In this document: positions 1-64,000 of the stretch, one piece after another | How the letters are laid out: the number at the start of each line of letters is the position of its first letter | Numbering within the stretch: the stretch's first letter is position 1 | From: a bacterium SCSIO 12643 | Lineage (GTDB): Bacteria > Bacteroidota > Bacteroidia > Flavobacteriales_G > Salibacteraceae | Direction: 5' to 3' | Length of the DNA: 64,000 nt | NCBI GenBank assembly: GCA_024398135.1 | Contig: CP073750.1 | Span: 992,001-1,056,000, forward strand | Translations under genes and position numbers: made by a program | The notes under the pieces: generated by a model | Told to the model about the DNA's origin: nothing | The model's database searches: none | Seen by the model: only the letters and a program-made list of their open reading frames with translations

Positions 1-312
1 CATAAATATATATTTACTACATTTTTCCAAATCCATGTTATCCCTTGAATATAAGGAATTAACATCTCCGATAACGAGTATTTTACAACTCTTTCAATTT
101 AAAAATTCCAAGCGGCAATTTAACTTTTTTTATTCTATCACCAAAAAAATAAATCCGATAACCCAGATAGTTATCTACAAACATTTTTAAACCATAAAAA
201 TCTATCATAGCTGACTATGATAGATTCTATATTATTATATTTAAGTGATCAAATAAACTAAATGTCACAAGCAAAAAATATATTACTTACGACATTTAGT
301 TAAATCACACTT
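1..312. other. Non-coding segment with inverted repeats
   Basis: No plausible gene is seen in either strand of this AT-rich stretch. It holds two inverted repeats. The first (199-226) is a perfect 12-bp hairpin with loop CTGA. The second pairs AACTAAATGTC (256-266) with GACATTTAGTT (291-301), and the pairing resumes further out between GTGAT (245-249) and ATCAC (304-308). The first looks like the terminator of the minus-strand gene that ends at 313. The second lies between that stop codon and the terminator and could be a 3'-UTR structure. The window edge truncates whatever lies to the left. Confidence 0.6.
196..226 (-). terminator. Intrinsic terminator after the first T9SS gene
   Basis: Perfect 12-bp hairpin AATCTATCATAG / CTATGATAGATT with a 4-base loop (199-226). 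Read on the minus strand it is followed by a run of five T (complement of 196-200). It lies 87 bases past the stop codon of the gene ending at 313. The stem is AT-rich, so its strength is uncertain. Confidence 0.55.
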
Positions 313-3300
313 CTATTTCACGACAATAAACTTTGCATGCTGCTCAAAGCTTCCCATTCTTAAAGAAACAAAGTATGTTCCAGCAGGCATATCAATTGAA
401 TTGATCTCATAGCTCACATTTCCTTTAGCAAAGTTTTTCTTCTCATTTCTAACTACTTTTCCTGAGATATCGTAAATCATTACGTTTACGGAACCATTTA
501 CCGGCATATCAAAAGTCAATTTAGACACCAAACTCACCGGGTTCGGATACAATTTCACATTACTAATTTCTTTATCATCACCAAAATCAACCCAGTCATC
601 ATTATCTCCAACGCTTACCAAATCTCCACTTGTCCAAATTCCCCTACCAAAAGTTCCGATGTAAAAACGTCCGTAGTTTAATGCTTCATCATATGACAAT
701 CTTTGCTGTTTCACATCCATTACAGGCACATTACCAACTCCATTACTTTGTTGGGTCCATGTTGGACTTACTCCAGATACATCTTCAGAATACCATACTC
801 CTAATTCTGTTCCTAAAACAACTTGTTCCGGCTTATTTACATTATACTCTGGATCATACACCGGGAAATCCGGTAAATCACCTTGTAAATTTCTATCTGG
901 AGAAAACCCTGTCGAAGATTCTGCTGCAGTCAATTCATATACGTGATTCGCTACACCATAACCTCCGGTCGTTACCAACAATTTCTCCGGATCAGTCGGG
1001 TGAATACAAATACCAGAAACCGCAGAAGTTCCATTAAAAATATCTGTTTTTGTTAGTACATCATTCGGATTTACGTCCATATAAAAATCATTTAATCCAG
1101 AAATCCTCGTAACTCTCCCATTGTATCCACCGATATATAAGTGATTTCCATCTTTAGAAAATTCGAAACATGAAGGTGTCGTTGAACTGATATTTACCCA
1201 GGTAGGCATTTGCAAAGGAAAATACAATGCTTCTCTGGTAATATTAAATCCACCGTTCATAGAAACTACCAATAATGATTGAACAGGATCCTGAACTTTT
1301 ACAGAATCTGTAGTTGTTAATCCGGAAGTTAGGACATACGGAAATGTCACTCCCTGATTCTGACTAATCAACATAATGGTATCTCCGGAGTCAAAACTTA
1401 CATTAAAGACACTATTCACAGAAGAACCTACAGGTGGAGCGAAAGACCAACGAATGCTATACGCTCCGGTGTTATAATCGATTGTTCCCACACTATCTCC
1501 AAAGCTTTTAAGTACTCCCTGAACATCGCTATCCGTTGCAACTTGTCCACCGGCAATATCCTCAAACCTTACCTGACCCGGTACGATTTTAGCTGATGTC
1601 TGTAATTTTCTTAATGTTCCAGAATATAATTTTTTATTTCCATCACCGGTCCCAATTGAAAATCTGGATGTGTCATTTGTAAATACAACAGAATCTTTAC
1701 TTGTTACATCATTTTTAGATTCCCATTCCTGAAGCACGGTATAAAAAGGCGAAGAAGCTCCAGTTCCCATTGGATGAATGATCCCACCCTGACTCGGATT
1801 TTGATACGACCCTCTCGCCACCAATCCGTATTGACTGGTTGCAAAACCAACATCACCAATATTAGAAATAGCACAATCAAAACCATCATTTCCATACACT
1901 GATATTCCATCTTTAGCAGCAGGTCCTACTAATGTCGGATCCAATAAATGTGATCCGTTATCCTGCGTTCCTCCCATCACTTGTCCTCCTGTTGAAGTCG
2001 CGATACCATAGTATTGAGATGTTCCGAAATGACGATTATTTTCTGTCCAATTTATACTTCCTGAACCAGCATTAGTTGTTTTTGCGATACCTCCATCAGT
2101 CCCTACATATAGAGTGTTGGAGTTATTAGGATCAAATACAAACCAATGTACATCTGCATGCACATAAATTCCAGGAATATTAAATGTTGTTGCTACACTA
2201 TTCCAGGCTCCATCAACTTGATATAGTTGTACTGCTCCAACATAAATTTTATCACAATCTGTTGGATCTACAGTTATAGCCTGATTATAAGCCGCAGGAT
2301 TGACTCCCATTAAATCAAACGTACTATCAATTACTGCCGTTGGAGGTGCCGGATGCAATGGTCCCCAATTTCTACCACCATCAGAAGATTTTAGCACTTG
2401 AAATGTTGAAGGGTTCCCATTTGGATCTTGAAAACCTTGAAAAGCATACACCTGATTTTCATCGCTTGAACATACGGCTAAACTCATTCGCGTACTTCCG
2501 CCAATTCCATTTGCTGCACCAACCTGATTATATGAACAAACCGTTTCCCCATCATCAGAAATATATAATGATCCGTTGTAAGAAACCAAAACACGTCCAT
2601 TATCAGTCGTTACAACATCCTGAACATTTCCAGGGAGTGGATTTACACAATTTGGTAATGTCATTGGCTCCGTCCAGGTTTGTCCCTTATCTAATGAAAC
2701 CTTTAATCCATTCCGGGTTCCTGCATATACCGTATAATTCCCTTGAGCATTTTTAGTTTTAGAAACGGCTATTCTATTAATGTATGCCCATTCATCACTT
2801 GTAGTATGAGGTGCCGGTTTTGTAGAACTTAAATGTGACCAGGTTTCCCCTCTATCATCACTCACATAAATACCTCCACCTGGAAACGCATTACCATTTC
2901 CGGTTGGAGCACCTGCATCCGCATACATCCCCGTTCCTACATATAATCTACCTTCAGCATCTTGCGCAATTGTAGATACATGAATGTTTTCCCAATCATC
3001 GCTCTTATAGGTCCAGCTACCTGCTCCATCAATCGAAATATACATTCCTCCTCCTGCTCCACCAGCATAAACCCTGTTTCCATTGGCGTTATCTACAACA
3101 ATAGCCCTTACACGACCTCCAATATTATCCGGCCCCATAAACTCCCAGGTTAATTGGGTCGCTCTGGAGTTTTTATTTGCATTAACTTGATTTACCGCAG
3201 TTAAATAGTCGTTTACTTCGACCTTTCCAGTCTGCGCATTTTTACGCATAATTTCAAAATATGCAGAATTAGCTTCTGCACTTGTTGCTTTACTTGATTC

Positions 3301-3405
3301 TCTGGAAATATATTGACCTTTCTTATCTGTAGTTGTACTCAGTATATAGGTCATAAGGGCTCCAAACCCTAAAAATATGGTTAGATAAAGTGCTTCTTTT
3401 TTCAT
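313..3405 (-). CDS. T9SS-secreted sortilin/VPS10-like beta-propeller protein
   Basis: A 1030-residue exported protein. An N-terminal hydrophobic segment (about residues 6-23) acts as signal peptide or anchor. The body is rich in BNR/sortilin-type propeller blades: repeated S-x-D-x-G-x-x-W elements such as SIDGAGSWT, SDDRGETWS and SLDKGQTWT, and an opening MGPDNIGGRVRAI segment typical of VPS10/glycosyl-hydrolase-like surface proteins. The last ~80 residues form a type A T9SS sorting domain (LYPNPVS start, YDISGKVV core, PAGTYFVSL, ending FIVVK), so the protein should cross the outer membrane through the type IX system and be released or surface-anchored. The ligand or substrate is not deducible. 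A 15-bp inverted repeat occupies its 5' untranslated region. Confidence 0.85.
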   Translation of the reverse strand: MKKEALYLTIFLGFGALMTYILSTTTDKKGQYISRESSKATSAEANSAYFEIMRKNAQTGKVEVNDYLTAVNQVNANKNSRATQLTWEFMGPDNIGGRVRAIVVDNANGNRVYAGGAGGGMYISIDGAGSWTYKSDDWENIHVSTIAQDAEGRLYVGTGMYADAGAPTGNGNAFPGGGIYVSDDRGETWSHLSSTKPAPHTTSDEWAYINRIAVSKTKNAQGNYTVYAGTRNGLKVSLDKGQTWTEPMTLPNCVNPLPGNVQDVVTTDNGRVLVSYNGSLYISDDGETVCSYNQVGAANGIGGSTRMSLAVCSSDENQVYAFQGFQDPNGNPSTFQVLKSSDGGRNWGPLHPAPPTAVIDSTFDLMGVNPAAYNQAITVDPTDCDKIYVGAVQLYQVDGAWNSVATTFNIPGIYVHADVHWFVFDPNNSNTLYVGTDGGIAKTTNAGSGSINWTENNRHFGTSQYYGIATSTGGQVMGGTQDNGSHLLDPTLVGPAAKDGISVYGNDGFDCAISNIGDVGFATSQYGLVARGSYQNPSQGGIIHPMGTGASSPFYTVLQEWESKNDVTSKDSVVFTNDTSRFSIGTGDGNKKLYSGTLRKLQTSAKIVPGQVRFEDIAGGQVATDSDVQGVLKSFGDSVGTIDYNTGAYSIRWSFAPPVGSSVNSVFNVSFDSGDTIMLISQNQGVTFPYVLTSGLTTTDSVKVQDPVQSLLVVSMNGGFNITREALYFPLQMPTWVNISSTTPSCFEFSKDGNHLYIGGYNGRVTRISGLNDFYMDVNPNDVLTKTDIFNGTSAVSGICIHPTDPEKLLVTTGGYGVANHVYELTAAESSTGFSPDRNLQGDLPDFPVYDPEYNVNKPEQVVLGTELGVWYSEDVSGVSPTWTQQSNGVGNVPVMDVKQQRLSYDEALNYGRFYIGTFGRGIWTSGDLVSVGDNDDWVDFGDDKEISNVKLYPNPVSLVSKLTFDMPVNGSVNVMIYDISGKVVRNEKKNFAKGNVSYEINSIDMPAGTYFVSLRMGSFEQHAKFIVVK

Positions 3406-3406
3406 A

Positions 3407-3468
3407 AAATAAAAGTTTACTTCATTTTCTGATTAATACTATCCGAAAAATGCAGTAAACTTTTATTT
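3407..3468 (-). repeat. 15-bp inverted repeat at the start of the propeller gene
   Basis: AAATAAAAGTTTACT (3407-3421) and its exact reverse complement (3454-3468) are separated by 32 bases. The inner arm ends one base from the ATG of the gene starting at 3405, so in the mRNA the hairpin would cover the ribosome-binding region. It could instead act as a weak terminator for lipA, which ends 80 bases upstream. Confidence 0.6.
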
Positions 3469-3548
3469 CTTAATGCTATTTAATCACTTGCTAGCTTAGT
3501 TCGAACAATCACTATTAAGCGAAAATACCCTAATAAATTCTGGAATTC

Positions 3549-4448
3549 TTAGAATAAATGTTTCTCTGCATGGTAAGACGAACGAACTAAAGGGCCACTT
3601 TCTACAAAACGGAATCCCATCTCCAATCCGATCTTCTTATAATTTTCGAATTCACTAGGACTAACGAATTTTTCGACCGGAAGGTGGGCTTTGGTAGGTT
3701 GTAAATATTGTCCAAGGGTTAAAATATCCACTCCTACACCTCTTAAATCTGTCATCGACTCAATGATCTCATCCTCAGTCTCACCAAGGCCTAGCATGAT
3801 TCCAGACTTGGTTTTCATTCCACCTTTTTTAAGGCGATCTAAAACTTCTAAACTTCTATCATATTTTGCCTGAATTCGAACTTCTTTTGTCAATCTTCGA
3901 ACCGTTTCCAGGTTATGAGATACAATTTCCGGAGCCACATCAATAATTCTTTGAAGATTTTCCCATTTACCTGCAAAATCTGGAATCAAGGTTTCCATTG
4001 TTGTTGATGGACTTAGTTCTCTAACTTTTTGAACTGTTTCCGCCCAAATTATAGAGCCTCCATCTTTTAAATCATCACGATCTACAGAGGTAATCACGCA
4101 GTGCTTTACACTCATTAAAAGAACCGAACTTGCGATTCGCATAGGCTCTTTCTTATCTGCTGGTAAAGGTTTTCCAGTTGCTACGTTACAAAATCCACAC
4201 GATCTCGTACAGATATTCCCTAAGATCATAAAAGTGGCTGTTCCTTCTCCCCAACATTCCCCCATGTTCGGACAGTTCCCACTTTCACAGATTGTATGCA
4301 ATTTATGCTCTCCTACAATCCCTCTTACTTTTTTATATTCTTCTCCAATCGGTAACTTTACTCTTAACCAATCTGGTTTTTTTTGAGAAGTTTTTCCTTC
4401 TGGATTTAATTTTTTCCAATTTACAGGCTTGATTGTTCCCGGCTCCAT
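3549..4448 (-). CDS. lipA: Lipoyl synthase (radical SAM)
   Basis: Inserts two sulfur atoms into protein-bound octanoyl groups to make lipoate on the E2 subunits of 2-oxoacid dehydrogenases and on GcvH. At 299 residues it has normal family length. Both iron-sulfur cluster motifs are intact: the auxiliary cluster cysteines C54, C59 and C65 (C-x4-C-x5-C) and the radical SAM motif C80-x3-C84-x2-C87. The C-terminal RSSYHA segment supplies the conserved serine ligand. Three bases separate its start from the stop of the upstream outer-membrane protein gene (4452-5189), so the two are probably co-transcribed from the promoter at 5200-5230. lipB is not in the window. Confidence 0.97.
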
Positions 4449-4451
4449 ATT

Positions 4452-5189
4452 CTACTCTATTTTCTTACCCAACTCTAACATCAAGTAAAATGTAATCCAA
4501 TATTGATTATTATAGGTATTGTACATCATTGGAATCTCTTTGTAAAACCAATCGACAGCTACCCCTACTTCTAAAGCTTTTAACCTTTGGTCATATGGTG
4601 AGTACTCAAAATTAAGTCCGAATTTTCCAAATAATCCTGGAACAAATTCAATTTCATCCACTCCTCTGAATACACTTGCACGACCATATATTGTTCCCAT
4701 GGTATGTTTTTCAGGATCATACCGCTCCGAAATAATTTGATTATTCCCATCCGTATTGTACACTTCCAAATACACCGGCTTCTGTAAACCTAAATTAAAT
4801 CCGCCACTATATACCCAAGCAACCTGAACTCCTTTTTTTACTTCTTTTAATGCAATCGCACGCTGTTCTCCAATTCCAAAACGTGCATTCATTAATGCAT
4901 TTATTTTCCCATAGAAGAATCCTTTAGCATTATCATCAAATGCATTCACTACTTTTTCTTGTTTTGGGTGTTTTAAATTCTGGAAATTGAAGGTGTAAAA
5001 TCGCTTTACTTTATAAGACAGATGTTGCTGATATTTAAAGCTTGCACCAATACCTTGTGTATGAAGGGTAAAACCATATGCCACACTGGATCTGTAATAT
5101 AACTTTACATCTTCCGGAGATTTACCTACCTGAGAATATCCATTCTGTAAGGCGGTCAAAAACAATATGATTGATAATACTCTCTTCAC
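4452..5189 (-). CDS. Predicted outer-membrane beta-barrel protein upstream of lipA
   Basis: A 245-residue protein of no family I can name. It opens with a clean signal peptide (MKRVLSIILFLTALQNGYSQ, cleavage after YS). The rest alternates polar and aromatic residues (for example YGFTLHTQGIGASFKY, WVYSGGFNLGL, YWITFYLMLEL) in a pattern typical of small outer-membrane beta-barrels. The C-terminus ends in an aliphatic/aromatic strand. It is transcribed first and lipA follows after three bases. That close coupling suggests a shared transcript but not necessarily a shared function. A TTG-N20-TATTTTTG promoter sits six bases before the start if the +1 is five bases after the box. Confidence 0.75.
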   Translation of the reverse strand: MKRVLSIILFLTALQNGYSQVGKSPEDVKLYYRSSVAYGFTLHTQGIGASFKYQQHLSYKVKRFYTFNFQNLKHPKQEKVVNAFDDNAKGFFYGKINALMNARFGIGEQRAIALKEVKKGVQVAWVYSGGFNLGLQKPVYLEVYNTDGNNQIISERYDPEKHTMGTIYGRASVFRGVDEIEFVPGLFGKFGLNFEYSPYDQRLKALEVGVAVDWFYKEIPMMYNTYNNQYWITFYLMLELGKKIE

Positions 5190-5199
5190 AATGAATAGA

Positions 5200-5230
5200 C
5201 AAAAATAACTTATTTACAGTTGTCAATCAA
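5200..5230 (-). promoter_or_regulatory. Promoter for the outer-membrane protein - lipA unit
   Basis: Read on the minus strand: TTG (5230-5228), 20 bases, then TATTTTTG (5207-5200), which fits the Bacteroidota TTG / TAnnTTTG pattern. The predicted +1 is about 5195, giving a very short leader before the ATG at 5189. Confidence 0.6.
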
Positions 5231-5262
5231 TTTAGTTATTTAAGGGTTATGTAAAATTTAAC

Positions 5263-5592
5263 TTATCCTATCTTTCCCGCAGTTACTCCACAGATATCGG
5301 AATGTGAATCATGATAAACTACATCACCCTTATGAATGGTCATTACTTGCGGTGACTGATGAATTACTCCTGTAGTTTTTGCAATATGGTTAGAAACGTC
5401 TCTGTATCTTATTAAATCAACAAAATACGTAGGTAGTTCACTATCATACTCTGCTTCGAAAGCTCTCAAGGCCATAGTACTAATCATACATCTGGTTGAG
5501 TGCTTAAACAAAACAAATGCAGAACCATCTGACTGACTCTGCATTAAAATATTATCAAACTCAGAAACTGAAGTTAGCTTACGCCAATTCAT
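5263..5592 (-). CDS. ytxJ: Bacillithiol-system redox protein, YtxJ family
   Basis: A 109-residue thioredoxin-like monothiol protein. YtxJ (BrxC) family members work in bacilliredoxin chemistry, removing bacillithiol mixed disulfides, and occur in Firmicutes and Bacteroidota that make bacillithiol. The diagnostic segment is FKHSTRCMIS with the active-site C35 after the first beta strand, followed by a thioredoxin-fold YFVDLIRYRDVSNHIA segment and the cis-Pro region HQSPQVM. A second cysteine (C101) near the C-terminus, in SDICGV, could be resolving. The family usually has CxxS-like motifs, and here CMIS keeps the serine. It is co-transcribed with the 43-residue lipoprotein gene five bases upstream. 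Confidence 0.85.
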   Translation of the reverse strand: MNWRKLTSVSEFDNILMQSQSDGSAFVLFKHSTRCMISTMALRAFEAEYDSELPTYFVDLIRYRDVSNHIAKTTGVIHQSPQVMTIHKGDVVYHDSHSDICGVTAGKIG

Positions 5593-5597
5593 GTACT

Positions 5598-5729
5598 CTA
5601 TCGTTTATTATATCCTGAAGACTGATAAGTGTTTCCATAAGCCGCACACTTATGACTTTGAGAACAAGATGATAGTCCCAATAATCCAAATGCGAATACT
5701 GCTATGAAAATATATGCTAATTTTTTCAT
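5598..5729 (-). CDS. Small 43-residue lipoprotein
   Basis: A short gene with ATG at 5729 and TAG at 5598-5600. The product starts MKKLAYIFIAVFAFGLL and continues into LGLSSC, a signal peptidase II lipobox with lipidation expected at C22. A short mature tail contains SHKCAAYGNTY and ends YNKR. Only about 22 residues remain after cleavage. A strong TTG-N19-TAGATTTG promoter lies 22 bases before the start, and ytxJ follows five bases after the stop, so it is a real transcribed unit. I recall similar tiny lipoproteins with a CAAYG-type motif in other Flavobacteriia, but no function is known to me. Confidence 0.75.
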   Translation of the reverse strand: MKKLAYIFIAVFAFGLLGLSSCSQSHKCAAYGNTYQSSGYNKR

Positions 5730-5755
5730 TGTAATCTTTTTTTGTTTAGCTACTG

Positions 5756-5785
5756 CAAATCTACCTGAATAATATCAGATTTCAA
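5756..5785 (-). promoter_or_regulatory. Promoter of the small lipoprotein - ytxJ operon
   Basis: Minus strand: TTG (5785-5783), 19 bases, TAGATTTG (5763-5756). This is an exact match to the Bacteroidota -33/-7 pattern. The predicted +1 near 5751 leaves a 22-base leader before the ATG at 5729. Confidence 0.7.
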
Positions 5786-5984
5786 AAATAACACCGTTAT
5801 AAGAACGAAATTATATCGTTATATTGCATTTTATAGCACAAATTGTTGATAACATTAAAAATGACAGATTTAATCCATAAACAATCATCATATTATTCGT
5901 TGGAAATGGTAAGAATATCAAATAACATTTCACCTTTCAACAATAAAGGAATTATTGAATTTCTAATGTTTGTGCATTCTTGAT

Positions 5985-7712
5985 TTGAAAAAGTTCACTT
6001 TCATATTTTTATTGCTTTTTGCTTTCGTAGTGAAAGCTCAGGATCAAATTGAATTAAAGATTAAAATCTCTGACCAAAAAGATTTACCTCAAAAACTCCC
6101 TTCGGGTACATTTAAAACCGAATATGAAATTCACACAACGCTAAAATCCTACCTCAATGACATTCAATCCAAAGGGTATCTATCTGCTTCTATTGACAGT
6201 ATTTCAGGAGACTCTTTACATAAAACAGCGCATATTCATATTGGTGAAAAATACGAATGGGTTACGTTAAATACAGATCAGGTGGACGAAGAAATTCTGA
6301 GTCGAACAGGTTTTAGAGATAAACAATACTTAAATAAACCTTTTAACCCTAAACAAGTCAGCTCTTTTTTTAATGATGCCTTGAGTTATCTTGAAAATCG
6401 TGGTTATCCTTTTGCTGAAATTCAACTTACAGATATCCAAATTGATCAAAACAATATTCGGGCATCAGTATCATTAAATAAAAACCGATTCTACCTTATC
6501 GATTCTATACAAATTTTGGGAGAGGATACGCGGTTGAGTAAAAACTATATTGAAAATGTTATTCGGGTAAAGGCCAAAACACCATATGACGAACGAGTAA
6601 TCAAAAACATCAGTCAACGAATTCGTGAAAATCCGTTTATCGAAGAATTAAAACCTTATGAGGTTATTTTTACGGAAACCTCATGTACAGTTGTTTTAGT
6701 TCTTAAACCCAAGAAAGCGAATCTATTTGATGGAATCATTGGATTTCAACCTCAACCCGATAACCAGGGATTGGTTCTTACCGGAGATATCAAAATTAGT
6801 CTTGGAAATATTGTTGGTCAGGGCGAACGATTAAATCTAAGATGGCAAAGATTACAAGACCAAACCCAAGAGATCAATGCTTCATTAAATGTTCCGTTTT
6901 TGTTTAAAACACCTTTTGGCTTTGGATATAAACTGGACATTTACAGACGAGACACCACATTCAACAATGTAGAACATCAATTTGACATTCCATTTAAACT
7001 CTCTAATGGCAGTCAATTCCATGGGTATTTGAATAATTTCTCGACCTCACTTATTTCTACTTCAGATTATGAAAACTCTACAGAAATCCCACCATATAAT
7101 GATGCAAAAAATACCACGTATGGTTTGGGCTACCAGGGATTTTTTGTTGAAAACCAATTCAATCCCTATCGAGGGTGGACCGTTCAAATGAATGGAGGTG
7201 TTGGGAATAATGTTATATTGAAAAATACTGCCTTAGAAATGGTCAACTATGATTCAATTGATTTAGAGTCCAGAATTCTTGAGGGTAAAATCAAACTGAA
7301 CTACTTTCAACCTATCGGTCGACATTCCACTGTTATGTTTCAGGTTCATTCCGGGATGAAGCAATCCGAAAACCTCATCGATAATCAATTATATAGAATT
7401 GGTGGGTTAAATACTCTTAGAGGTTTTGATGAACAATCATTAATGGTTTCTTCATATAATATTCTTACTCTGGAATACCGTCTTTTATTTTCTGAAAACT
7501 CCAGAATCAGTGTTTTCTATGATTTTGGATGGTATGAAAAAAACACTTTTAATGATTTTAAAACGGATACACCTCATGGGATTGGGGCGGGGATCTCTTT
7601 TAACACTAATTCAGGTTTGTTTTCGTTAAACTATGCACTGGGGAGTGAACAAGGGAATTCCTTTAATTTTAGAACAGGAAAAATCCATTTCGGATTTACC
7701 AATTTATTTTAG
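5985..7712 (+). CDS. BamA/TamA-like outer-membrane protein (POTRA + D15 barrel)
   Basis: Outer-membrane protein of the Omp85/surface-antigen D15 class, implied in insertion or export of outer-membrane proteins. After a signal peptide (KKFTFIFLLLFAFVVKA, cleavage before QDQ) come POTRA-like repeats over about residues 20-230. A C-terminal 16-strand-type barrel runs from about residue 240 and carries the family's loop-6 motif as LRGFDEQ; the last residue is Phe. No ATG start exists: I place the start at TTG 5985 because it gives a standard signal peptide. An in-frame TTG at 5970 would add five residues. It is shorter than true BamA (fewer POTRA), so a TamA-like or accessory role is more likely than the essential BamA. 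Confidence 0.85.
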   Translation: MKKFTFIFLLLFAFVVKAQDQIELKIKISDQKDLPQKLPSGTFKTEYEIHTTLKSYLNDIQSKGYLSASIDSISGDSLHKTAHIHIGEKYEWVTLNTDQVDEEILSRTGFRDKQYLNKPFNPKQVSSFFNDALSYLENRGYPFAEIQLTDIQIDQNNIRASVSLNKNRFYLIDSIQILGEDTRLSKNYIENVIRVKAKTPYDERVIKNISQRIRENPFIEELKPYEVIFTETSCTVVLVLKPKKANLFDGIIGFQPQPDNQGLVLTGDIKISLGNIVGQGERLNLRWQRLQDQTQEINASLNVPFLFKTPFGFGYKLDIYRRDTTFNNVEHQFDIPFKLSNGSQFHGYLNNFSTSLISTSDYENSTEIPPYNDAKNTTYGLGYQGFFVENQFNPYRGWTVQMNGGVGNNVILKNTALEMVNYDSIDLESRILEGKIKLNYFQPIGRHSTVMFQVHSGMKQSENLIDNQLYRIGGLNTLRGFDEQSLMVSSYNILTLEYRLLFSENSRISVFYDFGWYEKNTFNDFKTDTPHGIGAGISFNTNSGLFSLNYALGSEQGNSFNFRTGKIHFGFTNLF

Positions 7713-7766
7713 CCAAATTCTTTGGTAAATACCGTACTCACTGTGATTAGATCAGATTTTAAACTG

Positions 7767-7774
7767 TAACTTCG
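7767..7774 (+). promoter_or_regulatory. Possible -7 box for the rmuC operon
   Basis: TAACTTCG matches a TAnnTTyG-type -7 box 18 bases before the rmuC start, but no clear TTG is present at -33. This is a low-confidence call. Confidence 0.3.
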
Positions 7775-7791
7775 CAATTCATATTCATCAT

Positions 7792-9153
7792 ATGAACGAT
7801 CTCAATCTTATTATAGGCTTTGGTACTTCATTCATTATTGCCATCATTTTTTTACTTAAATGGCGTGATGATCAAAAAAGAATTCGTTCTCTAACCTCGG
7901 AGCGGGATCAACTCACCCATTCTTTGAATCAATCACAAATTGATCAAGCCAAGCTGGAGGGGCAGATTTTACCACTTCAAGAAAGCATTAAAAAATTAGA
8001 ATTTGAACTGGGTAAAAAACAAACCAGCCAAAATGAATTGCTACAGGAAAATGCAAAACTATTTGCGACTAATTTAAACTTACAAAAAGAACAACAAGAA
8101 CTTGTAAATATTGAAGCCCGACTTAAAAAAGAATTTGAAAATATCAGTCATAAAATCATCGAGCAAAATGCTTCTAGTTTTAATGAAAGCAGTTCAACCA
8201 ACATCAAAAATGTATTAGAACCATTTAAACAAAAACTAGAACATTTCGAGAAAGGGTTAAATGACAAATACCTGAATGAAGTCAAAGACAAAACTGCGCT
8301 CAAAACTGAAATTTCAAAGCTGATCGAACTAAACACCAAGTTGAGTGACGATGCCGTGAATTTGACCAAAGCACTAACTGGTGACAATAAATTACAAGGT
8401 AATTGGGGAGAAATCATTCTTCAAAATGTACTGGAAAAATCAGGTTTAGAAAAAGACGCAGAGTTCGTTACTCAGAAAAGTTTGCAACAAAATGGAACCA
8501 AGTTTGTCCCTGACGCGATAATATACTTACCTGATAACAAACACATCATCGTTGATGCCAAGGTTTCATTAAAAGCCTATAATGAAATGATTAATTCGGA
8601 AAACCAAGATCATCAGAAAACCGCTTTGCGTAATCATCTCATCTCGCTTAAGTCACACATTAAGGAACTCAGTAGTAAAGGGTATTACGAATTAGAATCA
8701 TTGAATTCACCTGAGTTTACACTTTTATTTCTACCCATTGAATCCTCATTTAGCATTACCTTAAAAAAAGATACGGAATTATTCAATTACGCATGGGAAA
8801 GAAATATCATTATTGTTAGCCCTACCACGCTTTTAGCTACACTGAGAACTATTGCTTCCATATGGAAACATGAAAAACAGACACAACATGTAATGGAAAT
8901 TGCTAAAGAAGGTGGAGCACTACATGATAAATTCGTTGCTTTTATGGATGATTTTGAAAAAATCGCATACAATATCCAACAAAGTCAAAAATCATATGAC
9001 AATGCTTTTAACAAGCTTTCAAGTGGAAAAGGTAATATTATCAAACGTACGAATAACTTAAAAAATCTTGGTGCTAAAGCGAAAAAGGCTTTATCTTCCG
9101 AGCTTATAGAAAAGGCAGAAAACTCAATTTTACAATCACCATCAAATGAATAA
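7792..9153 (+). CDS. rmuC: DNA recombination protein RmuC
   Basis: A 453-residue protein with one N-terminal transmembrane segment (about residues 4-22), a long coiled coil (about 28-200) and the RmuC nuclease-like domain (about 200-410). The domain shows GNWGEIILQNVLEKSGL, then PDAIIYLPDNKHIIVDAKVS with the acidic D...DAK residues of a restriction-endonuclease-like fold, and ending with the WKHEKQTQH segment. RmuC limits inversion and rearrangement at short inverted repeats in E. coli. It heads a run of four overlapping or near-touching genes; its last eight bases overlap the start of the GWxTD gene. Confidence 0.93.
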   Translation: MNDLNLIIGFGTSFIIAIIFLLKWRDDQKRIRSLTSERDQLTHSLNQSQIDQAKLEGQILPLQESIKKLEFELGKKQTSQNELLQENAKLFATNLNLQKEQQELVNIEARLKKEFENISHKIIEQNASSFNESSSTNIKNVLEPFKQKLEHFEKGLNDKYLNEVKDKTALKTEISKLIELNTKLSDDAVNLTKALTGDNKLQGNWGEIILQNVLEKSGLEKDAEFVTQKSLQQNGTKFVPDAIIYLPDNKHIIVDAKVSLKAYNEMINSENQDHQKTALRNHLISLKSHIKELSSKGYYELESLNSPEFTLLFLPIESSFSITLKKDTELFNYAWERNIIIVSPTTLLATLRTIASIWKHEKQTQHVMEIAKEGGALHDKFVAFMDDFEKIAYNIQQSQKSYDNAFNKLSSGKGNIIKRTNNLKNLGAKAKKALSSELIEKAENSILQSPSNE

Positions 9154-10426
9154 ATTAAAGTTTTTCATCATCGGGCTTATCATCATTACTTTTAGTCAAA
9201 GTTGTAAGCGTGGTGTATCTCTTAGTGAAACGGACTTTAAAGACATGTATTCAAGTAATGCAGATGTACCTCAACCCCGATTTAAAGTATTTCATGCCTC
9301 AGATTCTGAATCTGAAATCTATTATATGTTTGAAAATCGTGGTCTGAAATACTCAAAAGATTTAGCTGGAGAAAACCAAATGGCTCAGGTGAGAATAGCC
9401 TGGCAATTATATAATGACTATTCGTCTAATGAAATCATTGATAGTTCCTCTTTTGTGAAAATTGATACCATTGCAACCAGAGGGCTCTTTCAATTACAGG
9501 GAATGTTCAAAATGAAACTCCAATTTGGACAAGATTATATATTAAAAGTAACTACAACTGACTTAAACACCAGTAAAAAGACTATTTCATTTATCTCCAT
9601 TTATAAGAAAGACCCCAACAACCGTCAATTCTATAAAGTTTTACTCAAAGAAACCAATACGGTATTGTTCCGAAATTACTTTTACGCAGACGAACAACTT
9701 CGAATCGTATACAACCACAAATCAACTGATAAATTTATTGGTCGATATTATGGCACCATATTCCCGGTTTCAAACCCACCGTTTTCGCTTTCTTCTCCTC
9801 AGCCTTTTGATTTTGAGAATTATGATCCATTAACAGTAGAATTAAAGAATGACACAGCCAACTTTGAAGCGAATGAGCCAGGAATTTACCATTTTTCTAC
9901 CCATACGGAATCTAAATATTCAGGACTTACCTTATTTCAATATTCGAATGAGTTTCCTGAAGTAAACTCAGTTAAAGAACTGCTCGATCCATTAAGGTTT
10001 GTTACGTCTAAAAGGGAGTATGCTAAAATGAAAAAATATCAGGATCCTAAAAAAGCGATTGATGAGTTTTGGCTAAGTACTACGCCTGATCCTGAAAAGG
10101 CCAAAAAGATGATCAAAGGATATTACAAACGTGTAGAAAATGCGAATTACTTTTTTACCTCCTTCAAAGAAGGCTGGAAAACAGATAGAGGGATCATTTA
10201 TATTGTGTTTGGTCCACCAAATGTGGTATATAGATCATTAACCGGTGAGAGCTGGACATATGGAGAACAAAGCAATTACAAATCTCTTACATTCAATTTT
10301 GCCAAAGTAAACAACCCGTTTACGAATAATGACTATACTTTGCAGCGATCTACGGTATATAAAAATCCGTGGTATCGTGCAATTGATACATGGAGACAAG
10401 GCAAAGTGGCTTCATTAGAATACTAA
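9146..10426 (+). CDS. GWxTD domain-containing lipoprotein
   Basis: A 426-residue protein with an N-terminal signal ending FSQSC, consistent with lipoprotein processing at C20. The C-terminal third contains the domain's name motif, GWKTDRGIIYIVFGPP, followed by the YGEQSNYKSLTFNF and YKNPWYRAIDTWRQG segments that define the family. GWxTD proteins are common in Bacteroidota and Acidobacteriota; their biochemical function is not established. The gene starts inside the end of rmuC and ends six bases before rlmB, so it belongs to the same operon. Confidence 0.88.
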   Translation: MNKLKFFIIGLIIITFSQSCKRGVSLSETDFKDMYSSNADVPQPRFKVFHASDSESEIYYMFENRGLKYSKDLAGENQMAQVRIAWQLYNDYSSNEIIDSSSFVKIDTIATRGLFQLQGMFKMKLQFGQDYILKVTTTDLNTSKKTISFISIYKKDPNNRQFYKVLLKETNTVLFRNYFYADEQLRIVYNHKSTDKFIGRYYGTIFPVSNPPFSLSSPQPFDFENYDPLTVELKNDTANFEANEPGIYHFSTHTESKYSGLTLFQYSNEFPEVNSVKELLDPLRFVTSKREYAKMKKYQDPKKAIDEFWLSTTPDPEKAKKMIKGYYKRVENANYFFTSFKEGWKTDRGIIYIVFGPPNVVYRSLTGESWTYGEQSNYKSLTFNFAKVNNPFTNNDYTLQRSTVYKNPWYRAIDTWRQGKVASLEY

Positions 10427-10432
10427 GAACGA

Positions 10433-11173
10433 ATGGCTAAAAAATTAGAGAATATCATATTCGGGTTACACCCGGTTGAAGAAGCATTATTAGAACATAA
10501 GGATATTGACAAAATCATGGTCTCCAGAGACGAGAAGAAATCTGATTTTGTTGAGATCAAAAAATTAGCACGTCAGAATGGCATTTATGTTCAGGATGTC
10601 CCTAAAGAAAAACTCAATAGAATAACGAGAAAAAACCATCAGGGAATTATTGCGTTCACTTCTCCAATTGAGTTCCAAAACATTGAAAATTTACTTCCAT
10701 CCATTTATGAGGAAGGGGAAATACCTTTATTTCTGGCATTAGATGGTGTAACCGATGTAAGAAACTTTGGTGCGTTAGCACGTACTGCAGAATGTGCCGG
10801 AGTACACGGAATTATCATCCCACAAAGAGGAACGGCTCCAATTAATGGAGATGCAGTTAAAACCTCAGTCGGTGCATTATTAAAAATTCCGGTAAGTAAA
10901 ACACCAAACCTGATCAATACCTTAAAATTCCTAAAGGACTCTGGATTAAAAGTAATCTCTTGTTCAGAAAAAGGGGCTGAAACCATTTACGAAGTTCCAT
11001 TAACAGAGCCTACCGTAATCGTCATGGGTGGTGAAGATGTGGGTATTTCTCAGGATATTCTGAAAATATCGGATCACATTGCACAGATTCCAATGAAAGG
11101 CACCATCAACTCTTTGAATGTCTCTGTAGCCGGGGCAATTATTATGTTTGAAGCAAGTAGACAACGAAATTAG
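10433..11173 (+). CDS. rlmB: 23S rRNA 2'-O-methyltransferase RlmB (SPOUT/TrmH family)
   Basis: Methylates the ribose of a guanosine in domain V of 23S rRNA (G2251 in E. coli) using SAM. The 246 residues contain an N-terminal L30e-like substrate-binding domain (IIFGLHPVEEALLE at the start) and the C-terminal SPOUT knot with its three motifs: DVRNFGALARTAECAG, VIVMGGEDVGIS and IPMKGTINSLNVSVAGAI. Close relatives include TrmH-type tRNA methylases, but the G-x-H-P-V-x-E-A-L opening favours RlmB. Ten bases separate its stop from the M1 peptidase start. Confidence 0.92.
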   Translation: MAKKLENIIFGLHPVEEALLEHKDIDKIMVSRDEKKSDFVEIKKLARQNGIYVQDVPKEKLNRITRKNHQGIIAFTSPIEFQNIENLLPSIYEEGEIPLFLALDGVTDVRNFGALARTAECAGVHGIIIPQRGTAPINGDAVKTSVGALLKIPVSKTPNLINTLKFLKDSGLKVISCSEKGAETIYEVPLTEPTVIVMGGEDVGISQDILKISDHIAQIPMKGTINSLNVSVAGAIIMFEASRQRN

Positions 11174-11183
11174 AATTCCAACT

Positions 11184-13559
11184 ATGAAAATATTTACATC
11201 TTTATTTTTATTCCTACTTACCAGTATAATTGGCTTCAGCCAAATTGGGGTTTATCCCAATGAAGAAAATTTAAGAAGTGATACCATCGATGTTTTAGAT
11301 TATGAAATTCATTTGGACATTACAGATTTTTCAAATCAATCTTTAAGCGGATATACCGTAGTGAAATGTACTCCTCTGTTGTCAAATGTCAATTCTATTA
11401 ATCTGGATTTACTTCACTTCAATATAGATTCTATTCTATTGAATCATAATTTACTCACCTATCAATACAACGATACTCTTCTACATGTGAATCTAGGAAG
11501 TTCATTTAATGTCAACGATACATTAAACATTGAAGTGTATTATCATGGGACAACGCGTAAAGATCCTTCAGGATGGGGAGGAGTTTATTTCGGTTCTGAT
11601 TATGCTTTTAATCTGGGAGTTGGCTTTGAAGATCGCCCGCACAATATTGGCAGATACTGGTTTCCTTGTTTTGACAATTTTAAAGAACGTTCTACGTATA
11701 ACATTTATCTAACGACTCCAAGTACACATTATGGAACGAGCATTGGAGAACTGGTTTCTTCTACTCCTTTACCCAATAATAAGGTAGAATGGTATTGGAA
11801 ACTCGATGAAACCATTCCTACTTATTTATCCATGTTTGCGGTAAATTATTATACGATTGTCCATGACAATTATGTAGGACTTCAACGTACAATTCCTATA
11901 GATTTATTTGCTAAATCTTCTGACACCAATAATCTGAAAGCATCATTTGCCAATTTAAAAGCGGCAATGGATGCTTTTGAAAATCTATATGGTCCATACC
12001 AGTTCAATAAAATTGGCTATACCGTAGTAAATTTTTCATCAGGTGCCATGGAACATGCCAGTAACATCACTTATCCAAATAATACGGTGGACGGCACATT
12101 AAACAGTGAAACACTCATGGCGCACGAATTGGCACATCAATGGTGGGGAAATTACGCAACTACGCTAACTCCGGAAGATATGTGGCTCAATGAAGGAATG
12201 GCTAGTTTCAGTGCCAACTATTTCCTGGAAGCAGTGTATGGTTGGGAAACGGCAAAGCCAGAGGTAAAATCTATCCTGTATAACATTTTAAAGAAAGCCC
12301 ATATTGATGAGGGAGGCTACCTGGCTATTTCCGGAGTACCTCACTCGCTTACCTATGGAGATCATGTTTACAGAAAAGGGGCTCTTGTTGCACAGAATCT
12401 AAGAATGTTATTAGGTGAAAGTAATTTCGGTCCGGCCGTAACCGGATTTCTTAACTCACGAGCTTTCCAAAATATGTCTAGTCTTCAACTTAGAGATTAT
12501 TTACAAAACACTACTTCAAGAGATGTAGACGGTTTCTTTGATGGATGGGTGTTTAATGGAGGTTTCCCCGATTATAAAATTGATTCGGTAATATCAGTTC
12601 CCAACAATAATCTTTATGATGTCACTATACATGTTTCTCAAAGATTAAATCATGCGCCACAACAATTTTCAGAGATTCCATTGGAAATTGGCTTTTATGA
12701 CGACACATTTGGTTATACTACTAAAGAAATCATGGTAGGGCCTAATTCATCAACATTGACCACGACCTTATCTTATGATCCTTCAATGGTCACATTGAAC
12801 CCTAATAACAAGTTGTGTTATGCAACAACAGATGATATTCATGTGATTAAGACAACCGGACAAATCAACTATAACAATGCAATGATGACCGTAAATGTAA
12901 GTTCAGTTAACGATTCCGCATTATTAAAAATTGAGCATCACTGGTCAGCTCCAGATCACATTAAAGATTGGGCAAATCAACCATATCTTTTATCTAACTA
13001 TCGCTACTGGAAAATTGATGGTATCTGGTCTTCTAACTTTGAAGCTTCTGCAGGATTCTTTTATGATGGCCGTCAATCTAATGGCTATCTGGATTCCTTA
13101 CTTGTAAAAAACACAGAAGATAGTCTAGTAGTTTTATACCGACAAAATGCAGCTGATGATTGGGTGGAATATCCACATTATACCAAAAACACTTTAGGAG
13201 GGTCCAATAACATGTTTGGAAGAATTGAACTTACCAAATTATTAAAGGGGGAATATACTCTAGCGAATATTGATCATTCGGTTCTAGGTCTTACCCCTAC
13301 CATTCAAAAAGATGTTCCGGAAATTCGAGTGTATCCTAATCCAAGTAACGAAAAAATCACAATCGCCTGGAACTCATCTTTAAAACCGAATAGTATTGAA
13401 ATTTATTCACTTAATGGTACCAGAGTTCTTTCGATTTCACCGAACCAAAGTGGCTCCCAAAGCTTCAATACTAAAGTTTTAAAGCAGGGAAACTATATCG
13501 CTAAAGTTATATTTGACAACGAAAGCTACTCCAGTCAGTTTACGGTATTAAAAGACTAG
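11184..13559 (+). CDS. T9SS-secreted M1 family metallopeptidase
   Basis: Zinc aminopeptidase-type enzyme of 791 residues. The start at 11184 gives a signal peptide (MKIFTSLFLFLLTSIIGFSQ); an upstream in-frame ATG at 11148 lies inside rlmB and would spoil it. Zinc ligands H314, H318 and E337 come from HELAHQWWGN and LNEGMASF. The exopeptidase motif is GAMEH instead of the usual GAMEN. The last ~75 residues form a type A T9SS sorting domain (RVYPNPSNEK, IEIYSLNGTRVL, ending FTVLKD), so it acts outside the cell, probably in peptide scavenging. Its TAG stop shares a CTAG palindrome with the stop of the converging gene. Confidence 0.93.
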   Translation: MKIFTSLFLFLLTSIIGFSQIGVYPNEENLRSDTIDVLDYEIHLDITDFSNQSLSGYTVVKCTPLLSNVNSINLDLLHFNIDSILLNHNLLTYQYNDTLLHVNLGSSFNVNDTLNIEVYYHGTTRKDPSGWGGVYFGSDYAFNLGVGFEDRPHNIGRYWFPCFDNFKERSTYNIYLTTPSTHYGTSIGELVSSTPLPNNKVEWYWKLDETIPTYLSMFAVNYYTIVHDNYVGLQRTIPIDLFAKSSDTNNLKASFANLKAAMDAFENLYGPYQFNKIGYTVVNFSSGAMEHASNITYPNNTVDGTLNSETLMAHELAHQWWGNYATTLTPEDMWLNEGMASFSANYFLEAVYGWETAKPEVKSILYNILKKAHIDEGGYLAISGVPHSLTYGDHVYRKGALVAQNLRMLLGESNFGPAVTGFLNSRAFQNMSSLQLRDYLQNTTSRDVDGFFDGWVFNGGFPDYKIDSVISVPNNNLYDVTIHVSQRLNHAPQQFSEIPLEIGFYDDTFGYTTKEIMVGPNSSTLTTTLSYDPSMVTLNPNNKLCYATTDDIHVIKTTGQINYNNAMMTVNVSSVNDSALLKIEHHWSAPDHIKDWANQPYLLSNYRYWKIDGIWSSNFEASAGFFYDGRQSNGYLDSLLVKNTEDSLVVLYRQNAADDWVEYPHYTKNTLGGSNNMFGRIELTKLLKGEYTLANIDHSVLGLTPTIQKDVPEIRVYPNPSNEKITIAWNSSLKPNSIEIYSLNGTRVLSISPNQSGSQSFNTKVLKQGNYIAKVIFDNESYSSQFTVLKD

Positions 13560-14062
13560 AAACGAATATACACTACCTTCCCATCTTTAATGATCACTGC
13601 ATCATAGGTCAGATTCGGTAAATCAACATATTCTTTAGCAACTTCTACAAAAGACATTGAACTGTATGAAGTTGCTATTTTCTGTTCCTGAACTACTTGA
13701 TATTTCCTTAAGGGTTCAGAATAAAAAAACACAGGTTTTGAAAACAAAGTTGTCGTTACAACTTCAACATTGTTAGTTTTATTCCATTCTCTTACCAATC
13801 GAAAATTAATCCCATCTCTGGTCACTAACATCCCCACAACATCCGATTGTTGAATGATCCATTGGATTCTTTCATTTAGCGATTGAGATTGCTCTAATAC
13901 CTCATCTGGCACACGAATACTCTCAGCAGAATTGAAACCATCATTTAAAGTTGCCATGGCTACAACATATACTCCCTCTACTTGTACTGGAGTAGCTTTT
14001 TCTTGTGCATTTCCAAAGATGGATGCAAATACAAATACGATAACGATTATTATACTTCTCAT
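13556..14062 (-). CDS. Small secreted protein of unknown function
   Basis: A 168-residue protein with a clear signal peptide (MRSIIIVIVFVFASIFGNAQ) and no family I recognise. The mature part is mixed alpha/beta, with segments VQVEGVYVVAMATL, INFRLVREWNKT and a C-terminal LTYDAVIIKDGKVVYIRF. There are no cysteines in the mature part. It starts two bases after the stop of the 801-residue T9SS type B gene, so the two are probably co-transcribed and it may be a periplasmic or surface partner of that protein. Confidence 0.65.
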   Translation of the reverse strand: MRSIIIVIVFVFASIFGNAQEKATPVQVEGVYVVAMATLNDGFNSAESIRVPDEVLEQSQSLNERIQWIIQQSDVVGMLVTRDGINFRLVREWNKTNNVEVVTTTLFSKPVFFYSEPLRKYQVVQEQKIATSYSSMSFVEVAKEYVDLPNLTYDAVIIKDGKVVYIRF

Positions 14063-14064
14063 TT

Positions 14065-16470
14065 CTATCTAACTATTGTAACAGTTCCTTTTTCTACTGT
14101 ATTCTTATTATCATTCAGCTCCAGAATAAAATAGTACGTCCCTTCTGGGAATCCTTCTCCATCCCATTCGTTTCGATAAGTCTCTTTTTCATATATCAAT
14201 TTACCCCATCGGTTATATACCTGAAGTTTATTATTCGGAAAATCTTCCAACCCATTAAAGAACAAATAATCATTCATTCCATCGCCATTTGGAGAGAATA
14301 TATTTGGAGCTTCTACTGTACACGGTTTTACCAATAACGTATATACTTCTGTTTTTGAAATATTACATACATCTGTAACGACCAAATTAGAAGGTGTAAT
14401 TACACCCAACTGTGCCACAAATTTCACGGGATTACCCGTTTGCTGTAATGCGCCATATGACCATACATACTGATACGGAGGCTTTCCTCCCGAAACGGTG
14501 GCATTAAACACAACCGTATCATCCATACATACTTCATCCCAAACAATTGGCGCGATAATGATAGAATCATAATCTGTATTGACTTCTACACTATCTTCCA
14601 AATTAGTCACGCCACAAAAATCTGAAACTGTTACAGCCCAGGTTGTAGTGTTTGTAGCTCCAACTTTAATTGAAGAAGTTGTTCCTCCTCCTGGAGACCA
14701 TGAATACGTATAAGGGGGTAAACCACCACCGACAAAAGCATTTAAAACTACTGAATCTCCTGGACAGATACTCGTATCATTACTAACTGATAAAGTTAAG
14801 GGAGGGAACGTAGTTGTTATCTCAACACTATCCACTACTGATGAAACATTACAACTATCGGTTAATGTCACATAATAAATCGTATTATTTGAAGGAGAAA
14901 CCTGAATACCGGAAGTTCCCGCACCATTATCCCATAAATAACTATATGGAGTAACTCCACCTGCTCCTTGTGCTTGAATGGAAATATTATGTCCGGGACA
15001 AATATTGGTATCCGGAGACACAGTCAGCGATAATGGTGTCATATTCAAATTGACAATAACCGAATCTGTAATCGTGACCAGATTACAACTATCTGTAATC
15101 GCTACATAAAAAGTATCTGTCGCATTAACTGTCACATTGATCTGATCGGTATTGCCTAGCGTATTACCCGCTTTATCGGTCCACACATAGGCAAACGGAG
15201 ATGATGCCCCGGAAGCCGAAGCGCCTATTGGTATCGTGGCCGGGCACCTAATGGTTGTATCCGAAGTATAGGTTTGCATATTGGGTAAATCAAGAATGTA
15301 AATGTGACCAACAGAAGTAATCGTATCCCCACAAGGATTTATCGTATAAACTGTAATGGTCACCACTTCCTGTCCCTCATTATTTCCATCTGAAATTGGT
15401 ACAATTCCAAGTCCAACTGTTGATTGACCAGGACTAAATGTCACACTATCTACAAGAAAATTATAATCAACACCATTCGTTGCTGATCCAGTAATATCAA
15501 AATGTACAGTATAGCTACCTGAAGTATCTGGACGTGTTAAATTCAAAATCGCACTGTCACATCCTTCAATAATATTGGAATCACCTGTCGCTGTAACCAC
15601 ATTTACTTCCACTACAGATGAGCTAAAACTTCCTCCTTCTAAAAATACTCCAGAATCATAAGATCCATCTCCTCCGTCACCAATAGCTAATTTAATATGA
15701 TACGTTTCACCACAGTTTACTGCAGCCACAGCTTTAAGTACAACTGTCTTTCCATCATACTCATATGTGTTTGTGGTATTTTGCGTATAGAATACATTGT
15801 AAGATGCAAAATTGGGATCAATATTGGTACAATTAGCTAATACTCCATTTGTTCCAGCCACACCTATATTTACCGTATTAATAGATACAGGTGTAGATGT
15901 AAAAGTGCCTGGATTGGCTGGATCAGGTATCAATGCAATATTATGTGCTGAATAATTACCTCCAGCCGGATTGGTCCCGGTAAGAAAAAAACCAAATGCG
16001 TCATTTACCGTTCCACACGCATATTCATCATATTCTTCTGACGCAAAAACATAATTAAATGAAATCGTATCTCCGGATGGAATAAAGTCAAATTCGATCA
16101 CACATTCATCAAAAATGGTGTTTGGTGTGATACTCGCTAAATCCGGATCAGAACCAACTCCGGTACCACCGCCTAAACTACTTCCTCCTCCAGTATTTAA
16201 CTGTGCGGCCATACTCACACTTCCAGATCCTAAAATTAACCCGCTGGACAGGCCTACGTCCATATTCACATCCTGAAAAGAACCTACCTGAGCATTAACA
16301 ATGTTTGCCGCACCACCATTAAATTGAACATTCGAAATCGTTACTCCATTTCCAATCAATACATTCTGAACAAACTGCTCTACGGTCATGGTAGTATTAT
16401 TTACAGTCACCTGCGCACTTGCATAAATACCTACCCACACAAAAAATAACAGAGAATACAGTTTCTTCAT
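14065..16470 (-). CDS. T9SS type B protein with choice-of-anchor L domain
   Basis: An 801-residue secreted protein. After the signal peptide (ends IYASAQ) comes a choice-of-anchor L domain over about residues 20-290 (opening with MTVEQFVQNVLIGNG; the FNYVFASEEYDEYACG segment is characteristic). Next is a Calx-beta-like stretch (about 290-395), then at least four Ig/PKD-like repeats of about 85 residues, each with a YSYLWDNGAG or YTYSWSPGGG type core. The C-terminus is a gliding-motility-associated type B sorting domain (APNIFSPNGDGMNDYLFF, VYNRWGKLIYE, GEGFPEGTYYF). Such proteins are usually surface adhesins. A TTG-N16-TATATTCG promoter-like pair lies at 16506-16532. Confidence 0.9.
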   Translation of the reverse strand: MKKLYSLLFFVWVGIYASAQVTVNNTTMTVEQFVQNVLIGNGVTISNVQFNGGAANIVNAQVGSFQDVNMDVGLSSGLILGSGSVSMAAQLNTGGGSSLGGGTGVGSDPDLASITPNTIFDECVIEFDFIPSGDTISFNYVFASEEYDEYACGTVNDAFGFFLTGTNPAGGNYSAHNIALIPDPANPGTFTSTPVSINTVNIGVAGTNGVLANCTNIDPNFASYNVFYTQNTTNTYEYDGKTVVLKAVAAVNCGETYHIKLAIGDGGDGSYDSGVFLEGGSFSSSVVEVNVVTATGDSNIIEGCDSAILNLTRPDTSGSYTVHFDITGSATNGVDYNFLVDSVTFSPGQSTVGLGIVPISDGNNEGQEVVTITVYTINPCGDTITSVGHIYILDLPNMQTYTSDTTIRCPATIPIGASASGASSPFAYVWTDKAGNTLGNTDQINVTVNATDTFYVAITDSCNLVTITDSVIVNLNMTPLSLTVSPDTNICPGHNISIQAQGAGGVTPYSYLWDNGAGTSGIQVSPSNNTIYYVTLTDSCNVSSVVDSVEITTTFPPLTLSVSNDTSICPGDSVVLNAFVGGGLPPYTYSWSPGGGTTSSIKVGATNTTTWAVTVSDFCGVTNLEDSVEVNTDYDSIIIAPIVWDEVCMDDTVVFNATVSGGKPPYQYVWSYGALQQTGNPVKFVAQLGVITPSNLVVTDVCNISKTEVYTLLVKPCTVEAPNIFSPNGDGMNDYLFFNGLEDFPNNKLQVYNRWGKLIYEKETYRNEWDGEGFPEGTYYFILELNDNKNTVEKGTVTIVR

Positions 16471-16505
16471 AACATAAGATTTAACTAAAGCATAAAATCA
16501 AGTTC

Positions 16506-16532
16506 CGAATATAGCTTTTATTATTCTATCAA
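16506..16532 (-). promoter_or_regulatory. Possible promoter of the type B T9SS gene
   Basis: Minus strand TTG (16532-16530), 16 bases, TATATTCG (16513-16506). The spacing is a little short and the box has TTCG in place of TTTG. The predicted leader is about 31 bases. Confidence 0.35.
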
Positions 16533-16584
16533 AAAACTATTCTAGCTATTCATAATCAATCCATTTAAAGATTTTATCGACCAT

Positions 16585-16622
16585 AAAAAAAGCCTCAACT
16601 ACATATGCAATTGAGGCTTTTA
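16585..16622 (-). terminator. Intrinsic terminator of gltA
   Basis: AAAAAGCCTCAA (16587-16598) pairs with TTGAGGCTTTTT (16611-16622) around a 12-base loop, and a T-run follows on the minus strand. It lies 20 bases past the gltA stop. The symmetrical A/T flanks mean it could also work on the plus strand. Confidence 0.75.
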
Positions 16623-16641
16623 ATTTTAAGAGTTTTATGCT

Positions 16642-17928
16642 CTATCTATCTTCCATAGGAACATAATCACGAGAATTCTCTCCCATATAAATTTGTCTTG
16701 GTCGACCAATAGGTTCATTATTCGTTCTATTCTCTAACCATTGTGCAATCCATCCTGGAAGGCGACCTAATGCAAACATTACTGTAAACATCTCGGTTGG
16801 GATTCCAAGTGCACGGTAAATAATTCCAGAGTAGAAATCCACGTTTGGATAAAGTTTACGCTTCACGAAATACTCATCTTCCAAAGCGTGTTTCTCTAAT
16901 TTCTTAGCAATATCAAGAATTGGATCATTTACTCCAAGTGCCGCCAATACATCATCAGCTGCTGCTTTCAGGATTCTAGCACGCGGATCGAAGTTTTTAT
17001 ATACTCTATGACCGAATCCCATCAATCTAAATGGATCATCTTTATCTTTCGCTTTCGCAATAAACTTCTCTGTATCACCGCCATCATTTCTGATCGCTTC
17101 CAACATCTCAATTACCGCCTGATTCGCTCCACCATGAAGAGGTCCCCATAATGCATTAATACCAGCAGAAATAGAAACATATAAACTTGCATGAGAAGAT
17201 CCTACCAATCTTACTGTTGAAGCAGAACAGTTTTGCTCGTGATCCGCATGTAAGATCAATAATTTATTTAAAGCTTTTGCTACCACTGGATTTACTTCGT
17301 AATCATCTGTTGGTAAAGCAAACATCATATGTAAGAAATTCTCTACATAATCCAATCTGTTGTTTGGATACATCACCGGATGACCTTTCTCATTCTTGTA
17401 AGACCACGCTGCCATTGTTGGCATTTTAGCGATCAAACGAATGATACTCAATTTTACTTCATCCATAGATCTGTTTGGATCTAAAGATTCAGGATAAAAA
17501 GCGGTCAAACTTGTTACCATTGAAGACAAAACTCCCATTGGGTGTGCATTTGATGGAAAGCCTTCAAATATTTTTCTAAAATCCTCATGAATTAATGTAT
17601 GTTGCTTGATTTCTCCAGCCCATGCATCAAATTCATCTTTCTTTGGTAGGTGTCCATAAATCAATAGAAACGCGATCTCCAGAAAACTAGCTTTTTCAGC
17701 TAATTCATCAATGTTATATCCACGGTACCTTAAAACACCATTCTCTCCATCTAAATAAGTGATCTTACTTACCGTTGAACCTGTATTTTTATACCCAAAA
17801 TCAAGAGTTACCAAACCGGTTTCTGCTCTCAATTTTGCAACATCGATGGCTTTTTCCTTTTCAGTTCCTTCAATTATAGGAAGCTCAAAACTCTGTCCAT
17901 CATATTTTATTTCTATCTTATCTGCCAT
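16642..17928 (-). CDS. gltA: Citrate synthase
   Basis: Condenses acetyl-CoA with oxaloacetate at the entry of the TCA cycle. The 428 residues fit the long bacterial (type II) enzyme with its N-terminal beta domain. The catalytic triad aligns as H265 (GPLHGGAN), H307 (GFGHRVYKNFDPRA) and D364 (NVDFYSG), matching E. coli H264/H305/D362. A TACCTTTG box at 17968-17975 gives it its own promoter with a leader of about 35 bases, and its terminator follows. It is not part of the eno-carA transcript, which ends at 18008. Confidence 0.97.
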   Translation of the reverse strand: MADKIEIKYDGQSFELPIIEGTEKEKAIDVAKLRAETGLVTLDFGYKNTGSTVSKITYLDGENGVLRYRGYNIDELAEKASFLEIAFLLIYGHLPKKDEFDAWAGEIKQHTLIHEDFRKIFEGFPSNAHPMGVLSSMVTSLTAFYPESLDPNRSMDEVKLSIIRLIAKMPTMAAWSYKNEKGHPVMYPNNRLDYVENFLHMMFALPTDDYEVNPVVAKALNKLLILHADHEQNCSASTVRLVGSSHASLYVSISAGINALWGPLHGGANQAVIEMLEAIRNDGGDTEKFIAKAKDKDDPFRLMGFGHRVYKNFDPRARILKAAADDVLAALGVNDPILDIAKKLEKHALEDEYFVKRKLYPNVDFYSGIIYRALGIPTEMFTVMFALGRLPGWIAQWLENRTNNEPIGRPRQIYMGENSRDYVPMEDR

Positions 17929-17967
17929 TTCTATTCTTTATATATTTATTTCATTCAAAACTGCGCC

Positions 17968-17994
17968 CAAAGGTATCACCATTTAGGCTTCAAA
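17968..17994 (-). promoter_or_regulatory. Promoter of gltA
   Basis: Minus strand TTTG (17994-17991), 15 bases, TACCTTTG (17975-17968). The -7 box is a perfect match and the spacing is shorter than usual. The predicted +1 near 17963 gives a 35-base leader. Confidence 0.5.
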
Positions 17995-18007
17995 AAAAGT
18001 ACATTTA

Positions 18008-20417
<2,410 letters not shown>

Positions 20418-20436
20418 CTGTTAAAAATTGCTTTTG

Positions 20437-20444
20437 CAAAAGTA
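20437..20444 (-). promoter_or_regulatory. -7 box of the carA-eno unit
   Basis: TACTTTTG on the minus strand, giving a +1 near 20432 and a 15-base leader before the carA ATG at 20417. No good TTG is seen at the -33 position. Confidence 0.45.
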
Positions 20445-20507
20445 AAACGAACACCCAAATTGATCTTTAGATAATTGAAATTCGTATAAAAATTATTGGC
20501 ATAAAAT

Positions 20508-20542
20508 AAAAAAGGATAGTGAAAACAATCACTATCCTTTTT
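20508..20542 (-). terminator. Terminator of the ribosomal supercluster
   Basis: GGATAGTGA (20514-20522) pairs perfectly with TCACTATCC (20529-20537) around loop AAACAA. A-runs and T-runs flank the stem on both sides, giving a U-tract on either strand. It ends the long ribosomal transcript about 30 bases after the rplQ stop. Confidence 0.85.
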
Positions 20543-20572
20543 ATTACAATTTATTATTAAGACATCAATTTT

Positions 20573-21097
20573 CTATTGGTCTTTATCTTCTTTTTTGTCC
20601 TCTTTAGATTCAGCTTTTGGCTTCTCTTCAGTTTTAACGTCTTCTGCTTTCACTTCAGGAGCTGCTTCAGCCTTTGCTGTAGACTTTCCACCTCTTCTTC
20701 TACGTGTTTTCTTAGTCTTCGTAGATGTAGAATAGATTTCGTTGAAGTCTACCAACTCAATCATACACATTTCAGCAGCATCACCTAAACGGAAACCTGT
20801 TTTAATGATACGTGTATAACCTCCTGGACGATCTCCTACTTTAGGAGCAACAACGTTGAATAATTCAGAAACAGCATACTTGTTGCCTAAGCTTCTAAAA
20901 ACCATTCTACGAGAGTGCATTGAATCAGTTTTCGCCTTTGTAATGATTGGCTCAACAAACATCTTTAACGCTTTTGCTTTTGCCACAGTAGTAGTAATAC
21001 GCTTGTGTTCGATTAAAGAACCAGCCATATTTGTAAGCATCGCTTTACGATGTCCAACTTTACGCCCTAAGTGATTAAACGATTTCTTATGTCTCAT
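20573..21097 (-). CDS. rplQ: Ribosomal protein L17 with long charged tail
   Basis: Large-subunit protein near the exit tunnel. The core (about residues 1-120) shows [20 protein letters not shown], the [14 protein letters not shown] segment and [21 protein letters not shown]. About 50 extra residues follow: a basic [13 protein letters not shown] patch and then alternating Lys/Glu/Ala sequence, low-complexity and probably disordered. L17 tails of this kind occur in other Bacteroidota. It is the last gene of the supercluster, after rpoA, and the intrinsic terminator follows at once. Confidence 0.97.
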
Positions 21098-21117
21098 TTT
21101 ATCTTCTTTAATAAAGG

Positions 21118-21129
21118 ACCTCAGTCCCC
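21118..21129 (-). other. Small hairpin between rpoA and rplQ
   Basis: GGAC-TGAG-GTCC on the minus strand, inside the 41-base gap before rplQ. The stem is only four GC-rich pairs. It may be chance or part of a translational control site for L17. Confidence 0.25.
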
Positions 21130-21138
21130 ATTATAAAT

Positions 21139-22131
21139 TTATTCTTTGTCCAATTTATACTTTAGAACATTCATTCCAAAGGATAGGTTTTTCACCTCTA
21201 CCAATTCATCTAATTCAGTAAGAGATTTTTTACCGAAGTTACGGAACTTCAATAAATCATTTCTTTGATACTGAACCAAATCACCTAAAGTATACACCTC
21301 CGCAGCTTTCAAGCAATTTAATGCTCTTACCGAAAGATCCATATCTACTAGTTTGGTTTTTAATAACTGACGCATATGTAATGATGTTTCATCGAACTCA
21401 TCATCAGCAGATTTATCTTCAGTCTCTAAAGAAATCTTTTCATCACTGAATAACATAAAGTGGTGAATTAGAATCTTAGCCGCTTCACTTAAAGCATCTT
21501 TTGGAGAGATAGAACCATCCGTTTCAATCTCCATGATTAACTTTTCGTAATCGGTTTTTTGCTCTACCCTATAGTTTTCGATTTCGTATTTTACTTTCTT
21601 GATTGGAGTAAAAATAGAATCTATAGCGATTTCATTTAAAGCTAAATTATGACCAGAGTGCTCTTCAGCAGGAATATATCCACGTCCATTACCAATAGTA
21701 ATCTCAATTTGCATATTCACAGACTCATCCATGTTACAAATCACTAACTCCGGATTTAATACCTGGAATGAAGAAGTAAAGTTACCTATATCACCAGCAG
21801 TTAATTGCTTTTGTCCTGTAACTCTAACGATTAATTTTTCAGAATCCTGATCTTCGATTTGTCTTTTAAAACGAACTTGTTTCAGGTTCAAAATAATCTC
21901 AGTAACATCTTCGATTACACCACGAATTGCAGTAAACTCATGATCAACACCATCAAACTTTACAGATGTGATGGCAAAACCTTCAAGTGAAGAAAGAAGA
22001 ATTCTTCTTAATGCGTTACCAATGGTAATACCGTATCCTGGCTCCAAAGGTCTAAATTCGAATGTACCTTTACGGTCATCCGAACTTATCATAATCACTT
22101 TGTCCGGTTTTTGAAAATCTAAAATTGCCAT
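21139..22131 (-). CDS. rpoA: RNA polymerase alpha subunit
   Basis: A 330-residue subunit. The N-terminal assembly domain ([26 protein letters not shown], then [10 protein letters not shown]) is followed by a C-terminal DNA/activator-binding domain with [24 protein letters not shown] and [16 protein letters not shown]. It sits in the conserved alpha-operon order rpsM-rpsK-rpsD-rpoA-rplQ. The 95-base gap to rpsD is the largest within this part of the cluster and contains a two-stem structure. Confidence 0.98.
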
Positions 22132-22153
22132 TTATTTTCTTCTTTTAATTGCT

Positions 22154-22209
22154 TATTGGTTGCGCGGTTTGAAAGTTTGAAGAAGGTCTCTCAAACCCTT
22201 TGGCCAATA
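22154..22209 (-). promoter_or_regulatory. Two-stem RNA structure between rpsD and rpoA
   Basis: Two nested inverted repeats: outer TATTGG (22154-22159) with CCAATA (22204-22209), inner GGTTTGA (22166-22172) with TCAAACC (22191-22197). They are separated by a symmetric internal loop of six bases on each side. The element lies in the longest gap of the alpha operon. It could be a ribosomal-protein binding site, a processing site or an attenuator; there is no U-tract, so it is not a simple terminator. Confidence 0.45.
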
Positions 22210-22226
22210 CCCAATATGATTAATTA

Positions 22227-22832
22227 TTATTTAGAATATAACTCAACAATAAGTTGTTCCTTAATGTTCTCAGGAATATCAGCTCTTTCAGGAACACTCA
22301 TAAACTTACCCTCTAGATTGTTTTTATCAAACTCAATCCAAGGATATGTTTTACTGTTTGAATTCACTGCATCAATAATCACTGTTAAAGATTTTGATTT
22401 CTCTCTAACTGAAACAATATCTCCAGCTCTTAATTGGTAAGAAGGAATATTTACGATGTTTCCGTTTACTGTGATATGTCTGTGAGAAACGAATTGTCTA
22501 GCACCGTCACGAGTAGTAGAAATACCCATTCTGTATACAGTGTTATCTAATCTTGACTCACAAAGTTGTAATAATACCTCACCTGTAATTCCAGTCTTAG
22601 CAGATGCTTTCTTAAATAAGTTAGAAAATTGCTTTTCTAAAATACCATAAGTATACTTTGCTTTTTGCTTTTCAGCTAACTGAATTGCATATTCAGATTG
22701 CTTTGCTCTCCTTTTGTTTGGACCGTGTTGTCCTGGAGGAAAGTTTCTTCTTTCTAATACTTTATCAGGTCCGAAAATTGGCTCTTTAAATTTTCTAGCA
22801 ATTTTCGATTTTGGTCCTCTATATCTAGCCAT
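22227..22832 (-). CDS. rpsD: Ribosomal protein S4
   Basis: 16S rRNA primary binder at the 5' domain. The 201 residues contain [21 protein letters not shown], the S4 RNA-binding domain around [24 protein letters not shown] (RNA-binding loop near residues 90-155), and the C-terminal [12 protein letters not shown] typical of the family. There are no zinc-binding cysteines near the N-terminus, so this is the C-minus form. In E. coli S4 represses the alpha operon, which makes the structured gap just after this gene notable. Confidence 0.98.
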
Positions 22833-22854
22833 ATTACTCTTATCTCTAAATTAA

Positions 22855-23238
22855 TTAAACCCTTCTCTTTTTAGGTGGGCGACATCCGTTGTGAGGCATT
22901 GGAGTAACATCGATAATTTCAGTTACTTCGATACCATTGTTATGGATCGTACGAATTGCTGACTCTCTACCTGCTCCTGGACCTTTTACATAAGCCTTAG
23001 CTTTACGCATTCCAGCTTCAAAAGCAACTTTACAACAATCTTCAGCAGCTACTTGAGCAGCGTAAGGAGTGTTTTTCTTTGAGCCTCTAAATCCTAATTT
23101 ACCAGCTGACGACCAAGATATAACCTGTCCGTTTGCATTTGTAATAGAGATGATAATATTGTTAAAAGACGAGTGAACATGCACTTGACCCATAGCATCA
23201 ACTCTAACTTTTCTCTTTTTTGAAGACGATTTAGCCAT
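22855..23238 (-). CDS. rpsK: Ribosomal protein S11
   Basis: A platform protein of the small subunit that contacts the mRNA exit region. Its 127 residues include [39 protein letters not shown] and the C-terminal [17 protein letters not shown], whose final basic tail is invariant in bacteria. Twelve bases separate it from rpsM. Confidence 0.98.
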
Positions 23239-23250
23239 AGTAAACTACAA

Positions 23251-23628
23251 TTATTTAGTTGCTTTCTTTTTGTTAGCAACAGTTTTTCTTTTTCCTTTTC
23301 TTGTTCGCGAGTTATTCTTTGTTCTCTGTCCACGTAACGGTAATCCCGCACGGTGACGAATTCCTCTTTGAGATCCAATATCCATCAAACGTTTGATGTT
23401 CATTTGAATCTCAGAACGCAATGTACCTTCAACTTTGATGTTATCGGTAACATAAGCTCTAATCTTTGTTAACTCATCGTCATTCCAATCCTTGATTTTT
23501 TTATCAGGATCAATTTCTAATTCAGTCAATAAACGCTTAGCTGTCGAGTGACCAATTCCAAAAATGTAAGTTAATCCAATTCTACCCTTTTTGTTTACGG
23601 GTAAATCATTTCCTGCAATCCTAGCCAT
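23251..23628 (-). CDS. rpsM: Ribosomal protein S13
   Basis: Head protein that bridges to the large subunit and the P-site tRNA. The 125 residues begin [21 protein letters not shown], contain the helix-two-turn-helix segment [13 protein letters not shown], and end in a basic tail following [19 protein letters not shown]. The gene directly follows rpmJ. Confidence 0.98.
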
Positions 23629-23640
23629 ACTAGTTAAATT

Positions 23641-23757
23641 TTATCCCTGTCTTTGTTTAAACTTAGGGTTCTTCTTGTTGATAACATAGAGACGCCCTTT
23701 TCGTCTGACAATTTTACAATCAGCACTTCTCTTTTTAAGTGATGCTCGAACCTTCAT
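23641..23757 (-). CDS. rpmJ: Ribosomal protein L36 (zinc-free form)
   Basis: A 38-residue gene, ATG at 23757 and TAA at 23641-23643. The product reads [20 protein letters not shown] then [18 protein letters not shown]. Only one cysteine is left of the usual CCHC zinc site, so this is the C-minus type that works without zinc. It lies between infA and rpsM as in most bacteria. Confidence 0.97.
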
Positions 23758-23762
23758 GGTCT

Positions 23763-23981
23763 TTATTTATATCTATAAGTAATTCTTCCTTTTGATAAAT
23801 CATAAGGTGACATTTCAACTTTCACTTTATCTCCTGGTAAAATTTTGATGTAGTGCATTCTCATTTTTCCAGAAATGTGAGCGGTAATTACATGCCCATT
23901 TTCCAACTCCACTCTAAACATTGCGTTTGAAAGTGCTTCTTTAATGGTACCGTCTTGCTCTATTGAAGGTGTTTTTGCCAT
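23763..23981 (-). CDS. infA: Translation initiation factor IF-1
   Basis: A 72-residue S1/OB-fold protein that occupies the A site during initiation. Family segments are [40 protein letters not shown] and the C-terminal [13 protein letters not shown]. It lies between secY and rpmJ, five bases from the latter. Confidence 0.98.
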
Positions 23982-23990
23982 CTTATATAT

Positions 23991-25343
23991 TTATGCTATT
24001 CCACCGAAAGCTCCAGTTGAACGTCCTTTTAATTTACCTGACTCAGTCAAGCCATCATAGTGACGCATCAACAAATAACTTTCAATTTGTTGTAATGTAT
24101 CTAAAATCACACCTACCATAATCAATAGCGATGTACCTCCAAAGAAGTAAGCAAAACTCTGCGCTACACCTGCTTTAATAGCAAAGGCAGGCAAGATTGC
24201 GATCAACGCTAAGAAGATAGATCCCGGTAAGGTAATCTTCGATAAGATTGTATCTAAAAAGTTTGCGGTATCCTTTCCCGGTTTAACACCAGGAACAAAA
24301 CCACCATTTTTCTTTAAATCATCAGCCATTTGCTGAGGATTTACTGTAATTGCAGTATAGAAATATGTAAATACGATAATCAATATTGCAAATGTTACGT
24401 TGTAGTACACACCACTAATATCACTGAACATTGCAGCGAAACTTGTAAATGCATCACCTGCATCTCCATCCGATCCCGCAGCAAAACCAGCTAACGTAAT
24501 TGGTAACATCATCAAAGCCTGAGCGAAAATGATCGGCATTACACCAGCTGCATTCACTTTTAAAGGAATAAACTGACGTGCACCACCCATTTGCTGTACA
24601 CCCATAATCTTTTTTGCAAATTGAATAGGAACTCTTCTCACACCTTGTACTAATAGAATAGTAATCAAGATCACGAATAGTAAGATTGCCATTTCCAATA
24701 ACACAACAACAAGTCCACCTCCAAGGTCACCCATCTGAGCTTCCCATTCAGTTAAAAATGCTGTTGGTAAATTCGCAATAATACCAATCATAATGATTAA
24801 CGAGATTCCGTTTCCAATACCTCTATCTGTAATCTTCTCTCCCAACCACATTACGAATAATGTTCCAGAAGATAATATAATAATTGCTGGTAATGTGAAA
24901 GAGAAAAATCCAGGAGTCACAATAGCATTACTTGGCACTTGTGTCGCCAGGTAACCAGGAGCTTGTCCCAATGTAATCGCTACAGTCAGCCAACGTGTCC
25001 ACTGGTTGATTTTGTTACGACCACTTTCTCCATCTTTCTGCAATTTCTGTACTGAAGGAACAGCTATTCCAAGCAACTGCATAACAATAGAAGCCGAAAT
25101 GTAAGGCATAATACCTAAGGCAAATACTGAAGCCCTAGAAAAGGCCCCGCCAGCAAATAAGTTAAGCAACGCAGCTAACCCCGTTGCTTCATTATTTCCA
25201 AGAACGTTAGTATCGATACCAGGTAGTACAACAAACGACCCTAATCTATAAATAGCAATAAAACCAATGGTTAATAGAATTCTATTCCTAAGTTCTTCAA
25301 TTTTGAAGATGTTTGCGATTGTTTGAAAAAACTTATTCATCAA
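23991..25343 (-). CDS. secY: Preprotein translocase channel SecY
   Basis: Core channel of the Sec translocon in the inner membrane. The 450 residues contain about ten hydrophobic helices. Recognisable parts are the N-terminal ELRNRILLTIGFIAIYRLGS, the plug region LLNLFAGGAFSRASVFALGI, ASIVMQLL, and the cytosolic loops with GVRRVPIQFAKK and GFVPGVKPGKDTANFLD. It is placed between rplO and infA, and the rplO stop lies next to its start. Confidence 0.98.
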   Translation of the reverse strand: MMNKFFQTIANIFKIEELRNRILLTIGFIAIYRLGSFVVLPGIDTNVLGNNEATGLAALLNLFAGGAFSRASVFALGIMPYISASIVMQLLGIAVPSVQKLQKDGESGRNKINQWTRWLTVAITLGQAPGYLATQVPSNAIVTPGFFSFTLPAIIILSSGTLFVMWLGEKITDRGIGNGISLIIMIGIIANLPTAFLTEWEAQMGDLGGGLVVVLLEMAILLFVILITILLVQGVRRVPIQFAKKIMGVQQMGGARQFIPLKVNAAGVMPIIFAQALMMLPITLAGFAAGSDGDAGDAFTSFAAMFSDISGVYYNVTFAILIIVFTYFYTAITVNPQQMADDLKKNGGFVPGVKPGKDTANFLDTILSKITLPGSIFLALIAILPAFAIKAGVAQSFAYFFGGTSLLIMVGVILDTLQQIESYLLMRHYDGLTESGKLKGRSTGAFGGIA

Positions 25344-25793
25344 TTAAACAGTTTTGGCTTCTCCGCCAAGTTTTTCAATTGCCGCGATAGCAGAAGCTGA
25401 AAATTTGTTTGCCTCAATAACTACCTTAGCTTTTAATTCACCTCGTCCTAAAACTTTAACCAAATCGTTTGTCCCTACTAAACCTCTTACCACTAAGTCA
25501 TCGATAGTTATTGTATCTACATTGTTTTCTTCAACATATGCTTGAATAACATCCAGGTTAATAGGGGTGTACTCCACACGGTTAACGTTCTTGAATCCAA
25601 ATTTTGGTACTCTACGTTGTAAAGGCATTTGGCCACCTTCAAAACCAACTTTCTTAGAATATCCAGAACGTGATTTAGCACCTTTATGTCCACGAGCCGC
25701 AGTTCCGCCTTTACCAGAACCTTGCCCACGACCAAGTCGCTTAGAATTATTTTTTACCGAGCCCTCAGCCGGTGATAAATTACTTAAATCCAT
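25344..25793 (-). CDS. rplO: Ribosomal protein L15
   Basis: Late-assembling large-subunit protein, 149 residues. The N-terminal glycine- and arginine-rich extension (RLGRGQGSGKGGTAARGHKG, then SRSGY) threads into 23S rRNA, and the globular C-terminal part contains GFEGGQMPLQRRVPKFGF. The gene is contiguous with secY (no gap). Confidence 0.98.
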   Translation of the reverse strand: MDLSNLSPAEGSVKNNSKRLGRGQGSGKGGTAARGHKGAKSRSGYSKKVGFEGGQMPLQRRVPKFGFKNVNRVEYTPINLDVIQAYVEENNVDTITIDDLVVRGLVGTNDLVKVLGRGELKAKVVIEANKFSASAIAAIEKLGGEAKTV

Positions 25794-25806
25794 GATAAAT
25801 ACTTTT

Positions 25807-25989
25807 TTACTTTATCTCTTCAACGTTAACAAGGTGCTTTACCTTATTGATCATTCCCATGATTTGAGGAGTACCTTCGTGTTCAACACTTTTGTTAATT
25901 CCTTTCAAACCCAATGCAATCATTGTTTTCTTTTGATCGCCTGGTCGTCTGATAACCGACCTTACTTGTGTAACTTTTACTTTAGCCAT
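25807..25989 (-). CDS. rpmD: Ribosomal protein L30
   Basis: A 60-residue single-domain protein: [20 protein letters not shown], then [20 protein letters not shown] and a C-terminal [17 protein letters not shown]. It sits between rpsE and rplO as in the E. coli spc operon. Confidence 0.96.
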
Positions 25990-26001
25990 TTTACAAGATT
26001 A

Positions 26002-26505
26002 TTATCCGTTATATACTTTGTCTAAAGAAATACCTCTTCTCTTAGCAACCGAATTCGCATCGTTCAATTTAGCTAAAGCATCCATAGTTGCTTTTACTAC
26101 ATTTACCGGATTTGAAGATCCTTTTGATTTTGCTAATACATCAGTAACTCCAACACTTTCCAATACTGCACGCATCGCACCACCAGCAATAACACCGGTA
26201 CCGTGAGCAGCAGGCTTAATTAATACTTCAGCTCCACCGTGCTTTCCTAATTGCGCATGAGGAATAGTACCATTTAAGATTGGAACCTTAATTAAGTTTT
26301 TCTTAGCAGTGTCCATTCCCTTAGAAATCGCACCAATAACTTCTTTTGATTTTCCCAATCCGTATCCAACGATACCTTTTTCATCACCTACAACTACAAC
26401 CGCAGAAAAACCAAATGTACGACCACCTTTTGTTACTTTAGTAACCCTTCTGATTTTTACAACCGTGTCTTTTAATTCTGACTCTGTTGATTTAACTTGT
26501 TTCAT
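26002..26505 (-). CDS. rpsE: Ribosomal protein S5
   Basis: Small-subunit protein at the mRNA entry site involved in decoding accuracy. It has 167 residues, with the double-stranded-RNA-binding-like N-terminal domain ([20 protein letters not shown]) and the C-terminal domain carrying [20 protein letters not shown] and [19 protein letters not shown]. The loop that mutates to spectinomycin resistance in other bacteria (around KGGRTF) looks unaltered. Confidence 0.98.
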
Positions 26506-26526
26506 ACTTCTAAACTATGATCGTAA

Positions 26527-26877
26527 TTAAAATTTTAATCCTGCTTCTCTTGCTCCGTCAGCAAAAGCCTTAATTCTACCGTGATATAAAAAACCGTTTC
26601 TATCAAACACTACAGACTCGATGTTCGCTTCTTTAGCATTTTTTGCTAACTCAGCACCTACTGCTTTAGCAACTTCGATTTTTGAAAGTCCATCCGACTT
26701 AAGCTTAATTGAACTCGCTGAAGCCAAAGTTTTTCCATTTACGTCTTCAATTACCTGTGCGTAAAATTCTTTGTTACTTCTAAATATGCTCAACCTAGGC
26801 ATTTCTGGAGTACCGAAAATATTTTTTCTTACTCTTCTCTTAATTTTAGCTCTACGCTCTATCTTACTTATAGCCAT
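26527..26877 (-). CDS. rplR: Ribosomal protein L18
   Basis: 5S rRNA-binding protein, 116 residues. Features: a basic N-terminus ([18 protein letters not shown]), then [19 protein letters not shown], and the family-specific ending [20 protein letters not shown]. Located between rplF and rpsE. Confidence 0.97.
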
Positions 26878-26886
26878 GATCTAATA

Positions 26887-27438
26887 TTATTTAGCAGCTG
26901 TCTTACCAGCTTTTCTACGAATGTGTTCTCCTTCAAAACGAATACCTTTTCCTTTGTATGGCTCAGGTTTACGTAATGATCTTAATTTAGCTGCAATAGC
27001 ACCGATTAATTGCTTATCGTGTGATTCGAAAGTTACAATCGGAGCTTTACCTCTTTCAGATACAGCAGTACATGTAATTTCTTTTGGCAATACGAAAACG
27101 ATTCCGTGAGAATAACCTAAAGACAATTCTAAATTTTGTCCTTTCATTGCAGCTCTGAAACCAACACCTACCAGTTCCATCACTTTCTTATAACCCACAG
27201 AAACCCCTACAACCATATTGTTAATAAGTGAGCGGTATAAACCGTGCTTAGATTTATGATCCTTAGTTTCTCCAGTACGAGAAACGATTATTTTCCCATC
27301 TTCTTCTTTGACTGAAATGATTGGATCAATGGTTTGAGTCAGCTCACCTTTTGTTCCCTTAACGGTTACAATATTTCCTTCGATAGAAACTGTAACACCT
27401 TGTGGAATATCTATTGGTAAATTTCCTATTCTAGACAT
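26887..27438 (-). CDS. rplF: Ribosomal protein L6
   Basis: Two-domain large-subunit protein near the factor-binding site, 183 residues. It starts MSRIGNLPIDIPQGVTVSIE, has the inter-domain GLYRSLINNMVVGVSVGYKK segment, and ends with EPYKGKGIRFEGEHIRRKAG, the L6 signature. Confidence 0.98.
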   Translation of the reverse strand: MSRIGNLPIDIPQGVTVSIEGNIVTVKGTKGELTQTIDPIISVKEEDGKIIVSRTGETKDHKSKHGLYRSLINNMVVGVSVGYKKVMELVGVGFRAAMKGQNLELSLGYSHGIVFVLPKEITCTAVSERGKAPIVTFESHDKQLIGAIAAKLRSLRKPEPYKGKGIRFEGEHIRRKAGKTAAK

Positions 27439-27450
27439 CTCTTTATTCTT

Positions 27451-27846
27451 TTAATAAATGGAGCAAATATACTCTCCACCAACATTAAGCTTTCTAGCTT
27501 CTTTATCTGTAATTACACCTTTAGAAGTAGATAAAATTGCAATACCTAAACCGTTTAATACACGTGGTAATTCACCAGCACCAACATACCTTCTTAAACC
27601 CGGCTTACTGATTCTAGTTAAGTTTTTAATTGCACCTTCTTTAGTGTCTCTGTCGTATTTCAACGCCACTTTGATATTCCCTCCGGGAGTATCTGATTCT
27701 AATTTATAGTTTAGGATATATCCTTTATCAAAAAGAATCTTAGTGATTTCTCTTTTAATACCAGAAGATGGGATATCCACAACACGGTGTCCCGCTTTTT
27801 GTGCATTCCTAATTCTAGTTAAATAATCTGCGATTGGATCAGTCAT
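27451..27846 (-). CDS. rpsH: Ribosomal protein S8
   Basis: Central-domain 16S rRNA binder, 131 residues: [20 protein letters not shown] at the N-terminus and the RNA-binding [20 protein letters not shown] loop near the C-terminus, ending GGEYICSIY. In E. coli S8 represses the spc operon at the rplE start; here that junction is a direct TGATG stop/start overlap with no room for a leader. Confidence 0.98.
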
Positions 27847-27873
27847 TTCTGTCTAATTAATATCGTTTATTTT

Positions 27874-28143
27874 TTACCAGCTTGCTTTTTTCACTCCTGG
27901 GATCAACCCTTGTGTAGCAAGTTCTCTAAAAGTTACCCTTGAGATACCAAAATGACGCATATATCCTCTTGGACGTCCCGTAATTTTACAACGGTTATGC
28001 GCTCTAACTGCAGATGAATTTTTTGGAAGTTTTTGTAACTCTTCCCATTCACCTTCTGCTTTTAAGCGAGCTCTTTTTTCAGCGTACTTGCTAATCATTG
28101 CAGCACGTTTACGCTCTCTCGCTTTCATTGATTCTTTTGCCAT
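27874..28143 (-). CDS. rpsN: Ribosomal protein S14 (zinc-free form)
   Basis: An 89-residue long form of S14, without the CxxC...CxxC zinc ribbon (only one cysteine, in [20 protein letters not shown]). The N-terminus, [20 protein letters not shown], is the extended basic helix of the C-minus class. Together with the single-cysteine L36 it suggests the ribosome saves zinc. Confidence 0.97.
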
Positions 28144-28151
28144 CTCAGTAC

Positions 28152-28697
28152 TTATTTTTTAAATGGAAAACCAAAGTTTTTTAATAATTCGTATCCTTCT
28201 TCATCAGTATTTGCACTGGTCACGAAAGTAATATCCATCCCCGTAATATTTGGGATTTTGTCGATATCAATTTCCGGGAACATAATCTGCTCTTTAATAC
28301 CAATGTTATAGTTTCCTCTACCGTCTAACTTAGTTTTAATACCTCTAAAGTCACGCGTACGAGGAAGAGCAACTCTTAAAAATCTTTCTAAGAATTCGTA
28401 CATTCTATCATTACGTAAAGTCACTTTTGCACCAACTGGCATTCCTTTACGCAATTTAAAGTTAGAAACGTCTTTTTTCGACACTGTAGCAAACGCTTTT
28501 TGTCCAGCGATCATAGTCATCTCTTTAACCGCATTCTCAACCAATTTCTTGTCAGTAGTTCCTTTACCAACACCCTGGCTTAAGATGATTTTTTCCAACT
28601 TTGGTACCTGCATAATACTTGAATAAGAGAATTTCTCTTTTAAAGCAGGAACGATCTCATCGTTATATTTCTTTCTAAGATTTGGTGTATACGCCAT
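28152..28697 (-). CDS. rplE: Ribosomal protein L5
   Basis: Binds 5S rRNA and contacts P-site tRNA. The 181 residues include [20 protein letters not shown], then [20 protein letters not shown] and the C-terminal [19 protein letters not shown]. The start is ATG 28697, which overlaps the rplX stop as TGATG; an upstream GTG at 28700 is less likely. Confidence 0.97.
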
Positions 28698-29017
28698 CAC
28701 TTAACCTCTGTATTTGATTTAACAGAAAATCTTACATTATTTCCGTTTGAATCTGATTTACGAATAGTACGTGTAGGAACTCCTTTTCCATCAATTACCA
28801 TAAGGTTTGAAATATGAATTCCAGCTTCGTTTTCTTCAATCCCACCTTGAGGATTAGTTGCTGATGGTTTTACATGTTTCTTAACGATGTTTAAACCTTC
28901 AACAGTTGCACGATCACGCTTTGCATTGAAACCCAAAACTTTTCCTGAGTTCCCTTTTTCATTACCAGCGATAACCATTACGTTATCACCAACTTTTATG
29001 TGAAGTTTGTTTCTCAT
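28697..29017 (-). CDS. rplX: Ribosomal protein L24
   Basis: Early assembly protein of the large subunit with a KOW motif: [20 protein letters not shown] near the N-terminus, then [20 protein letters not shown] use ATG 29017 (MRNKLHIK), the usual family start; an in-frame ATG at 29029 overlaps the rplN stop as TAATG and would add four residues, so it cannot be excluded. Confidence 0.96.
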
Positions 29018-29028
29018 AATCCTAATCA

Positions 29029-29397
29029 TTAAAGCACTTCAGGTGCAAGAGATACAATTTTCATGAATTGCTTGTCACGTAACTCACGAGCAACAGGTCC
29101 GAAAATACGGGTTCCTCTCATCTCGTTTGCCGCATTCAATAACACTACTGCGTTATCATCAAAGCGGATATATGTTCCGTCAGCTCTTCTAATTTCTTTC
29201 TTTGTTCTAACAACTACCGCTGGTGAAACAGTTCCCTTCTTTACACCACCGTTAGGCATTGCTTGCTTTACAGTAACAACAACTTTATCACCAATAGAAG
29301 CATATCTGCGTTTAGTACCGCCTAGTACTCTAATAACCAAAACCTCTTTGGCTCCACTGTTATCAGCTACTTTTAATCTTGATTCCGTTTGTATCAT
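29029..29397 (-). CDS. rplN: Ribosomal protein L14
   Basis: Large-subunit protein at an intersubunit bridge, 122 residues. It begins [20 protein letters not shown] and carries the family signature [20 protein letters not shown] and [20 protein letters not shown]. Placed between rpsQ and rplX. Confidence 0.98.
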
Positions 29398-29422
29398 GAC
29401 TACTTAACTCTATTAATGATTA

Positions 29423-29677
29423 TTACTTAGCTTTTTCAAGAATTTCAACAAGTCTCCAGTTTTTATTCTTAGAGAGCTTTCTTGTTTCCATAATTCTTAC
29501 TGTATCGCCAATATTGCATTCATTCTTTTCGTCATGAGCCACAAATTTAGATGACTGCTTAACGAATTTACCATATTTCGGGTGCTTAACTTTACGCTCA
29601 ATCATCACAACAATAGATTTCTCCATTTTGTTAGAAGCGACAACACCTATTCTTTCTTTTCTCAGGTTCCTTTCCAT
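29423..29677 (-). CDS. rpsQ: Ribosomal protein S17
   Basis: OB-fold primary binder of 16S rRNA, 84 residues: [20 protein letters not shown], then [20 protein letters not shown] and the signature [20 protein letters not shown]. It follows rpmC by three bases. Confidence 0.98.
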
Positions 29678-29680
29678 GGC

Positions 29681-29884
29681 TTAACCTTTATTTTCGTTAA
29701 TTGCTCTTCTAGTAACTTCAGACTTTAAACGAGCAACATTTCTTCTTGCATCACGGATCTGCATAGGGTTCTCCAATGGAGAAACTGCGTGAACCATTCT
29801 TAACTTTTGAAGCGAAGCTGATTCAACTTCAATTCTTTCTACAAGTTCGTTTGTAGTAAGTTCTTTAATTTCTGATTGCTTCAT
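29681..29884 (-). CDS. rpmC: Ribosomal protein L29
   Basis: A 67-residue helical-hairpin protein at the exit tunnel, which serves as a docking site for SRP and trigger factor. It shows MKQSEIKELTTNELVERIEV, then the signature NPMQIRDARRNVARLKSEV. Ten bases after rplP. Confidence 0.96.
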   Translation of the reverse strand: MKQSEIKELTTNELVERIEVESASLQKLRMVHAVSPLENPMQIRDARRNVARLKSEVTRRAINENKG

Positions 29885-29894
29885 CTTCTTAGAA

Positions 29895-30314
29895 TTATGC
29901 TATATAGTCTTTACGAACAACAAATTTACATTTCATTGGAAGCTTTTGAGCACCTAAACGTAATGCCTCTTTAGCTGTTTCCATGCTAACTCCATCAAGC
30001 TCATAAAGGATTCTTCCTGGCTTCACTTTACATACCCAGTGATCCAAAGCTCCTTTACCTTTACCCATCCTTACTTCAGCTGGCTTACTTGTAATTGGAG
30101 TATCCGGGAAAATTCTAATCCAAACTTGACCTTCCCTTTTCATATATCTAGTCATCGCGATACGTGCAGCTTCAATTTGTCTTGAAGTAATTCTACCCAT
30201 ATCTAATGCCTTAATACCAAAAGAACCAAATGCGATTGTACTCCCTCTGTGAGCCAATCCTTTAATTCTTCCTTTCTGGACTCTTCTACGTCTTACCTTT
30301 TTTGGTTGTAACAT
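29895..30314 (-). CDS. rplP: Ribosomal protein L16
   Basis: Organises the A-site tRNA region of the large subunit, 139 residues. Segments: [20 protein letters not shown], the [14 protein letters not shown]-like stretch ([20 protein letters not shown]) and the C-terminal [19 protein letters not shown]. Confidence 0.98.
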
Positions 30315-30340
30315 TTCTATTAATCTTTACCAGTCCTTAA

Positions 30341-31048
30341 TTATTTTCTTCTACCTCTAAATTTGCCCTTAGGTCCTCTTGGTCCTTTTTGCTTTGCTCC
30401 AACATTTGGAGACAAATCACGTTTACCATAAACCTCTCCGTTGCAAATCCATACTTTTACACCAATACGGCCATAAGTAGTATGTGCTTCAACAAGTGCA
30501 TAATCAATATTCGCACGGAATGTATGAAGTGGAGTTCTTCCTTCTTTGTAGTTTTCAGAACGTGCCATCTCCGCACCATTCAAACGACCAGAAATCTGAA
30601 CTTTGATCCCTTCAGCTCCCATTCTCATAGTTGATTGAATAGCCATCTTAATAGCTCTTCTATACGAGATACGACCTTCGATTTGACGTGCAATACTTTC
30701 AGCTACTAAACGCGCTTCTAATTCAGGTCTCTTAATTTCGAAGATGTTAATTTGAACTTCGTTTGAAGTAATCTTCTTTAACTCTTCTTTCAATTTATCA
30801 ACCTCAGAACCACCTTTACCGATAATAATACCCGGACGTGCAGTGTTAATGGTAACAGTGATTAACTTAAGTGTTCTTTCAATAATAATTCTTGAAATAC
30901 TAGCTTTACGTAATCTAGCATACAAGTATCTTCTGATCTTGTGATCTTCAGCTAATTTATCTCCGTAATCATTTCCTCCGTACCATGCTGAATCCCAGCC
31001 GCGGATAAAACCTAAACGGTTAGCTATTGGATTTGTCTTTTGTCCCAT
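30341..31048 (-). CDS. rpsC: Ribosomal protein S3
   Basis: Forms part of the mRNA entry channel and helicase site, 235 residues. I take ATG 31048 ([20 protein letters not shown]), the universal S3 start, which lies two bases from the rplV stop; a longer reading from 31078 overlaps rplV and is unlikely. The KH domain shows [20 protein letters not shown] and the C-terminal domain [20 protein letters not shown]. Confidence 0.97.
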
Positions 31049-31049
31049 C

Positions 31050-31451
31050 TTACTTATCCTCAGTTTTAGAATCAACAACTAATGTAACGTGGTTAGATCT
31101 CTTACGAATTCTATGTGCACGACCTTGTGGAGCTGGTTGAATACGCTTAAGCATTCTTCCTTCATCCACACGGATTTCTTTTATAAAAAGATTTGCATCC
31201 TCCCAGCTATTACCAGACTTTACCTCGTAGTTCGCGATTGCAGATCTCAAAAGTTTTTCTAATCTAATAGAAGCTTCTTTTTTAGAATACTGTAATACAG
31301 CAGATGCTTTTTGCACATCCATTCCACGAACCATATCAGCCACTAATCTCATTTTTCTTGGACTAGTTGGACAATTATTCAACTTAGCCACATAAACAGA
31401 CTTCATAGTCTCTTTACGCGCCTCTGCCATTTTATGTTTTCTTGAACCCAT
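31050..31451 (-). CDS. rplV: Ribosomal protein L22
   Basis: Lines the exit tunnel with its beta-hairpin; mutations there give macrolide resistance elsewhere. The 133 residues include [20 protein letters not shown], then the tunnel hairpin [20 protein letters not shown]. There are about 15 extra residues before the conserved core. Confidence 0.97.
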
Positions 31452-31477
31452 GTTGCTTTACTTAACTAAATGGTCAA

Positions 31478-31747
31478 TTACTTTTTCTTCTTGCCACCAT
31501 GGCCTCTAAACGTTCTGGTTGGAGAAAATTCTCCTAGTTTATGTCCTACCATGTTTTCATTAACAAATACAGGAATAAACTTCTTACCGTTATGCACAGC
31601 AATCGTCAAACCAACAAAGTCAGGAGTGATCATTGATGCACGTGACCATGTTTTAATTGTTGATTTCTTAGTTGACTCTTGAGCTTCAGCAACTCTTTTT
31701 GCCAACTTATAATGTACAAATGGGGGCTTTTTTAACGACCTACTCAT
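31478..31747 (-). CDS. rpsS: Ribosomal protein S19
   Basis: Head protein of the small subunit, 89 residues: [20 protein letters not shown], then the signature [20 protein letters not shown] and a C-terminal RGHGGKKKK. Confidence 0.98.
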
Positions 31748-31752
31748 TTCAA

Positions 31753-32577
31753 TTATTTTTTACGACTTTCGATTATGTACTTACTAGAAGCTTTTTTAGG
31801 CGCTCTAGTTTTATAACCCTTAGCTGGAACACCAGTTCTTGATCTTGGGTGACCTCCGGATTTCTTTCCTTCACCACCACCCATTGGGTGATCAACTGGA
31901 TTCATAGCTACACCTCTAACTCTTGGTCTACGGCCAGCCCATCTATTAGCTCCAGCCTTACCTTGACGTTGAAGTGCGTGATCTGAGTTTGATACAGAAC
32001 CAATTGTAGCCATACATGTCAAAAGAATTAGTCTCATCTCTCCAGAAGGCAATTTGATAACGGCAAATTTACCATCCTTCGCAGCTAACTGTGCGTAAGA
32101 CCCAGCACTACGTGCCATTTTAGCTCCTTGACCAGGGTTCAACTCAATGTTATGAATAATAGTACCTAAAGGTATTTCACTTAAATATAGTGCATTTCCC
32201 ACTTCTGGTTGCGCACCTTTACCAGACACAACTGTTTGCCCAACTTCCAATCCATTTGGAGCAATCATGTATCTTTTTTCACCATCAGCATAAACTAACA
32301 AAGCGATACGTGCAGATCTGTTTGGATCATACTCAATCGTCTTTACTTTAGCATCCATGCCAAACTTGTCACGTTTAAAATCAATGATTCTGTAACGTTG
32401 TTTGTGCCCACCACCGATATTACGGATAGTCATACGTCCAGTAGCATTTCTACCACCAGAACGTTTTTTACGCGCTAACAAACTCTTCTCTGGTTTATCA
32501 GTAGTAATTGTTTCAAACATTGAAACAACTCTAAATCTCTGCCCAGGTGTTGTTGGTTTTAATTTCTTTACCGCCAT
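31753..32577 (-). CDS. rplB: Ribosomal protein L2
   Basis: Largest large-subunit protein, needed for subunit association and peptidyl transfer. The 274 residues include [39 protein letters not shown] and the C-terminal signature [18 protein letters not shown] with the conserved histidine. Located between rplW and rpsS. Confidence 0.98.
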
Positions 32578-32587
32578 TTCCTATAAA

Positions 32588-32878
32588 TTAGATATTGCTG
32601 TAAAAATCAATTTCATCTCCATCCTTAAGAGTAACGATCGCTTTCTTGAAGTGACCTGTGTTTCCCTTAACAATACCTGTCTTAGTATTACGAGATTTTG
32701 ACTTACCAGCCTGAATCATTGTATTAATCTTCTCAACCGTAACATCATAAGCGGCTTCAACAGCTGCTTTGATCTCAATTTTATTGGCGTTACGATCCAC
32801 TACAAAAGCATACCTATTTAGAGTTTCCCCTAAATCAGTCATCTTTTCTGTAATAATTGGTTTCTTAATAATTCCCAT
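32588..32878 (-). CDS. rplW: Ribosomal protein L23
   Basis: Docking site for trigger factor and SRP at the tunnel exit, 96 residues. It shows MGIIKKPIITEKMTDLGETL, then YAFVVDRNANKIEIKAAVEA and the flexible loop AGKSKSRNTKTG. Confidence 0.97.
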   Translation of the reverse strand: MGIIKKPIITEKMTDLGETLNRYAFVVDRNANKIEIKAAVEAAYDVTVEKINTMIQAGKSKSRNTKTGIVKGNTGHFKKAIVTLKDGDEIDFYSNI

Positions 32879-32881
32879 GAC

Positions 32882-33508
32882 TTAACTCAAATTTTGCTCG
32901 ATTACATTAAGTGAACCTTCGCACAATAAAACTTTATTCGCATTCGAAATATCGTAAGTGTTTAAATCTGAAGCATTTACAACTTTAGCACCTTTCAAAT
33001 TTCGAGCCGACAAATATATGTTTTTATTCTCTTCAGCAATAACTAAAAGAGACTTTTTTCCAAGTAGATCGAAATTGCCTAAGAACTCAGAATAGTTTTT
33101 TGTTTTGATTGAATCAAAGTTTAGATTCTCTAAAACGATCAACTCTCCGTTGTTTAACTTAGAAGTTAATGCCGATCTACGTGCAACTTTTCTAATTTTC
33201 TTGTTCAATTTGAAACCATAGTTTCTTGGTCTTGGACCGAAAATACGACCTCCACCTCTGAACACTGGAGACTTAATACTACCTGCTCTTGCAGTACCAG
33301 TTCCTTTTTGCTTTTTAATCTTACGCGTACTACCCGCAATCTCAGCTCTCTCTTTAGACTTGTGTGTACCTTGACGTTGGTTCGCTAGGTACAACTTAAT
33401 ATCAAGATAGAAAGCATGTTCGTTTGGCTCTACAGCAAAAATGCTATCGCTCAACTCGACCTTCTTTTTGGTCTCTTTCCCTTTGGTATCGAAAACAGCT
33501 ACTTTCAT
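32882..33508 (-). CDS. rplD: Ribosomal protein L4
   Basis: Tunnel-constriction protein, 208 residues. The extended loop contains KQKGTGTARAGSIKSPVFRG and GGRIFGPRPRNYGFKLNKK. In E. coli L4 represses the S10 operon through a leader; no comparable leader exists here because rpsJ starts four bases after fusA. Its start overlaps the rplC stop by one base. Confidence 0.97.
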   Translation of the reverse strand: MKVAVFDTKGKETKKKVELSDSIFAVEPNEHAFYLDIKLYLANQRQGTHKSKERAEIAGSTRKIKKQKGTGTARAGSIKSPVFRGGGRIFGPRPRNYGFKLNKKIRKVARRSALTSKLNNGELIVLENLNFDSIKTKNYSEFLGNFDLLGKKSLLVIAEENKNIYLSARNLKGAKVVNASDLNTYDISNANKVLLCEGSLNVIEQNLS

Positions 33509-34125
33509 TATTTCTCAACTATTACGTATGAACCATTTGATCCAGGTACAGCACCCTTAACAACTAGTACATTGTTTTCTTTATCAACCTTTAATACTTC
33601 AAGGTTTAATACTTTTACTTTCTCGTTTCCAGTTTGACCCGCCATACGCATTCCTTTGAATACTCTCGCTGGGTAAGATGCAGCACCGATAGAACCTGGA
33701 GCTCTTAAACGGTTGTGCTGACCGTGAGTCGCTTGTCCAACACCACCAAAACCGTGACGCTTAACAACACCCTGAAAACCTTTACCTTTTGATGTTCCAG
33801 TTACATCAACAAACTCACCCTCTTCGAATAAGTCTACTAAGATTTCATCACCTAAATTTAATTCAGATTCAAAACCTTTAAACTCCACCAATTTGCTTTT
33901 TGGAGTTGTACCAGCCTTTTTGAAATGCCCTTTAAGAGCATTCGTGGTATTTTTCTCTTTTGCCTCACCGTAACCTAATTGAACAGCTGAATAACCGTCA
34001 ACTTCTTCGGTACGCAATTGAGTCACCACACATGGACCAGCTTCAATTACCGTACAAGGTACATTCTTACCAGCTTCGTTAAACATGCTGGTCATACCTA
34101 GTTTTTTACCTATAATTCCTGACAT
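33508..34125 (-). CDS. rplC: Ribosomal protein L3
   Basis: Early-assembly large-subunit protein, 205 residues: [20 protein letters not shown], then the peptidyl-transferase-reaching loop with [20 protein letters not shown], followed by [16 protein letters not shown], a segment that contains the glutamine methylated by PrmB in E. coli. Confidence 0.98.
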
Positions 34126-34133
34126 GGTAATAA

Positions 34134-34439
34134 TTAAACTTTAATTTCTACTTCTACACCACTTGGTAATTCTAACTTCATCAGCGCGTCTACAGTTTTA
34201 GACGATGACGAGTATATATCAAGCAATCTCTTGTGGCCATTTAATTGAAATTGCTCTCTTGATTTCTTGTTTACGTGAGGTGACCTCAAAACCGTGAAAA
34301 TTTTACGGTGAGTTGGTAATGGAATTGGTCCATTAACAACCGCTCCAGTTGACTTTACAGTCTTTACAATTTTTTCGGCCGACTTATCTACCAAATTATG
34401 GTCGTAAGACTTTAGTTTTATTCTAATCTTTTGAGCCAT
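34134..34439 (-). CDS. rpsJ: Ribosomal protein S10
   Basis: A 101-residue head protein of the small subunit (NusE in antitermination). It contains [20 protein letters not shown], then [20 protein letters not shown] and the [16 protein letters not shown] segment. It follows fusA by four bases, so the str and S10 operons are fused. Confidence 0.98.
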
Positions 34440-34443
34440 GATC

Positions 34444-36570
34444 TTAGTTTTTTCCTTTTACGTTTTCAATAACTTGTTTCGCGATGTTGCTAGGTACATC
34501 ATCATACTTTGCGAATTCCATTGTAGAAGTTGCTCTACCAGAAGAAATCGTACGCAATGCTGTTACATAACCGAACATTTCAGATAAAGGAACGAATGCA
34601 TTAATTACTTGCGCTCCGTTTCTACTATCCATACCATTCACTTGCCCACGTCTTCTATTCAAGTCACCTACAATATCACCCATATTCTCTTCAGGAGTAA
34701 CTACTTCAAGCTTCATAATTGGCTCAAGAATTTTTGATCCTGCTAGAGGCATTGCAGCCTTATATCCTAACTTAGCAGCTAACTCAAAAGACAATTGATC
34801 AGAATCCACCGCGTGGAAAGACCCATCCTTTAACTCAACTTTTAAGCTCTCTACTTCGTAACCAGCTAACACACCGTTACGCATTGCTTCTTTAAATCCT
34901 TTTTCAACCGAAGGCACAAATTCTCTTGGAATATTACCACCTTTAATTGAGTTAATGAATTCAAGTCCAGCTTTTCCGTCTTCTCTAGGACCCATAGTAA
35001 ATACGATATCCGCAAATTTACCACGACCACCTGATTGTTTCTTATATACTTCTCTATGATCTGCTGAACCAACAATAGCCTCTTTATAAGCTACCTGAGG
35101 AGCTCCTTCATTTACTTCAACTTTGAACTCACGTTTTAAACGATCAATCAAAATCTCCAAGTGAAGCTCACCCATTCCAGAAATTACAGTTTGACCTGAT
35201 TCTTCATCAGTCTTCACCTGGAATGTTGGATCCTCCTCAGCAAGTTTTCCTAAACCCACACCTAACTTATCCAAGTCAGCTTGAGTTTTAGGCTCAATTG
35301 CAATACCGATTACAGGGTCTGGGAAAGTCATAGACTCTAATACAATTGGATGTTTTTCATCACATAAAGTATCACCAGTACGAATATCTTTAAACCCTAC
35401 TGCCGCACCGATATCTCCAGCCTCTAACTCATCAATTGCATTTTGCTTATTTGAATGCATTTGGAATAAACGAGAAATACGCTCTTTTTTACCAGTTCTT
35501 GTATTCAACAAATAAGATCCTGCTTTTATCGCTCCAGAATAGTTTCTAATGAAACATAAACGACCAACAAATGGATCCGTAGCAATTTTAAATGCTAAAG
35601 CCGCAGTTGGCTCTTTTAAATCTGGTTGACGAATTTCAGTCTCTTCAGTATTTGGATTTGTACCTTCCGCCTGACCATTATCTAATGGAGATGGCAAGAA
35701 CGCCATTACCGCATCCAATACAGTTTGAACACCTTTATTTTTAAAGGCAGACCCACACATGATAGGAGTAATATCCATAGCGATAGTAGCTTTTCTAATC
35801 GCAACAAACATTTCTTCTTTAGTAATACTATCTGGATCTTCGAAGAATTTCTCCATCAACTCATCATCAGTCTCAGCAACTGCTTCAATCAATTGATTTC
35901 TCCACTCTACCGCTTCTTCTTTAAGATGCTCAGGAATTTCTGACTCTACATAAGTCATTCCCATATCCTCTTCATTCCATACAATCGCTTTCATTGTTGT
36001 TAAATCAACAACTCCTTCGAATTCTGCTTCAGCTCCAATAGGAATCTGTAATGGAATAGGACGAGCCCCTAATCTTTCTTTGATTTCTCTTACAACACCA
36101 AAGAAATCTGCTCCCATACGATCCATTTTATTAATGAAACCAATACGAGGCACTTTATATTTGTCTGATTGACGCCATACTGTTTCTGACTGAGGCTCCA
36201 CACCTGAAGCCGCACAGAACAATGCAATAGCACCATCCAAAACACGCAAAGAACGCTCCACCTCAACGGTAAAGTCAACGTGCCCCGGAGTATCAATAAT
36301 ATTTACTTTATACTCTTCCGTTTCCGGAATAGCCTGTGCTTGAACTGTTGGGTACTTCCAAGAAGTAGTTGTAGCAGCAGAAGTAATAGTAATACCTCTT
36401 TCTTGCTCCTGCTCCATCCAGTCCATGGTTGCAGCACCATCATGCACCTCACCAATTTTATGACTTAAACCGGTATAATAAAGAATACGCTCCGTTGTTG
36501 TGGTCTTCCCAGCATCAACGTGCGCCATAATACCAATGTTACGTGTATATTTTAAATCTCTCTTAGCCAT
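34444..36570 (-). CDS. fusA: Translation elongation factor G
   Basis: GTPase that drives translocation and, with RRF, ribosome recycling. The 708 residues show the GTPase motifs [15 protein letters not shown] (residues 16-30), the switch [36 protein letters not shown] and [10 protein letters not shown], followed by domains II-V ending in [15 protein letters not shown]. It lies between rpsG and rpsJ. No tuf gene follows, unlike the E. coli str operon. Confidence 0.98.
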
Positions 36571-36575
36571 TTTGA

Positions 36576-37046
36576 TTAAAATCTAAAGTGTGAGAATGCT
36601 TTATTCGCTTCTGCCATTCTGTGAGTATCTTCTTTCTTTTTGAAAGCTCCACCCTCTTCATTAGAAGCAGCCAAAATTTCATCAGCAAGTTTACGACCCA
36701 TTGATTTTCCATTACGCTTACGCGCAAATAAAATCAACCATTTCATGGCCATAGAATCTTTTCTTACTTTACGAACAGGTTGAGGGATCTGGAAAGTAGC
36801 TCCACCAACTCTACGACTCTTCACCTCCACTCCCGGAGTTACGTTCGCAAGCGCTTTGTGGAAAGTTGCTAATGCTCCTTCTTCCTCAGCCTTTTCGGCC
36901 ACCATATCCATAGCTTCATAAAAAACTCGATACGCAGTACTCTTTTTTCCGCTTATCATCAGATTGTTTACAAACTTCGCAACCACCTTGTCGTTAAACT
37001 TCGGGTCCGGAGTCAGTATCCTCTCTTTAGCTCTACCTTTTCTCAT
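36576..37046 (-). CDS. rpsG: Ribosomal protein S7
   Basis: Head-assembly nucleator of the small subunit, 156 residues: [20 protein letters not shown], the [18 protein letters not shown] loop and C-terminal [11 protein letters not shown]. In E. coli it regulates the str operon. The 20-base gap to rpsL has no visible hairpin and no Shine-Dalgarno sequence. Confidence 0.98.
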
Positions 37047-37066
37047 AATTGTTTAATATTAGAAGA

Positions 37067-37444
37067 TTACTTCTTCTTTGGTCTTTTTGTTCCGTATTTT
37101 GAACGTCTTTGTGTACGTCCTTCCACTCCAGCTGTATCTAACGCTCCACGAACGATATGATAACGAACACCAGGTAAATCTTTAACTCTACCACCCTTTA
37201 CTAACACGATAGAGTGCTCTTGTAAATTGTGACCTTCACCTCCGATATAAGCATTAACCTCGTTTCCGTTAGTTAATCTTACCCTGGCAACTTTTCTCAT
37301 TGCTGAATTAGGTTTCTTTGGTGTAGTAGTGTAAACTCTTACACAAACACCTCTTCGCTGAGGACAACTATTAAGTGCCGCAGACTTACTTTGCTTCACT
37401 TTTTTAGCGCGTCCTTTTCTAACTAATTGCTGAATAGTTGGCAT
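37067..37444 (-). CDS. rpsL: Ribosomal protein S12
   Basis: Decoding-centre protein and first gene of the supercluster, 125 residues. It aligns without gaps to E. coli S12: K43 in [11 protein letters not shown] and K88 in [13 protein letters not shown] are both present, so these positions carry the streptomycin-sensitive residues. D89 is the site methylthiolated by RimO in E. coli. The 47-base leader from the promoter at 37496-37525 contains a palindrome. Confidence 0.98.
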
Positions 37445-37475
37445 ATATTACTATAAATGTTGTTTTACTATAAAT

Positions 37476-37495
37476 CAGTCCCTTTTAAGGGGCTG
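37476..37495 (-). other. Palindrome at the start of the rpsL leader
   Basis: CAGTCCC (37476-37482) and GGGGCTG (37489-37495) form an imperfect palindrome around TTTTAA. It touches the -7 box and spans the predicted +1 (about 37491). It may be an operator for a repressor or part of a 5' hairpin of the mRNA. Confidence 0.4.
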
Positions 37496-37525
37496 CAAAT
37501 GTACATGATTAAATTAGAAAAACAA
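37496..37525 (-). promoter_or_regulatory. Promoter of the str-S10-spc-alpha supercluster
   Basis: Minus strand TTG (37525-37523), 19 bases, TACATTTG (37503-37496): an ideal Bacteroidota -33/-7 pair, located 52 bases before rpsL. I see no other equally good promoter inside the 17 kb cluster, though internal promoters within genes were not searched exhaustively. Confidence 0.75.
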
Positions 37526-37644
37526 CATATCGAATTAATTTTTATTCAATTAATTGACAATAACTTATAAAAACACACATCAGGTTGTCAATTTCTTTTT
37601 AAAATTGAGCGTCAATCTACCATTCAAGGTTGATATAAGCTCAT

Positions 37645-37652
37645 TACATTTG
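37645..37652 (+). promoter_or_regulatory. -7 box directly before the helicase gene
   Basis: TACATTTG ends four bases before the ATG at 37657. With the usual five-base distance the +1 falls on the A of the ATG, so the mRNA would be leaderless. The -33 region has TTC in place of TTG at the 19-base spacing. Confidence 0.5.
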
Positions 37653-37656
37653 TCCT

Positions 37657-39969
37657 ATGGATTTTCTAAAAGAACTAAACGATGCCCAAAGAGAAGCGGT
37701 TATTAACACCGAAGGGCCATCAATGATTATCGCTGGTGCAGGATCAGGAAAGACAAGAGTATTGACCTATAGAATTGCCACCTTATTATATAATGGTATT
37801 CCTCCTTATAATATCCTATCTCTTACCTTTACCAATAAGGCTGCTCGGGAGATGAAAGAGCGTATTGGTAGTCTGGTAGGAGAATCTAAAGCAAAAAGCT
37901 TATGGATGGGAACTTTCCACTCTGTCTTCGCCAGGATTTTACGTTCTGAATCAGAAAAATTAGGATATCCAAGTAACTTCACCATCTACGACACAGATGA
38001 TGCCAAAAAGCTGATCAAAACCATTGTCAAGGAAAAAGGTTTAGATGATAAAGTCTATAAGCCTGGACTGGTATTGAACCGTATCTCCGGAGCAAAGAAC
38101 AATCTTTTAACACCTCAGGCATATTTGGGGAACTTAAATATCACTAAGGAAGATATGCAGTCCAAAAAGCCGGAATTGGGACATATATATAAGACCTATA
38201 ACGAAAGGTTGTTTAAATCCGGTGCGATGGATTTTGATGACCTTTTATTTAATATGAATATTCTTCTTCGTGACTTTCCTGAGGTATTGCATAAATATCA
38301 AGATCGATTCAGATACATATTAGTAGATGAGTATCAGGATACAAACTTTTCACAGTATGTGATTGTTAAAGCTTTAGCAGATCGTTTTCAAAATATCAGT
38401 GTGGTAGGAGATGATGCGCAAAGTATCTATGCTTTCCGTGGAGCGAGTATCCAAAACATCTTAAACTTTAAAAGAGATTATCCAGAAGCAAAAACGTTCA
38501 AGCTTGAACAGAATTATCGTTCAACACAACACATTGTGAAGGCTGCAAATAGTTTGATCGAAAACAATCAGGATCAAATCAAAAAGGATGTCTGGACGAA
38601 TAATGACGAAGGTGGTAAGATTGCTATAATGGGCGCCATGAGTGATTCAGAAGAAGCCATGAATGTTGCACATAGCATCTTTCACAAAAAGAATACGAAT
38701 CAACTTCCAAACTCAGACTTCGCCATTCTTTACCGTACCAATGCGCAATCTAGATCTTTAGAGGATGCCCTAAGAAAACTGAATATACCTTATAAGATCT
38801 ATGGAGGGTTATCTTTCTATCAACGTAAAGAAATCAAAGATTTTCTGGCGTATTGCCGATTGGTATTTAATCCCAAAGATGAGGAAGCTCTAAAAAGGAT
38901 TATCAACTATCCTGCGCGTGGAATCGGGAAAACTACCATGGATAAAATTACGCTCCATGCGGCTCAAAACAATTTACCGCTATGGGATTTACTTCAAAAT
39001 CTACATAACGAGCCGATCCAAATTCACAGTGGAGCAAAGAACAAGATTGCCGGGTTTATTGATTTGATCAAAAGCTTCAAGGAAGTAGCTAAGACACAAG
39101 ATGCGTACGAAGCTGGAAAAATCATTGCTTCCAGTTCAGGTATTCTTAAAGACCTGCATAACGATAAAACCCCAGAAGGGATTAGTAAACATGACAACCT
39201 TCAGGAGATGTTAAACTCCTTAAAAGACTTTACAGAGAATCCGGAAGATCAAGCCCCTACTCTGGCTAACTTCATTCAGGATATCCCGCTTCAAACAGAT
39301 AAGGACACAGAAGATAAAAAAGAAGATCAAAATCGAGTCACATTAATGACTATTCATGCCTCGAAAGGTCTGGAATATCCTCATGTATTTGTAGCAGGTT
39401 TAGAAGAGAATCTATTTCCGTCTCAACTTTCTGTAGGGTCAAGAGCAGAATTGGAAGAAGAGCGTAGATTGTTTTATGTGGCCATTACTCGTGCGGAAAA
39501 ATCGTTGACCATTTCATATGCTAATATGCGTTACAGGTGGGGGGATTTAATTAGCACACAGCCGAGTCGTTTCTTAAGTGAACTGGATAAAAGTCACCTG
39601 GACATTCTGGATCCGAATATGTTTAAGAAAACAGAACGTTCGAGAATGGAAAGACCAAAAGCGGCTGCAAGTAATTTTCAAAAAACCGGTAAGGCATCTT
39701 TTACCTCTTCAGGCTCATATGTCCCACCGGTAGAACATAAAAAACTCAAAAAGGTTTCACCATCGGCAACCGCAAGTACGGCACAAGGAAGTTTAGATTT
39801 AGGAGGAGAACTTACACCTGGGGTTAAAGTACAACATGACCGATTTGGAATTGGTACTGTAAAACAAATTGAAGGTACAGCACCTAATCAAAAAGTGACG
39901 GTTGAATTTATCAATTCAGGAAAAAGACAATTGCTTCTGAAATTCGCAAAACTGTCTATTCTTAACTAG
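37657..39969 (+). CDS. UvrD/PcrA-type superfamily 1 DNA helicase
   Basis: ATP-dependent 3'-5' helicase for repair and removal of recombinase filaments. The 770 residues carry the SF1A motifs: Q motif LNDAQREAV, Walker A GAGSGKTRVLTYR (residues 27-33 core), TFTNKAAREMKER, DEYQDTN (224-230), VGDDAQSIYAFRGA, LEQNYRST, MTIHASKGLEYPHVFV and FYVAITRAEKSL. The C-terminus has the Tudor-like domain of PcrA/UvrD (PGVKVQHDRFGIGTVKQIEG). Strictly pcrA and uvrD cannot be told apart here. It faces away from rpsL and lies 105 bases before the DUF4290 gene. Confidence 0.95.
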   Translation: MDFLKELNDAQREAVINTEGPSMIIAGAGSGKTRVLTYRIATLLYNGIPPYNILSLTFTNKAAREMKERIGSLVGESKAKSLWMGTFHSVFARILRSESEKLGYPSNFTIYDTDDAKKLIKTIVKEKGLDDKVYKPGLVLNRISGAKNNLLTPQAYLGNLNITKEDMQSKKPELGHIYKTYNERLFKSGAMDFDDLLFNMNILLRDFPEVLHKYQDRFRYILVDEYQDTNFSQYVIVKALADRFQNISVVGDDAQSIYAFRGASIQNILNFKRDYPEAKTFKLEQNYRSTQHIVKAANSLIENNQDQIKKDVWTNNDEGGKIAIMGAMSDSEEAMNVAHSIFHKKNTNQLPNSDFAILYRTNAQSRSLEDALRKLNIPYKIYGGLSFYQRKEIKDFLAYCRLVFNPKDEEALKRIINYPARGIGKTTMDKITLHAAQNNLPLWDLLQNLHNEPIQIHSGAKNKIAGFIDLIKSFKEVAKTQDAYEAGKIIASSSGILKDLHNDKTPEGISKHDNLQEMLNSLKDFTENPEDQAPTLANFIQDIPLQTDKDTEDKKEDQNRVTLMTIHASKGLEYPHVFVAGLEENLFPSQLSVGSRAELEEERRLFYVAITRAEKSLTISYANMRYRWGDLISTQPSRFLSELDKSHLDILDPNMFKKTERSRMERPKAAASNFQKTGKASFTSSGSYVPPVEHKKLKKVSPSATASTAQGSLDLGGELTPGVKVQHDRFGIGTVKQIEGTAPNQKVTVEFINSGKRQLLLKFAKLSILN

Positions 39970-40048
39970 CACTTTAAAAAAAAGTTAAATAAACAATACG
40001 AGGTTAACTTAGTGATTTCACAGACAAAAATTTAATCACAATAAATCT

Positions 40049-40056
40049 TAGATTTG
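40049..40056 (+). promoter_or_regulatory. -7 box of the DUF4290-murA unit
   Basis: TAGATTTG with a predicted +1 near 40061 and a 14-base leader before the ATG at 40075. No good TTG is found at -33. Confidence 0.45.
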
Positions 40057-40074
40057 TCAGCGTAAAAACATACA

Positions 40075-40683
40075 ATGGAATATAATACGGAAAGAAAAGA
40101 TTTGATTTTACCTGAATATGGTAGAAATGTACACCAAATGGTGGACTATCTTATTCAGGTAGAAGATCGAGAAGAGAGAAATACTGGAGCCAAAGCCCTA
40201 ATTAAACTTATGGGACAACTCAACCCACAACTTAGAGATGTAGAAGATTATAATCACAAACTTTGGGACCATCTTTTTATCATGTCCAACTTCATGTTAG
40301 ATGTTGATTCACCATATCCTATTCCAAGTAAAGAAGAATTCGAAAGCAAACCAAATAAGGTAGAATATCCGCAGGGAGTTCAAAAATACCGTCATTATGG
40401 CAAAGTGATTACTACAATCATTGAAGAAGCTGCCAAAGAAGAAGACGCGGAGCAAAAAGATATTTTAGCATTAATGGTTGGTAACCTTATGAAGAAAACC
40501 TACTTGCAATGGAATAAAAATACGGTAGACGATCTGGTTATCTGGAATCACTTATTAGAATTATCTAATGGAAAACTTTCAAAACCAGAAGGAGCTGTAT
40601 TGGATGAAATGAAGCATATTGTGAATCAAAACACTAACACCAGACGTAAAGGCAACGGTAGAAACAAAAAAAGAAGATATTAA
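40075..40683 (+). CDS. DUF4290 family protein
   Basis: A 202-residue, largely helical cytosolic protein with no signal peptide. The sequence MEYNTERKDLILPEYGRNVH, then QMVDYLIQVEDREERN and WDHLFIMSNFMLDVDSPYPI is typical of the Bacteroidota-specific DUF4290 family. It ends in a basic tail (RRKGNGRNKKRRY), so nucleic-acid or ribosome contact is possible but unproven. murA begins at the very next base after its stop, an arrangement I associate with this family and one that suggests co-translation. Confidence 0.88.
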   Translation: MEYNTERKDLILPEYGRNVHQMVDYLIQVEDREERNTGAKALIKLMGQLNPQLRDVEDYNHKLWDHLFIMSNFMLDVDSPYPIPSKEEFESKPNKVEYPQGVQKYRHYGKVITTIIEEAAKEEDAEQKDILALMVGNLMKKTYLQWNKNTVDDLVIWNHLLELSNGKLSKPEGAVLDEMKHIVNQNTNTRRKGNGRNKKRRY

Positions 40684-41988
40684 ATGGGAACTTTTAAAGT
40701 ACGCGGAGGAAAAGAATTAAAAGGTGAAATTACGCCTCAAGGTGCAAAAAATGAAGCTTTACAAGTTTTATGTGCTGTATTATTAACTCCGGAAAAAGTT
40801 ACAATTTCCAATGTACCAAACATCATTGATGTTAATAAGTTAATTGACTTATTAAAAGACCTTGGAGTTAAGATCAAGCAAACTAAAGAAGACACTTATA
40901 CCTTCCAGGCTGATGAAGTAAACCTTGACTTTTTAAGATCAGATGATTTCCGTAAAAAAGGGGCGGGTTTAAGAGGTTCTATAATGATAGTTGGTCCACT
41001 TCTAGCACGCTTTGGTTTTGGAGCCATTCCAAAACCAGGAGGAGACAAAATCGGTCGTAGAAGATTAGACACACATTTTATTGGTTTTGAAAACCTTGGT
41101 GCTGAATTTGATTTTGATTCTCATGCTAACTTTTATGAGGTTTCTGCAAAAAAATTAAAAGGCACATACATGCTTCTAGATGAAGCATCCGTTACTGGTA
41201 CGGCAAACATTGTTATGGCCGCTGTAATGGCAGAAGGTACTACTCAAATTTACAATGCTGCTTGCGAGCCTTATTTACAGCAATTGTGTAAAATGCTAAA
41301 CAGTATGGGTGCCAAGATTGAAGGAGTGGGATCAAACTTACTCACCATTCATGGTGTTAAAAAGATGACTGGCTGTAAACACCGTATCTTACCTGACATG
41401 ATTGAAATTGGTAGTTTCATTGGATTGGCAGCAATGACCAATTCTGAAATTACGATTAAAGATGTTTCTTACGAGAATCTAGGTGTCATCCCTTCTATTT
41501 TTAGAAAAATGGGGATCAGTATTGTCAAAAATGGTGATGACATTATTGTGCCAAGACAAAATACCTATGAAGTAGATACGTTTATTGATGGATCCATCTT
41601 AACGATTAGTGACGCACCATGGCCTGGATTTACTCCGGACCTTTTAAGTATTATACTCGTTGTGGCTACTCAGGCAAAAGGTAGTGTACTCATACACCAA
41701 AAGATGTTTGAAAGTCGTCTATTCTTTGTAGATAAGCTTATTGATATGGGTGCTCAGATCATTTTATGTGATCCGCATAGAGCAACTGTTATAGGATTAG
41801 GGAAACAAACACACCTAAAAGGCATCCAGATGACATCTCCGGACATTCGTGCCGGTGTATCTTTGCTTATCGCAGCACTTTCCGCAGATGGCGAAAGTTT
41901 GATCCACAATATCGAACAAATCGATAGAGGATATCAAAACATTGACAAACGTCTGATTGCACTAGGGGCTGATATTCAAAGAGTATAA
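40684..41988 (+). CDS. murA: UDP-GlcNAc enolpyruvyl transferase MurA (Asp variant)
   Basis: First committed step of peptidoglycan synthesis: transfers enolpyruvate from PEP to UDP-GlcNAc. The 434 residues show the substrate-binding KNEAL (K22, N23), LRGSIMIVGPLLARFG, RILPDMIEIGSFI and SPDIRAGVSLLIAAL. The loop residue that is Cys115 in E. coli and the target of fosfomycin is D121 here (KPGGDKIGRRRLDTH, codon GAC at 41044-41046). Asp at this site keeps activity but prevents the covalent fosfomycin adduct, so the enzyme should be intrinsically insensitive. It is coupled to the DUF4290 gene upstream, and the thioredoxin-like gene follows after 23 bases. Confidence 0.95.
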   Translation: MGTFKVRGGKELKGEITPQGAKNEALQVLCAVLLTPEKVTISNVPNIIDVNKLIDLLKDLGVKIKQTKEDTYTFQADEVNLDFLRSDDFRKKGAGLRGSIMIVGPLLARFGFGAIPKPGGDKIGRRRLDTHFIGFENLGAEFDFDSHANFYEVSAKKLKGTYMLLDEASVTGTANIVMAAVMAEGTTQIYNAACEPYLQQLCKMLNSMGAKIEGVGSNLLTIHGVKKMTGCKHRILPDMIEIGSFIGLAAMTNSEITIKDVSYENLGVIPSIFRKMGISIVKNGDDIIVPRQNTYEVDTFIDGSILTISDAPWPGFTPDLLSIILVVATQAKGSVLIHQKMFESRLFFVDKLIDMGAQIILCDPHRATVIGLGKQTHLKGIQMTSPDIRAGVSLLIAALSADGESLIHNIEQIDRGYQNIDKRLIALGADIQRV

Positions 41989-42011
41989 ACCGCCAAATGG
42001 CATTAAATTAA

Positions 42012-42575
42012 ATGTACATGAAATACGTTTTAACTGGAATTCTAGCAGGAGCTTTTCTTATTTTAAGCTCTTCTACTCCAATATCGAATGACAAACCAGC
42101 TACAGAATACAAAGCTGAAAAAGCAACAGTAGGGTTAAATATTGGAAATATAGCACCCAATATTATTATGAATGGAATTGATGGGAAACCGTTAAATCTG
42201 GAAGACTTAAGAGGTCAAATGGTTTTGATCGATTTTTGGGCCTCCTGGTGTGGACCTTGTCGTAGAGAAAATCCAAATGTTGTAAATGCATACAATACTT
42301 TTAAAGATTCTAATTTCGAAAACGGAAAAGGCTTCACCATTTTTGGTGTTTCATTAGACAACAACCTCGACAGATGGAAATCTGCCATTAAGCAAGATCA
42401 TTTGGCATGGCCATATCACGTAAGTGATTTAAAAGGATGGAATAATGCTGCTTCGGTAAAATACGGTGTAAGAAGTATTCCAGCTAATGTATTGATCAAT
42501 GGAGACGGAATTATTGTAGCTAAAAATATCAGAGGCCATCAATTAATGAGCACTTTGAAAAAGCTAGCCAAATAA
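42012..42575 (+). CDS. TlpA-like thioredoxin-family protein
   Basis: A 187-residue envelope thiol-disulfide protein. A signal segment (KYVLTGILAGAFLILSSS) is followed by a TlpA/ResA fold: PNIIMNGIDGKPLNLEDLRG, the redox motif WASWCGPCRRE with C80 and C83, the inserted FGVSLDNNLDRWKSAI segment and a cis-Pro in VRSIPANVLI. It probably supplies reductant outside the cytoplasm, for example in cytochrome maturation. No lipobox cysteine is present. A second in-frame ATG (42018) is equally possible as start. An intrinsic terminator follows. Confidence 0.87.
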   Translation: MYMKYVLTGILAGAFLILSSSTPISNDKPATEYKAEKATVGLNIGNIAPNIIMNGIDGKPLNLEDLRGQMVLIDFWASWCGPCRRENPNVVNAYNTFKDSNFENGKGFTIFGVSLDNNLDRWKSAIKQDHLAWPYHVSDLKGWNNAASVKYGVRSIPANVLINGDGIIVAKNIRGHQLMSTLKKLAK

Positions 42576-42600
42576 AATATTAAGACATAACTTACATTTT

Positions 42601-42627
42601 AAAGACAGGTTTTCAGCCTGTCTTTTT
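42601..42627 (+). terminator. Intrinsic terminator after the TlpA-like gene
   Basis: AAAGACAGG (42601-42609) pairs with CCTGTCTTT (42617-42625) around a 7-base loop, followed by a T-run. It ends the DUF4290-murA-tlpA transcript. Confidence 0.85.
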
Positions 42628-42652
42628 ATTTTCGCGCGTTTTCTGCCAATAT

Positions 42653-42676
42653 GTCTTTAAAAAAGACTTGGTCTTT
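42653..42676 (+). promoter_or_regulatory. Alternating GTCTTT/AAAGAC arms before grpE
   Basis: GTCTTT (42653-42658), AAAGAC (42662-42667) and GTCTTT (42671-42676) follow each other closely. The middle arm can pair with either neighbour, so two mutually exclusive short hairpins are possible 35 bases before the grpE ATG. Six-base AT-rich arms are weak, so chance is a serious alternative. Confidence 0.3.
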
Positions 42677-42710
42677 ATTTTGATATGCGGCTATTCCAAA
42701 TTATTTGAAA

Positions 42711-43292
42711 ATGACAGAGAATAAAAAAGATATAAACGAGGAAATCGAAGAAACTCCGGTGACTGATCAAGAAACGGTGCAAGAAGAGGGAGCTCAAAAT
42801 TCAGAGGAAAGTGCTGAAGCAAAAGCTGAGGAAAAAGAAGAACCTGCAAAACCTACCATCGAAGAGGAATTGGAGATGTACAAGGATAAACACTTGAGAA
42901 TGTATTCTGAATTTGAAAACTTCAGAAGACGTTCGGCCAAAGAGCGTATCGAATTGATGCAAAATGCGGGTCAGGAAATCATTACTGCATTACTACCTAT
43001 TTTAGATGATTTTGATCGTGCTAAAGCGGCAAATGAAAACTCTGAAGATCTTGAAGCCATTAAAGAAGGAATGGAATTGATTTATAATAAAATCTTTACG
43101 CTTTTAGGCCAAAAAGGGTTAAAACCTATGGAAGCTCAGGGCAAAGATTTTAATAGTGATGATTATGAAGCCATTGCTAAGATTCCTGCACCAACAGAAG
43201 ATTTAAAAGGAAAAGTTATTGACGTAACTGAAAAAGGTTACTACCTAAACAACAAAATTATTAGACACGCCAAAGTTGTAGTTGGCGAATAA
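42711..43292 (+). CDS. grpE: Nucleotide exchange factor GrpE
   Basis: Releases ADP from DnaK. 193 residues from ATG 42711; a TTG two codons upstream can be read in frame but is unnecessary. An acidic, glutamate-rich disordered N-terminus (to about residue 55) precedes the long helix MYSEFENFRRRSAKERIELM, the DDFDRAKAAN segment and the C-terminal beta domain with KIPAPTEDLKGKVIDVTEKG. dnaJ follows after 11 bases; dnaK is elsewhere. Confidence 0.97.
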   Translation: MTENKKDINEEIEETPVTDQETVQEEGAQNSEESAEAKAEEKEEPAKPTIEEELEMYKDKHLRMYSEFENFRRRSAKERIELMQNAGQEIITALLPILDDFDRAKAANENSEDLEAIKEGMELIYNKIFTLLGQKGLKPMEAQGKDFNSDDYEAIAKIPAPTEDLKGKVIDVTEKGYYLNNKIIRHAKVVVGE

Positions 43293-43303
43293 ATTCAGAA
43301 TAA

Positions 43304-44419
43304 ATGTCCAACAAAAGAGATTACTACGAGGTTTTAGGAGTTGATAAAAATGCGGATGATAAGCAAATCAAAAAAGCTTATCGCAAAATGGCCATTAAAT
43401 ATCACCCGGATAAAAACCCTGATGATGCTTCAGCTGAGGCCAAGTTTAAAGAGGCAGCAGAGGCATATGAGGTACTAAGCGATGGTAATAAACGTGCACG
43501 CTATGATCAATTTGGTCATGCAGGTATGGGAGGCGCAGCCGGAGGTGGTTTCGGTGGAGGCATGAACATGGAAGACATCTTTTCTCAATTCGGTGACATT
43601 TTTGGAGGCGGATTCGGAGGTGGATTTGGCGGAGGAGGCCAAAGAAGACGTGTGGTTAAAGGATCTAACTTACGTGTTCGTATCTCATTGACTTTAGAAG
43701 ATGTCGCCAACGGTGTACATAAAAAAATCAAGGTTAAGAAACTTGTAAATGCTGAAGGGACCACAACCAAAACCTGTACACAATGTAATGGTACCGGTCA
43801 AATCACCAGAGTAACCAGTACCTTCCTTGGACAAATGCAAACAGCATCTACTTGTCCGACTTGTCATGGTGACGGTCAAATGATTGATCAAAAAGCGCCA
43901 GGATCAGATGCGAATGGTCAGGTTAAAAAGGATGATGTGATTGAAGTAGATATTCCAGCAGGAGTTGAAGACGGAATGCAATTGTCTGTACGCGGAGCCG
44001 GTAACGAAGGTCCAAAAGGAGGAGTTCCAGGAGATTTATTAGTGGTTATTGAAGTTAAGGAACATCCTGAATTGGTTAGAGAAGGTAGAAACTTGCACTA
44101 CGATCTATTCCTAAACTTTGCAGATGTTGCTTTAGGAACAAGTGTTCAGGTCCCTACGTCTTCTGGTAAAGTGAAGATCAATATTCCTGAAGGTACTGAA
44201 GCTGGTAAAATTCTTCGTTTAAGAGGTAAAGGTTTACCTGAAGTAAATTCATACGGAAACGGGGATCTTCTAATCCATGTAAATGTTTGGACCCCTAAGA
44301 AACTAACTAAAGAAGAAAAAGCAATGATGGAAAAACTTAGAGATTCTGAGAATTTCCAACCGAAAACAAGCTCGGATCAAAAGAGTTTCTTTTCGAGAAT
44401 GAAAGACTACTTCAGTTAA
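43304..44419 (+). CDS. dnaJ: Chaperone DnaJ with a single zinc site
   Basis: Hsp40 co-chaperone of DnaK, 371 residues. It has a J domain with HPD at 34-36, a Gly/Phe-rich linker (about 71-112), a zinc-finger-like region and the C-terminal substrate-binding domains. Only two of the usual four CxxCxGxG motifs remain: C158-C161 (CTQCNGTG) and C184-C187 (CPTCHGDG). The positions of motifs I and IV read VNAEGTT and APGSDANG. In E. coli DnaJ motifs I and IV form zinc centre I, and II and III form centre II, so this protein keeps only centre II. I recall similar DnaJ proteins in other Flavobacteriia, so this is a lineage trait and not a mutation here. Confidence 0.95.
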
Positions 44420-44447
44420 TTCGTTAATAGATAATTATCTATCCGTT

Positions 44448-44478
44448 TTGATTAAATTAAAATAGGATTATATATTTG
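44448..44478 (+). promoter_or_regulatory. Promoter of the predicted small RNA
   Basis: TTG (44448-44450), 20 bases, TATATTTG (44471-44478). The predicted +1 (about 44483) coincides with the first G of the 5' hairpin GAGCG-TTATA-CGCTC. Confidence 0.65.
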
Positions 44479-44482
44479 TTTC

Positions 44483-44550
44483 GAGCGTTATACGCTCCAA
44501 TCAATCAATATGAATTAAAATCCCCGGTTCTTCGACTGGGGATTTTTTAT
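44483..44550 (+). ncRNA. Predicted small RNA downstream of dnaJ
   Basis: About 68 bases bounded by a good promoter and an intrinsic terminator inside the 233-base gap between dnaJ and the ABC transporter. The layout is a 5' hairpin GAGCG-TTATA-CGCTC (44483-44497), an unpaired A/U-rich linker containing CAATCAATCAAT, then the terminator hairpin (44519-44544) and T-run. The linker could pair with target mRNAs. It contains an ATG-AAT-TAA mini-frame (44510-44518) that is probably coincidental. Comparison with Bacteroidota small-RNA families in Rfam such as Flavo-1 is the obvious test; I cannot say whether it matches. An alternative is that the terminator simply serves dnaJ. Confidence 0.5.
44517..44548 (+). 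terminator. Terminator of grpE-dnaJ and of the small RNA
   Basis: AATCCCCGGT (44519-44528) pairs with ACTGGGGATT (44535-44544) around loop TCTTCG (one G-T pair), followed by TTTT at 44545-44548 (part of a six-T run starting at 44543). Confidence 0.85.
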
Positions 44551-44614
44551 TTAACCGTGTATCCTCGTTAATCTGCATTCGTAATAAAAACCTTTAGCAT
44601 TAGGTTTACTTCTT

Positions 44615-44622
44615 TACATTTG
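44615..44622 (+). promoter_or_regulatory. -7 box of the ABC exporter operon
   Basis: TACATTTG with predicted +1 near 44627 and a 26-base leader before the ATG at 44653. The -33 region (TTT at 19 bases) is a near miss. Confidence 0.45.
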
Positions 44623-44652
44623 AAACCAAATTAATTTACGAATTGTTGCTAC

Positions 44653-45594
44653 ATGAATAATATTCTGGAGACCCAAAACCTCATAAAAGATTATGCAGGA
44701 CACAAGGCACTAAATCAGGTATCCATTGAAGTTCCCAAAGGAAGTATCTTCGGTTTACTTGGTCCCAACGGAGCCGGAAAAACCACGTTAATCAGAATCA
44801 TCAATCAAATTACCATGCCCGATTCGGGAACGGTGTTATTCAATCAGGAAAACATTGAACCGAAACATCGCGCGCTTATCGGCTATTTACCGGAAGAAAG
44901 AGGTTTATACCGTAAAATGAAAGTGGGCGAACAATGTTTGTATCTCGCCCAATTAAAAGGTATGAGCTATGCGGACGCCAAGAAAAAATTAAAATACTGG
45001 TTTGAAAAGTTTGAAATCGTTGGTTGGTGGGATAAAAAAGTAGAAGAGCTTTCAAAAGGAATGGCCCAAAAAATTCAGTTTATTGTTACTGTATTACACG
45101 AACCGGAACTTCTCATTTTGGACGAACCTTTTAGTGGTTTTGACCCAATCAACACCAATCTGATCAAGTCAGAAATTATGCAACTGAATGAAAATGGGAC
45201 TACCATCATTTTCTCTACACACAACATGGCTTCTGTGGAAGAAATTTGTCAGGATATCGCTTTGATCAATCACTCTCAGAAAATCCTTTCGGGAAAAATG
45301 AAAGATCTAAAAAATGATTTCAAAACCAATACTTATGAAATTGTATTTAAAGGCAGTCTGTTGAAATTCACCAATGCCCTATGGACAGGTGCAGAACTCA
45401 TTGACTCTACGGAAATCGAACCTGAACACTTTTCAGCTACAATTAAACTTCTTAACAAAACCACTACAAATGATTTATTGAACGGGCTTATTCCACACGT
45501 TCAAATTCAAGGTCTAAAAGAAGTTCTTCCTTCAATGAATGACATTTTTATTCAAGCAGTTTCTAATCCTCAAACGCAATCAGAAATAGCATAG
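44653..45594 (+). CDS. ABC transporter ATP-binding protein
   Basis: Cytosolic ATPase of an ABC-2 type exporter, 313 residues. Walker A is GPNGAGKTT (37-45), the signature is LSKGMAQK (133-140, replacing LSGGQ as in NatA/YhaQ-like exporters), Walker B LLILDEPFSGFDP (from 153) and the switch His in FSTHNMASVE. A C-terminal ~90-residue domain typical of this subfamily follows. It pairs with the permease two bases downstream. The substrate is unknown; relatives export sodium or peptides. Confidence 0.93.
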   Translation: MNNILETQNLIKDYAGHKALNQVSIEVPKGSIFGLLGPNGAGKTTLIRIINQITMPDSGTVLFNQENIEPKHRALIGYLPEERGLYRKMKVGEQCLYLAQLKGMSYADAKKKLKYWFEKFEIVGWWDKKVEELSKGMAQKIQFIVTVLHEPELLILDEPFSGFDPINTNLIKSEIMQLNENGTTIIFSTHNMASVEEICQDIALINHSQKILSGKMKDLKNDFKTNTYEIVFKGSLLKFTNALWTGAELIDSTEIEPEHFSATIKLLNKTTTNDLLNGLIPHVQIQGLKEVLPSMNDIFIQAVSNPQTQSEIA

Positions 45595-45596
45595 TC

Positions 45597-46940
45597 ATGG
45601 ACAAAATTTGGTTAGTTATAAAACGTGAATATCTCACACGTGTAAAAAAGAAATCTTTCATCATCATGACCTTGTTAGGTCCATTACTTATGGCTGGTGT
45701 AATTGCTTTAATCACCTATTTGGGTATGAGCGACAGCGGGCCGCAAAACATTTTGGTTGTAGATGATATGGCTCCTGTTTTCGATCGATTAGAAGATGGG
45801 AATAACTATAAATTTGATTATAGCGATCTATCACTTCCGGATGCCAAGAAGTTATTCCCTGAATCAGAATACACCGCAATACTGTGGATTCCTGAAATCA
45901 TGGATGGTGAACGAGATAATCGTCCTTTCCTTTATTTCAAGGAACAGCCTAGTGGAAAAACCATCAGGTCCATTGAATCCAAAATTGAAAAGGTCATTGA
46001 AGAAATGAAAATGGCTAAATATGGAATTAAAAAATCAGACTATAATAAGGTTCGTACCAATCTTTCATTAGCAACATTCAAGTTCAGTGAAGATGGTACT
46101 GAAGAGGAAGTCATGACTGAAAAAACAGTAGTTGGATTTGCCTTTGGTATCTTGATTTACATGTTCATTTTTATGTATGGTGTTCAGGTCATGAAAGGTG
46201 TTATTGAAGAAAAAACAAACCGTATTGTCGAAGTGATTATTACATCTGTAAAGCCATTCCAATTGATGATGGGAAAAATCCTGGGAATTGCAATGGTAGG
46301 TTTGACACAATTCCTATTATGGATCGTACTCATGTTTACGTTCGTTACAGCTGCTCAAACCATCATTTTAAATAACAAACAAGAAATGGTGATGGAGCAA
46401 GTGGCACAAGTTCAACAAATGAACCAGATGCAATCGGGCGCCTTAAATCTAAAGAAGCAAGAGGCCAATGCTTTTGACATCACCGATCCTGATAACCTGA
46501 TCAATCGTATCAATTGGCCATTAATGATCAGTCTTTTCCTATTTTACTTTTTAGGAGGGTACCTATTATATGCAGCGCTATTTGCCGCAATTGGAGCTGC
46601 AGTTGATAACGAAACCGATTCACAGCAATTTATGTTACCGGTCACTGCTCCGCTCATAGCCGCATACGCCATGTCGGCCATGATGATTGAAAACCCTGGA
46701 AACCCAGCCGCTTTCTGGGGTTCTATTGTCCCGTTCACCTCTCCTATCATTATGATGGTTCGGGTTTCTTTAGGAATAGAAGGTGCACAATATTGGGAAT
46801 TGATTTTATCCATGGTTTTATTGGTGCTCGGATTCCTGGCGACCACATGGTTAGCAGCCAAAATATACCGTGTAGGTATATTAATGTATGGTAAAAAAGT
46901 CAATTACAAAGAACTTTGGAAGTGGTTACGATACCATTAA
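45597..46940 (+). CDS. ABC-2 type permease (NatB-like)
   Basis: Membrane partner of the preceding ATPase, 447 residues. One N-terminal helix (about residues 20-43) precedes a large extracytoplasmic domain (about 45-175). Five or more helices follow, starting with FAFGILIYMFIFMYGVQVMK. A conserved cytoplasmic stretch EEKTNRIVEVIITSVKPFQL is the hallmark of the NatB/YhaP class. A Met/Gln-rich loop (VMEQVAQVQQMNQMQS) near residues 265-285 is unusual. A strong terminator follows. Confidence 0.92.
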   Translation: MDKIWLVIKREYLTRVKKKSFIIMTLLGPLLMAGVIALITYLGMSDSGPQNILVVDDMAPVFDRLEDGNNYKFDYSDLSLPDAKKLFPESEYTAILWIPEIMDGERDNRPFLYFKEQPSGKTIRSIESKIEKVIEEMKMAKYGIKKSDYNKVRTNLSLATFKFSEDGTEEEVMTEKTVVGFAFGILIYMFIFMYGVQVMKGVIEEKTNRIVEVIITSVKPFQLMMGKILGIAMVGLTQFLLWIVLMFTFVTAAQTIILNNKQEMVMEQVAQVQQMNQMQSGALNLKKQEANAFDITDPDNLINRINWPLMISLFLFYFLGGYLLYAALFAAIGAAVDNETDSQQFMLPVTAPLIAAYAMSAMMIENPGNPAAFWGSIVPFTSPIIMMVRVSLGIEGAQYWELILSMVLLVLGFLATTWLAAKIYRVGILMYGKKVNYKELWKWLRYH

Positions 46941-46948
46941 TGTTACTC

Positions 46949-46979
46949 AAACGGAGAAGGAATTCCTTCTCCGTTTTTT
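46949..46979 (+). terminator. Intrinsic terminator after the ABC exporter
   Basis: AACGGAGAAGGAA and TTCCTTCTCCGTT form a perfect 26-base palindrome (46950-46975), followed by a T-run. In RNA a few central bases will form the loop. Confidence 0.85.
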
Positions 46980-46990
46980 CTTTATAGCAT

Positions 46991-47914
46991 ATGAAAACAA
47001 ACATCGCCATTATTGATCTTGGGAGTAATCTCACCAAATTGGTCATCACTTCCGGAGAACTTCCATTACAAGTGATTCATCGGTCAGTATATAATACCAA
47101 AACACTAAAATCTGCACCGAAAGGTTTCTTTGATAGCCAAAGTATTGCACAAATAGAATCAGATATTCAAAGTATTCTGGATGTAGCAAATAAGTATGAC
47201 TGTTCAACCTATTTGGGTATTGCCACATCTGCATTTAGAACCCGTAAGAATGGGCTTCAGGTCATTCGTGACTTAAACCAAAAATTCAATCTTCAGATCA
47301 ACATTATTAGTGGCGAACGAGAGGCGCAACTTATCTATAAAGGTGCAATCGCTTCAACTTCGGTAGATCGCTTTCCGGTTATGATCATGGATATTGGTGG
47401 AGGCAGTACGGAACTCATCATAGCTGATGCTTCTAACATCTTATGGAAACATAGTTTCAATTTTGGTAGTACCGCATTAACTTCCGGATTGTCATTATCA
47501 GATCCTCTTTCTCCAAATGACATCGAAGATTTAAACAATCGACTCGAACAACATTTTGCGGACTTACCTCAGATCATTCAAGCACATGCACCTCTAGCAT
47601 TTATTGGAACTACTGGAGCATTTGAGTCCTTTGCTCAAATTATTGAATCATCTCATAACAGTCACGAATCTGTAGCATCTAACTACAGATTTGAACCTAA
47701 AAAACTCCATAAAGTTTTAGATCAAATTTTGAAATCTTCGTTGCAGGAAAGATTAGATACCAAAGGTCTAAATCCATTAAGAGTTCCAACTGTTCATATC
47801 GCTGCATTGATATTCAAATACGTTTTGGACCTTTATTCTTTTGATGAATATATCCTTTCACTAGGTGATGTAAAGGAAGGGCTTGCTAAGGAACATATGG
47901 AAAGTCAACTTTAA
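46991..47914 (+). CDS. Ppx/GppA family phosphatase
   Basis: Exopolyphosphatase or pppGpp phosphatase of the ASKHA fold, 307 residues, consisting only of the core two-subdomain region and lacking the C-terminal HD-like domains of E. coli Ppx. Motifs: IDLGSNLTKLVI at the N-terminus, ATSAFRTRKNG, SGEREAQLIYKG, and MDIGGGSTELIIAD. Whether it acts on polyphosphate or on guanosine pentaphosphate cannot be told from sequence. The gene stands between the ABC exporter terminator and the response regulator. Confidence 0.9.
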   Translation: MKTNIAIIDLGSNLTKLVITSGELPLQVIHRSVYNTKTLKSAPKGFFDSQSIAQIESDIQSILDVANKYDCSTYLGIATSAFRTRKNGLQVIRDLNQKFNLQINIISGEREAQLIYKGAIASTSVDRFPVMIMDIGGGSTELIIADASNILWKHSFNFGSTALTSGLSLSDPLSPNDIEDLNNRLEQHFADLPQIIQAHAPLAFIGTTGAFESFAQIIESSHNSHESVASNYRFEPKKLHKVLDQILKSSLQERLDTKGLNPLRVPTVHIAALIFKYVLDLYSFDEYILSLGDVKEGLAKEHMESQL

Positions 47915-47977
47915 TGTCTCCGCTATTTTTAGTTTAATCAACTTCACCTTACTTTAGCCAATCGAATATTAGAAGCT

Positions 47978-49135
47978 ATGCGCAAAGTATTAATTATAGA
48001 TGACGAACGTCCAATTCGGAACTCCCTTAGAGAGATTCTTGAATACGAAAAATTAAAAATCGAAGAAGCTACGAATGCCATCGAAGCATTAGAAATATTA
48101 AAGAAGTCAGACTTTGATTTGATTCTATGCGATATCAAAATGCCTGGCATGGATGGAATCGAACTGTTGACTAAAATTCAGGAAGACAAACCTGAAATCC
48201 CAGTCATTATGATTTCAGGTCATGGGAATGTCGAAACAGCCGTTGACGCATTAAAGAAAGGTGCTTACGATTTCATTGAAAAACCGATCGATTTAAATCG
48301 TTTATTGGTGACTGTTCGTAATGCGCTGGATAGAGCTAATCTGGTTGAAGAAACTAAAAAACTTCGAAAAAAACTACCGCAAAGTAAAGGACATCCAATT
48401 ATTGGGGAAAGTACCGAAATCAAAGAAGTCATTGGTATGATCGAAAAAGTAGCACCAACTGATGCGCGTGTTTTTATTACCGGACCAAATGGAACAGGAA
48501 AAGAATTGGTCGCCCACCAAATTCATAAACAAAGTACACGTACCAAAGCACCTTTCATAGAAGTGAATTGTGCAGCTATTCCTTCTGAATTGATCGAGAG
48601 TGAACTATTTGGTCATGAAAAAGGAGCTTTTACTTCGGCCATAAAACAACGCAAGGGAAAATTTGAAATTGCAGAAGGTGGAACACTATTCCTGGATGAA
48701 ATTGGAGACATGAGTCTTTCCGCGCAAGCTAAAGTACTTCGTGCACTTCAAGAAAATAGAATTACAAGAGTAGGTGGCGATAAGAGTATCAATGTAAATG
48801 TTCGTGTAATTGCCGCAACTAACAAAGACCTCAAGAAAATGATCTCTGAAGAGAAATTCAGAGAGGATTTATATCATCGTATCGGGGTCATCATTATCAA
48901 TGTCCCTTCACTGAATCAACGTGCTACTGATATTCCGTTACTCGTAGAGTATTTCCTGGATAAGATTTGCTCGGAGCAAGGAATCAGCACTAAAAAAATT
49001 GAACCAAAAGCAGTAGATTTATTGGTTGAAAAAGAATGGACAGGTAATATTAGAGAATTGCGAAACGTGGTGGAACGACTTGTCATTTTATCCGATCAAA
49101 CCATCACCGCACAAAATGTGAAGCAATATGTCTAA
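47978..49135 (+). CDS. Sigma-54 response regulator without DNA-binding domain
   Basis: A 385-residue NtrC-type regulator. The receiver domain (VLIIDDERPIRNSLREILEY) has phospho-acceptor D52 in CDIKMPGMDG. The AAA+ domain has Walker A GPNGTGKELVA (169-179), the sigma-54 contact loop GAFTSA (216-221; GAFTGA in the classic form), Walker B LFLDEIGDM and the RVIAATNKDL and FREDLYHRIGVI segments. The protein stops at the AAA+ lid (TAQNVKQYV), so the C-terminal Fis-type helix-turn-helix is missing. I recall this form in other Bacteroidota; it may activate from solution or through a partner. No histidine kinase gene is nearby. Its end overlaps the SMI1-like gene by eight bases. Confidence 0.93.
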   Translation: MRKVLIIDDERPIRNSLREILEYEKLKIEEATNAIEALEILKKSDFDLILCDIKMPGMDGIELLTKIQEDKPEIPVIMISGHGNVETAVDALKKGAYDFIEKPIDLNRLLVTVRNALDRANLVEETKKLRKKLPQSKGHPIIGESTEIKEVIGMIEKVAPTDARVFITGPNGTGKELVAHQIHKQSTRTKAPFIEVNCAAIPSELIESELFGHEKGAFTSAIKQRKGKFEIAEGGTLFLDEIGDMSLSAQAKVLRALQENRITRVGGDKSINVNVRVIAATNKDLKKMISEEKFREDLYHRIGVIIINVPSLNQRATDIPLLVEYFLDKICSEQGISTKKIEPKAVDLLVEKEWTGNIRELRNVVERLVILSDQTITAQNVKQYV

Positions 49136-49709
49136 TTCAGAGAACACACTAGAATTTAAAGGGGTTACTTACATTAACCATGAATTACATGACACAGAAC
49201 TATTTGATCTTTTACCGAGTGATTTAAAATCCTTTTACAAAGAGATCAATGGACTGGTCGCGTACAATGGTGGATTTCAAATCCGTGGATGTGGAACCGG
49301 ACCAAGTTGGAATTCTTTAGAAGATGTTTGGAAAGGTAAAGACGCTTTACATCATACCTATAAAAACCTCCAACCTACCGATATTCCATTTGCGCAAGAT
49401 TGTTTGGGTGATCAATACATTTATAGATCGGGTTCGATTTGGCAGTTGCTCACCGAAACCGGTGATTTGGATGATCTGGAATTAGACTTTGATGAATTCA
49501 TAGATGAAGTGATTGAAGACCCGGTTGAGTTTTTAGCATTATATCCGTTAATTGAATTCATTGAATCAGGAAATGAATTACAGCCAGGGGAATTATTGGT
49601 GCCTAATATTCCTTTTTCAGTAGAAACCGAAGAAGAATACACTTTTACCAAAGCTCGGGTCAATGACCGATTAAAAAGTTTGAAAGAGTTTTATTCTAAA
49701 AATAAATAA
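49128..49709 (+). CDS. SMI1/KNR4 (SUKH)-like protein
   Basis: A 193-residue acidic cytosolic protein. LFDLLPSDLKSFYKEINGLV matches the SUKH N-terminal helices. The following GGFQIRGCGTGPSWNSLEDV and FAQDCLGDQYIYRSGSIWQL fit the core, where the D-x-x-G-D-x-Y region is common. SUKH proteins are often immunity proteins against nuclease toxins, but many are housekeeping orphans; no toxin gene is adjacent. It starts inside the end of the response regulator gene, so the two are translationally coupled. A shared convergent terminator follows. Confidence 0.75.
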   Translation: MSNSENTLEFKGVTYINHELHDTELFDLLPSDLKSFYKEINGLVAYNGGFQIRGCGTGPSWNSLEDVWKGKDALHHTYKNLQPTDIPFAQDCLGDQYIYRSGSIWQLLTETGDLDDLELDFDEFIDEVIEDPVEFLALYPLIEFIESGNELQPGELLVPNIPFSVETEEEYTFTKARVNDRLKSLKEFYSKNK

Positions 49710-49730
49710 GGGGCTTGTTCCCCTTATTTT
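49704..49730. terminator. Bidirectional terminator
   Basis: AAATAAGGGG (49704-49713) pairs with CCCCTTATTT (49720-49729) around loop CTTGTT. The T-run is on the plus side and an A-run on the left gives a U-tract on the minus strand. It overlaps the stop codon of the SMI1-like gene and separates it from the converging WG-repeat gene. Confidence 0.85.
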
Positions 49731-50497
49731 TATTTCCAATACTCATTTCCTTTAAAAATATAGCCAACCCGCCCATCTTCTAAAATAACATAAGGAAAAC
49801 GTGGATAATCAAAATACAATTCATCATACTTTGGTAGAGCCAATAACCTACCTAATCTATCAACTGCGCCAATCTTACCATTCTTGTATACTTGAATTAC
49901 ATTAGAGTTTAGCAATTGGATGGAGTCTAATTCTGGTGGAAATATCATATTTCCATAATTATTAAACACCCCCAGTTTTCCTTCTTCGTTATATACTATA
50001 ATAGCATAAGTATTCTTAAATAATTCTGCTTTGTTATAAATAGGCTCAATTAACGTATCACCATATTCATCTAGAACCCCCATCTTATCTCCCTCACTAA
50101 TTATTTTTTTCTGCCAATCTCTATTAGAATACTCAGATACTTTTCTTCTTTTAAAATCAGGGTTATTTTCAGCATCCACCCAAAAAGTATCTCCCGAAAG
50201 CACCACCATAAAAGTATCAAAATGAGATTTTATAAAATCATACTGAGGTTCAATAATTATATTTTCTCTCCGATCTATCACTCCATATTTTCCATTAACT
50301 TTAACAGCTGCATATATATATGAAAATGCCAACGCATCTTCATATGAATGAGTACTCCAACGTTGCCCCATTTCATTCACATAGTACCACTCATCTCCAT
50401 CTTGAACAGGAATCAACTCCCATCCCCAGTTTTGCGCATTCGCATTCATATAAAAACACAACATACACCAAACCAATATGCTTCCGAACAACTTCAT
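49730..50497 (-). CDS. WG-repeat secreted protein, copy 2
   Basis: 255 residues from ATG 50497, which overlaps the stop of the upstream copy as ATGA; a longer reading from 50512 is less likely. A signal peptide (KLFGSILVWCMLCFYMNANA) is followed by WG-type repeats: VNGKYGVIDRRENIIIEPQY, then DKMGVLDEYGDTLIEPIY, EGKLGVFNNYGNMIF, KIGAVDRLGRLLALPKY and GRVGYIFKGNEYW. WG repeats form small beta-meander units; their function is usually unknown. It is clearly paralogous to the upstream gene over its whole length. Confidence 0.85.
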   Translation of the reverse strand: MKLFGSILVWCMLCFYMNANAQNWGWELIPVQDGDEWYYVNEMGQRWSTHSYEDALAFSYIYAAVKVNGKYGVIDRRENIIIEPQYDFIKSHFDTFMVVLSGDTFWVDAENNPDFKRRKVSEYSNRDWQKKIISEGDKMGVLDEYGDTLIEPIYNKAELFKNTYAIIVYNEEGKLGVFNNYGNMIFPPELDSIQLLNSNVIQVYKNGKIGAVDRLGRLLALPKYDELYFDYPRFPYVILEDGRVGYIFKGNEYWK

Positions 50498-51279
50498 TTT
50501 TTCAAAAAACATTTACAATCACTCCAATATTCCTTCCCTTTATAAATATATCCTTTACGACCTTTTTCATTTATGGTATAAGGCATATTAAAATAATCAA
50601 AATGTAGGTTATCATATTTTTGACGAACTATTAACCTTCCCAATCGGTTAACCGCTCCATACTTTCCTTCTTTACCGACTTTGATCACATACTCACTTAC
50701 TATTTCAATAGAATCCTGTTCCGCAGGAAATATCATTTTTCCATAGTTATTATAAATCCCTATTTTTCCTTCTTCGGTATAAACAATAATGGCTTCAGTA
50801 CTATACGGTATTTCTATTTTCTTGTATATAGGAGGAACAAGTGTATCTCTATACTCATCCAGCACCCCCATTTTATTGTCTTTTTTAAAGATCTCTTTCA
50901 TAGTACTAGGCATAAAATCTCTTGTTCCACACCCCACTCGATTATCTCGGGTGTTATCTCTATTTACTCTGAAAGTATTACCATCTAAAACTACTGTCAA
51001 AACACCAAAACGAGTTGTTGCATAATCATACTGTGGTTCAATTATGATTTTTTGATTTTGATCTATAAACCCATATTTACCATTGATCATAATCGCAGCA
51101 TAAAGCCTTGTAAATGGTTCTGCAAAATCGTAAACCTGATCACCTACTCGTTCTCCTTTTTCATTTACATAATACCATTGTTTACAATCCCGAAATGGGA
51201 TCAATATGGGGTCATCAGTTTGTGCCCAAAGACCAAATGAAGTACTCCAAAAAATCAATATCAATATATATTTAATCAT
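50494..51279 (-). CDS. WG-repeat secreted protein, copy 1
   Basis: 261 residues with signal peptide MIKYILILIFWSTSFGLWAQ. The repeats mirror those of the next gene: INGKYGFIDQNQKIIIEPQY, DNKMGVLDEYRDTLVPPIY, EGKIGIYNNYGKMIFPAEQD, KYGAVNRLGRLIVRQKY and RKGYIYKGKEYW. Extra cysteines (CKQWYY, VGCGT and a C-terminal SDCKCFLKK) could form disulfides and are absent from copy 2. The stop codon overlaps the start of copy 2 by four bases. Tandem duplication followed by divergence is the simplest history. Confidence 0.85.
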   Translation of the reverse strand: MIKYILILIFWSTSFGLWAQTDDPILIPFRDCKQWYYVNEKGERVGDQVYDFAEPFTRLYAAIMINGKYGFIDQNQKIIIEPQYDYATTRFGVLTVVLDGNTFRVNRDNTRDNRVGCGTRDFMPSTMKEIFKKDNKMGVLDEYRDTLVPPIYKKIEIPYSTEAIIVYTEEGKIGIYNNYGKMIFPAEQDSIEIVSEYVIKVGKEGKYGAVNRLGRLIVRQKYDNLHFDYFNMPYTINEKGRKGYIYKGKEYWSDCKCFLKK

Positions 51280-51282
51280 CTA

Positions 51283-53907
51283 CTACAATTTAACCCATTT
51301 AAGAGTTTGCTTTTGGTTATTGATCCATAAATCCACCAAATATACTCCTTTGGATATTTTTGATGTATTCCAGAACAATTCTTGTGTCCCTCGATCTAGT
51401 CTTTGCGTTGCACTTTGGTAGATTTGCTTTCCATCTATTGTATAAATCTCAAAATATACCTCCGAAGATTCCCGAATCGGGAACGAAATTGTTAATTGTT
51501 CTTTCACCGGATTTGGGTATAATACGGTTTCAGATAAAGCACCTTCCACCTCATTAATTTTTGTAGGCATATTACAATTGTTTAAAATCAAAGGTACCAT
51601 GGCATCGATAGGAGCGCCACCTGAACAATCAGAAAACTGTAAGTTACTACTTTCCTGCACCACCGCCTTTGCTCCCGCAATATCATCCGGAGTTAAATTG
51701 ATTTTTCGATCCCAATAATGAAACCCATAAGAACTGGTTTGTGTCCCCGACTTCATAATCTGCTCTTTTTGATTCACATGATTTAAAAGTAAAGCATGTC
51801 CAAACTCATGAAGCGCAATCGAATAAAAATCATATAATATCGGAGGTTGCGCCTGTAACCGGGTCTCATCATACCAAAAATTGTTTGTATAAATTGAAGT
51901 ATTCGAAAAAAGCATATCCATTTCATAGGTATATTCAATGGGTAAATTCGTGGACCAATGGGTACAACTGGTGGTCCATAAATATGTAAATGCTAAAGAA
52001 CTCGCAATTCCTGAACTCACAGGGGCACCCAATTGAATCATCGATATATTGTCTTGTACTTGTTTTGCCTGATTCGGTTGTAATAAAGTGTTGGATAACC
52101 CAAACCTCACCTCGGTCGCACAAATCCATCCATTCATCGCTTCTTCTATACAAGGTTTAACTTTTGTGTTTAACGCTACCAAATTCGGGTCTAAATAAAA
52201 CTCTATCCCCGGATAGGAATTTACCCCATTGGCATCCGCAACTTGATTTGGACCGGTTAAATATAATTTACTTTTAAACGGTTTTGGTAATACATTCCTA
52301 CTTATATTTCTTCGGGAATATCCCACGATTAATTTATCATGAGAAACCACTTCATTGGACACCGTATTAGGAGTAGGCTTCGTAATCACTTTGACTTTTC
52401 CACTCCCAGGAACTTTTAGCTGATTTGTACTGGTGTAATTAAATGGAATAGTTGATGGAACTCGAAACTTTATTTGATTATCACTCCAGGATATAATATC
52501 ATAATCGGTATCTAATGATACCCATATAAGCGTGGTATCCAAATGATCGGTATTTCTCATCTTGATGCTTCCTTTTTGACTTCCAAAAAAATGCCCATTA
52601 ATCGTTACGACATCACCATTGATTACCGCAGGAGCAGCATATGTTCCTGTAATATCCGCATTTCCGGCATTGACCTTAGTTGGATTCATTGATACTATAC
52701 TCGTTTCACACATTGGGTCATTTACATCATCCGAGGCATCAATTTGCGCAAAACGTTTATAATCTGACCACTTAAACGGATAGTTCGGAGGCATTTTCGA
52801 AACATATCCGGATAAATCTCTCATATTCGTAGTATTGGTAAAAATCAATTCAGGCAATTCATTACAGTTTTGAATCTCTATTTCCACGATAAACAATTGT
52901 ACCGGAGTATATTGTAACATTTCTATTGGCTCCTTGGTATCATCATTTGTATGAGATCCAAAACCAATTACCCCATACCCTGAATTGCTAGATGGTAAGT
53001 CAATCGCTGGTGGTAATATATATCTTGGTTGACCTGCATAATTGCCATATAAAAATCCTCCTTTAAATACTTTCACCCGATTTAAGCCTACAGGTGTTGG
53101 ACCAAAAGCCAATTCACTAAATTGTAATTCAACATTAGATGAAGTCAAGTACATTCCCTGCTTATCGGTTTGAGCCCAGATTTCCACAATAAATTTAGCC
53201 ACACCTCCAACCTGAATAGAACGTGCATTTTTCATTAAATAGGTAATCTTGCCAAAAGGTGCAGAACTCTGCGCTACTTGATACATGCTTTGTTGTATAG
53301 CTATCATATCATTATATTTTTGGTCTAATAGATTAGGATCATCATAAAACCCTAAACAATCGGATATATAAGTAGGATCGATCAGCTCATATAATTCTTC
53401 TACACATTCAAATTTAATGGAGCCGTAGGTGGCCGATATGATATAATCTTCTCGATTGTAATCCATATACAATCCATCAAACAATTCAAACTGAAAGGCC
53501 AAAGGAGTAGTCGATATTGGATTAATGGGTACAACCGCACTCTTACACATAAACATTCCCCGTTGACCGGGTACAAAGCTGATGTTATGGGTAATCGATA
53601 ACGAAGTATCACCTACAGTTCCCCCATGGGTAATCACTTCCACCAATTGTTCTTTCCCAAAAACAGTTACTTCATTTTGGGTGTTTTTCCATACGTTGAT
53701 CACTCGAACCTGATTGGCGGTATAGATATAATTATGTTCAGGATTCCAATACGATTGTGTAGAGATGACTTCTCCTTCAAAAATAAATCCGGCATGGAGA
53801 ATTCCATTTTGGATGATCCCCTGCAAAACGACCGGATCGGTAACCATCGAAGCGGACAAATGAAGGCTAAGTATAAAACTTAAACAAAACAGGTAAATTC
53901 TTTTCAT
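51283..53907 (-). CDS. T9SS-secreted metzincin-like metalloprotease
   Basis: An 874-residue exported protein. A signal peptide (ending LSLHLSAS) precedes a long N-terminal region of unknown fold, then an IPT/TIG-like segment (AVINGDVVTINGHFFGSQKG). The protease-like domain has H700-E701-F-G-H704-A-L-L-L-N-H710, the metzincin HExxHxxxxxH zinc site with Leu where Gly is usual, and M718 in QIMKSG, a plausible Met-turn. It ends with a type A T9SS sorting domain (VLYPNPVKEQLTISF, FEIYTIDGKQIYQ, ending TLKWVKL). The closest family by motif is matrixin-like M10. Activity is likely, substrate unknown. Confidence 0.85.
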   Translation of the reverse strand: MKRIYLFCLSFILSLHLSASMVTDPVVLQGIIQNGILHAGFIFEGEVISTQSYWNPEHNYIYTANQVRVINVWKNTQNEVTVFGKEQLVEVITHGGTVGDTSLSITHNISFVPGQRGMFMCKSAVVPINPISTTPLAFQFELFDGLYMDYNREDYIISATYGSIKFECVEELYELIDPTYISDCLGFYDDPNLLDQKYNDMIAIQQSMYQVAQSSAPFGKITYLMKNARSIQVGGVAKFIVEIWAQTDKQGMYLTSSNVELQFSELAFGPTPVGLNRVKVFKGGFLYGNYAGQPRYILPPAIDLPSSNSGYGVIGFGSHTNDDTKEPIEMLQYTPVQLFIVEIEIQNCNELPELIFTNTTNMRDLSGYVSKMPPNYPFKWSDYKRFAQIDASDDVNDPMCETSIVSMNPTKVNAGNADITGTYAAPAVINGDVVTINGHFFGSQKGSIKMRNTDHLDTTLIWVSLDTDYDIISWSDNQIKFRVPSTIPFNYTSTNQLKVPGSGKVKVITKPTPNTVSNEVVSHDKLIVGYSRRNISRNVLPKPFKSKLYLTGPNQVADANGVNSYPGIEFYLDPNLVALNTKVKPCIEEAMNGWICATEVRFGLSNTLLQPNQAKQVQDNISMIQLGAPVSSGIASSLAFTYLWTTSCTHWSTNLPIEYTYEMDMLFSNTSIYTNNFWYDETRLQAQPPILYDFYSIALHEFGHALLLNHVNQKEQIMKSGTQTSSYGFHYWDRKINLTPDDIAGAKAVVQESSNLQFSDCSGGAPIDAMVPLILNNCNMPTKINEVEGALSETVLYPNPVKEQLTISFPIRESSEVYFEIYTIDGKQIYQSATQRLDRGTQELFWNTSKISKGVYLVDLWINNQKQTLKWVKL

Positions 53908-53950
53908 GGTATTTTAAGTTTAAATGGATTAATACTCAACAGATTATTAT

Positions 53951-54871
53951 CTATTGAGTTGTAACTTTTAATATATGTACCCTGTCCAAATAATAGACCT
54001 TGAGTACATACATCTGCTTGGGGTAATCCATAAGATTAATAATAGAATGGTTTTCTTGTTTTAAAATTCGGGTTCCATTTAGGGTATAAATCTCAATGGT
54101 GTAGTTATTTTGAAAATCCGGTAACACCAGTTGAAACCTTCCTAGAGATGGGTTTGGATATACCTTAACATCTAAATTCTGATCTATTTTATTTACAGAT
54201 GTTAATTGATCTCGTATGCAACGTACACTTTGTCCATATTGCATGAATACCGGAATAAACGTTACTCCCCCATCATTAGGATATATATATTGGCTAAATG
54301 CCTTTTGTCCCAGATATTCCGGATCTTCGGTACTCGTCCAAAAATACGCTGCCCCTCCTACAGGATTAAATTCACCAGGATATGAATTAGTAGGCCCTGC
54401 CCTAAACCCTCCCGGCAAAGCCGTAAACCCACTACTATTGGTTGCCGTTCCATTGGCCCAAATCCAATGCGCATTTCCAGTTTCATTTAACTTTCCTTCT
54501 ACCGGAGCCAAGAAATCGGTTAATTGAATCCAGTCTTCTTTGGTGGGTACATGCCAATTGACCGGGCATATATTTCTGGTATCAGCTACTGCAAACCAAT
54601 TATACAATCTTCCATAATCAGCAACCAGAGAAGTATCATTTGAAGAGTTACAATAAGCAGGTGTGCTTAGACTTTGCCAGATAAAATCATTTTCTTCAGT
54701 AGGAATACTATCTCCGTTTGAAAATCTTGTTGCTTTTAGGTTCTCTTTCAACCATACCTGATGTCCGATTATAATAGGAGTATAAACATTACCATCAATA
54801 TCTACTACGCTTTGAGATTTAATATTAGGGCTTAATAATAAGGTACATATGGAAAGGATAAATAGGCGCAT
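53951..54871 (-). CDS. T9SS protein with FISUMP domain
   Basis: 306 residues from ATG 54871 (MRLFILSICTLLLSPNIKSQ signal peptide). The central domain (about residues 22-215) is the Fibrobacter succinogenes major paralogous domain: DIDGNVYTPIIIGHQVWLKE, NLKATRFSNGDSIP, NWHVPTKEDWIQLTDFL and FWTSTEDPEYLGQKAFS. A type A T9SS sorting domain follows (VKVYPNPSLGRFQLVL, IEIYTLNGTRILKQ). FISUMP domains occur on surface proteins and fold like C-type lectins or formylglycine-generating enzymes; the ligand is unknown. A TTG at 54877 is not used, because it lies in the -7 box. Confidence 0.88.
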   Translation of the reverse strand: MRLFILSICTLLLSPNIKSQSVVDIDGNVYTPIIIGHQVWLKENLKATRFSNGDSIPTEENDFIWQSLSTPAYCNSSNDTSLVADYGRLYNWFAVADTRNICPVNWHVPTKEDWIQLTDFLAPVEGKLNETGNAHWIWANGTATNSSGFTALPGGFRAGPTNSYPGEFNPVGGAAYFWTSTEDPEYLGQKAFSQYIYPNDGGVTFIPVFMQYGQSVRCIRDQLTSVNKIDQNLDVKVYPNPSLGRFQLVLPDFQNNYTIEIYTLNGTRILKQENHSIINLMDYPKQMYVLKVYYLDRVHILKVTTQ

Positions 54872-54874
54872 GCC

Positions 54875-54882
54875 CAAAGGTA
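54875..54882 (-). promoter_or_regulatory. -7 box directly before the FISUMP gene
   Basis: TACCTTTG on the minus strand ends four bases before the ATG at 54871, so the predicted +1 (about 54870) falls at the start codon. TTG lies 15 bases upstream. A leaderless mRNA is implied. Confidence 0.45.
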
Positions 54883-54890
54883 GTAAAATA

Positions 54891-54936
54891 ACTTCAACAA
54901 GTAAAGGAAATGTATGTTTCTTTTATTTGTTGAAGT
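54891..54936 (-). terminator. Inverted repeat after alaS, probable terminator
   Basis: ACTTCAACAA (54891-54900) and TTGTTGAAGT (54927-54936) pair perfectly, 10 bases past the alaS stop. A T-rich stretch follows on the minus strand. The loop is long (26 bases), so efficiency is uncertain. It overlaps the -33 area of the FISUMP gene promoter. Confidence 0.5.
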
Positions 54937-54945
54937 ATTTAAAAT

Positions 54946-57561
54946 CTATACTGTCTGTACAATAGCTCTTGCTCCTAACAATGCTTCTTCAATTCCATCC
55001 GCATTTTTACCACCAGCAGTAGCAAAGAACGGTTGTCCACCACCTCCGCCACTGATCTTCTTAGCCAATTCTCTTACGATATTCCCGGCATGTAGCTCTT
55101 TAGATTTTACAACACTATCAGAAATTCCAATCGTTAATGTAGCCTTGTTATCTGATTTTGTTGCAATCACTACAAATGCATTTTCTACTTCATTTCGAAT
55201 TTCATGGACCATCTTTTTTACGTCATCCGTATTGATGTCCAACTCGCGCGCATGGAAGTTAATTCCATTAATGGATTCAAGCTCATCTTTAATATGCTGT
55301 TTGAAATTCTTTGCACGTTCTGTACGGAAAGCATTCATTTCCTTTTCCAGATTACTATTGGATGATAGCAAATCAGAAATCGACTTCTTAATGTCTTTCG
55401 GATTTCTCAACGAAGCCCTTAACGCATCTAAAGTATCAATATTCTGGAAAATATAGTTCTGCGCTTCTTCGCCCGTCACCGCTTCGATTCTTCTTACACC
55501 AGCTGCAATCGCACTTTCAGACACAATTTTAAAGAACCCAATCTCTCCTGTAGACTTTACATGCGTTCCTCCACATAATTCAACCGACTCTCCAAATTTG
55601 ATCACACGAACCATATCACCATACTTCTCTCCGAAAAGCATCATCGCTCCCAATTTCTCAGCTTCGGCAATTGGTAAAGCTCTATTCTCTTCCAATGGAA
55701 TATTCGCCCTCACTTTTGCATTTACCCTCACCTCAATATCTCGAATTTCTTCAGGGGTCATTTTTTGGAAATGAGAAAAGTCAAATCTCAAATACTTCTC
55801 ATTCACCATAGAACCTTTTTGCTCTACATGTGTTCCCAATACTTCTCTCAAAGCATGATGTAAAACATGCGTTGCTGTATGATTCGCTGCTGTAGCTGCT
55901 CTTTTCTTTCCTGCAACAACCGCCTTGAATTTCGCATTTAAATCTTCTGGTAATTCAGTTGTAAAATGGATAATTAGCTTATTCTCCTTTTTGGTATCGA
56001 TGATCTTTACCTTCTTTCCATTGGCTTCAATATATCCCTGATCGCCTACCTGTCCACCTCCTTCTGCATAGAAAGGCGTGATATTAAATACCAGTTGATA
56101 TAAGTCATTTCCTTTTTGATTGACCTTTCTATACTTCGTGATCGATACATCACTTGTGGTATAATCGTAACCAATGAACTCCTCTTCATCATCTTCAATC
56201 AATACCACCCAATCTTCAGCCGTCACTTTCGTTGCCTTTCTGGAACGAGTTCTTTGCTCTTCTAACGCTACATTAAAACCTTCCAGATCCACAATCATTC
56301 CTGCTTCGGCAGCCATCAATTGTGTTAAATCAATAGGGAAACCGAATGTATCGTATAATTCAAATGCAAAATCACCTTTCACCTGATGATGATTCTTTTT
56401 ATACTCTTCAAAACGAACGATTCCTTTAGATAATGTTCTCAAGAATCCTTCCTCTTCTTCTCTGATTACCTTTTGGATCAATACTTTTTGTTTCTCCAAT
56501 TCATCGAACTGATCACCCATTAAATCACTTAGCGTATTTACCAGTTCAGTTAAAATCGGTTTCTCAATTCCTAAAAAGCTATATCCAAAACGAACAGCTC
56601 TTCTTAAAATTCTTCGAATCACATACCCAGCTCCGGTATTAGAAGGTAATTGTCCATCTGCAATAGCAAATGAAACTGCTCTAATATGATCAGCAATTAC
56701 TCTAAACGCAACATCTACACGTGAATCCGTAGCTGTATACTTTTGAGTTGTATGTTTCTCTATTTCTGAAATTAGAGATGTAAAAATATCAGTATCATAA
56801 TTAGATTGTTTAGCCTGTAAAACCATAGCCAAACGCTCTAATCCCATTCCCGTATCAATGTGCTTTTGTGGTAAATCTTTTAATGATTTATCAAACATTC
56901 TGGTGTACTGTATAAAAACCAGGTTCCAAATCTCGATCACCAATGGGTGATCTTTATTCACCAAACTTTTACCATCCAGCTTTGCACGCTCTTCATCAGA
57001 GCGAATATCCACGTGGATTTCAGAACACGGTCCACAAGGACCTGTATCTCCCATTTCCCAGAAGTTGTCCTTTTTATCGAAGCGCATAATTCTATCCGCA
57101 TCTGTATACTTCTTCCAAATCTCTTCTGCCTCAGTGTCCGCAACTGTACCATCTTGTTCATCTCCGCCAAACACAGTAATATACAAACGATCTTTCTCAA
57201 TTTTGTACACATTGGTCAAAAGATCCCATGCCATTTCAATCGCTTCTTGTTTGAAGTAATCTCCAAACGACCAGTTCCCCAACATTTCAAACATGGTATG
57301 GTGATAGGTATCAACACCTACTTCTTCCAAATCATTATGCTTCCCTGATACACGCAAACACTTCTGCGTATCGGCAACACGCAAATGCTTGGCTTCAGAT
57401 TGCCCTAAGAAATACTCCTTAAATTGATTCATTCCGGCATTGGTAAACATCAATGTCGGGTCATCCTTAATAACCATTGGTGCGGAAGGAACTATCTGAT
57501 GTCCCTTACTTTCAAAGTATTCAAAAAACTGCTTTCTAATTTGATTAGAATCCCACTGCAT
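54946..57561 (-). CDS. alaS: Alanyl-tRNA synthetase
   Basis: Class II aminoacyl-tRNA synthetase with editing, 871 residues. The N-terminal catalytic domain shows SAPMVIKDDPTLMFTNAGMN, GDTGPCGPCSEIHVD and GMGLERLAMVLQ. The editing domain has HTATHVLHHALREVLG with the first zinc-binding HxxxH and the CGGTHVKSTGEIG zinc/editing motif. The C-terminal C-Ala domain includes KKISGGGGGQPFFATAGGK. A divergent promoter region separates it from the M23 gene. Confidence 0.98.
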   Translation of the reverse strand: MQWDSNQIRKQFFEYFESKGHQIVPSAPMVIKDDPTLMFTNAGMNQFKEYFLGQSEAKHLRVADTQKCLRVSGKHNDLEEVGVDTYHHTMFEMLGNWSFGDYFKQEAIEMAWDLLTNVYKIEKDRLYITVFGGDEQDGTVADTEAEEIWKKYTDADRIMRFDKKDNFWEMGDTGPCGPCSEIHVDIRSDEERAKLDGKSLVNKDHPLVIEIWNLVFIQYTRMFDKSLKDLPQKHIDTGMGLERLAMVLQAKQSNYDTDIFTSLISEIEKHTTQKYTATDSRVDVAFRVIADHIRAVSFAIADGQLPSNTGAGYVIRRILRRAVRFGYSFLGIEKPILTELVNTLSDLMGDQFDELEKQKVLIQKVIREEEEGFLRTLSKGIVRFEEYKKNHHQVKGDFAFELYDTFGFPIDLTQLMAAEAGMIVDLEGFNVALEEQRTRSRKATKVTAEDWVVLIEDDEEEFIGYDYTTSDVSITKYRKVNQKGNDLYQLVFNITPFYAEGGGQVGDQGYIEANGKKVKIIDTKKENKLIIHFTTELPEDLNAKFKAVVAGKKRAATAANHTATHVLHHALREVLGTHVEQKGSMVNEKYLRFDFSHFQKMTPEEIRDIEVRVNAKVRANIPLEENRALPIAEAEKLGAMMLFGEKYGDMVRVIKFGESVELCGGTHVKSTGEIGFFKIVSESAIAAGVRRIEAVTGEEAQNYIFQNIDTLDALRASLRNPKDIKKSISDLLSSNSNLEKEMNAFRTERAKNFKQHIKDELESINGINFHARELDINTDDVKKMVHEIRNEVENAFVVIATKSDNKATLTIGISDSVVKSKELHAGNIVRELAKKISGGGGGQPFFATAGGKNADGIEEALLGARAIVQTV

Positions 57562-57602
57562 ATCTAAAGTTTAAAAAATGTTAGGCTTTTTAAAAGCGAT
57601 TG

Positions 57603-57610
57603 CAAAAATA
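57603..57610 (-). promoter_or_regulatory. -7 box of alaS
   Basis: TATTTTTG on the minus strand gives a +1 near 57598 and a 37-base leader. It is back to back with the M23 gene box 12 bases away. Confidence 0.45.
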
Positions 57611-57621
57611 GATTAATTCCT

Positions 57622-57629
57622 TAATTTTG
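57622..57629 (+). promoter_or_regulatory. -7 box of the M23 peptidase gene
   Basis: TAATTTTG gives a predicted +1 near 57634 and a 24-base leader before ATG 57658. Confidence 0.45.
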
Positions 57630-57657
57630 CGCTTTCAATTTTTCCCGAAAAATAGAT

Positions 57658-58629
57658 ATGTCAAATACAAAATATAGGTACAATCCAGGAACGTTAAGTT
57701 ACGAACGTGAGGAAACTTCAATGAAGTCTAAAGTCTTAAGAACTCTAGGTTTTTTAGCAACTGGGATTGTATTTGGAGGCATCTTTCTTGTCACATTCCT
57801 TTACTTTATTGATTCTCCAAAGGAAAAGGAATTAATCAGAGAAAATGAACAATGGAAATTGCAATACTCCATTTTAAATAAAAGAGTTGCAGATATGGAA
57901 AAAGTTTTGACCAACATCGAAGATCGTGATGACAATATTTATCGTGTGATTTTTGAAGCAGAACCCATCCATGATAATGTTCGAAAAGCTGGATTCGGTG
58001 GTTCTGATAGATATAAAGGTTTAATGGGCTTTAATAACTCAGAGCAAATTATGAAAACCACCAAAAATCTGGATATTCTATCCAAGAGAGTTTATATCCA
58101 ATCCAAATCTTTGGATGATGTATACCAGATGGCTAGAAATAAAGAAAAAATGTTAGCCTCAATTCCAGCAATTATGCCTGTTGCGAAAGAAAATCTTACC
58201 CGAATTGCTTCAGGATATGGAATGAGAATCCATCCGGTATTTAAAGTTCGTAAAATGCATACGGGAATGGATTTTACCGCTCCTACCGGAACCGAAATTC
58301 ACTCAACTGGCGATGGTAAAGTCGTAAAAGTGGTTAGTGAAAGACGCGGATATGGAAAACAAGTGGTTATTGACCATGGATATGGTTATAGAACCAGATA
58401 CGCACATTTAAGTAAGTTCAATGTACGTGTGGGACAAAAAATTAAACGTGGAGATGTTATTGGATATGTGGGTAACACAGGAACTTCAACTGGTCCACAC
58501 TTACATTATGAGGTTGAAAAGAATGGAGCGAAGATTAACCCAGCAAATTTCTATTCTAATGACCTTACTCCTGAAGAGTATGAATTAATGCTAGAGTTGT
58601 CTTCTAGAGCAAATCAATCTTTCGACTAA
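57658..58629 (+). CDS. M23 family peptidoglycan endopeptidase
   Basis: A 323-residue inner-membrane-anchored protein. The N-terminal cytosolic tail is followed by one transmembrane helix (about residues 29-50), a coiled coil (about 55-90) and a C-terminal LytM domain. The zinc site is complete: H201 and D205 in MHTGMDFTAPTG, plus H281 and H283 in STGPHLHYEVE, so it should be a genuine metallo-endopeptidase and not an EnvC-type degenerate activator. It probably trims peptidoglycan cross-links. The stop overlaps the start of the MerR gene as TAATG. Confidence 0.93.
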   Translation: MSNTKYRYNPGTLSYEREETSMKSKVLRTLGFLATGIVFGGIFLVTFLYFIDSPKEKELIRENEQWKLQYSILNKRVADMEKVLTNIEDRDDNIYRVIFEAEPIHDNVRKAGFGGSDRYKGLMGFNNSEQIMKTTKNLDILSKRVYIQSKSLDDVYQMARNKEKMLASIPAIMPVAKENLTRIASGYGMRIHPVFKVRKMHTGMDFTAPTGTEIHSTGDGKVVKVVSERRGYGKQVVIDHGYGYRTRYAHLSKFNVRVGQKIKRGDVIGYVGNTGTSTGPHLHYEVEKNGAKINPANFYSNDLTPEEYELMLELSSRANQSFD

Positions 58630-58967
58630 TGTCTTTAAAGAAACAACCTGTGCAAAAAATGTTCTACACCATTGGTGAAGTTGCAGGTATGTTTAATGAA
58701 AACACATCTCTGATTCGTTATTGGGAAAAAGAGTTTGATATCATCAAACCCAAAAAGAATAAAAAGGGAAATAGACTATTCACTCCTCAAGATGTTGAGA
58801 ATCTAAAAATCATTCACCATCTGGTAAAGGAACGTGGGTTTACTTTGGATGGGGCAAAAAAGAAAATGCGGGAGAATAAACAAGATGTGATCAACGAAAA
58901 GGAAATCATCGATCACCTACTTGAAATCAAATCTTTTTTGCTGGATCTTAAAAAGTCTATTGACTAA
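58629..58967 (+). CDS. MerR family transcriptional regulator
   Basis: A 112-residue DNA-binding protein with the winged helix of the MerR family: FYTIGEVAGMFNENTSLIRY, then WEKEFDIIKPKKNKKGNRLF and VENLKIIHHLVKERGFTLDG. The short C-terminal helix (EIIDHLLEIKSFLLDLKKS) suits dimerisation and has no effector domain and no cysteine, so metal sensing is unlikely. It is translationally coupled to the M23 gene; its last four bases overlap the converging rfaD. Confidence 0.9.
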   Translation: MSLKKQPVQKMFYTIGEVAGMFNENTSLIRYWEKEFDIIKPKKNKKGNRLFTPQDVENLKIIHHLVKERGFTLDGAKKKMRENKQDVINEKEIIDHLLEIKSFLLDLKKSID

Positions 58968-59929
58968 TAATAAGCATGCGGTACAAGGTAGTTCTGAACA
59001 TAATCCTTGATGGCATCTTCTAATTCCATAAAAGTCTTATCGTAACCTACTTCGCGAATTTTATCCATTTTCGCTTCAGTGAAGTATTGATACTTATCGC
59101 GTATATCCTCAGGAGTAGGAATAAAGCTAATCTTTGGTTCTAAATTCAGTGCCTTAAATGTAGCTGCAGCTAAATCATAAAAAGTTCTTGATTTTCCTGT
59201 ACCCAAATTATATAGTCCGGAATGATTTCTATTTTCCATATGAAACATCAAAACATCTAAAGCATCTTTCACATAAACAAAGTCTCTTATTTGCTCTCCA
59301 TCTTTATAATCTGGATGGTGTGAAGCGAATAACTTCATGGCACCGGTTTTTTGAATTTGATTGAATGTATGGAAGACGACAGATGCCATTCTCCCCTTAT
59401 GGAATTCGTTTGGACCAAAAACATTAAAGAACTTAACACCCACCCAGTGATAAGGTTTTTGTTCCTGCTCTAATGCCCATTTATCAAAATCATTTTTGGA
59501 ATCACCATATGGATTTAGTGGTTTCAACTTATATGCAAGTTCATCTTGATCTTCATAACCATACTCCCCCATCCCATATGTAGCAGCTGATGAAGCATAA
59601 ACCAATGGCAAACCATATTTAACACATTGTTGCCAAATCTTTTTGGTGTAGTTCAAATTCAATCGATTGAATAAATCTACATCAAATTCGGTAGTATCCG
59701 TTCGCGCACCTAAATGGAAAATAAATTCGGTTAATCTATGGTTTTCGTCTAACCAATTATGAAAATCATCTCTATGGACCTTTTGAACAAAGGTCTTTCC
59801 TTCTAAATTCTTATTCTTATCCTCGCGAGAAAAATCATCCACAACAACGATATCTTTATATCCATCCTGGTTCAATCTACTCACCAACGCACTTGCAATA
59901 AATCCTGCTGCACCTGTTACTACTATCAT
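58964..59929 (-). CDS. rfaD: ADP-glyceromanno-heptose 6-epimerase
   Basis: Last step of ADP-L-glycero-D-manno-heptose synthesis for the lipopolysaccharide core. From ATG 59929 the protein has 321 residues starting MIVVTGAAGFIASALVSRLN, with the NADP-binding glycine motif. A longer reading from 59992 adds 21 residues and would cross the TATCTTTG promoter box. Other features: FHLGARTDTTEFD, catalytic S/T and Y/K in YASSAATYG and NPYGDSKNDFDKW, and FFNVFGPNEFHKGRMASVVF, the RfaD signature. Close SDR epimerases exist, but this last motif is specific. Confidence 0.92.
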   Translation of the reverse strand: MIVVTGAAGFIASALVSRLNQDGYKDIVVVDDFSREDKNKNLEGKTFVQKVHRDDFHNWLDENHRLTEFIFHLGARTDTTEFDVDLFNRLNLNYTKKIWQQCVKYGLPLVYASSAATYGMGEYGYEDQDELAYKLKPLNPYGDSKNDFDKWALEQEQKPYHWVGVKFFNVFGPNEFHKGRMASVVFHTFNQIQKTGAMKLFASHHPDYKDGEQIRDFVYVKDALDVLMFHMENRNHSGLYNLGTGKSRTFYDLAAATFKALNLEPKISFIPTPEDIRDKYQYFTEAKMDKIREVGYDKTFMELEDAIKDYVQNYLVPHAYY

Positions 59930-59944
59930 AAACAAAAATTTGGG

Positions 59945-59952
59945 CAAAGATA
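59945..59952 (-). promoter_or_regulatory. -7 box of rfaD
   Basis: TATCTTTG on the minus strand gives a +1 near 59940 and an 11-base leader. It supports the start at 59929. Confidence 0.45.
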
Positions 59953-60007
59953 TATGAGCACTCTTATTCCTCCACATATTTCCGCTAGTCAATAGTCAAA
60001 TTTCATA

Positions 60008-60015
60008 TACATTTG
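60008..60015 (+). promoter_or_regulatory. -7 box of fabD
   Basis: TACATTTG gives a +1 near 60020 and a 31-base leader before ATG 60051. It is divergent from the rfaD box. No clear TTG at -33. Confidence 0.45.
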
Positions 60016-60050
60016 CCCTTCATATTTATAAACGGTTTATACAATACTAT

Positions 60051-60932
60051 ATGAAAGGATATGTTTTTCCTGGACAAGGAGCTCAATTTACGGGTATGGG
60101 ACTTGACCTATACGAGAACTCTGATGTTGCAAAAGAATTATTTCATCAAGCCAATGATATTTTAGGTTTTGAGATTTCGAAAGTGATGTTTGAAGGTTCT
60201 GCTGATGAACTAAAACAAACGAAGGTTACGCAACCTGCAGTCTTTCTACATTCCGTAATCTTAGCTAAGCTTTTAGGTGAAGATTTCAAACCAGATATGG
60301 TTGCCGGACATAGTTTAGGAGAGTTTTCTGCGCTTGTTGCTGCTGGAGGCTTATCTTTCGAAAATGGATTAAAATTAGTCTCAAAAAGAGCTTTAGCCAT
60401 GCAAAAAGCATGTGAAATTAAACCTTCAACAATGGCTGCTATTATTGGTCTGGAAGATGATATTATTGAAAACACATGTAAAGAAGTAGAAGGCGTTGTT
60501 GTTCCTGCTAACTATAACTCACCAGGTCAACTGGTTATTTCAGGTGAAGTTGATGCCATCAATACCACTTGTGAGAAATTAAGTGCTGCTGGCGCAAAAC
60601 GTGCTATGGTTTTACCGGTAGGAGGAGCATTCCATTCACCATTAATGTCTCCGGCAAAAGATGAATTAAAGGAGGCGATTGAAAGCGTTACAATTAGCAA
60701 ACCAGTTTGTCCAATATACCAGAACGTAACAGCAATTGGAGAAACAGATCCATCTGTAATCAAACAAAACTTAATTGATCAATTAACAGCTCCTGTTTTA
60801 TGGACTAAAATTGAGAATCAAATGATTGCCGATGGTATGTCTGAACTTACTGAAGTTGGTCCGGGGAAAGTACTACAAGGATTAATCAAAAAAATTGATA
60901 GACGTTTCCCTACATCAAGTGCGTCTATTTAA
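60051..60932 (+). CDS. fabD: Malonyl-CoA:ACP transacylase
   Basis: Loads malonyl groups onto acyl carrier protein for fatty-acid synthesis. The 293 residues show the oxyanion loop FPGQGAQFTGMG, the nucleophile S88 in GHSLGEFSAL, the carboxylate-binding R113 in LVSKRALAMQ, and catalytic H195 in GGAFHSPLM. These four together mark a malonyl-specific enzyme. It is a single-gene unit ended by its own terminator. Confidence 0.97.
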   Translation: MKGYVFPGQGAQFTGMGLDLYENSDVAKELFHQANDILGFEISKVMFEGSADELKQTKVTQPAVFLHSVILAKLLGEDFKPDMVAGHSLGEFSALVAAGGLSFENGLKLVSKRALAMQKACEIKPSTMAAIIGLEDDIIENTCKEVEGVVVPANYNSPGQLVISGEVDAINTTCEKLSAAGAKRAMVLPVGGAFHSPLMSPAKDELKEAIESVTISKPVCPIYQNVTAIGETDPSVIKQNLIDQLTAPVLWTKIENQMIADGMSELTEVGPGKVLQGLIKKIDRRFPTSSASI

Positions 60933-60945
60933 TGACTAAATAACT

Positions 60946-60978
60946 GGATCGCCAAGTAATTTTGGCGATCCAATTTTT
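60946..60978 (+). terminator. Intrinsic terminator of fabD
   Basis: GGATCGCCAA (60946-60955) pairs perfectly with TTGGCGATCC (60962-60971) around loop GTAATT, followed by a T-run (60974-60978). Confidence 0.88.
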
Positions 60979-61393
60979 ACACGTTTATACAAGGATTCTC
61001 TCTTTTTTCGCCATTCAATTCTTTGGCCCACTTTGCTTCCGCATCTTTATCATACTTTACAAACATCGTTAACCAAATCGATCTGGATAACCTAAAAATA
61101 AATGGAGTAAATACAATTAAAGAGCCTATTCCAAGAATAAAATATAGGCCAACAGCAAAATCGTCCAGTAATACTTCCATAGCTACATACACCGCTGTTA
61201 AATACGCAACGCTTAACCCATATCCAACATACATTGCTCCGTAGAAAAAACCGGGTTCCATATTAAATTTCAACCCGCAGCTATCACAATGCTCTGGCAT
61301 TAAAAATAACTTCTTAAAATTATACGGATTTGTAGAACAGAATATATCCGATTTTCTACATCGTGGACACTTACCTTTAATGATTGATTTCAT
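60977..61393 (-). CDS. DUF983 zinc-ribbon membrane protein
   Basis: A 138-residue protein. The N-terminal zinc ribbon is made of CPRCRKSDIFCS and CDSCGLKF (two CxxC pairs about 23 residues apart). Two or three transmembrane helices follow (MYVGYGLSVAYLTAVYVAME and VGLYFILGIGSLIVFTPFIF). DUF983 is common in Bacteroidota and alphaproteobacteria, where it often lies near cytochrome oxidase genes; no such genes are near here. Function unknown. Confidence 0.88.
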   Translation of the reverse strand: MKSIIKGKCPRCRKSDIFCSTNPYNFKKLFLMPEHCDSCGLKFNMEPGFFYGAMYVGYGLSVAYLTAVYVAMEVLLDDFAVGLYFILGIGSLIVFTPFIFRLSRSIWLTMFVKYDKDAEAKWAKELNGEKRENPCINV

Positions 61394-61407
61394 TCAACAA
61401 ATTTGTA

Positions 61408-62085
61408 TTAAAATTCCTGACCTCCATTCATCATTCTCGCATGAAAATAGCGCATGGTTTCACTATGGATTTTATGACCTCCATCAAAAGTATGATAATC
61501 AAACTCTACTCCCTTATCGCTATAATCTATGATAAAGTTATCTACTCTATCAGAATCTATATATTCATCATCTGAACCTATCACCAATTTAATATTAGAT
61601 TCATTCACCTTTCTTAAATTTTGATTGTTCTCAAGAACTTCCTGAGGTAAATCCGTACCCCAGGCGATCAACATATCAATAGACCTATCCAATTGACTAA
61701 CCCATCTGAATGCAGTAGGACCACCTTGTGAAAACCCTACCACTCCTATTTTACTTTCAGTAGATAGTCCCTGATCAAACAAGGTCTCTAAAACACTATT
61801 AAGATATTGAGTGTTATTCTGAATATCAGCATCACGTAAATCCGAAGTCATCCAGTTCGCTGATATTTGATTTCGAGTTCCTCTCTTGTAATAACGATGT
61901 GTTCCTTCTGGAGCAACAATCAACGTATTCTCGTCAGAGATACCATCAAAGTTTTTTATAAAATCTTCCGCAAGCATTCCATATCCATGAAATACAAACC
62001 AAACAACCTTAACCTTATCCGAAATTTGACCGTTGAGATAATATCTGGCAGAAGTAGTAATATCGATTTGATGCTCCTTAGACAT
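61408..62085 (-). CDS. Alpha/beta-hydrolase, phospholipase/carboxylesterase type
   Basis: A 225-residue cytosolic serine hydrolase. The nucleophile elbow is GFSQGG with S119, and the acid and His follow in VIGSDDEYID and DGGHKIHSE. The overall layout (oxyanion strand VVWFVFHGYG, then LIVAPEGTHRYYKRG) matches the YpfH/carboxylesterase group. The first base of its ATG overlaps the thiolase stop codon, so the pair is co-translated; a thioester or acyl-ester substrate linked to the thiolase step is possible but only inferred. Confidence 0.85.
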   Translation of the reverse strand: MSKEHQIDITTSARYYLNGQISDKVKVVWFVFHGYGMLAEDFIKNFDGISDENTLIVAPEGTHRYYKRGTRNQISANWMTSDLRDADIQNNTQYLNSVLETLFDQGLSTESKIGVVGFSQGGPTAFRWVSQLDRSIDMLIAWGTDLPQEVLENNQNLRKVNESNIKLVIGSDDEYIDSDRVDNFIIDYSDKGVEFDYHTFDGGHKIHSETMRYFHARMMNGGQEF

Positions 62086-63287
62086 TATACTCTTTCAATA
62101 ATTACCGCATAACCTTGACCTACACCAATACACATCGTACATAATGCATATCGCTTATTTTGTCTTTCCAACTCCAATGCGGCAGCATAAACAATTCGCG
62201 TTCCTGTCACACCAAGAGGATGTCCGATTGCGATCGCACCTCCATTAGGATTAATTCTTGGATCGTTATCCTCCAATCCCATTTTTCTAGTACATGCTAA
62301 AACTTGCGCTGCAAACGCCTCGTTTAATTCTATGATGTCCATATCGTCCATAGTTAGCCCTGCCTTTTTCAAAGCAATTTCACTAGCATATACAGGACCT
62401 ATCCCCATATATCTTGGCTCGACTCCTGCAACTCCAGATGCTACAATTCTCGCCTTCGGAGTAAGGTTATATTGCTTAACACCATTCTCAGAAGCTATTA
62501 AAGTCGCAGCTGCCCCATCATTCAACCCTGATGAATTTCCAGCGGTTACACTACCATCTTTCTTAAAGGCTGGTCTCAACTTGGCTAAAACTTCAAGATT
62601 AGTTTTAGGTTTAATAAATTCATCCTCTGAAAAAATAATATCCTCCTTTTTTCTTTGAGGTATTGAAACTGATATAATCTCATCTTTTAAAACACCCGTT
62701 TCGCGTGCTTTAGTCGCCTTCATATGAGAATTATATGCAAACAAATCTTGATCTTCACGGTTAATATTATACAATTCTGCAAGATTCTCTGCTGTCTGCC
62801 CCATACCATCTACACCATATAAATCCTTCATTTTAGGATTGATAAATCTCCATCCAAAACTAGAATCATGCATTTCCGCATCTCGACCAAAAGGTTTAGA
62901 AACCTTAGAAATCACCCAGGGACCTCTGGTCATATTTTCAATTCCACCAGAAATAAAAAGATCTCCATCTAAATTATTTATGGCTCTCTGTGCATGAACA
63001 ATAGCTGACATCCCTGAAGCACATAATCTATTAACCGTTTCTCCTGGAACTTTCCAAGGTAATCCGGCAAGTAATAAAGACATTCTGGCTACATTTCTAT
63101 TATCATCTCCAGCCTGGTTTGCACATCCCATGATCACATCGGAGATGGCATTTACATCTATATTAGGGTTTCTATTAATAAGTTCTGAAATCACCAACGC
63201 TCCTAAGTCATCAGCTCTTACTGTAGATAATGAGCCTCCAAAATTACCTATAGGGGTTCTAATTCCGTCTATTATAAAGCTTTCCAT
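62085..63287 (-). CDS. Thiolase, 3-oxoadipyl-CoA/acetyl-CoA acyltransferase type
   Basis: Cleaves 3-oxoacyl-CoA with CoA (or condenses two acyl-CoAs). The 400 residues carry the nucleophile C89 (VNRLCASGMSA), H356 (IGHPLGVTGTRI) and base C386 (CTMCIGVGQGYAV). The stretch IMGCANQAGDDNRNVARMSL and the MGQTAENLAELYNI segment resemble the PcaF/PaaJ subgroup, so 3-oxoadipyl-CoA thiolase is the best guess; a general FadA-type role cannot be excluded because no other phenylacetate or protocatechuate genes are in the window. It lies directly downstream of the rRNA operon terminator in the same direction. Confidence 0.9.
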   Translation of the reverse strand: MESFIIDGIRTPIGNFGGSLSTVRADDLGALVISELINRNPNIDVNAISDVIMGCANQAGDDNRNVARMSLLLAGLPWKVPGETVNRLCASGMSAIVHAQRAINNLDGDLFISGGIENMTRGPWVISKVSKPFGRDAEMHDSSFGWRFINPKMKDLYGVDGMGQTAENLAELYNINREDQDLFAYNSHMKATKARETGVLKDEIISVSIPQRKKEDIIFSEDEFIKPKTNLEVLAKLRPAFKKDGSVTAGNSSGLNDGAAATLIASENGVKQYNLTPKARIVASGVAGVEPRYMGIGPVYASEIALKKAGLTMDDMDIIELNEAFAAQVLACTRKMGLEDNDPRINPNGGAIAIGHPLGVTGTRIVYAAALELERQNKRYALCTMCIGVGQGYAVIIERV

Positions 63288-63344
63288 ATTCTTTCAATAA
63301 TATATAATACACGAACAATTTTACAACAAGAAGTTGGTATAGGC

Positions 63345-63383
63345 ACAAAAAAAAAGGTGTCAATTTATAAAAATTGACACCTT
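63345..63383 (-). terminator. Terminator of the rRNA operon
   Basis: AAGGTGTCAATTT (63354-63366) pairs perfectly with AAATTGACACCTT (63371-63383) around a 4-base loop. On the minus strand it is followed by an unbroken T-run (complement of 63345-63355). It lies a few bases past the 5S end. Confidence 0.92.
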
Positions 63384-63390
63384 CTGAAAA

Positions 63391-63499
63391 TTGGCAACGA
63401 CATACTCTCCCGCCTATTACAGCAGTACCATCTGCGCTGGTGGGCTTAACTTCTCTGTTCGGAATGGAAAGAGGTGATCCCCACCGCTATAGTCACCAT
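63391..63499 (-). rRNA. rrf: 5S ribosomal RNA
   Basis: About 109 bases on the minus strand. The 5' end TGGTGAC pairs with the 3' end GTTGCCA (helix I), and the interior holds the conserved CCATTCCGAACAGAGAAGTT, then AAGCCCACCAGCGC and GGCGGGAGAGTATG. The ends are set by helix I and may be off by one or two bases. It is separated from 23S by about 60 bases with no tRNA. Confidence 0.92.
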
Positions 63500-63559
63500 A
63501 AACTATTCAATATTTTCGAAATTTTGAAGATAGACTTAATAACTTATACATCATCTCGG

Positions 63560-64000
<441 letters not shown>

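Follow-up and report, generated by a model that had tools for sequence, protein, structure and literature searches.

Does the spacer between dnaJ and a downstream ABC transporter operon in bacterium SCSIO 12643 encode a small RNA with its own promoter and terminator, as an initial annotation made from the sequence alone proposed, or does it hold only the end of the heat-shock operon transcript? We analyzed the locus within a window of 64,000 nucleotides (contig CP073750.1, positions 992,001 to 1,056,000), and all features of the spacer and its flanking genes described below lie on the plus strand. The spacer combines a terminator that near certainly serves grpE–dnaJ with a lineage-specific sigma-A promoter predicted to give a 68-nt RNA, a combined reading whose chances we put at about even. 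A more ordinary possibility, that the segment is a dnaJ 3′ end whose promoter is fortuitous or a relic, is still a strong contender.

A predicted two-hairpin RNA downstream of dnaJ

The open reading frame list places dnaJ (371 aa, 43304–44419; DnaJ homologues in 99 of 100 relatives) upstream of an ABC transporter ATP-binding gene (313 aa, 44653–45594), a gene order kept across most of the order. Sigma-A promoters of Bacteroidota carry a TTG within a characteristic range of spacings from the −7 box, and sequence inspection and a pattern scan of the spacer reveal a TAnnTTTG-type −7 box, TATATTTG (44471–44478), with a −33 element TTG (44448–44450) at standard spacing, 20 nt upstream. The sigma-A box TAnnTTTG spans positions −12 to −5 in Flavobacterium psychrophilum (PMC9723704), which sets the predicted +1 on 44483, the first base of a 5′ hairpin that follows the box after the tetranucleotide TTTC. 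This register agrees with the initial annotation; the hairpin itself had been drawn as GAGCG-TTATA-CGCTC and folds instead as GAGCGT-TAT-ACGCTC (44483–44497), with a 6-bp stem and a 3-nt loop. A 19-nt linker, CAATCAATCAATATGAATT (44498–44516), is single-stranded in the predicted fold and leads, as proposed, into a strong intrinsic terminator (44517–44550) identified by both terminator scan and fold. The terminator, AAAATCCCCGGTT-CTTC-GACTGGGGATTTT, has a 13-bp stem at 44517–44546 with a 4-nt loop and a T-rich tail to 44550, and would be common to dnaJ and the putative RNA.

Promoter, fold and terminator jointly delimit a putative 68-nt two-hairpin RNA (44483–44550). Its sole AUG frame is AUG-AAU-UAA, a start-stop mini frame within the linker, which bears out the claim that no protein fits in the space. 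We considered this frame as a leader peptide and set it aside as unremarkable in an A+T-rich linker. The separate −7 box assigned to the ABC operon is present as TACATTTG at 44615–44622 in the pattern scan, and lacks a TTG at standard spacing. Upstream, a repeat search found a perfect 16-bp palindrome, ATAGATAATTATCTAT (44427–44442), in the interval between the dnaJ stop and the promoter. In the arrangement that we propose, grpE–dnaJ transcription would end at the terminator, in front of which a sigma-A promoter has been placed; polymerase starting at 44483 would produce a stable RNA of about 68 nt composed of the 5′ hairpin, the unstructured 19-nt linker and the terminator hairpin, and this RNA would stop before the ABC operon, which would use its own promoter at 44615. 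Promoter activity and accumulation of the transcript are inferred. Were the RNA made, the locus would be a small RNA gene tied to the heat-shock operon, in a lineage with hardly any known small RNAs.

Promoter and hairpin compared with chance

The pattern TTG-N17–23-TAnnTTTG occurs at only 8 sites on either strand of the 64-kb window, 5 of them, including the 44448 site, outside open reading frames of at least 90 aa. The initial description of TTG-N20-TATATTTG and of the +1 that it predicts proved exact to the base. The strongest rival explanation holds that the locus consists of the dnaJ terminator and a short 3′ UTR hairpin only, that the promoter is fortuitous or silent in an A+T-rich spacer, and that short RNAs from the locus, if any, arise by processing of the dnaJ 3′ end; we regard it as quite possible, at lower probability than the promoter-driven RNA. 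The −7 box taken by itself fits this rival, as TATATTTG occurs 7 times in the window, the number expected by chance. Two shuffling results stand against it: a full promoter arose in 0.15% of shuffles of 44420–44500 that kept dinucleotides (P = 0.0015), and a 6-bp hairpin whose first base lies no more than 1 nt from +1 arose in 0.6% of shuffles of the 38 nt after the box (P = 0.006). For the palindrome stretch at 44427–44442, shuffles yielded a 6-bp hairpin too often for significance (P = 0.29). The predicted folding energy of the 68-nt RNA is −25 kcal/mol (z = −5.9), owed mainly to the terminator, and the 5′ 33 nt of the putative RNA folded alone give z = −3.3.

We also counted pairs of box and terminator in 864 kb, comprising the window and 800 kb of the same genome, with 146 terminators and 201 boxes outside genes. 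Boxes lay 25–120 nt before a terminator in 6 of 201 cases, compared with 6 of 108, 3 of 108 and 11 of 201 for control patterns. Since these counts are at control level, such pairs as a class are noise, and their lack of enrichment is a further point for a terminator without a working promoter. Only two box-terminator units in the 864-kb sample have a TTG at proper spacing, one of which is the 44448 unit, and the latter stands out among these pairs by the combination of the TTG and a hairpin at +1. The other TTG-bearing unit lies on the minus strand of locus L197 at about 1610–1726 (genome 2,081,610–2,081,726), where TTG-N21-TACCTTTG precedes a terminator and could give an RNA of about 105 nt, without an Rfam match.

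Conservation in congeners

The comparison within the genus covers two genomes (L003 and L004), with DnaJ about 90% identical. Both carry a small hairpin that starts no more than about 14 nt after the dnaJ stop, followed by an A-rich linker and a terminator. An intrinsic terminator of grpE–dnaJ should show a G+C-rich stem of at least 5 bp and then a T run, downstream of the gene and retained in relatives, and the window terminator fits this description. The congener hairpins (GAAGT-TAT-ACTTC in L003 and AGGAG-TTTAT-CTCCT in L004) differ in stem from that of the window, share the loop GTTATAC in one case, and are individually not significant by shuffling (P = 0.20 and 0.13). Before the small hairpin there is neither room for nor trace of a promoter in either genome, and in both the ABC gene is preceded by a −7 box, TAAATTTGAAAC, the counterpart of the window box at 44615. 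The outcome that the initial annotation named as refuting the small RNA is thus seen by half: the promoter is absent from the congeners, and a small hairpin and the terminator are kept. In the genus, conservation holds for the terminator, perhaps for the 5′ hairpin, and not for the promoter. A hairpin and terminator right after the dnaJ stop without a promoter are what a plain dnaJ 3′ end predicts. An ordinary heat-shock-operon terminator or 3′ UTR likewise has a stem and T tail directly after dnaJ that is kept in the genus; to this the window unit adds a good promoter in exact register with the 5′ hairpin. Because its close relatives lack the promoter, we regard the candidate RNA as plausible but unproven and lineage-specific.

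The window hairpin is also the inner part of an imperfect 29-bp inverted repeat found by repeat search (44476–44504), which extends the hairpin into the −7 box. With 11 of 13 pairs matched and its centre at +8, this repeat could be a candidate DNA operator at which a repressor covers the start site. Neither the repeat nor the 5′ hairpin has further copies in the genome, however, and the outer part of the repeat is absent in the congeners, so that we consider an operator very unlikely; a read-through hairpin is a possible alternative for the same repeat.

Searches for known families returned no relative of the unit. Comparison with Rfam, Flavo-1 included, had been suggested in the initial annotation and gave no match to the candidate RNA at the gathering threshold across the whole window; at E ≤ 10, the interval 44400–44680 gave only chance-level matches to unrelated families, which distinguishes the unit from the flavobacterial small RNA family Flavo-1 at either threshold. 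The linker and the palindrome are not repeated in the genome, and two of the weak matches to the linker are ordinary gene starts. Similar DNA in plasmids was limited to coding sequence, for example that of dnaJ and ABC genes. Rfp18 of Flavobacterium psychrophilum is an independently transcribed short regulatory RNA described as having at least three stem-loops and predicted to pair by way of the third (PMC9723704), in contrast to the two hairpins predicted here. The promoter spacing, the register of +1 and hairpin, and the terminator are real and speak for the proposed small RNA; the missing congener promoter, sibling copies and Rfam match speak against it.

ABC promoters at the dnaJ terminator in other genera

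Outside the genus, the dnaJ–ABC junction reveals a second arrangement of box and terminator. Shortly before the ABC gene, genera g2, g6 and g10 of the same family, and also another family, f5, have a TAnnTTTG box whose end lies no more than 2 nt from the base of the terminator stem; in g7, g11 and g14 the box of this arrangement has one mismatch, and g12 looks alike by eye. The register is rare elsewhere: a 1.2-Mb sample drawn from three genomes has 328 other terminators, only 3 of which show it. The predicted +1 of these genera lies 3–6 nt inside the stem, within its 5′ arm, which suggests a mechanism in which dnaJ read-through meets the full terminator and RNA from the ABC promoter, made without the base of the stem, would escape. 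Junctions of this kind are found at L009, L010, L011, L013, L015, L016, L020 and L226, and with one box mismatch at L008, L018 and L142.

As the inverted repeat in the window reaches into the −7 box, an ABC promoter of this type may be the ancestor of the window promoter. Taken further, 44448–44478 could be a relic or second ABC promoter behind which a full terminator was gained, and the short RNA would on that account be an attenuated ABC leader. This explanation is consistent with the sister genera, where the dnaJ terminator stem directly follows the ABC −7 box, and with the matching extension of the window repeat. We nevertheless consider it improbable: in the window as in its congeners, a distinct −7 box for the ABC operon follows the terminator, in line with the initial annotation, the terminator that ends the RNA from 44483 is both strong and complete, and a search for an anti-terminator fold found none.

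A dnaJ-linked RNA-like family in Flavobacteriaceae

Most Flavobacteriaceae loci from our DnaJ search carry a unit after dnaJ composed of TAnnTTTG, a hairpin, CTTTTTCATAGCAATTTT and a terminator. In these units the hairpin begins at the predicted +1 and is followed by a single-stranded core, CUUUUUCAUAGCAAUUUU, and a terminator of the form CCCAC..GTGGG-T. The family shares the invariant core CTTTTTCATAGCAATTT, and 17 consecutive core columns are invariant among 23 aligned copies. All 23 copies have a 5′ hairpin of 5–13 bp, with 20 different stems, which starts 0 to +1 from the predicted +1 in nearly all copies with a recognised box; three long hairpins begin earlier, at −2 to −4. Members occur after dnaJ (L041, L044, L052, L056, L066, L068, L073, L075, L086, L094–L097, L102 and L111) and elsewhere in genomes (L256, L262, L267, L271, L277, L307 and L311); the unit is tandemly duplicated in L056 and L068, and genome G101 has about seven copies, one with a core mismatch, and G177 three. 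Rfam 15 at the gathering threshold gave no match except RNase P in ten Flavobacteriaceae loci. A survey of the DNA following dnaJ at 40 further loci of the class, in most cases a single one for each family, found neither the Flavobacteriaceae core nor an equivalent unit.

The core is the reverse complement of AAAATTGCTATGAAAAAG, and translation starts (AAAAUUGCUAUGAAAAAG) are complementary to it. Several core matches outside the family are gene starts reading ATG AAA AAG/AAA (for example L278, L280, L310 and L313), and because these matches fall exactly on gene starts, they point to antisense pairing of the core with translation starts. The units appear to form an undescribed multicopy family of small RNA-like elements with a core complementary to the starts of signal-peptide-like genes.

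The window unit shares with these units its place directly downstream of dnaJ, the TAnnTTTG box, a hairpin of variable stem at +1 (offset 0 in the window), a single-stranded stretch of about 20 nt and a terminator, and in L086 and L096 the next gene is an ABC gene, as in the window; this likeness counts in favour of the window RNA. The Flavobacteriaceae units have the core CTTTTTCATAGCAATTT and can reach about seven copies per genome, and both traits are missing from the window unit: the core is absent from it and does not exceed chance frequency in its genome and order, and the sibling copies known for some family members are lacking. Because the window and its order are without the core, comparison of the sequences identifies the window unit as analogous in anatomy and position, and as lying outside the family. 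That it is instead a diverged member of an ancient flavobacterial dnaJ-linked small RNA gene, which retained promoter, +1 hairpin and terminator but had its pairing core replaced and so acquired new targets in this lineage, we hold to be distinctly unlikely. Loci L253 and L276 contain the Flavobacteriaceae core in another context, within two longer repeats (GGGGGAGAAAGGAGAAAAAC ... TTTTCATAGCAATTT ... GCGGCTTCGAATATTAAACAA) separated by about 390 nt. If the window RNA has any function, the Flavobacteriaceae units after dnaJ suggest by analogy that base-pairing of its unstructured linker with mRNAs would be the likeliest, a trans-acting role that we offer as a doubtful guess.
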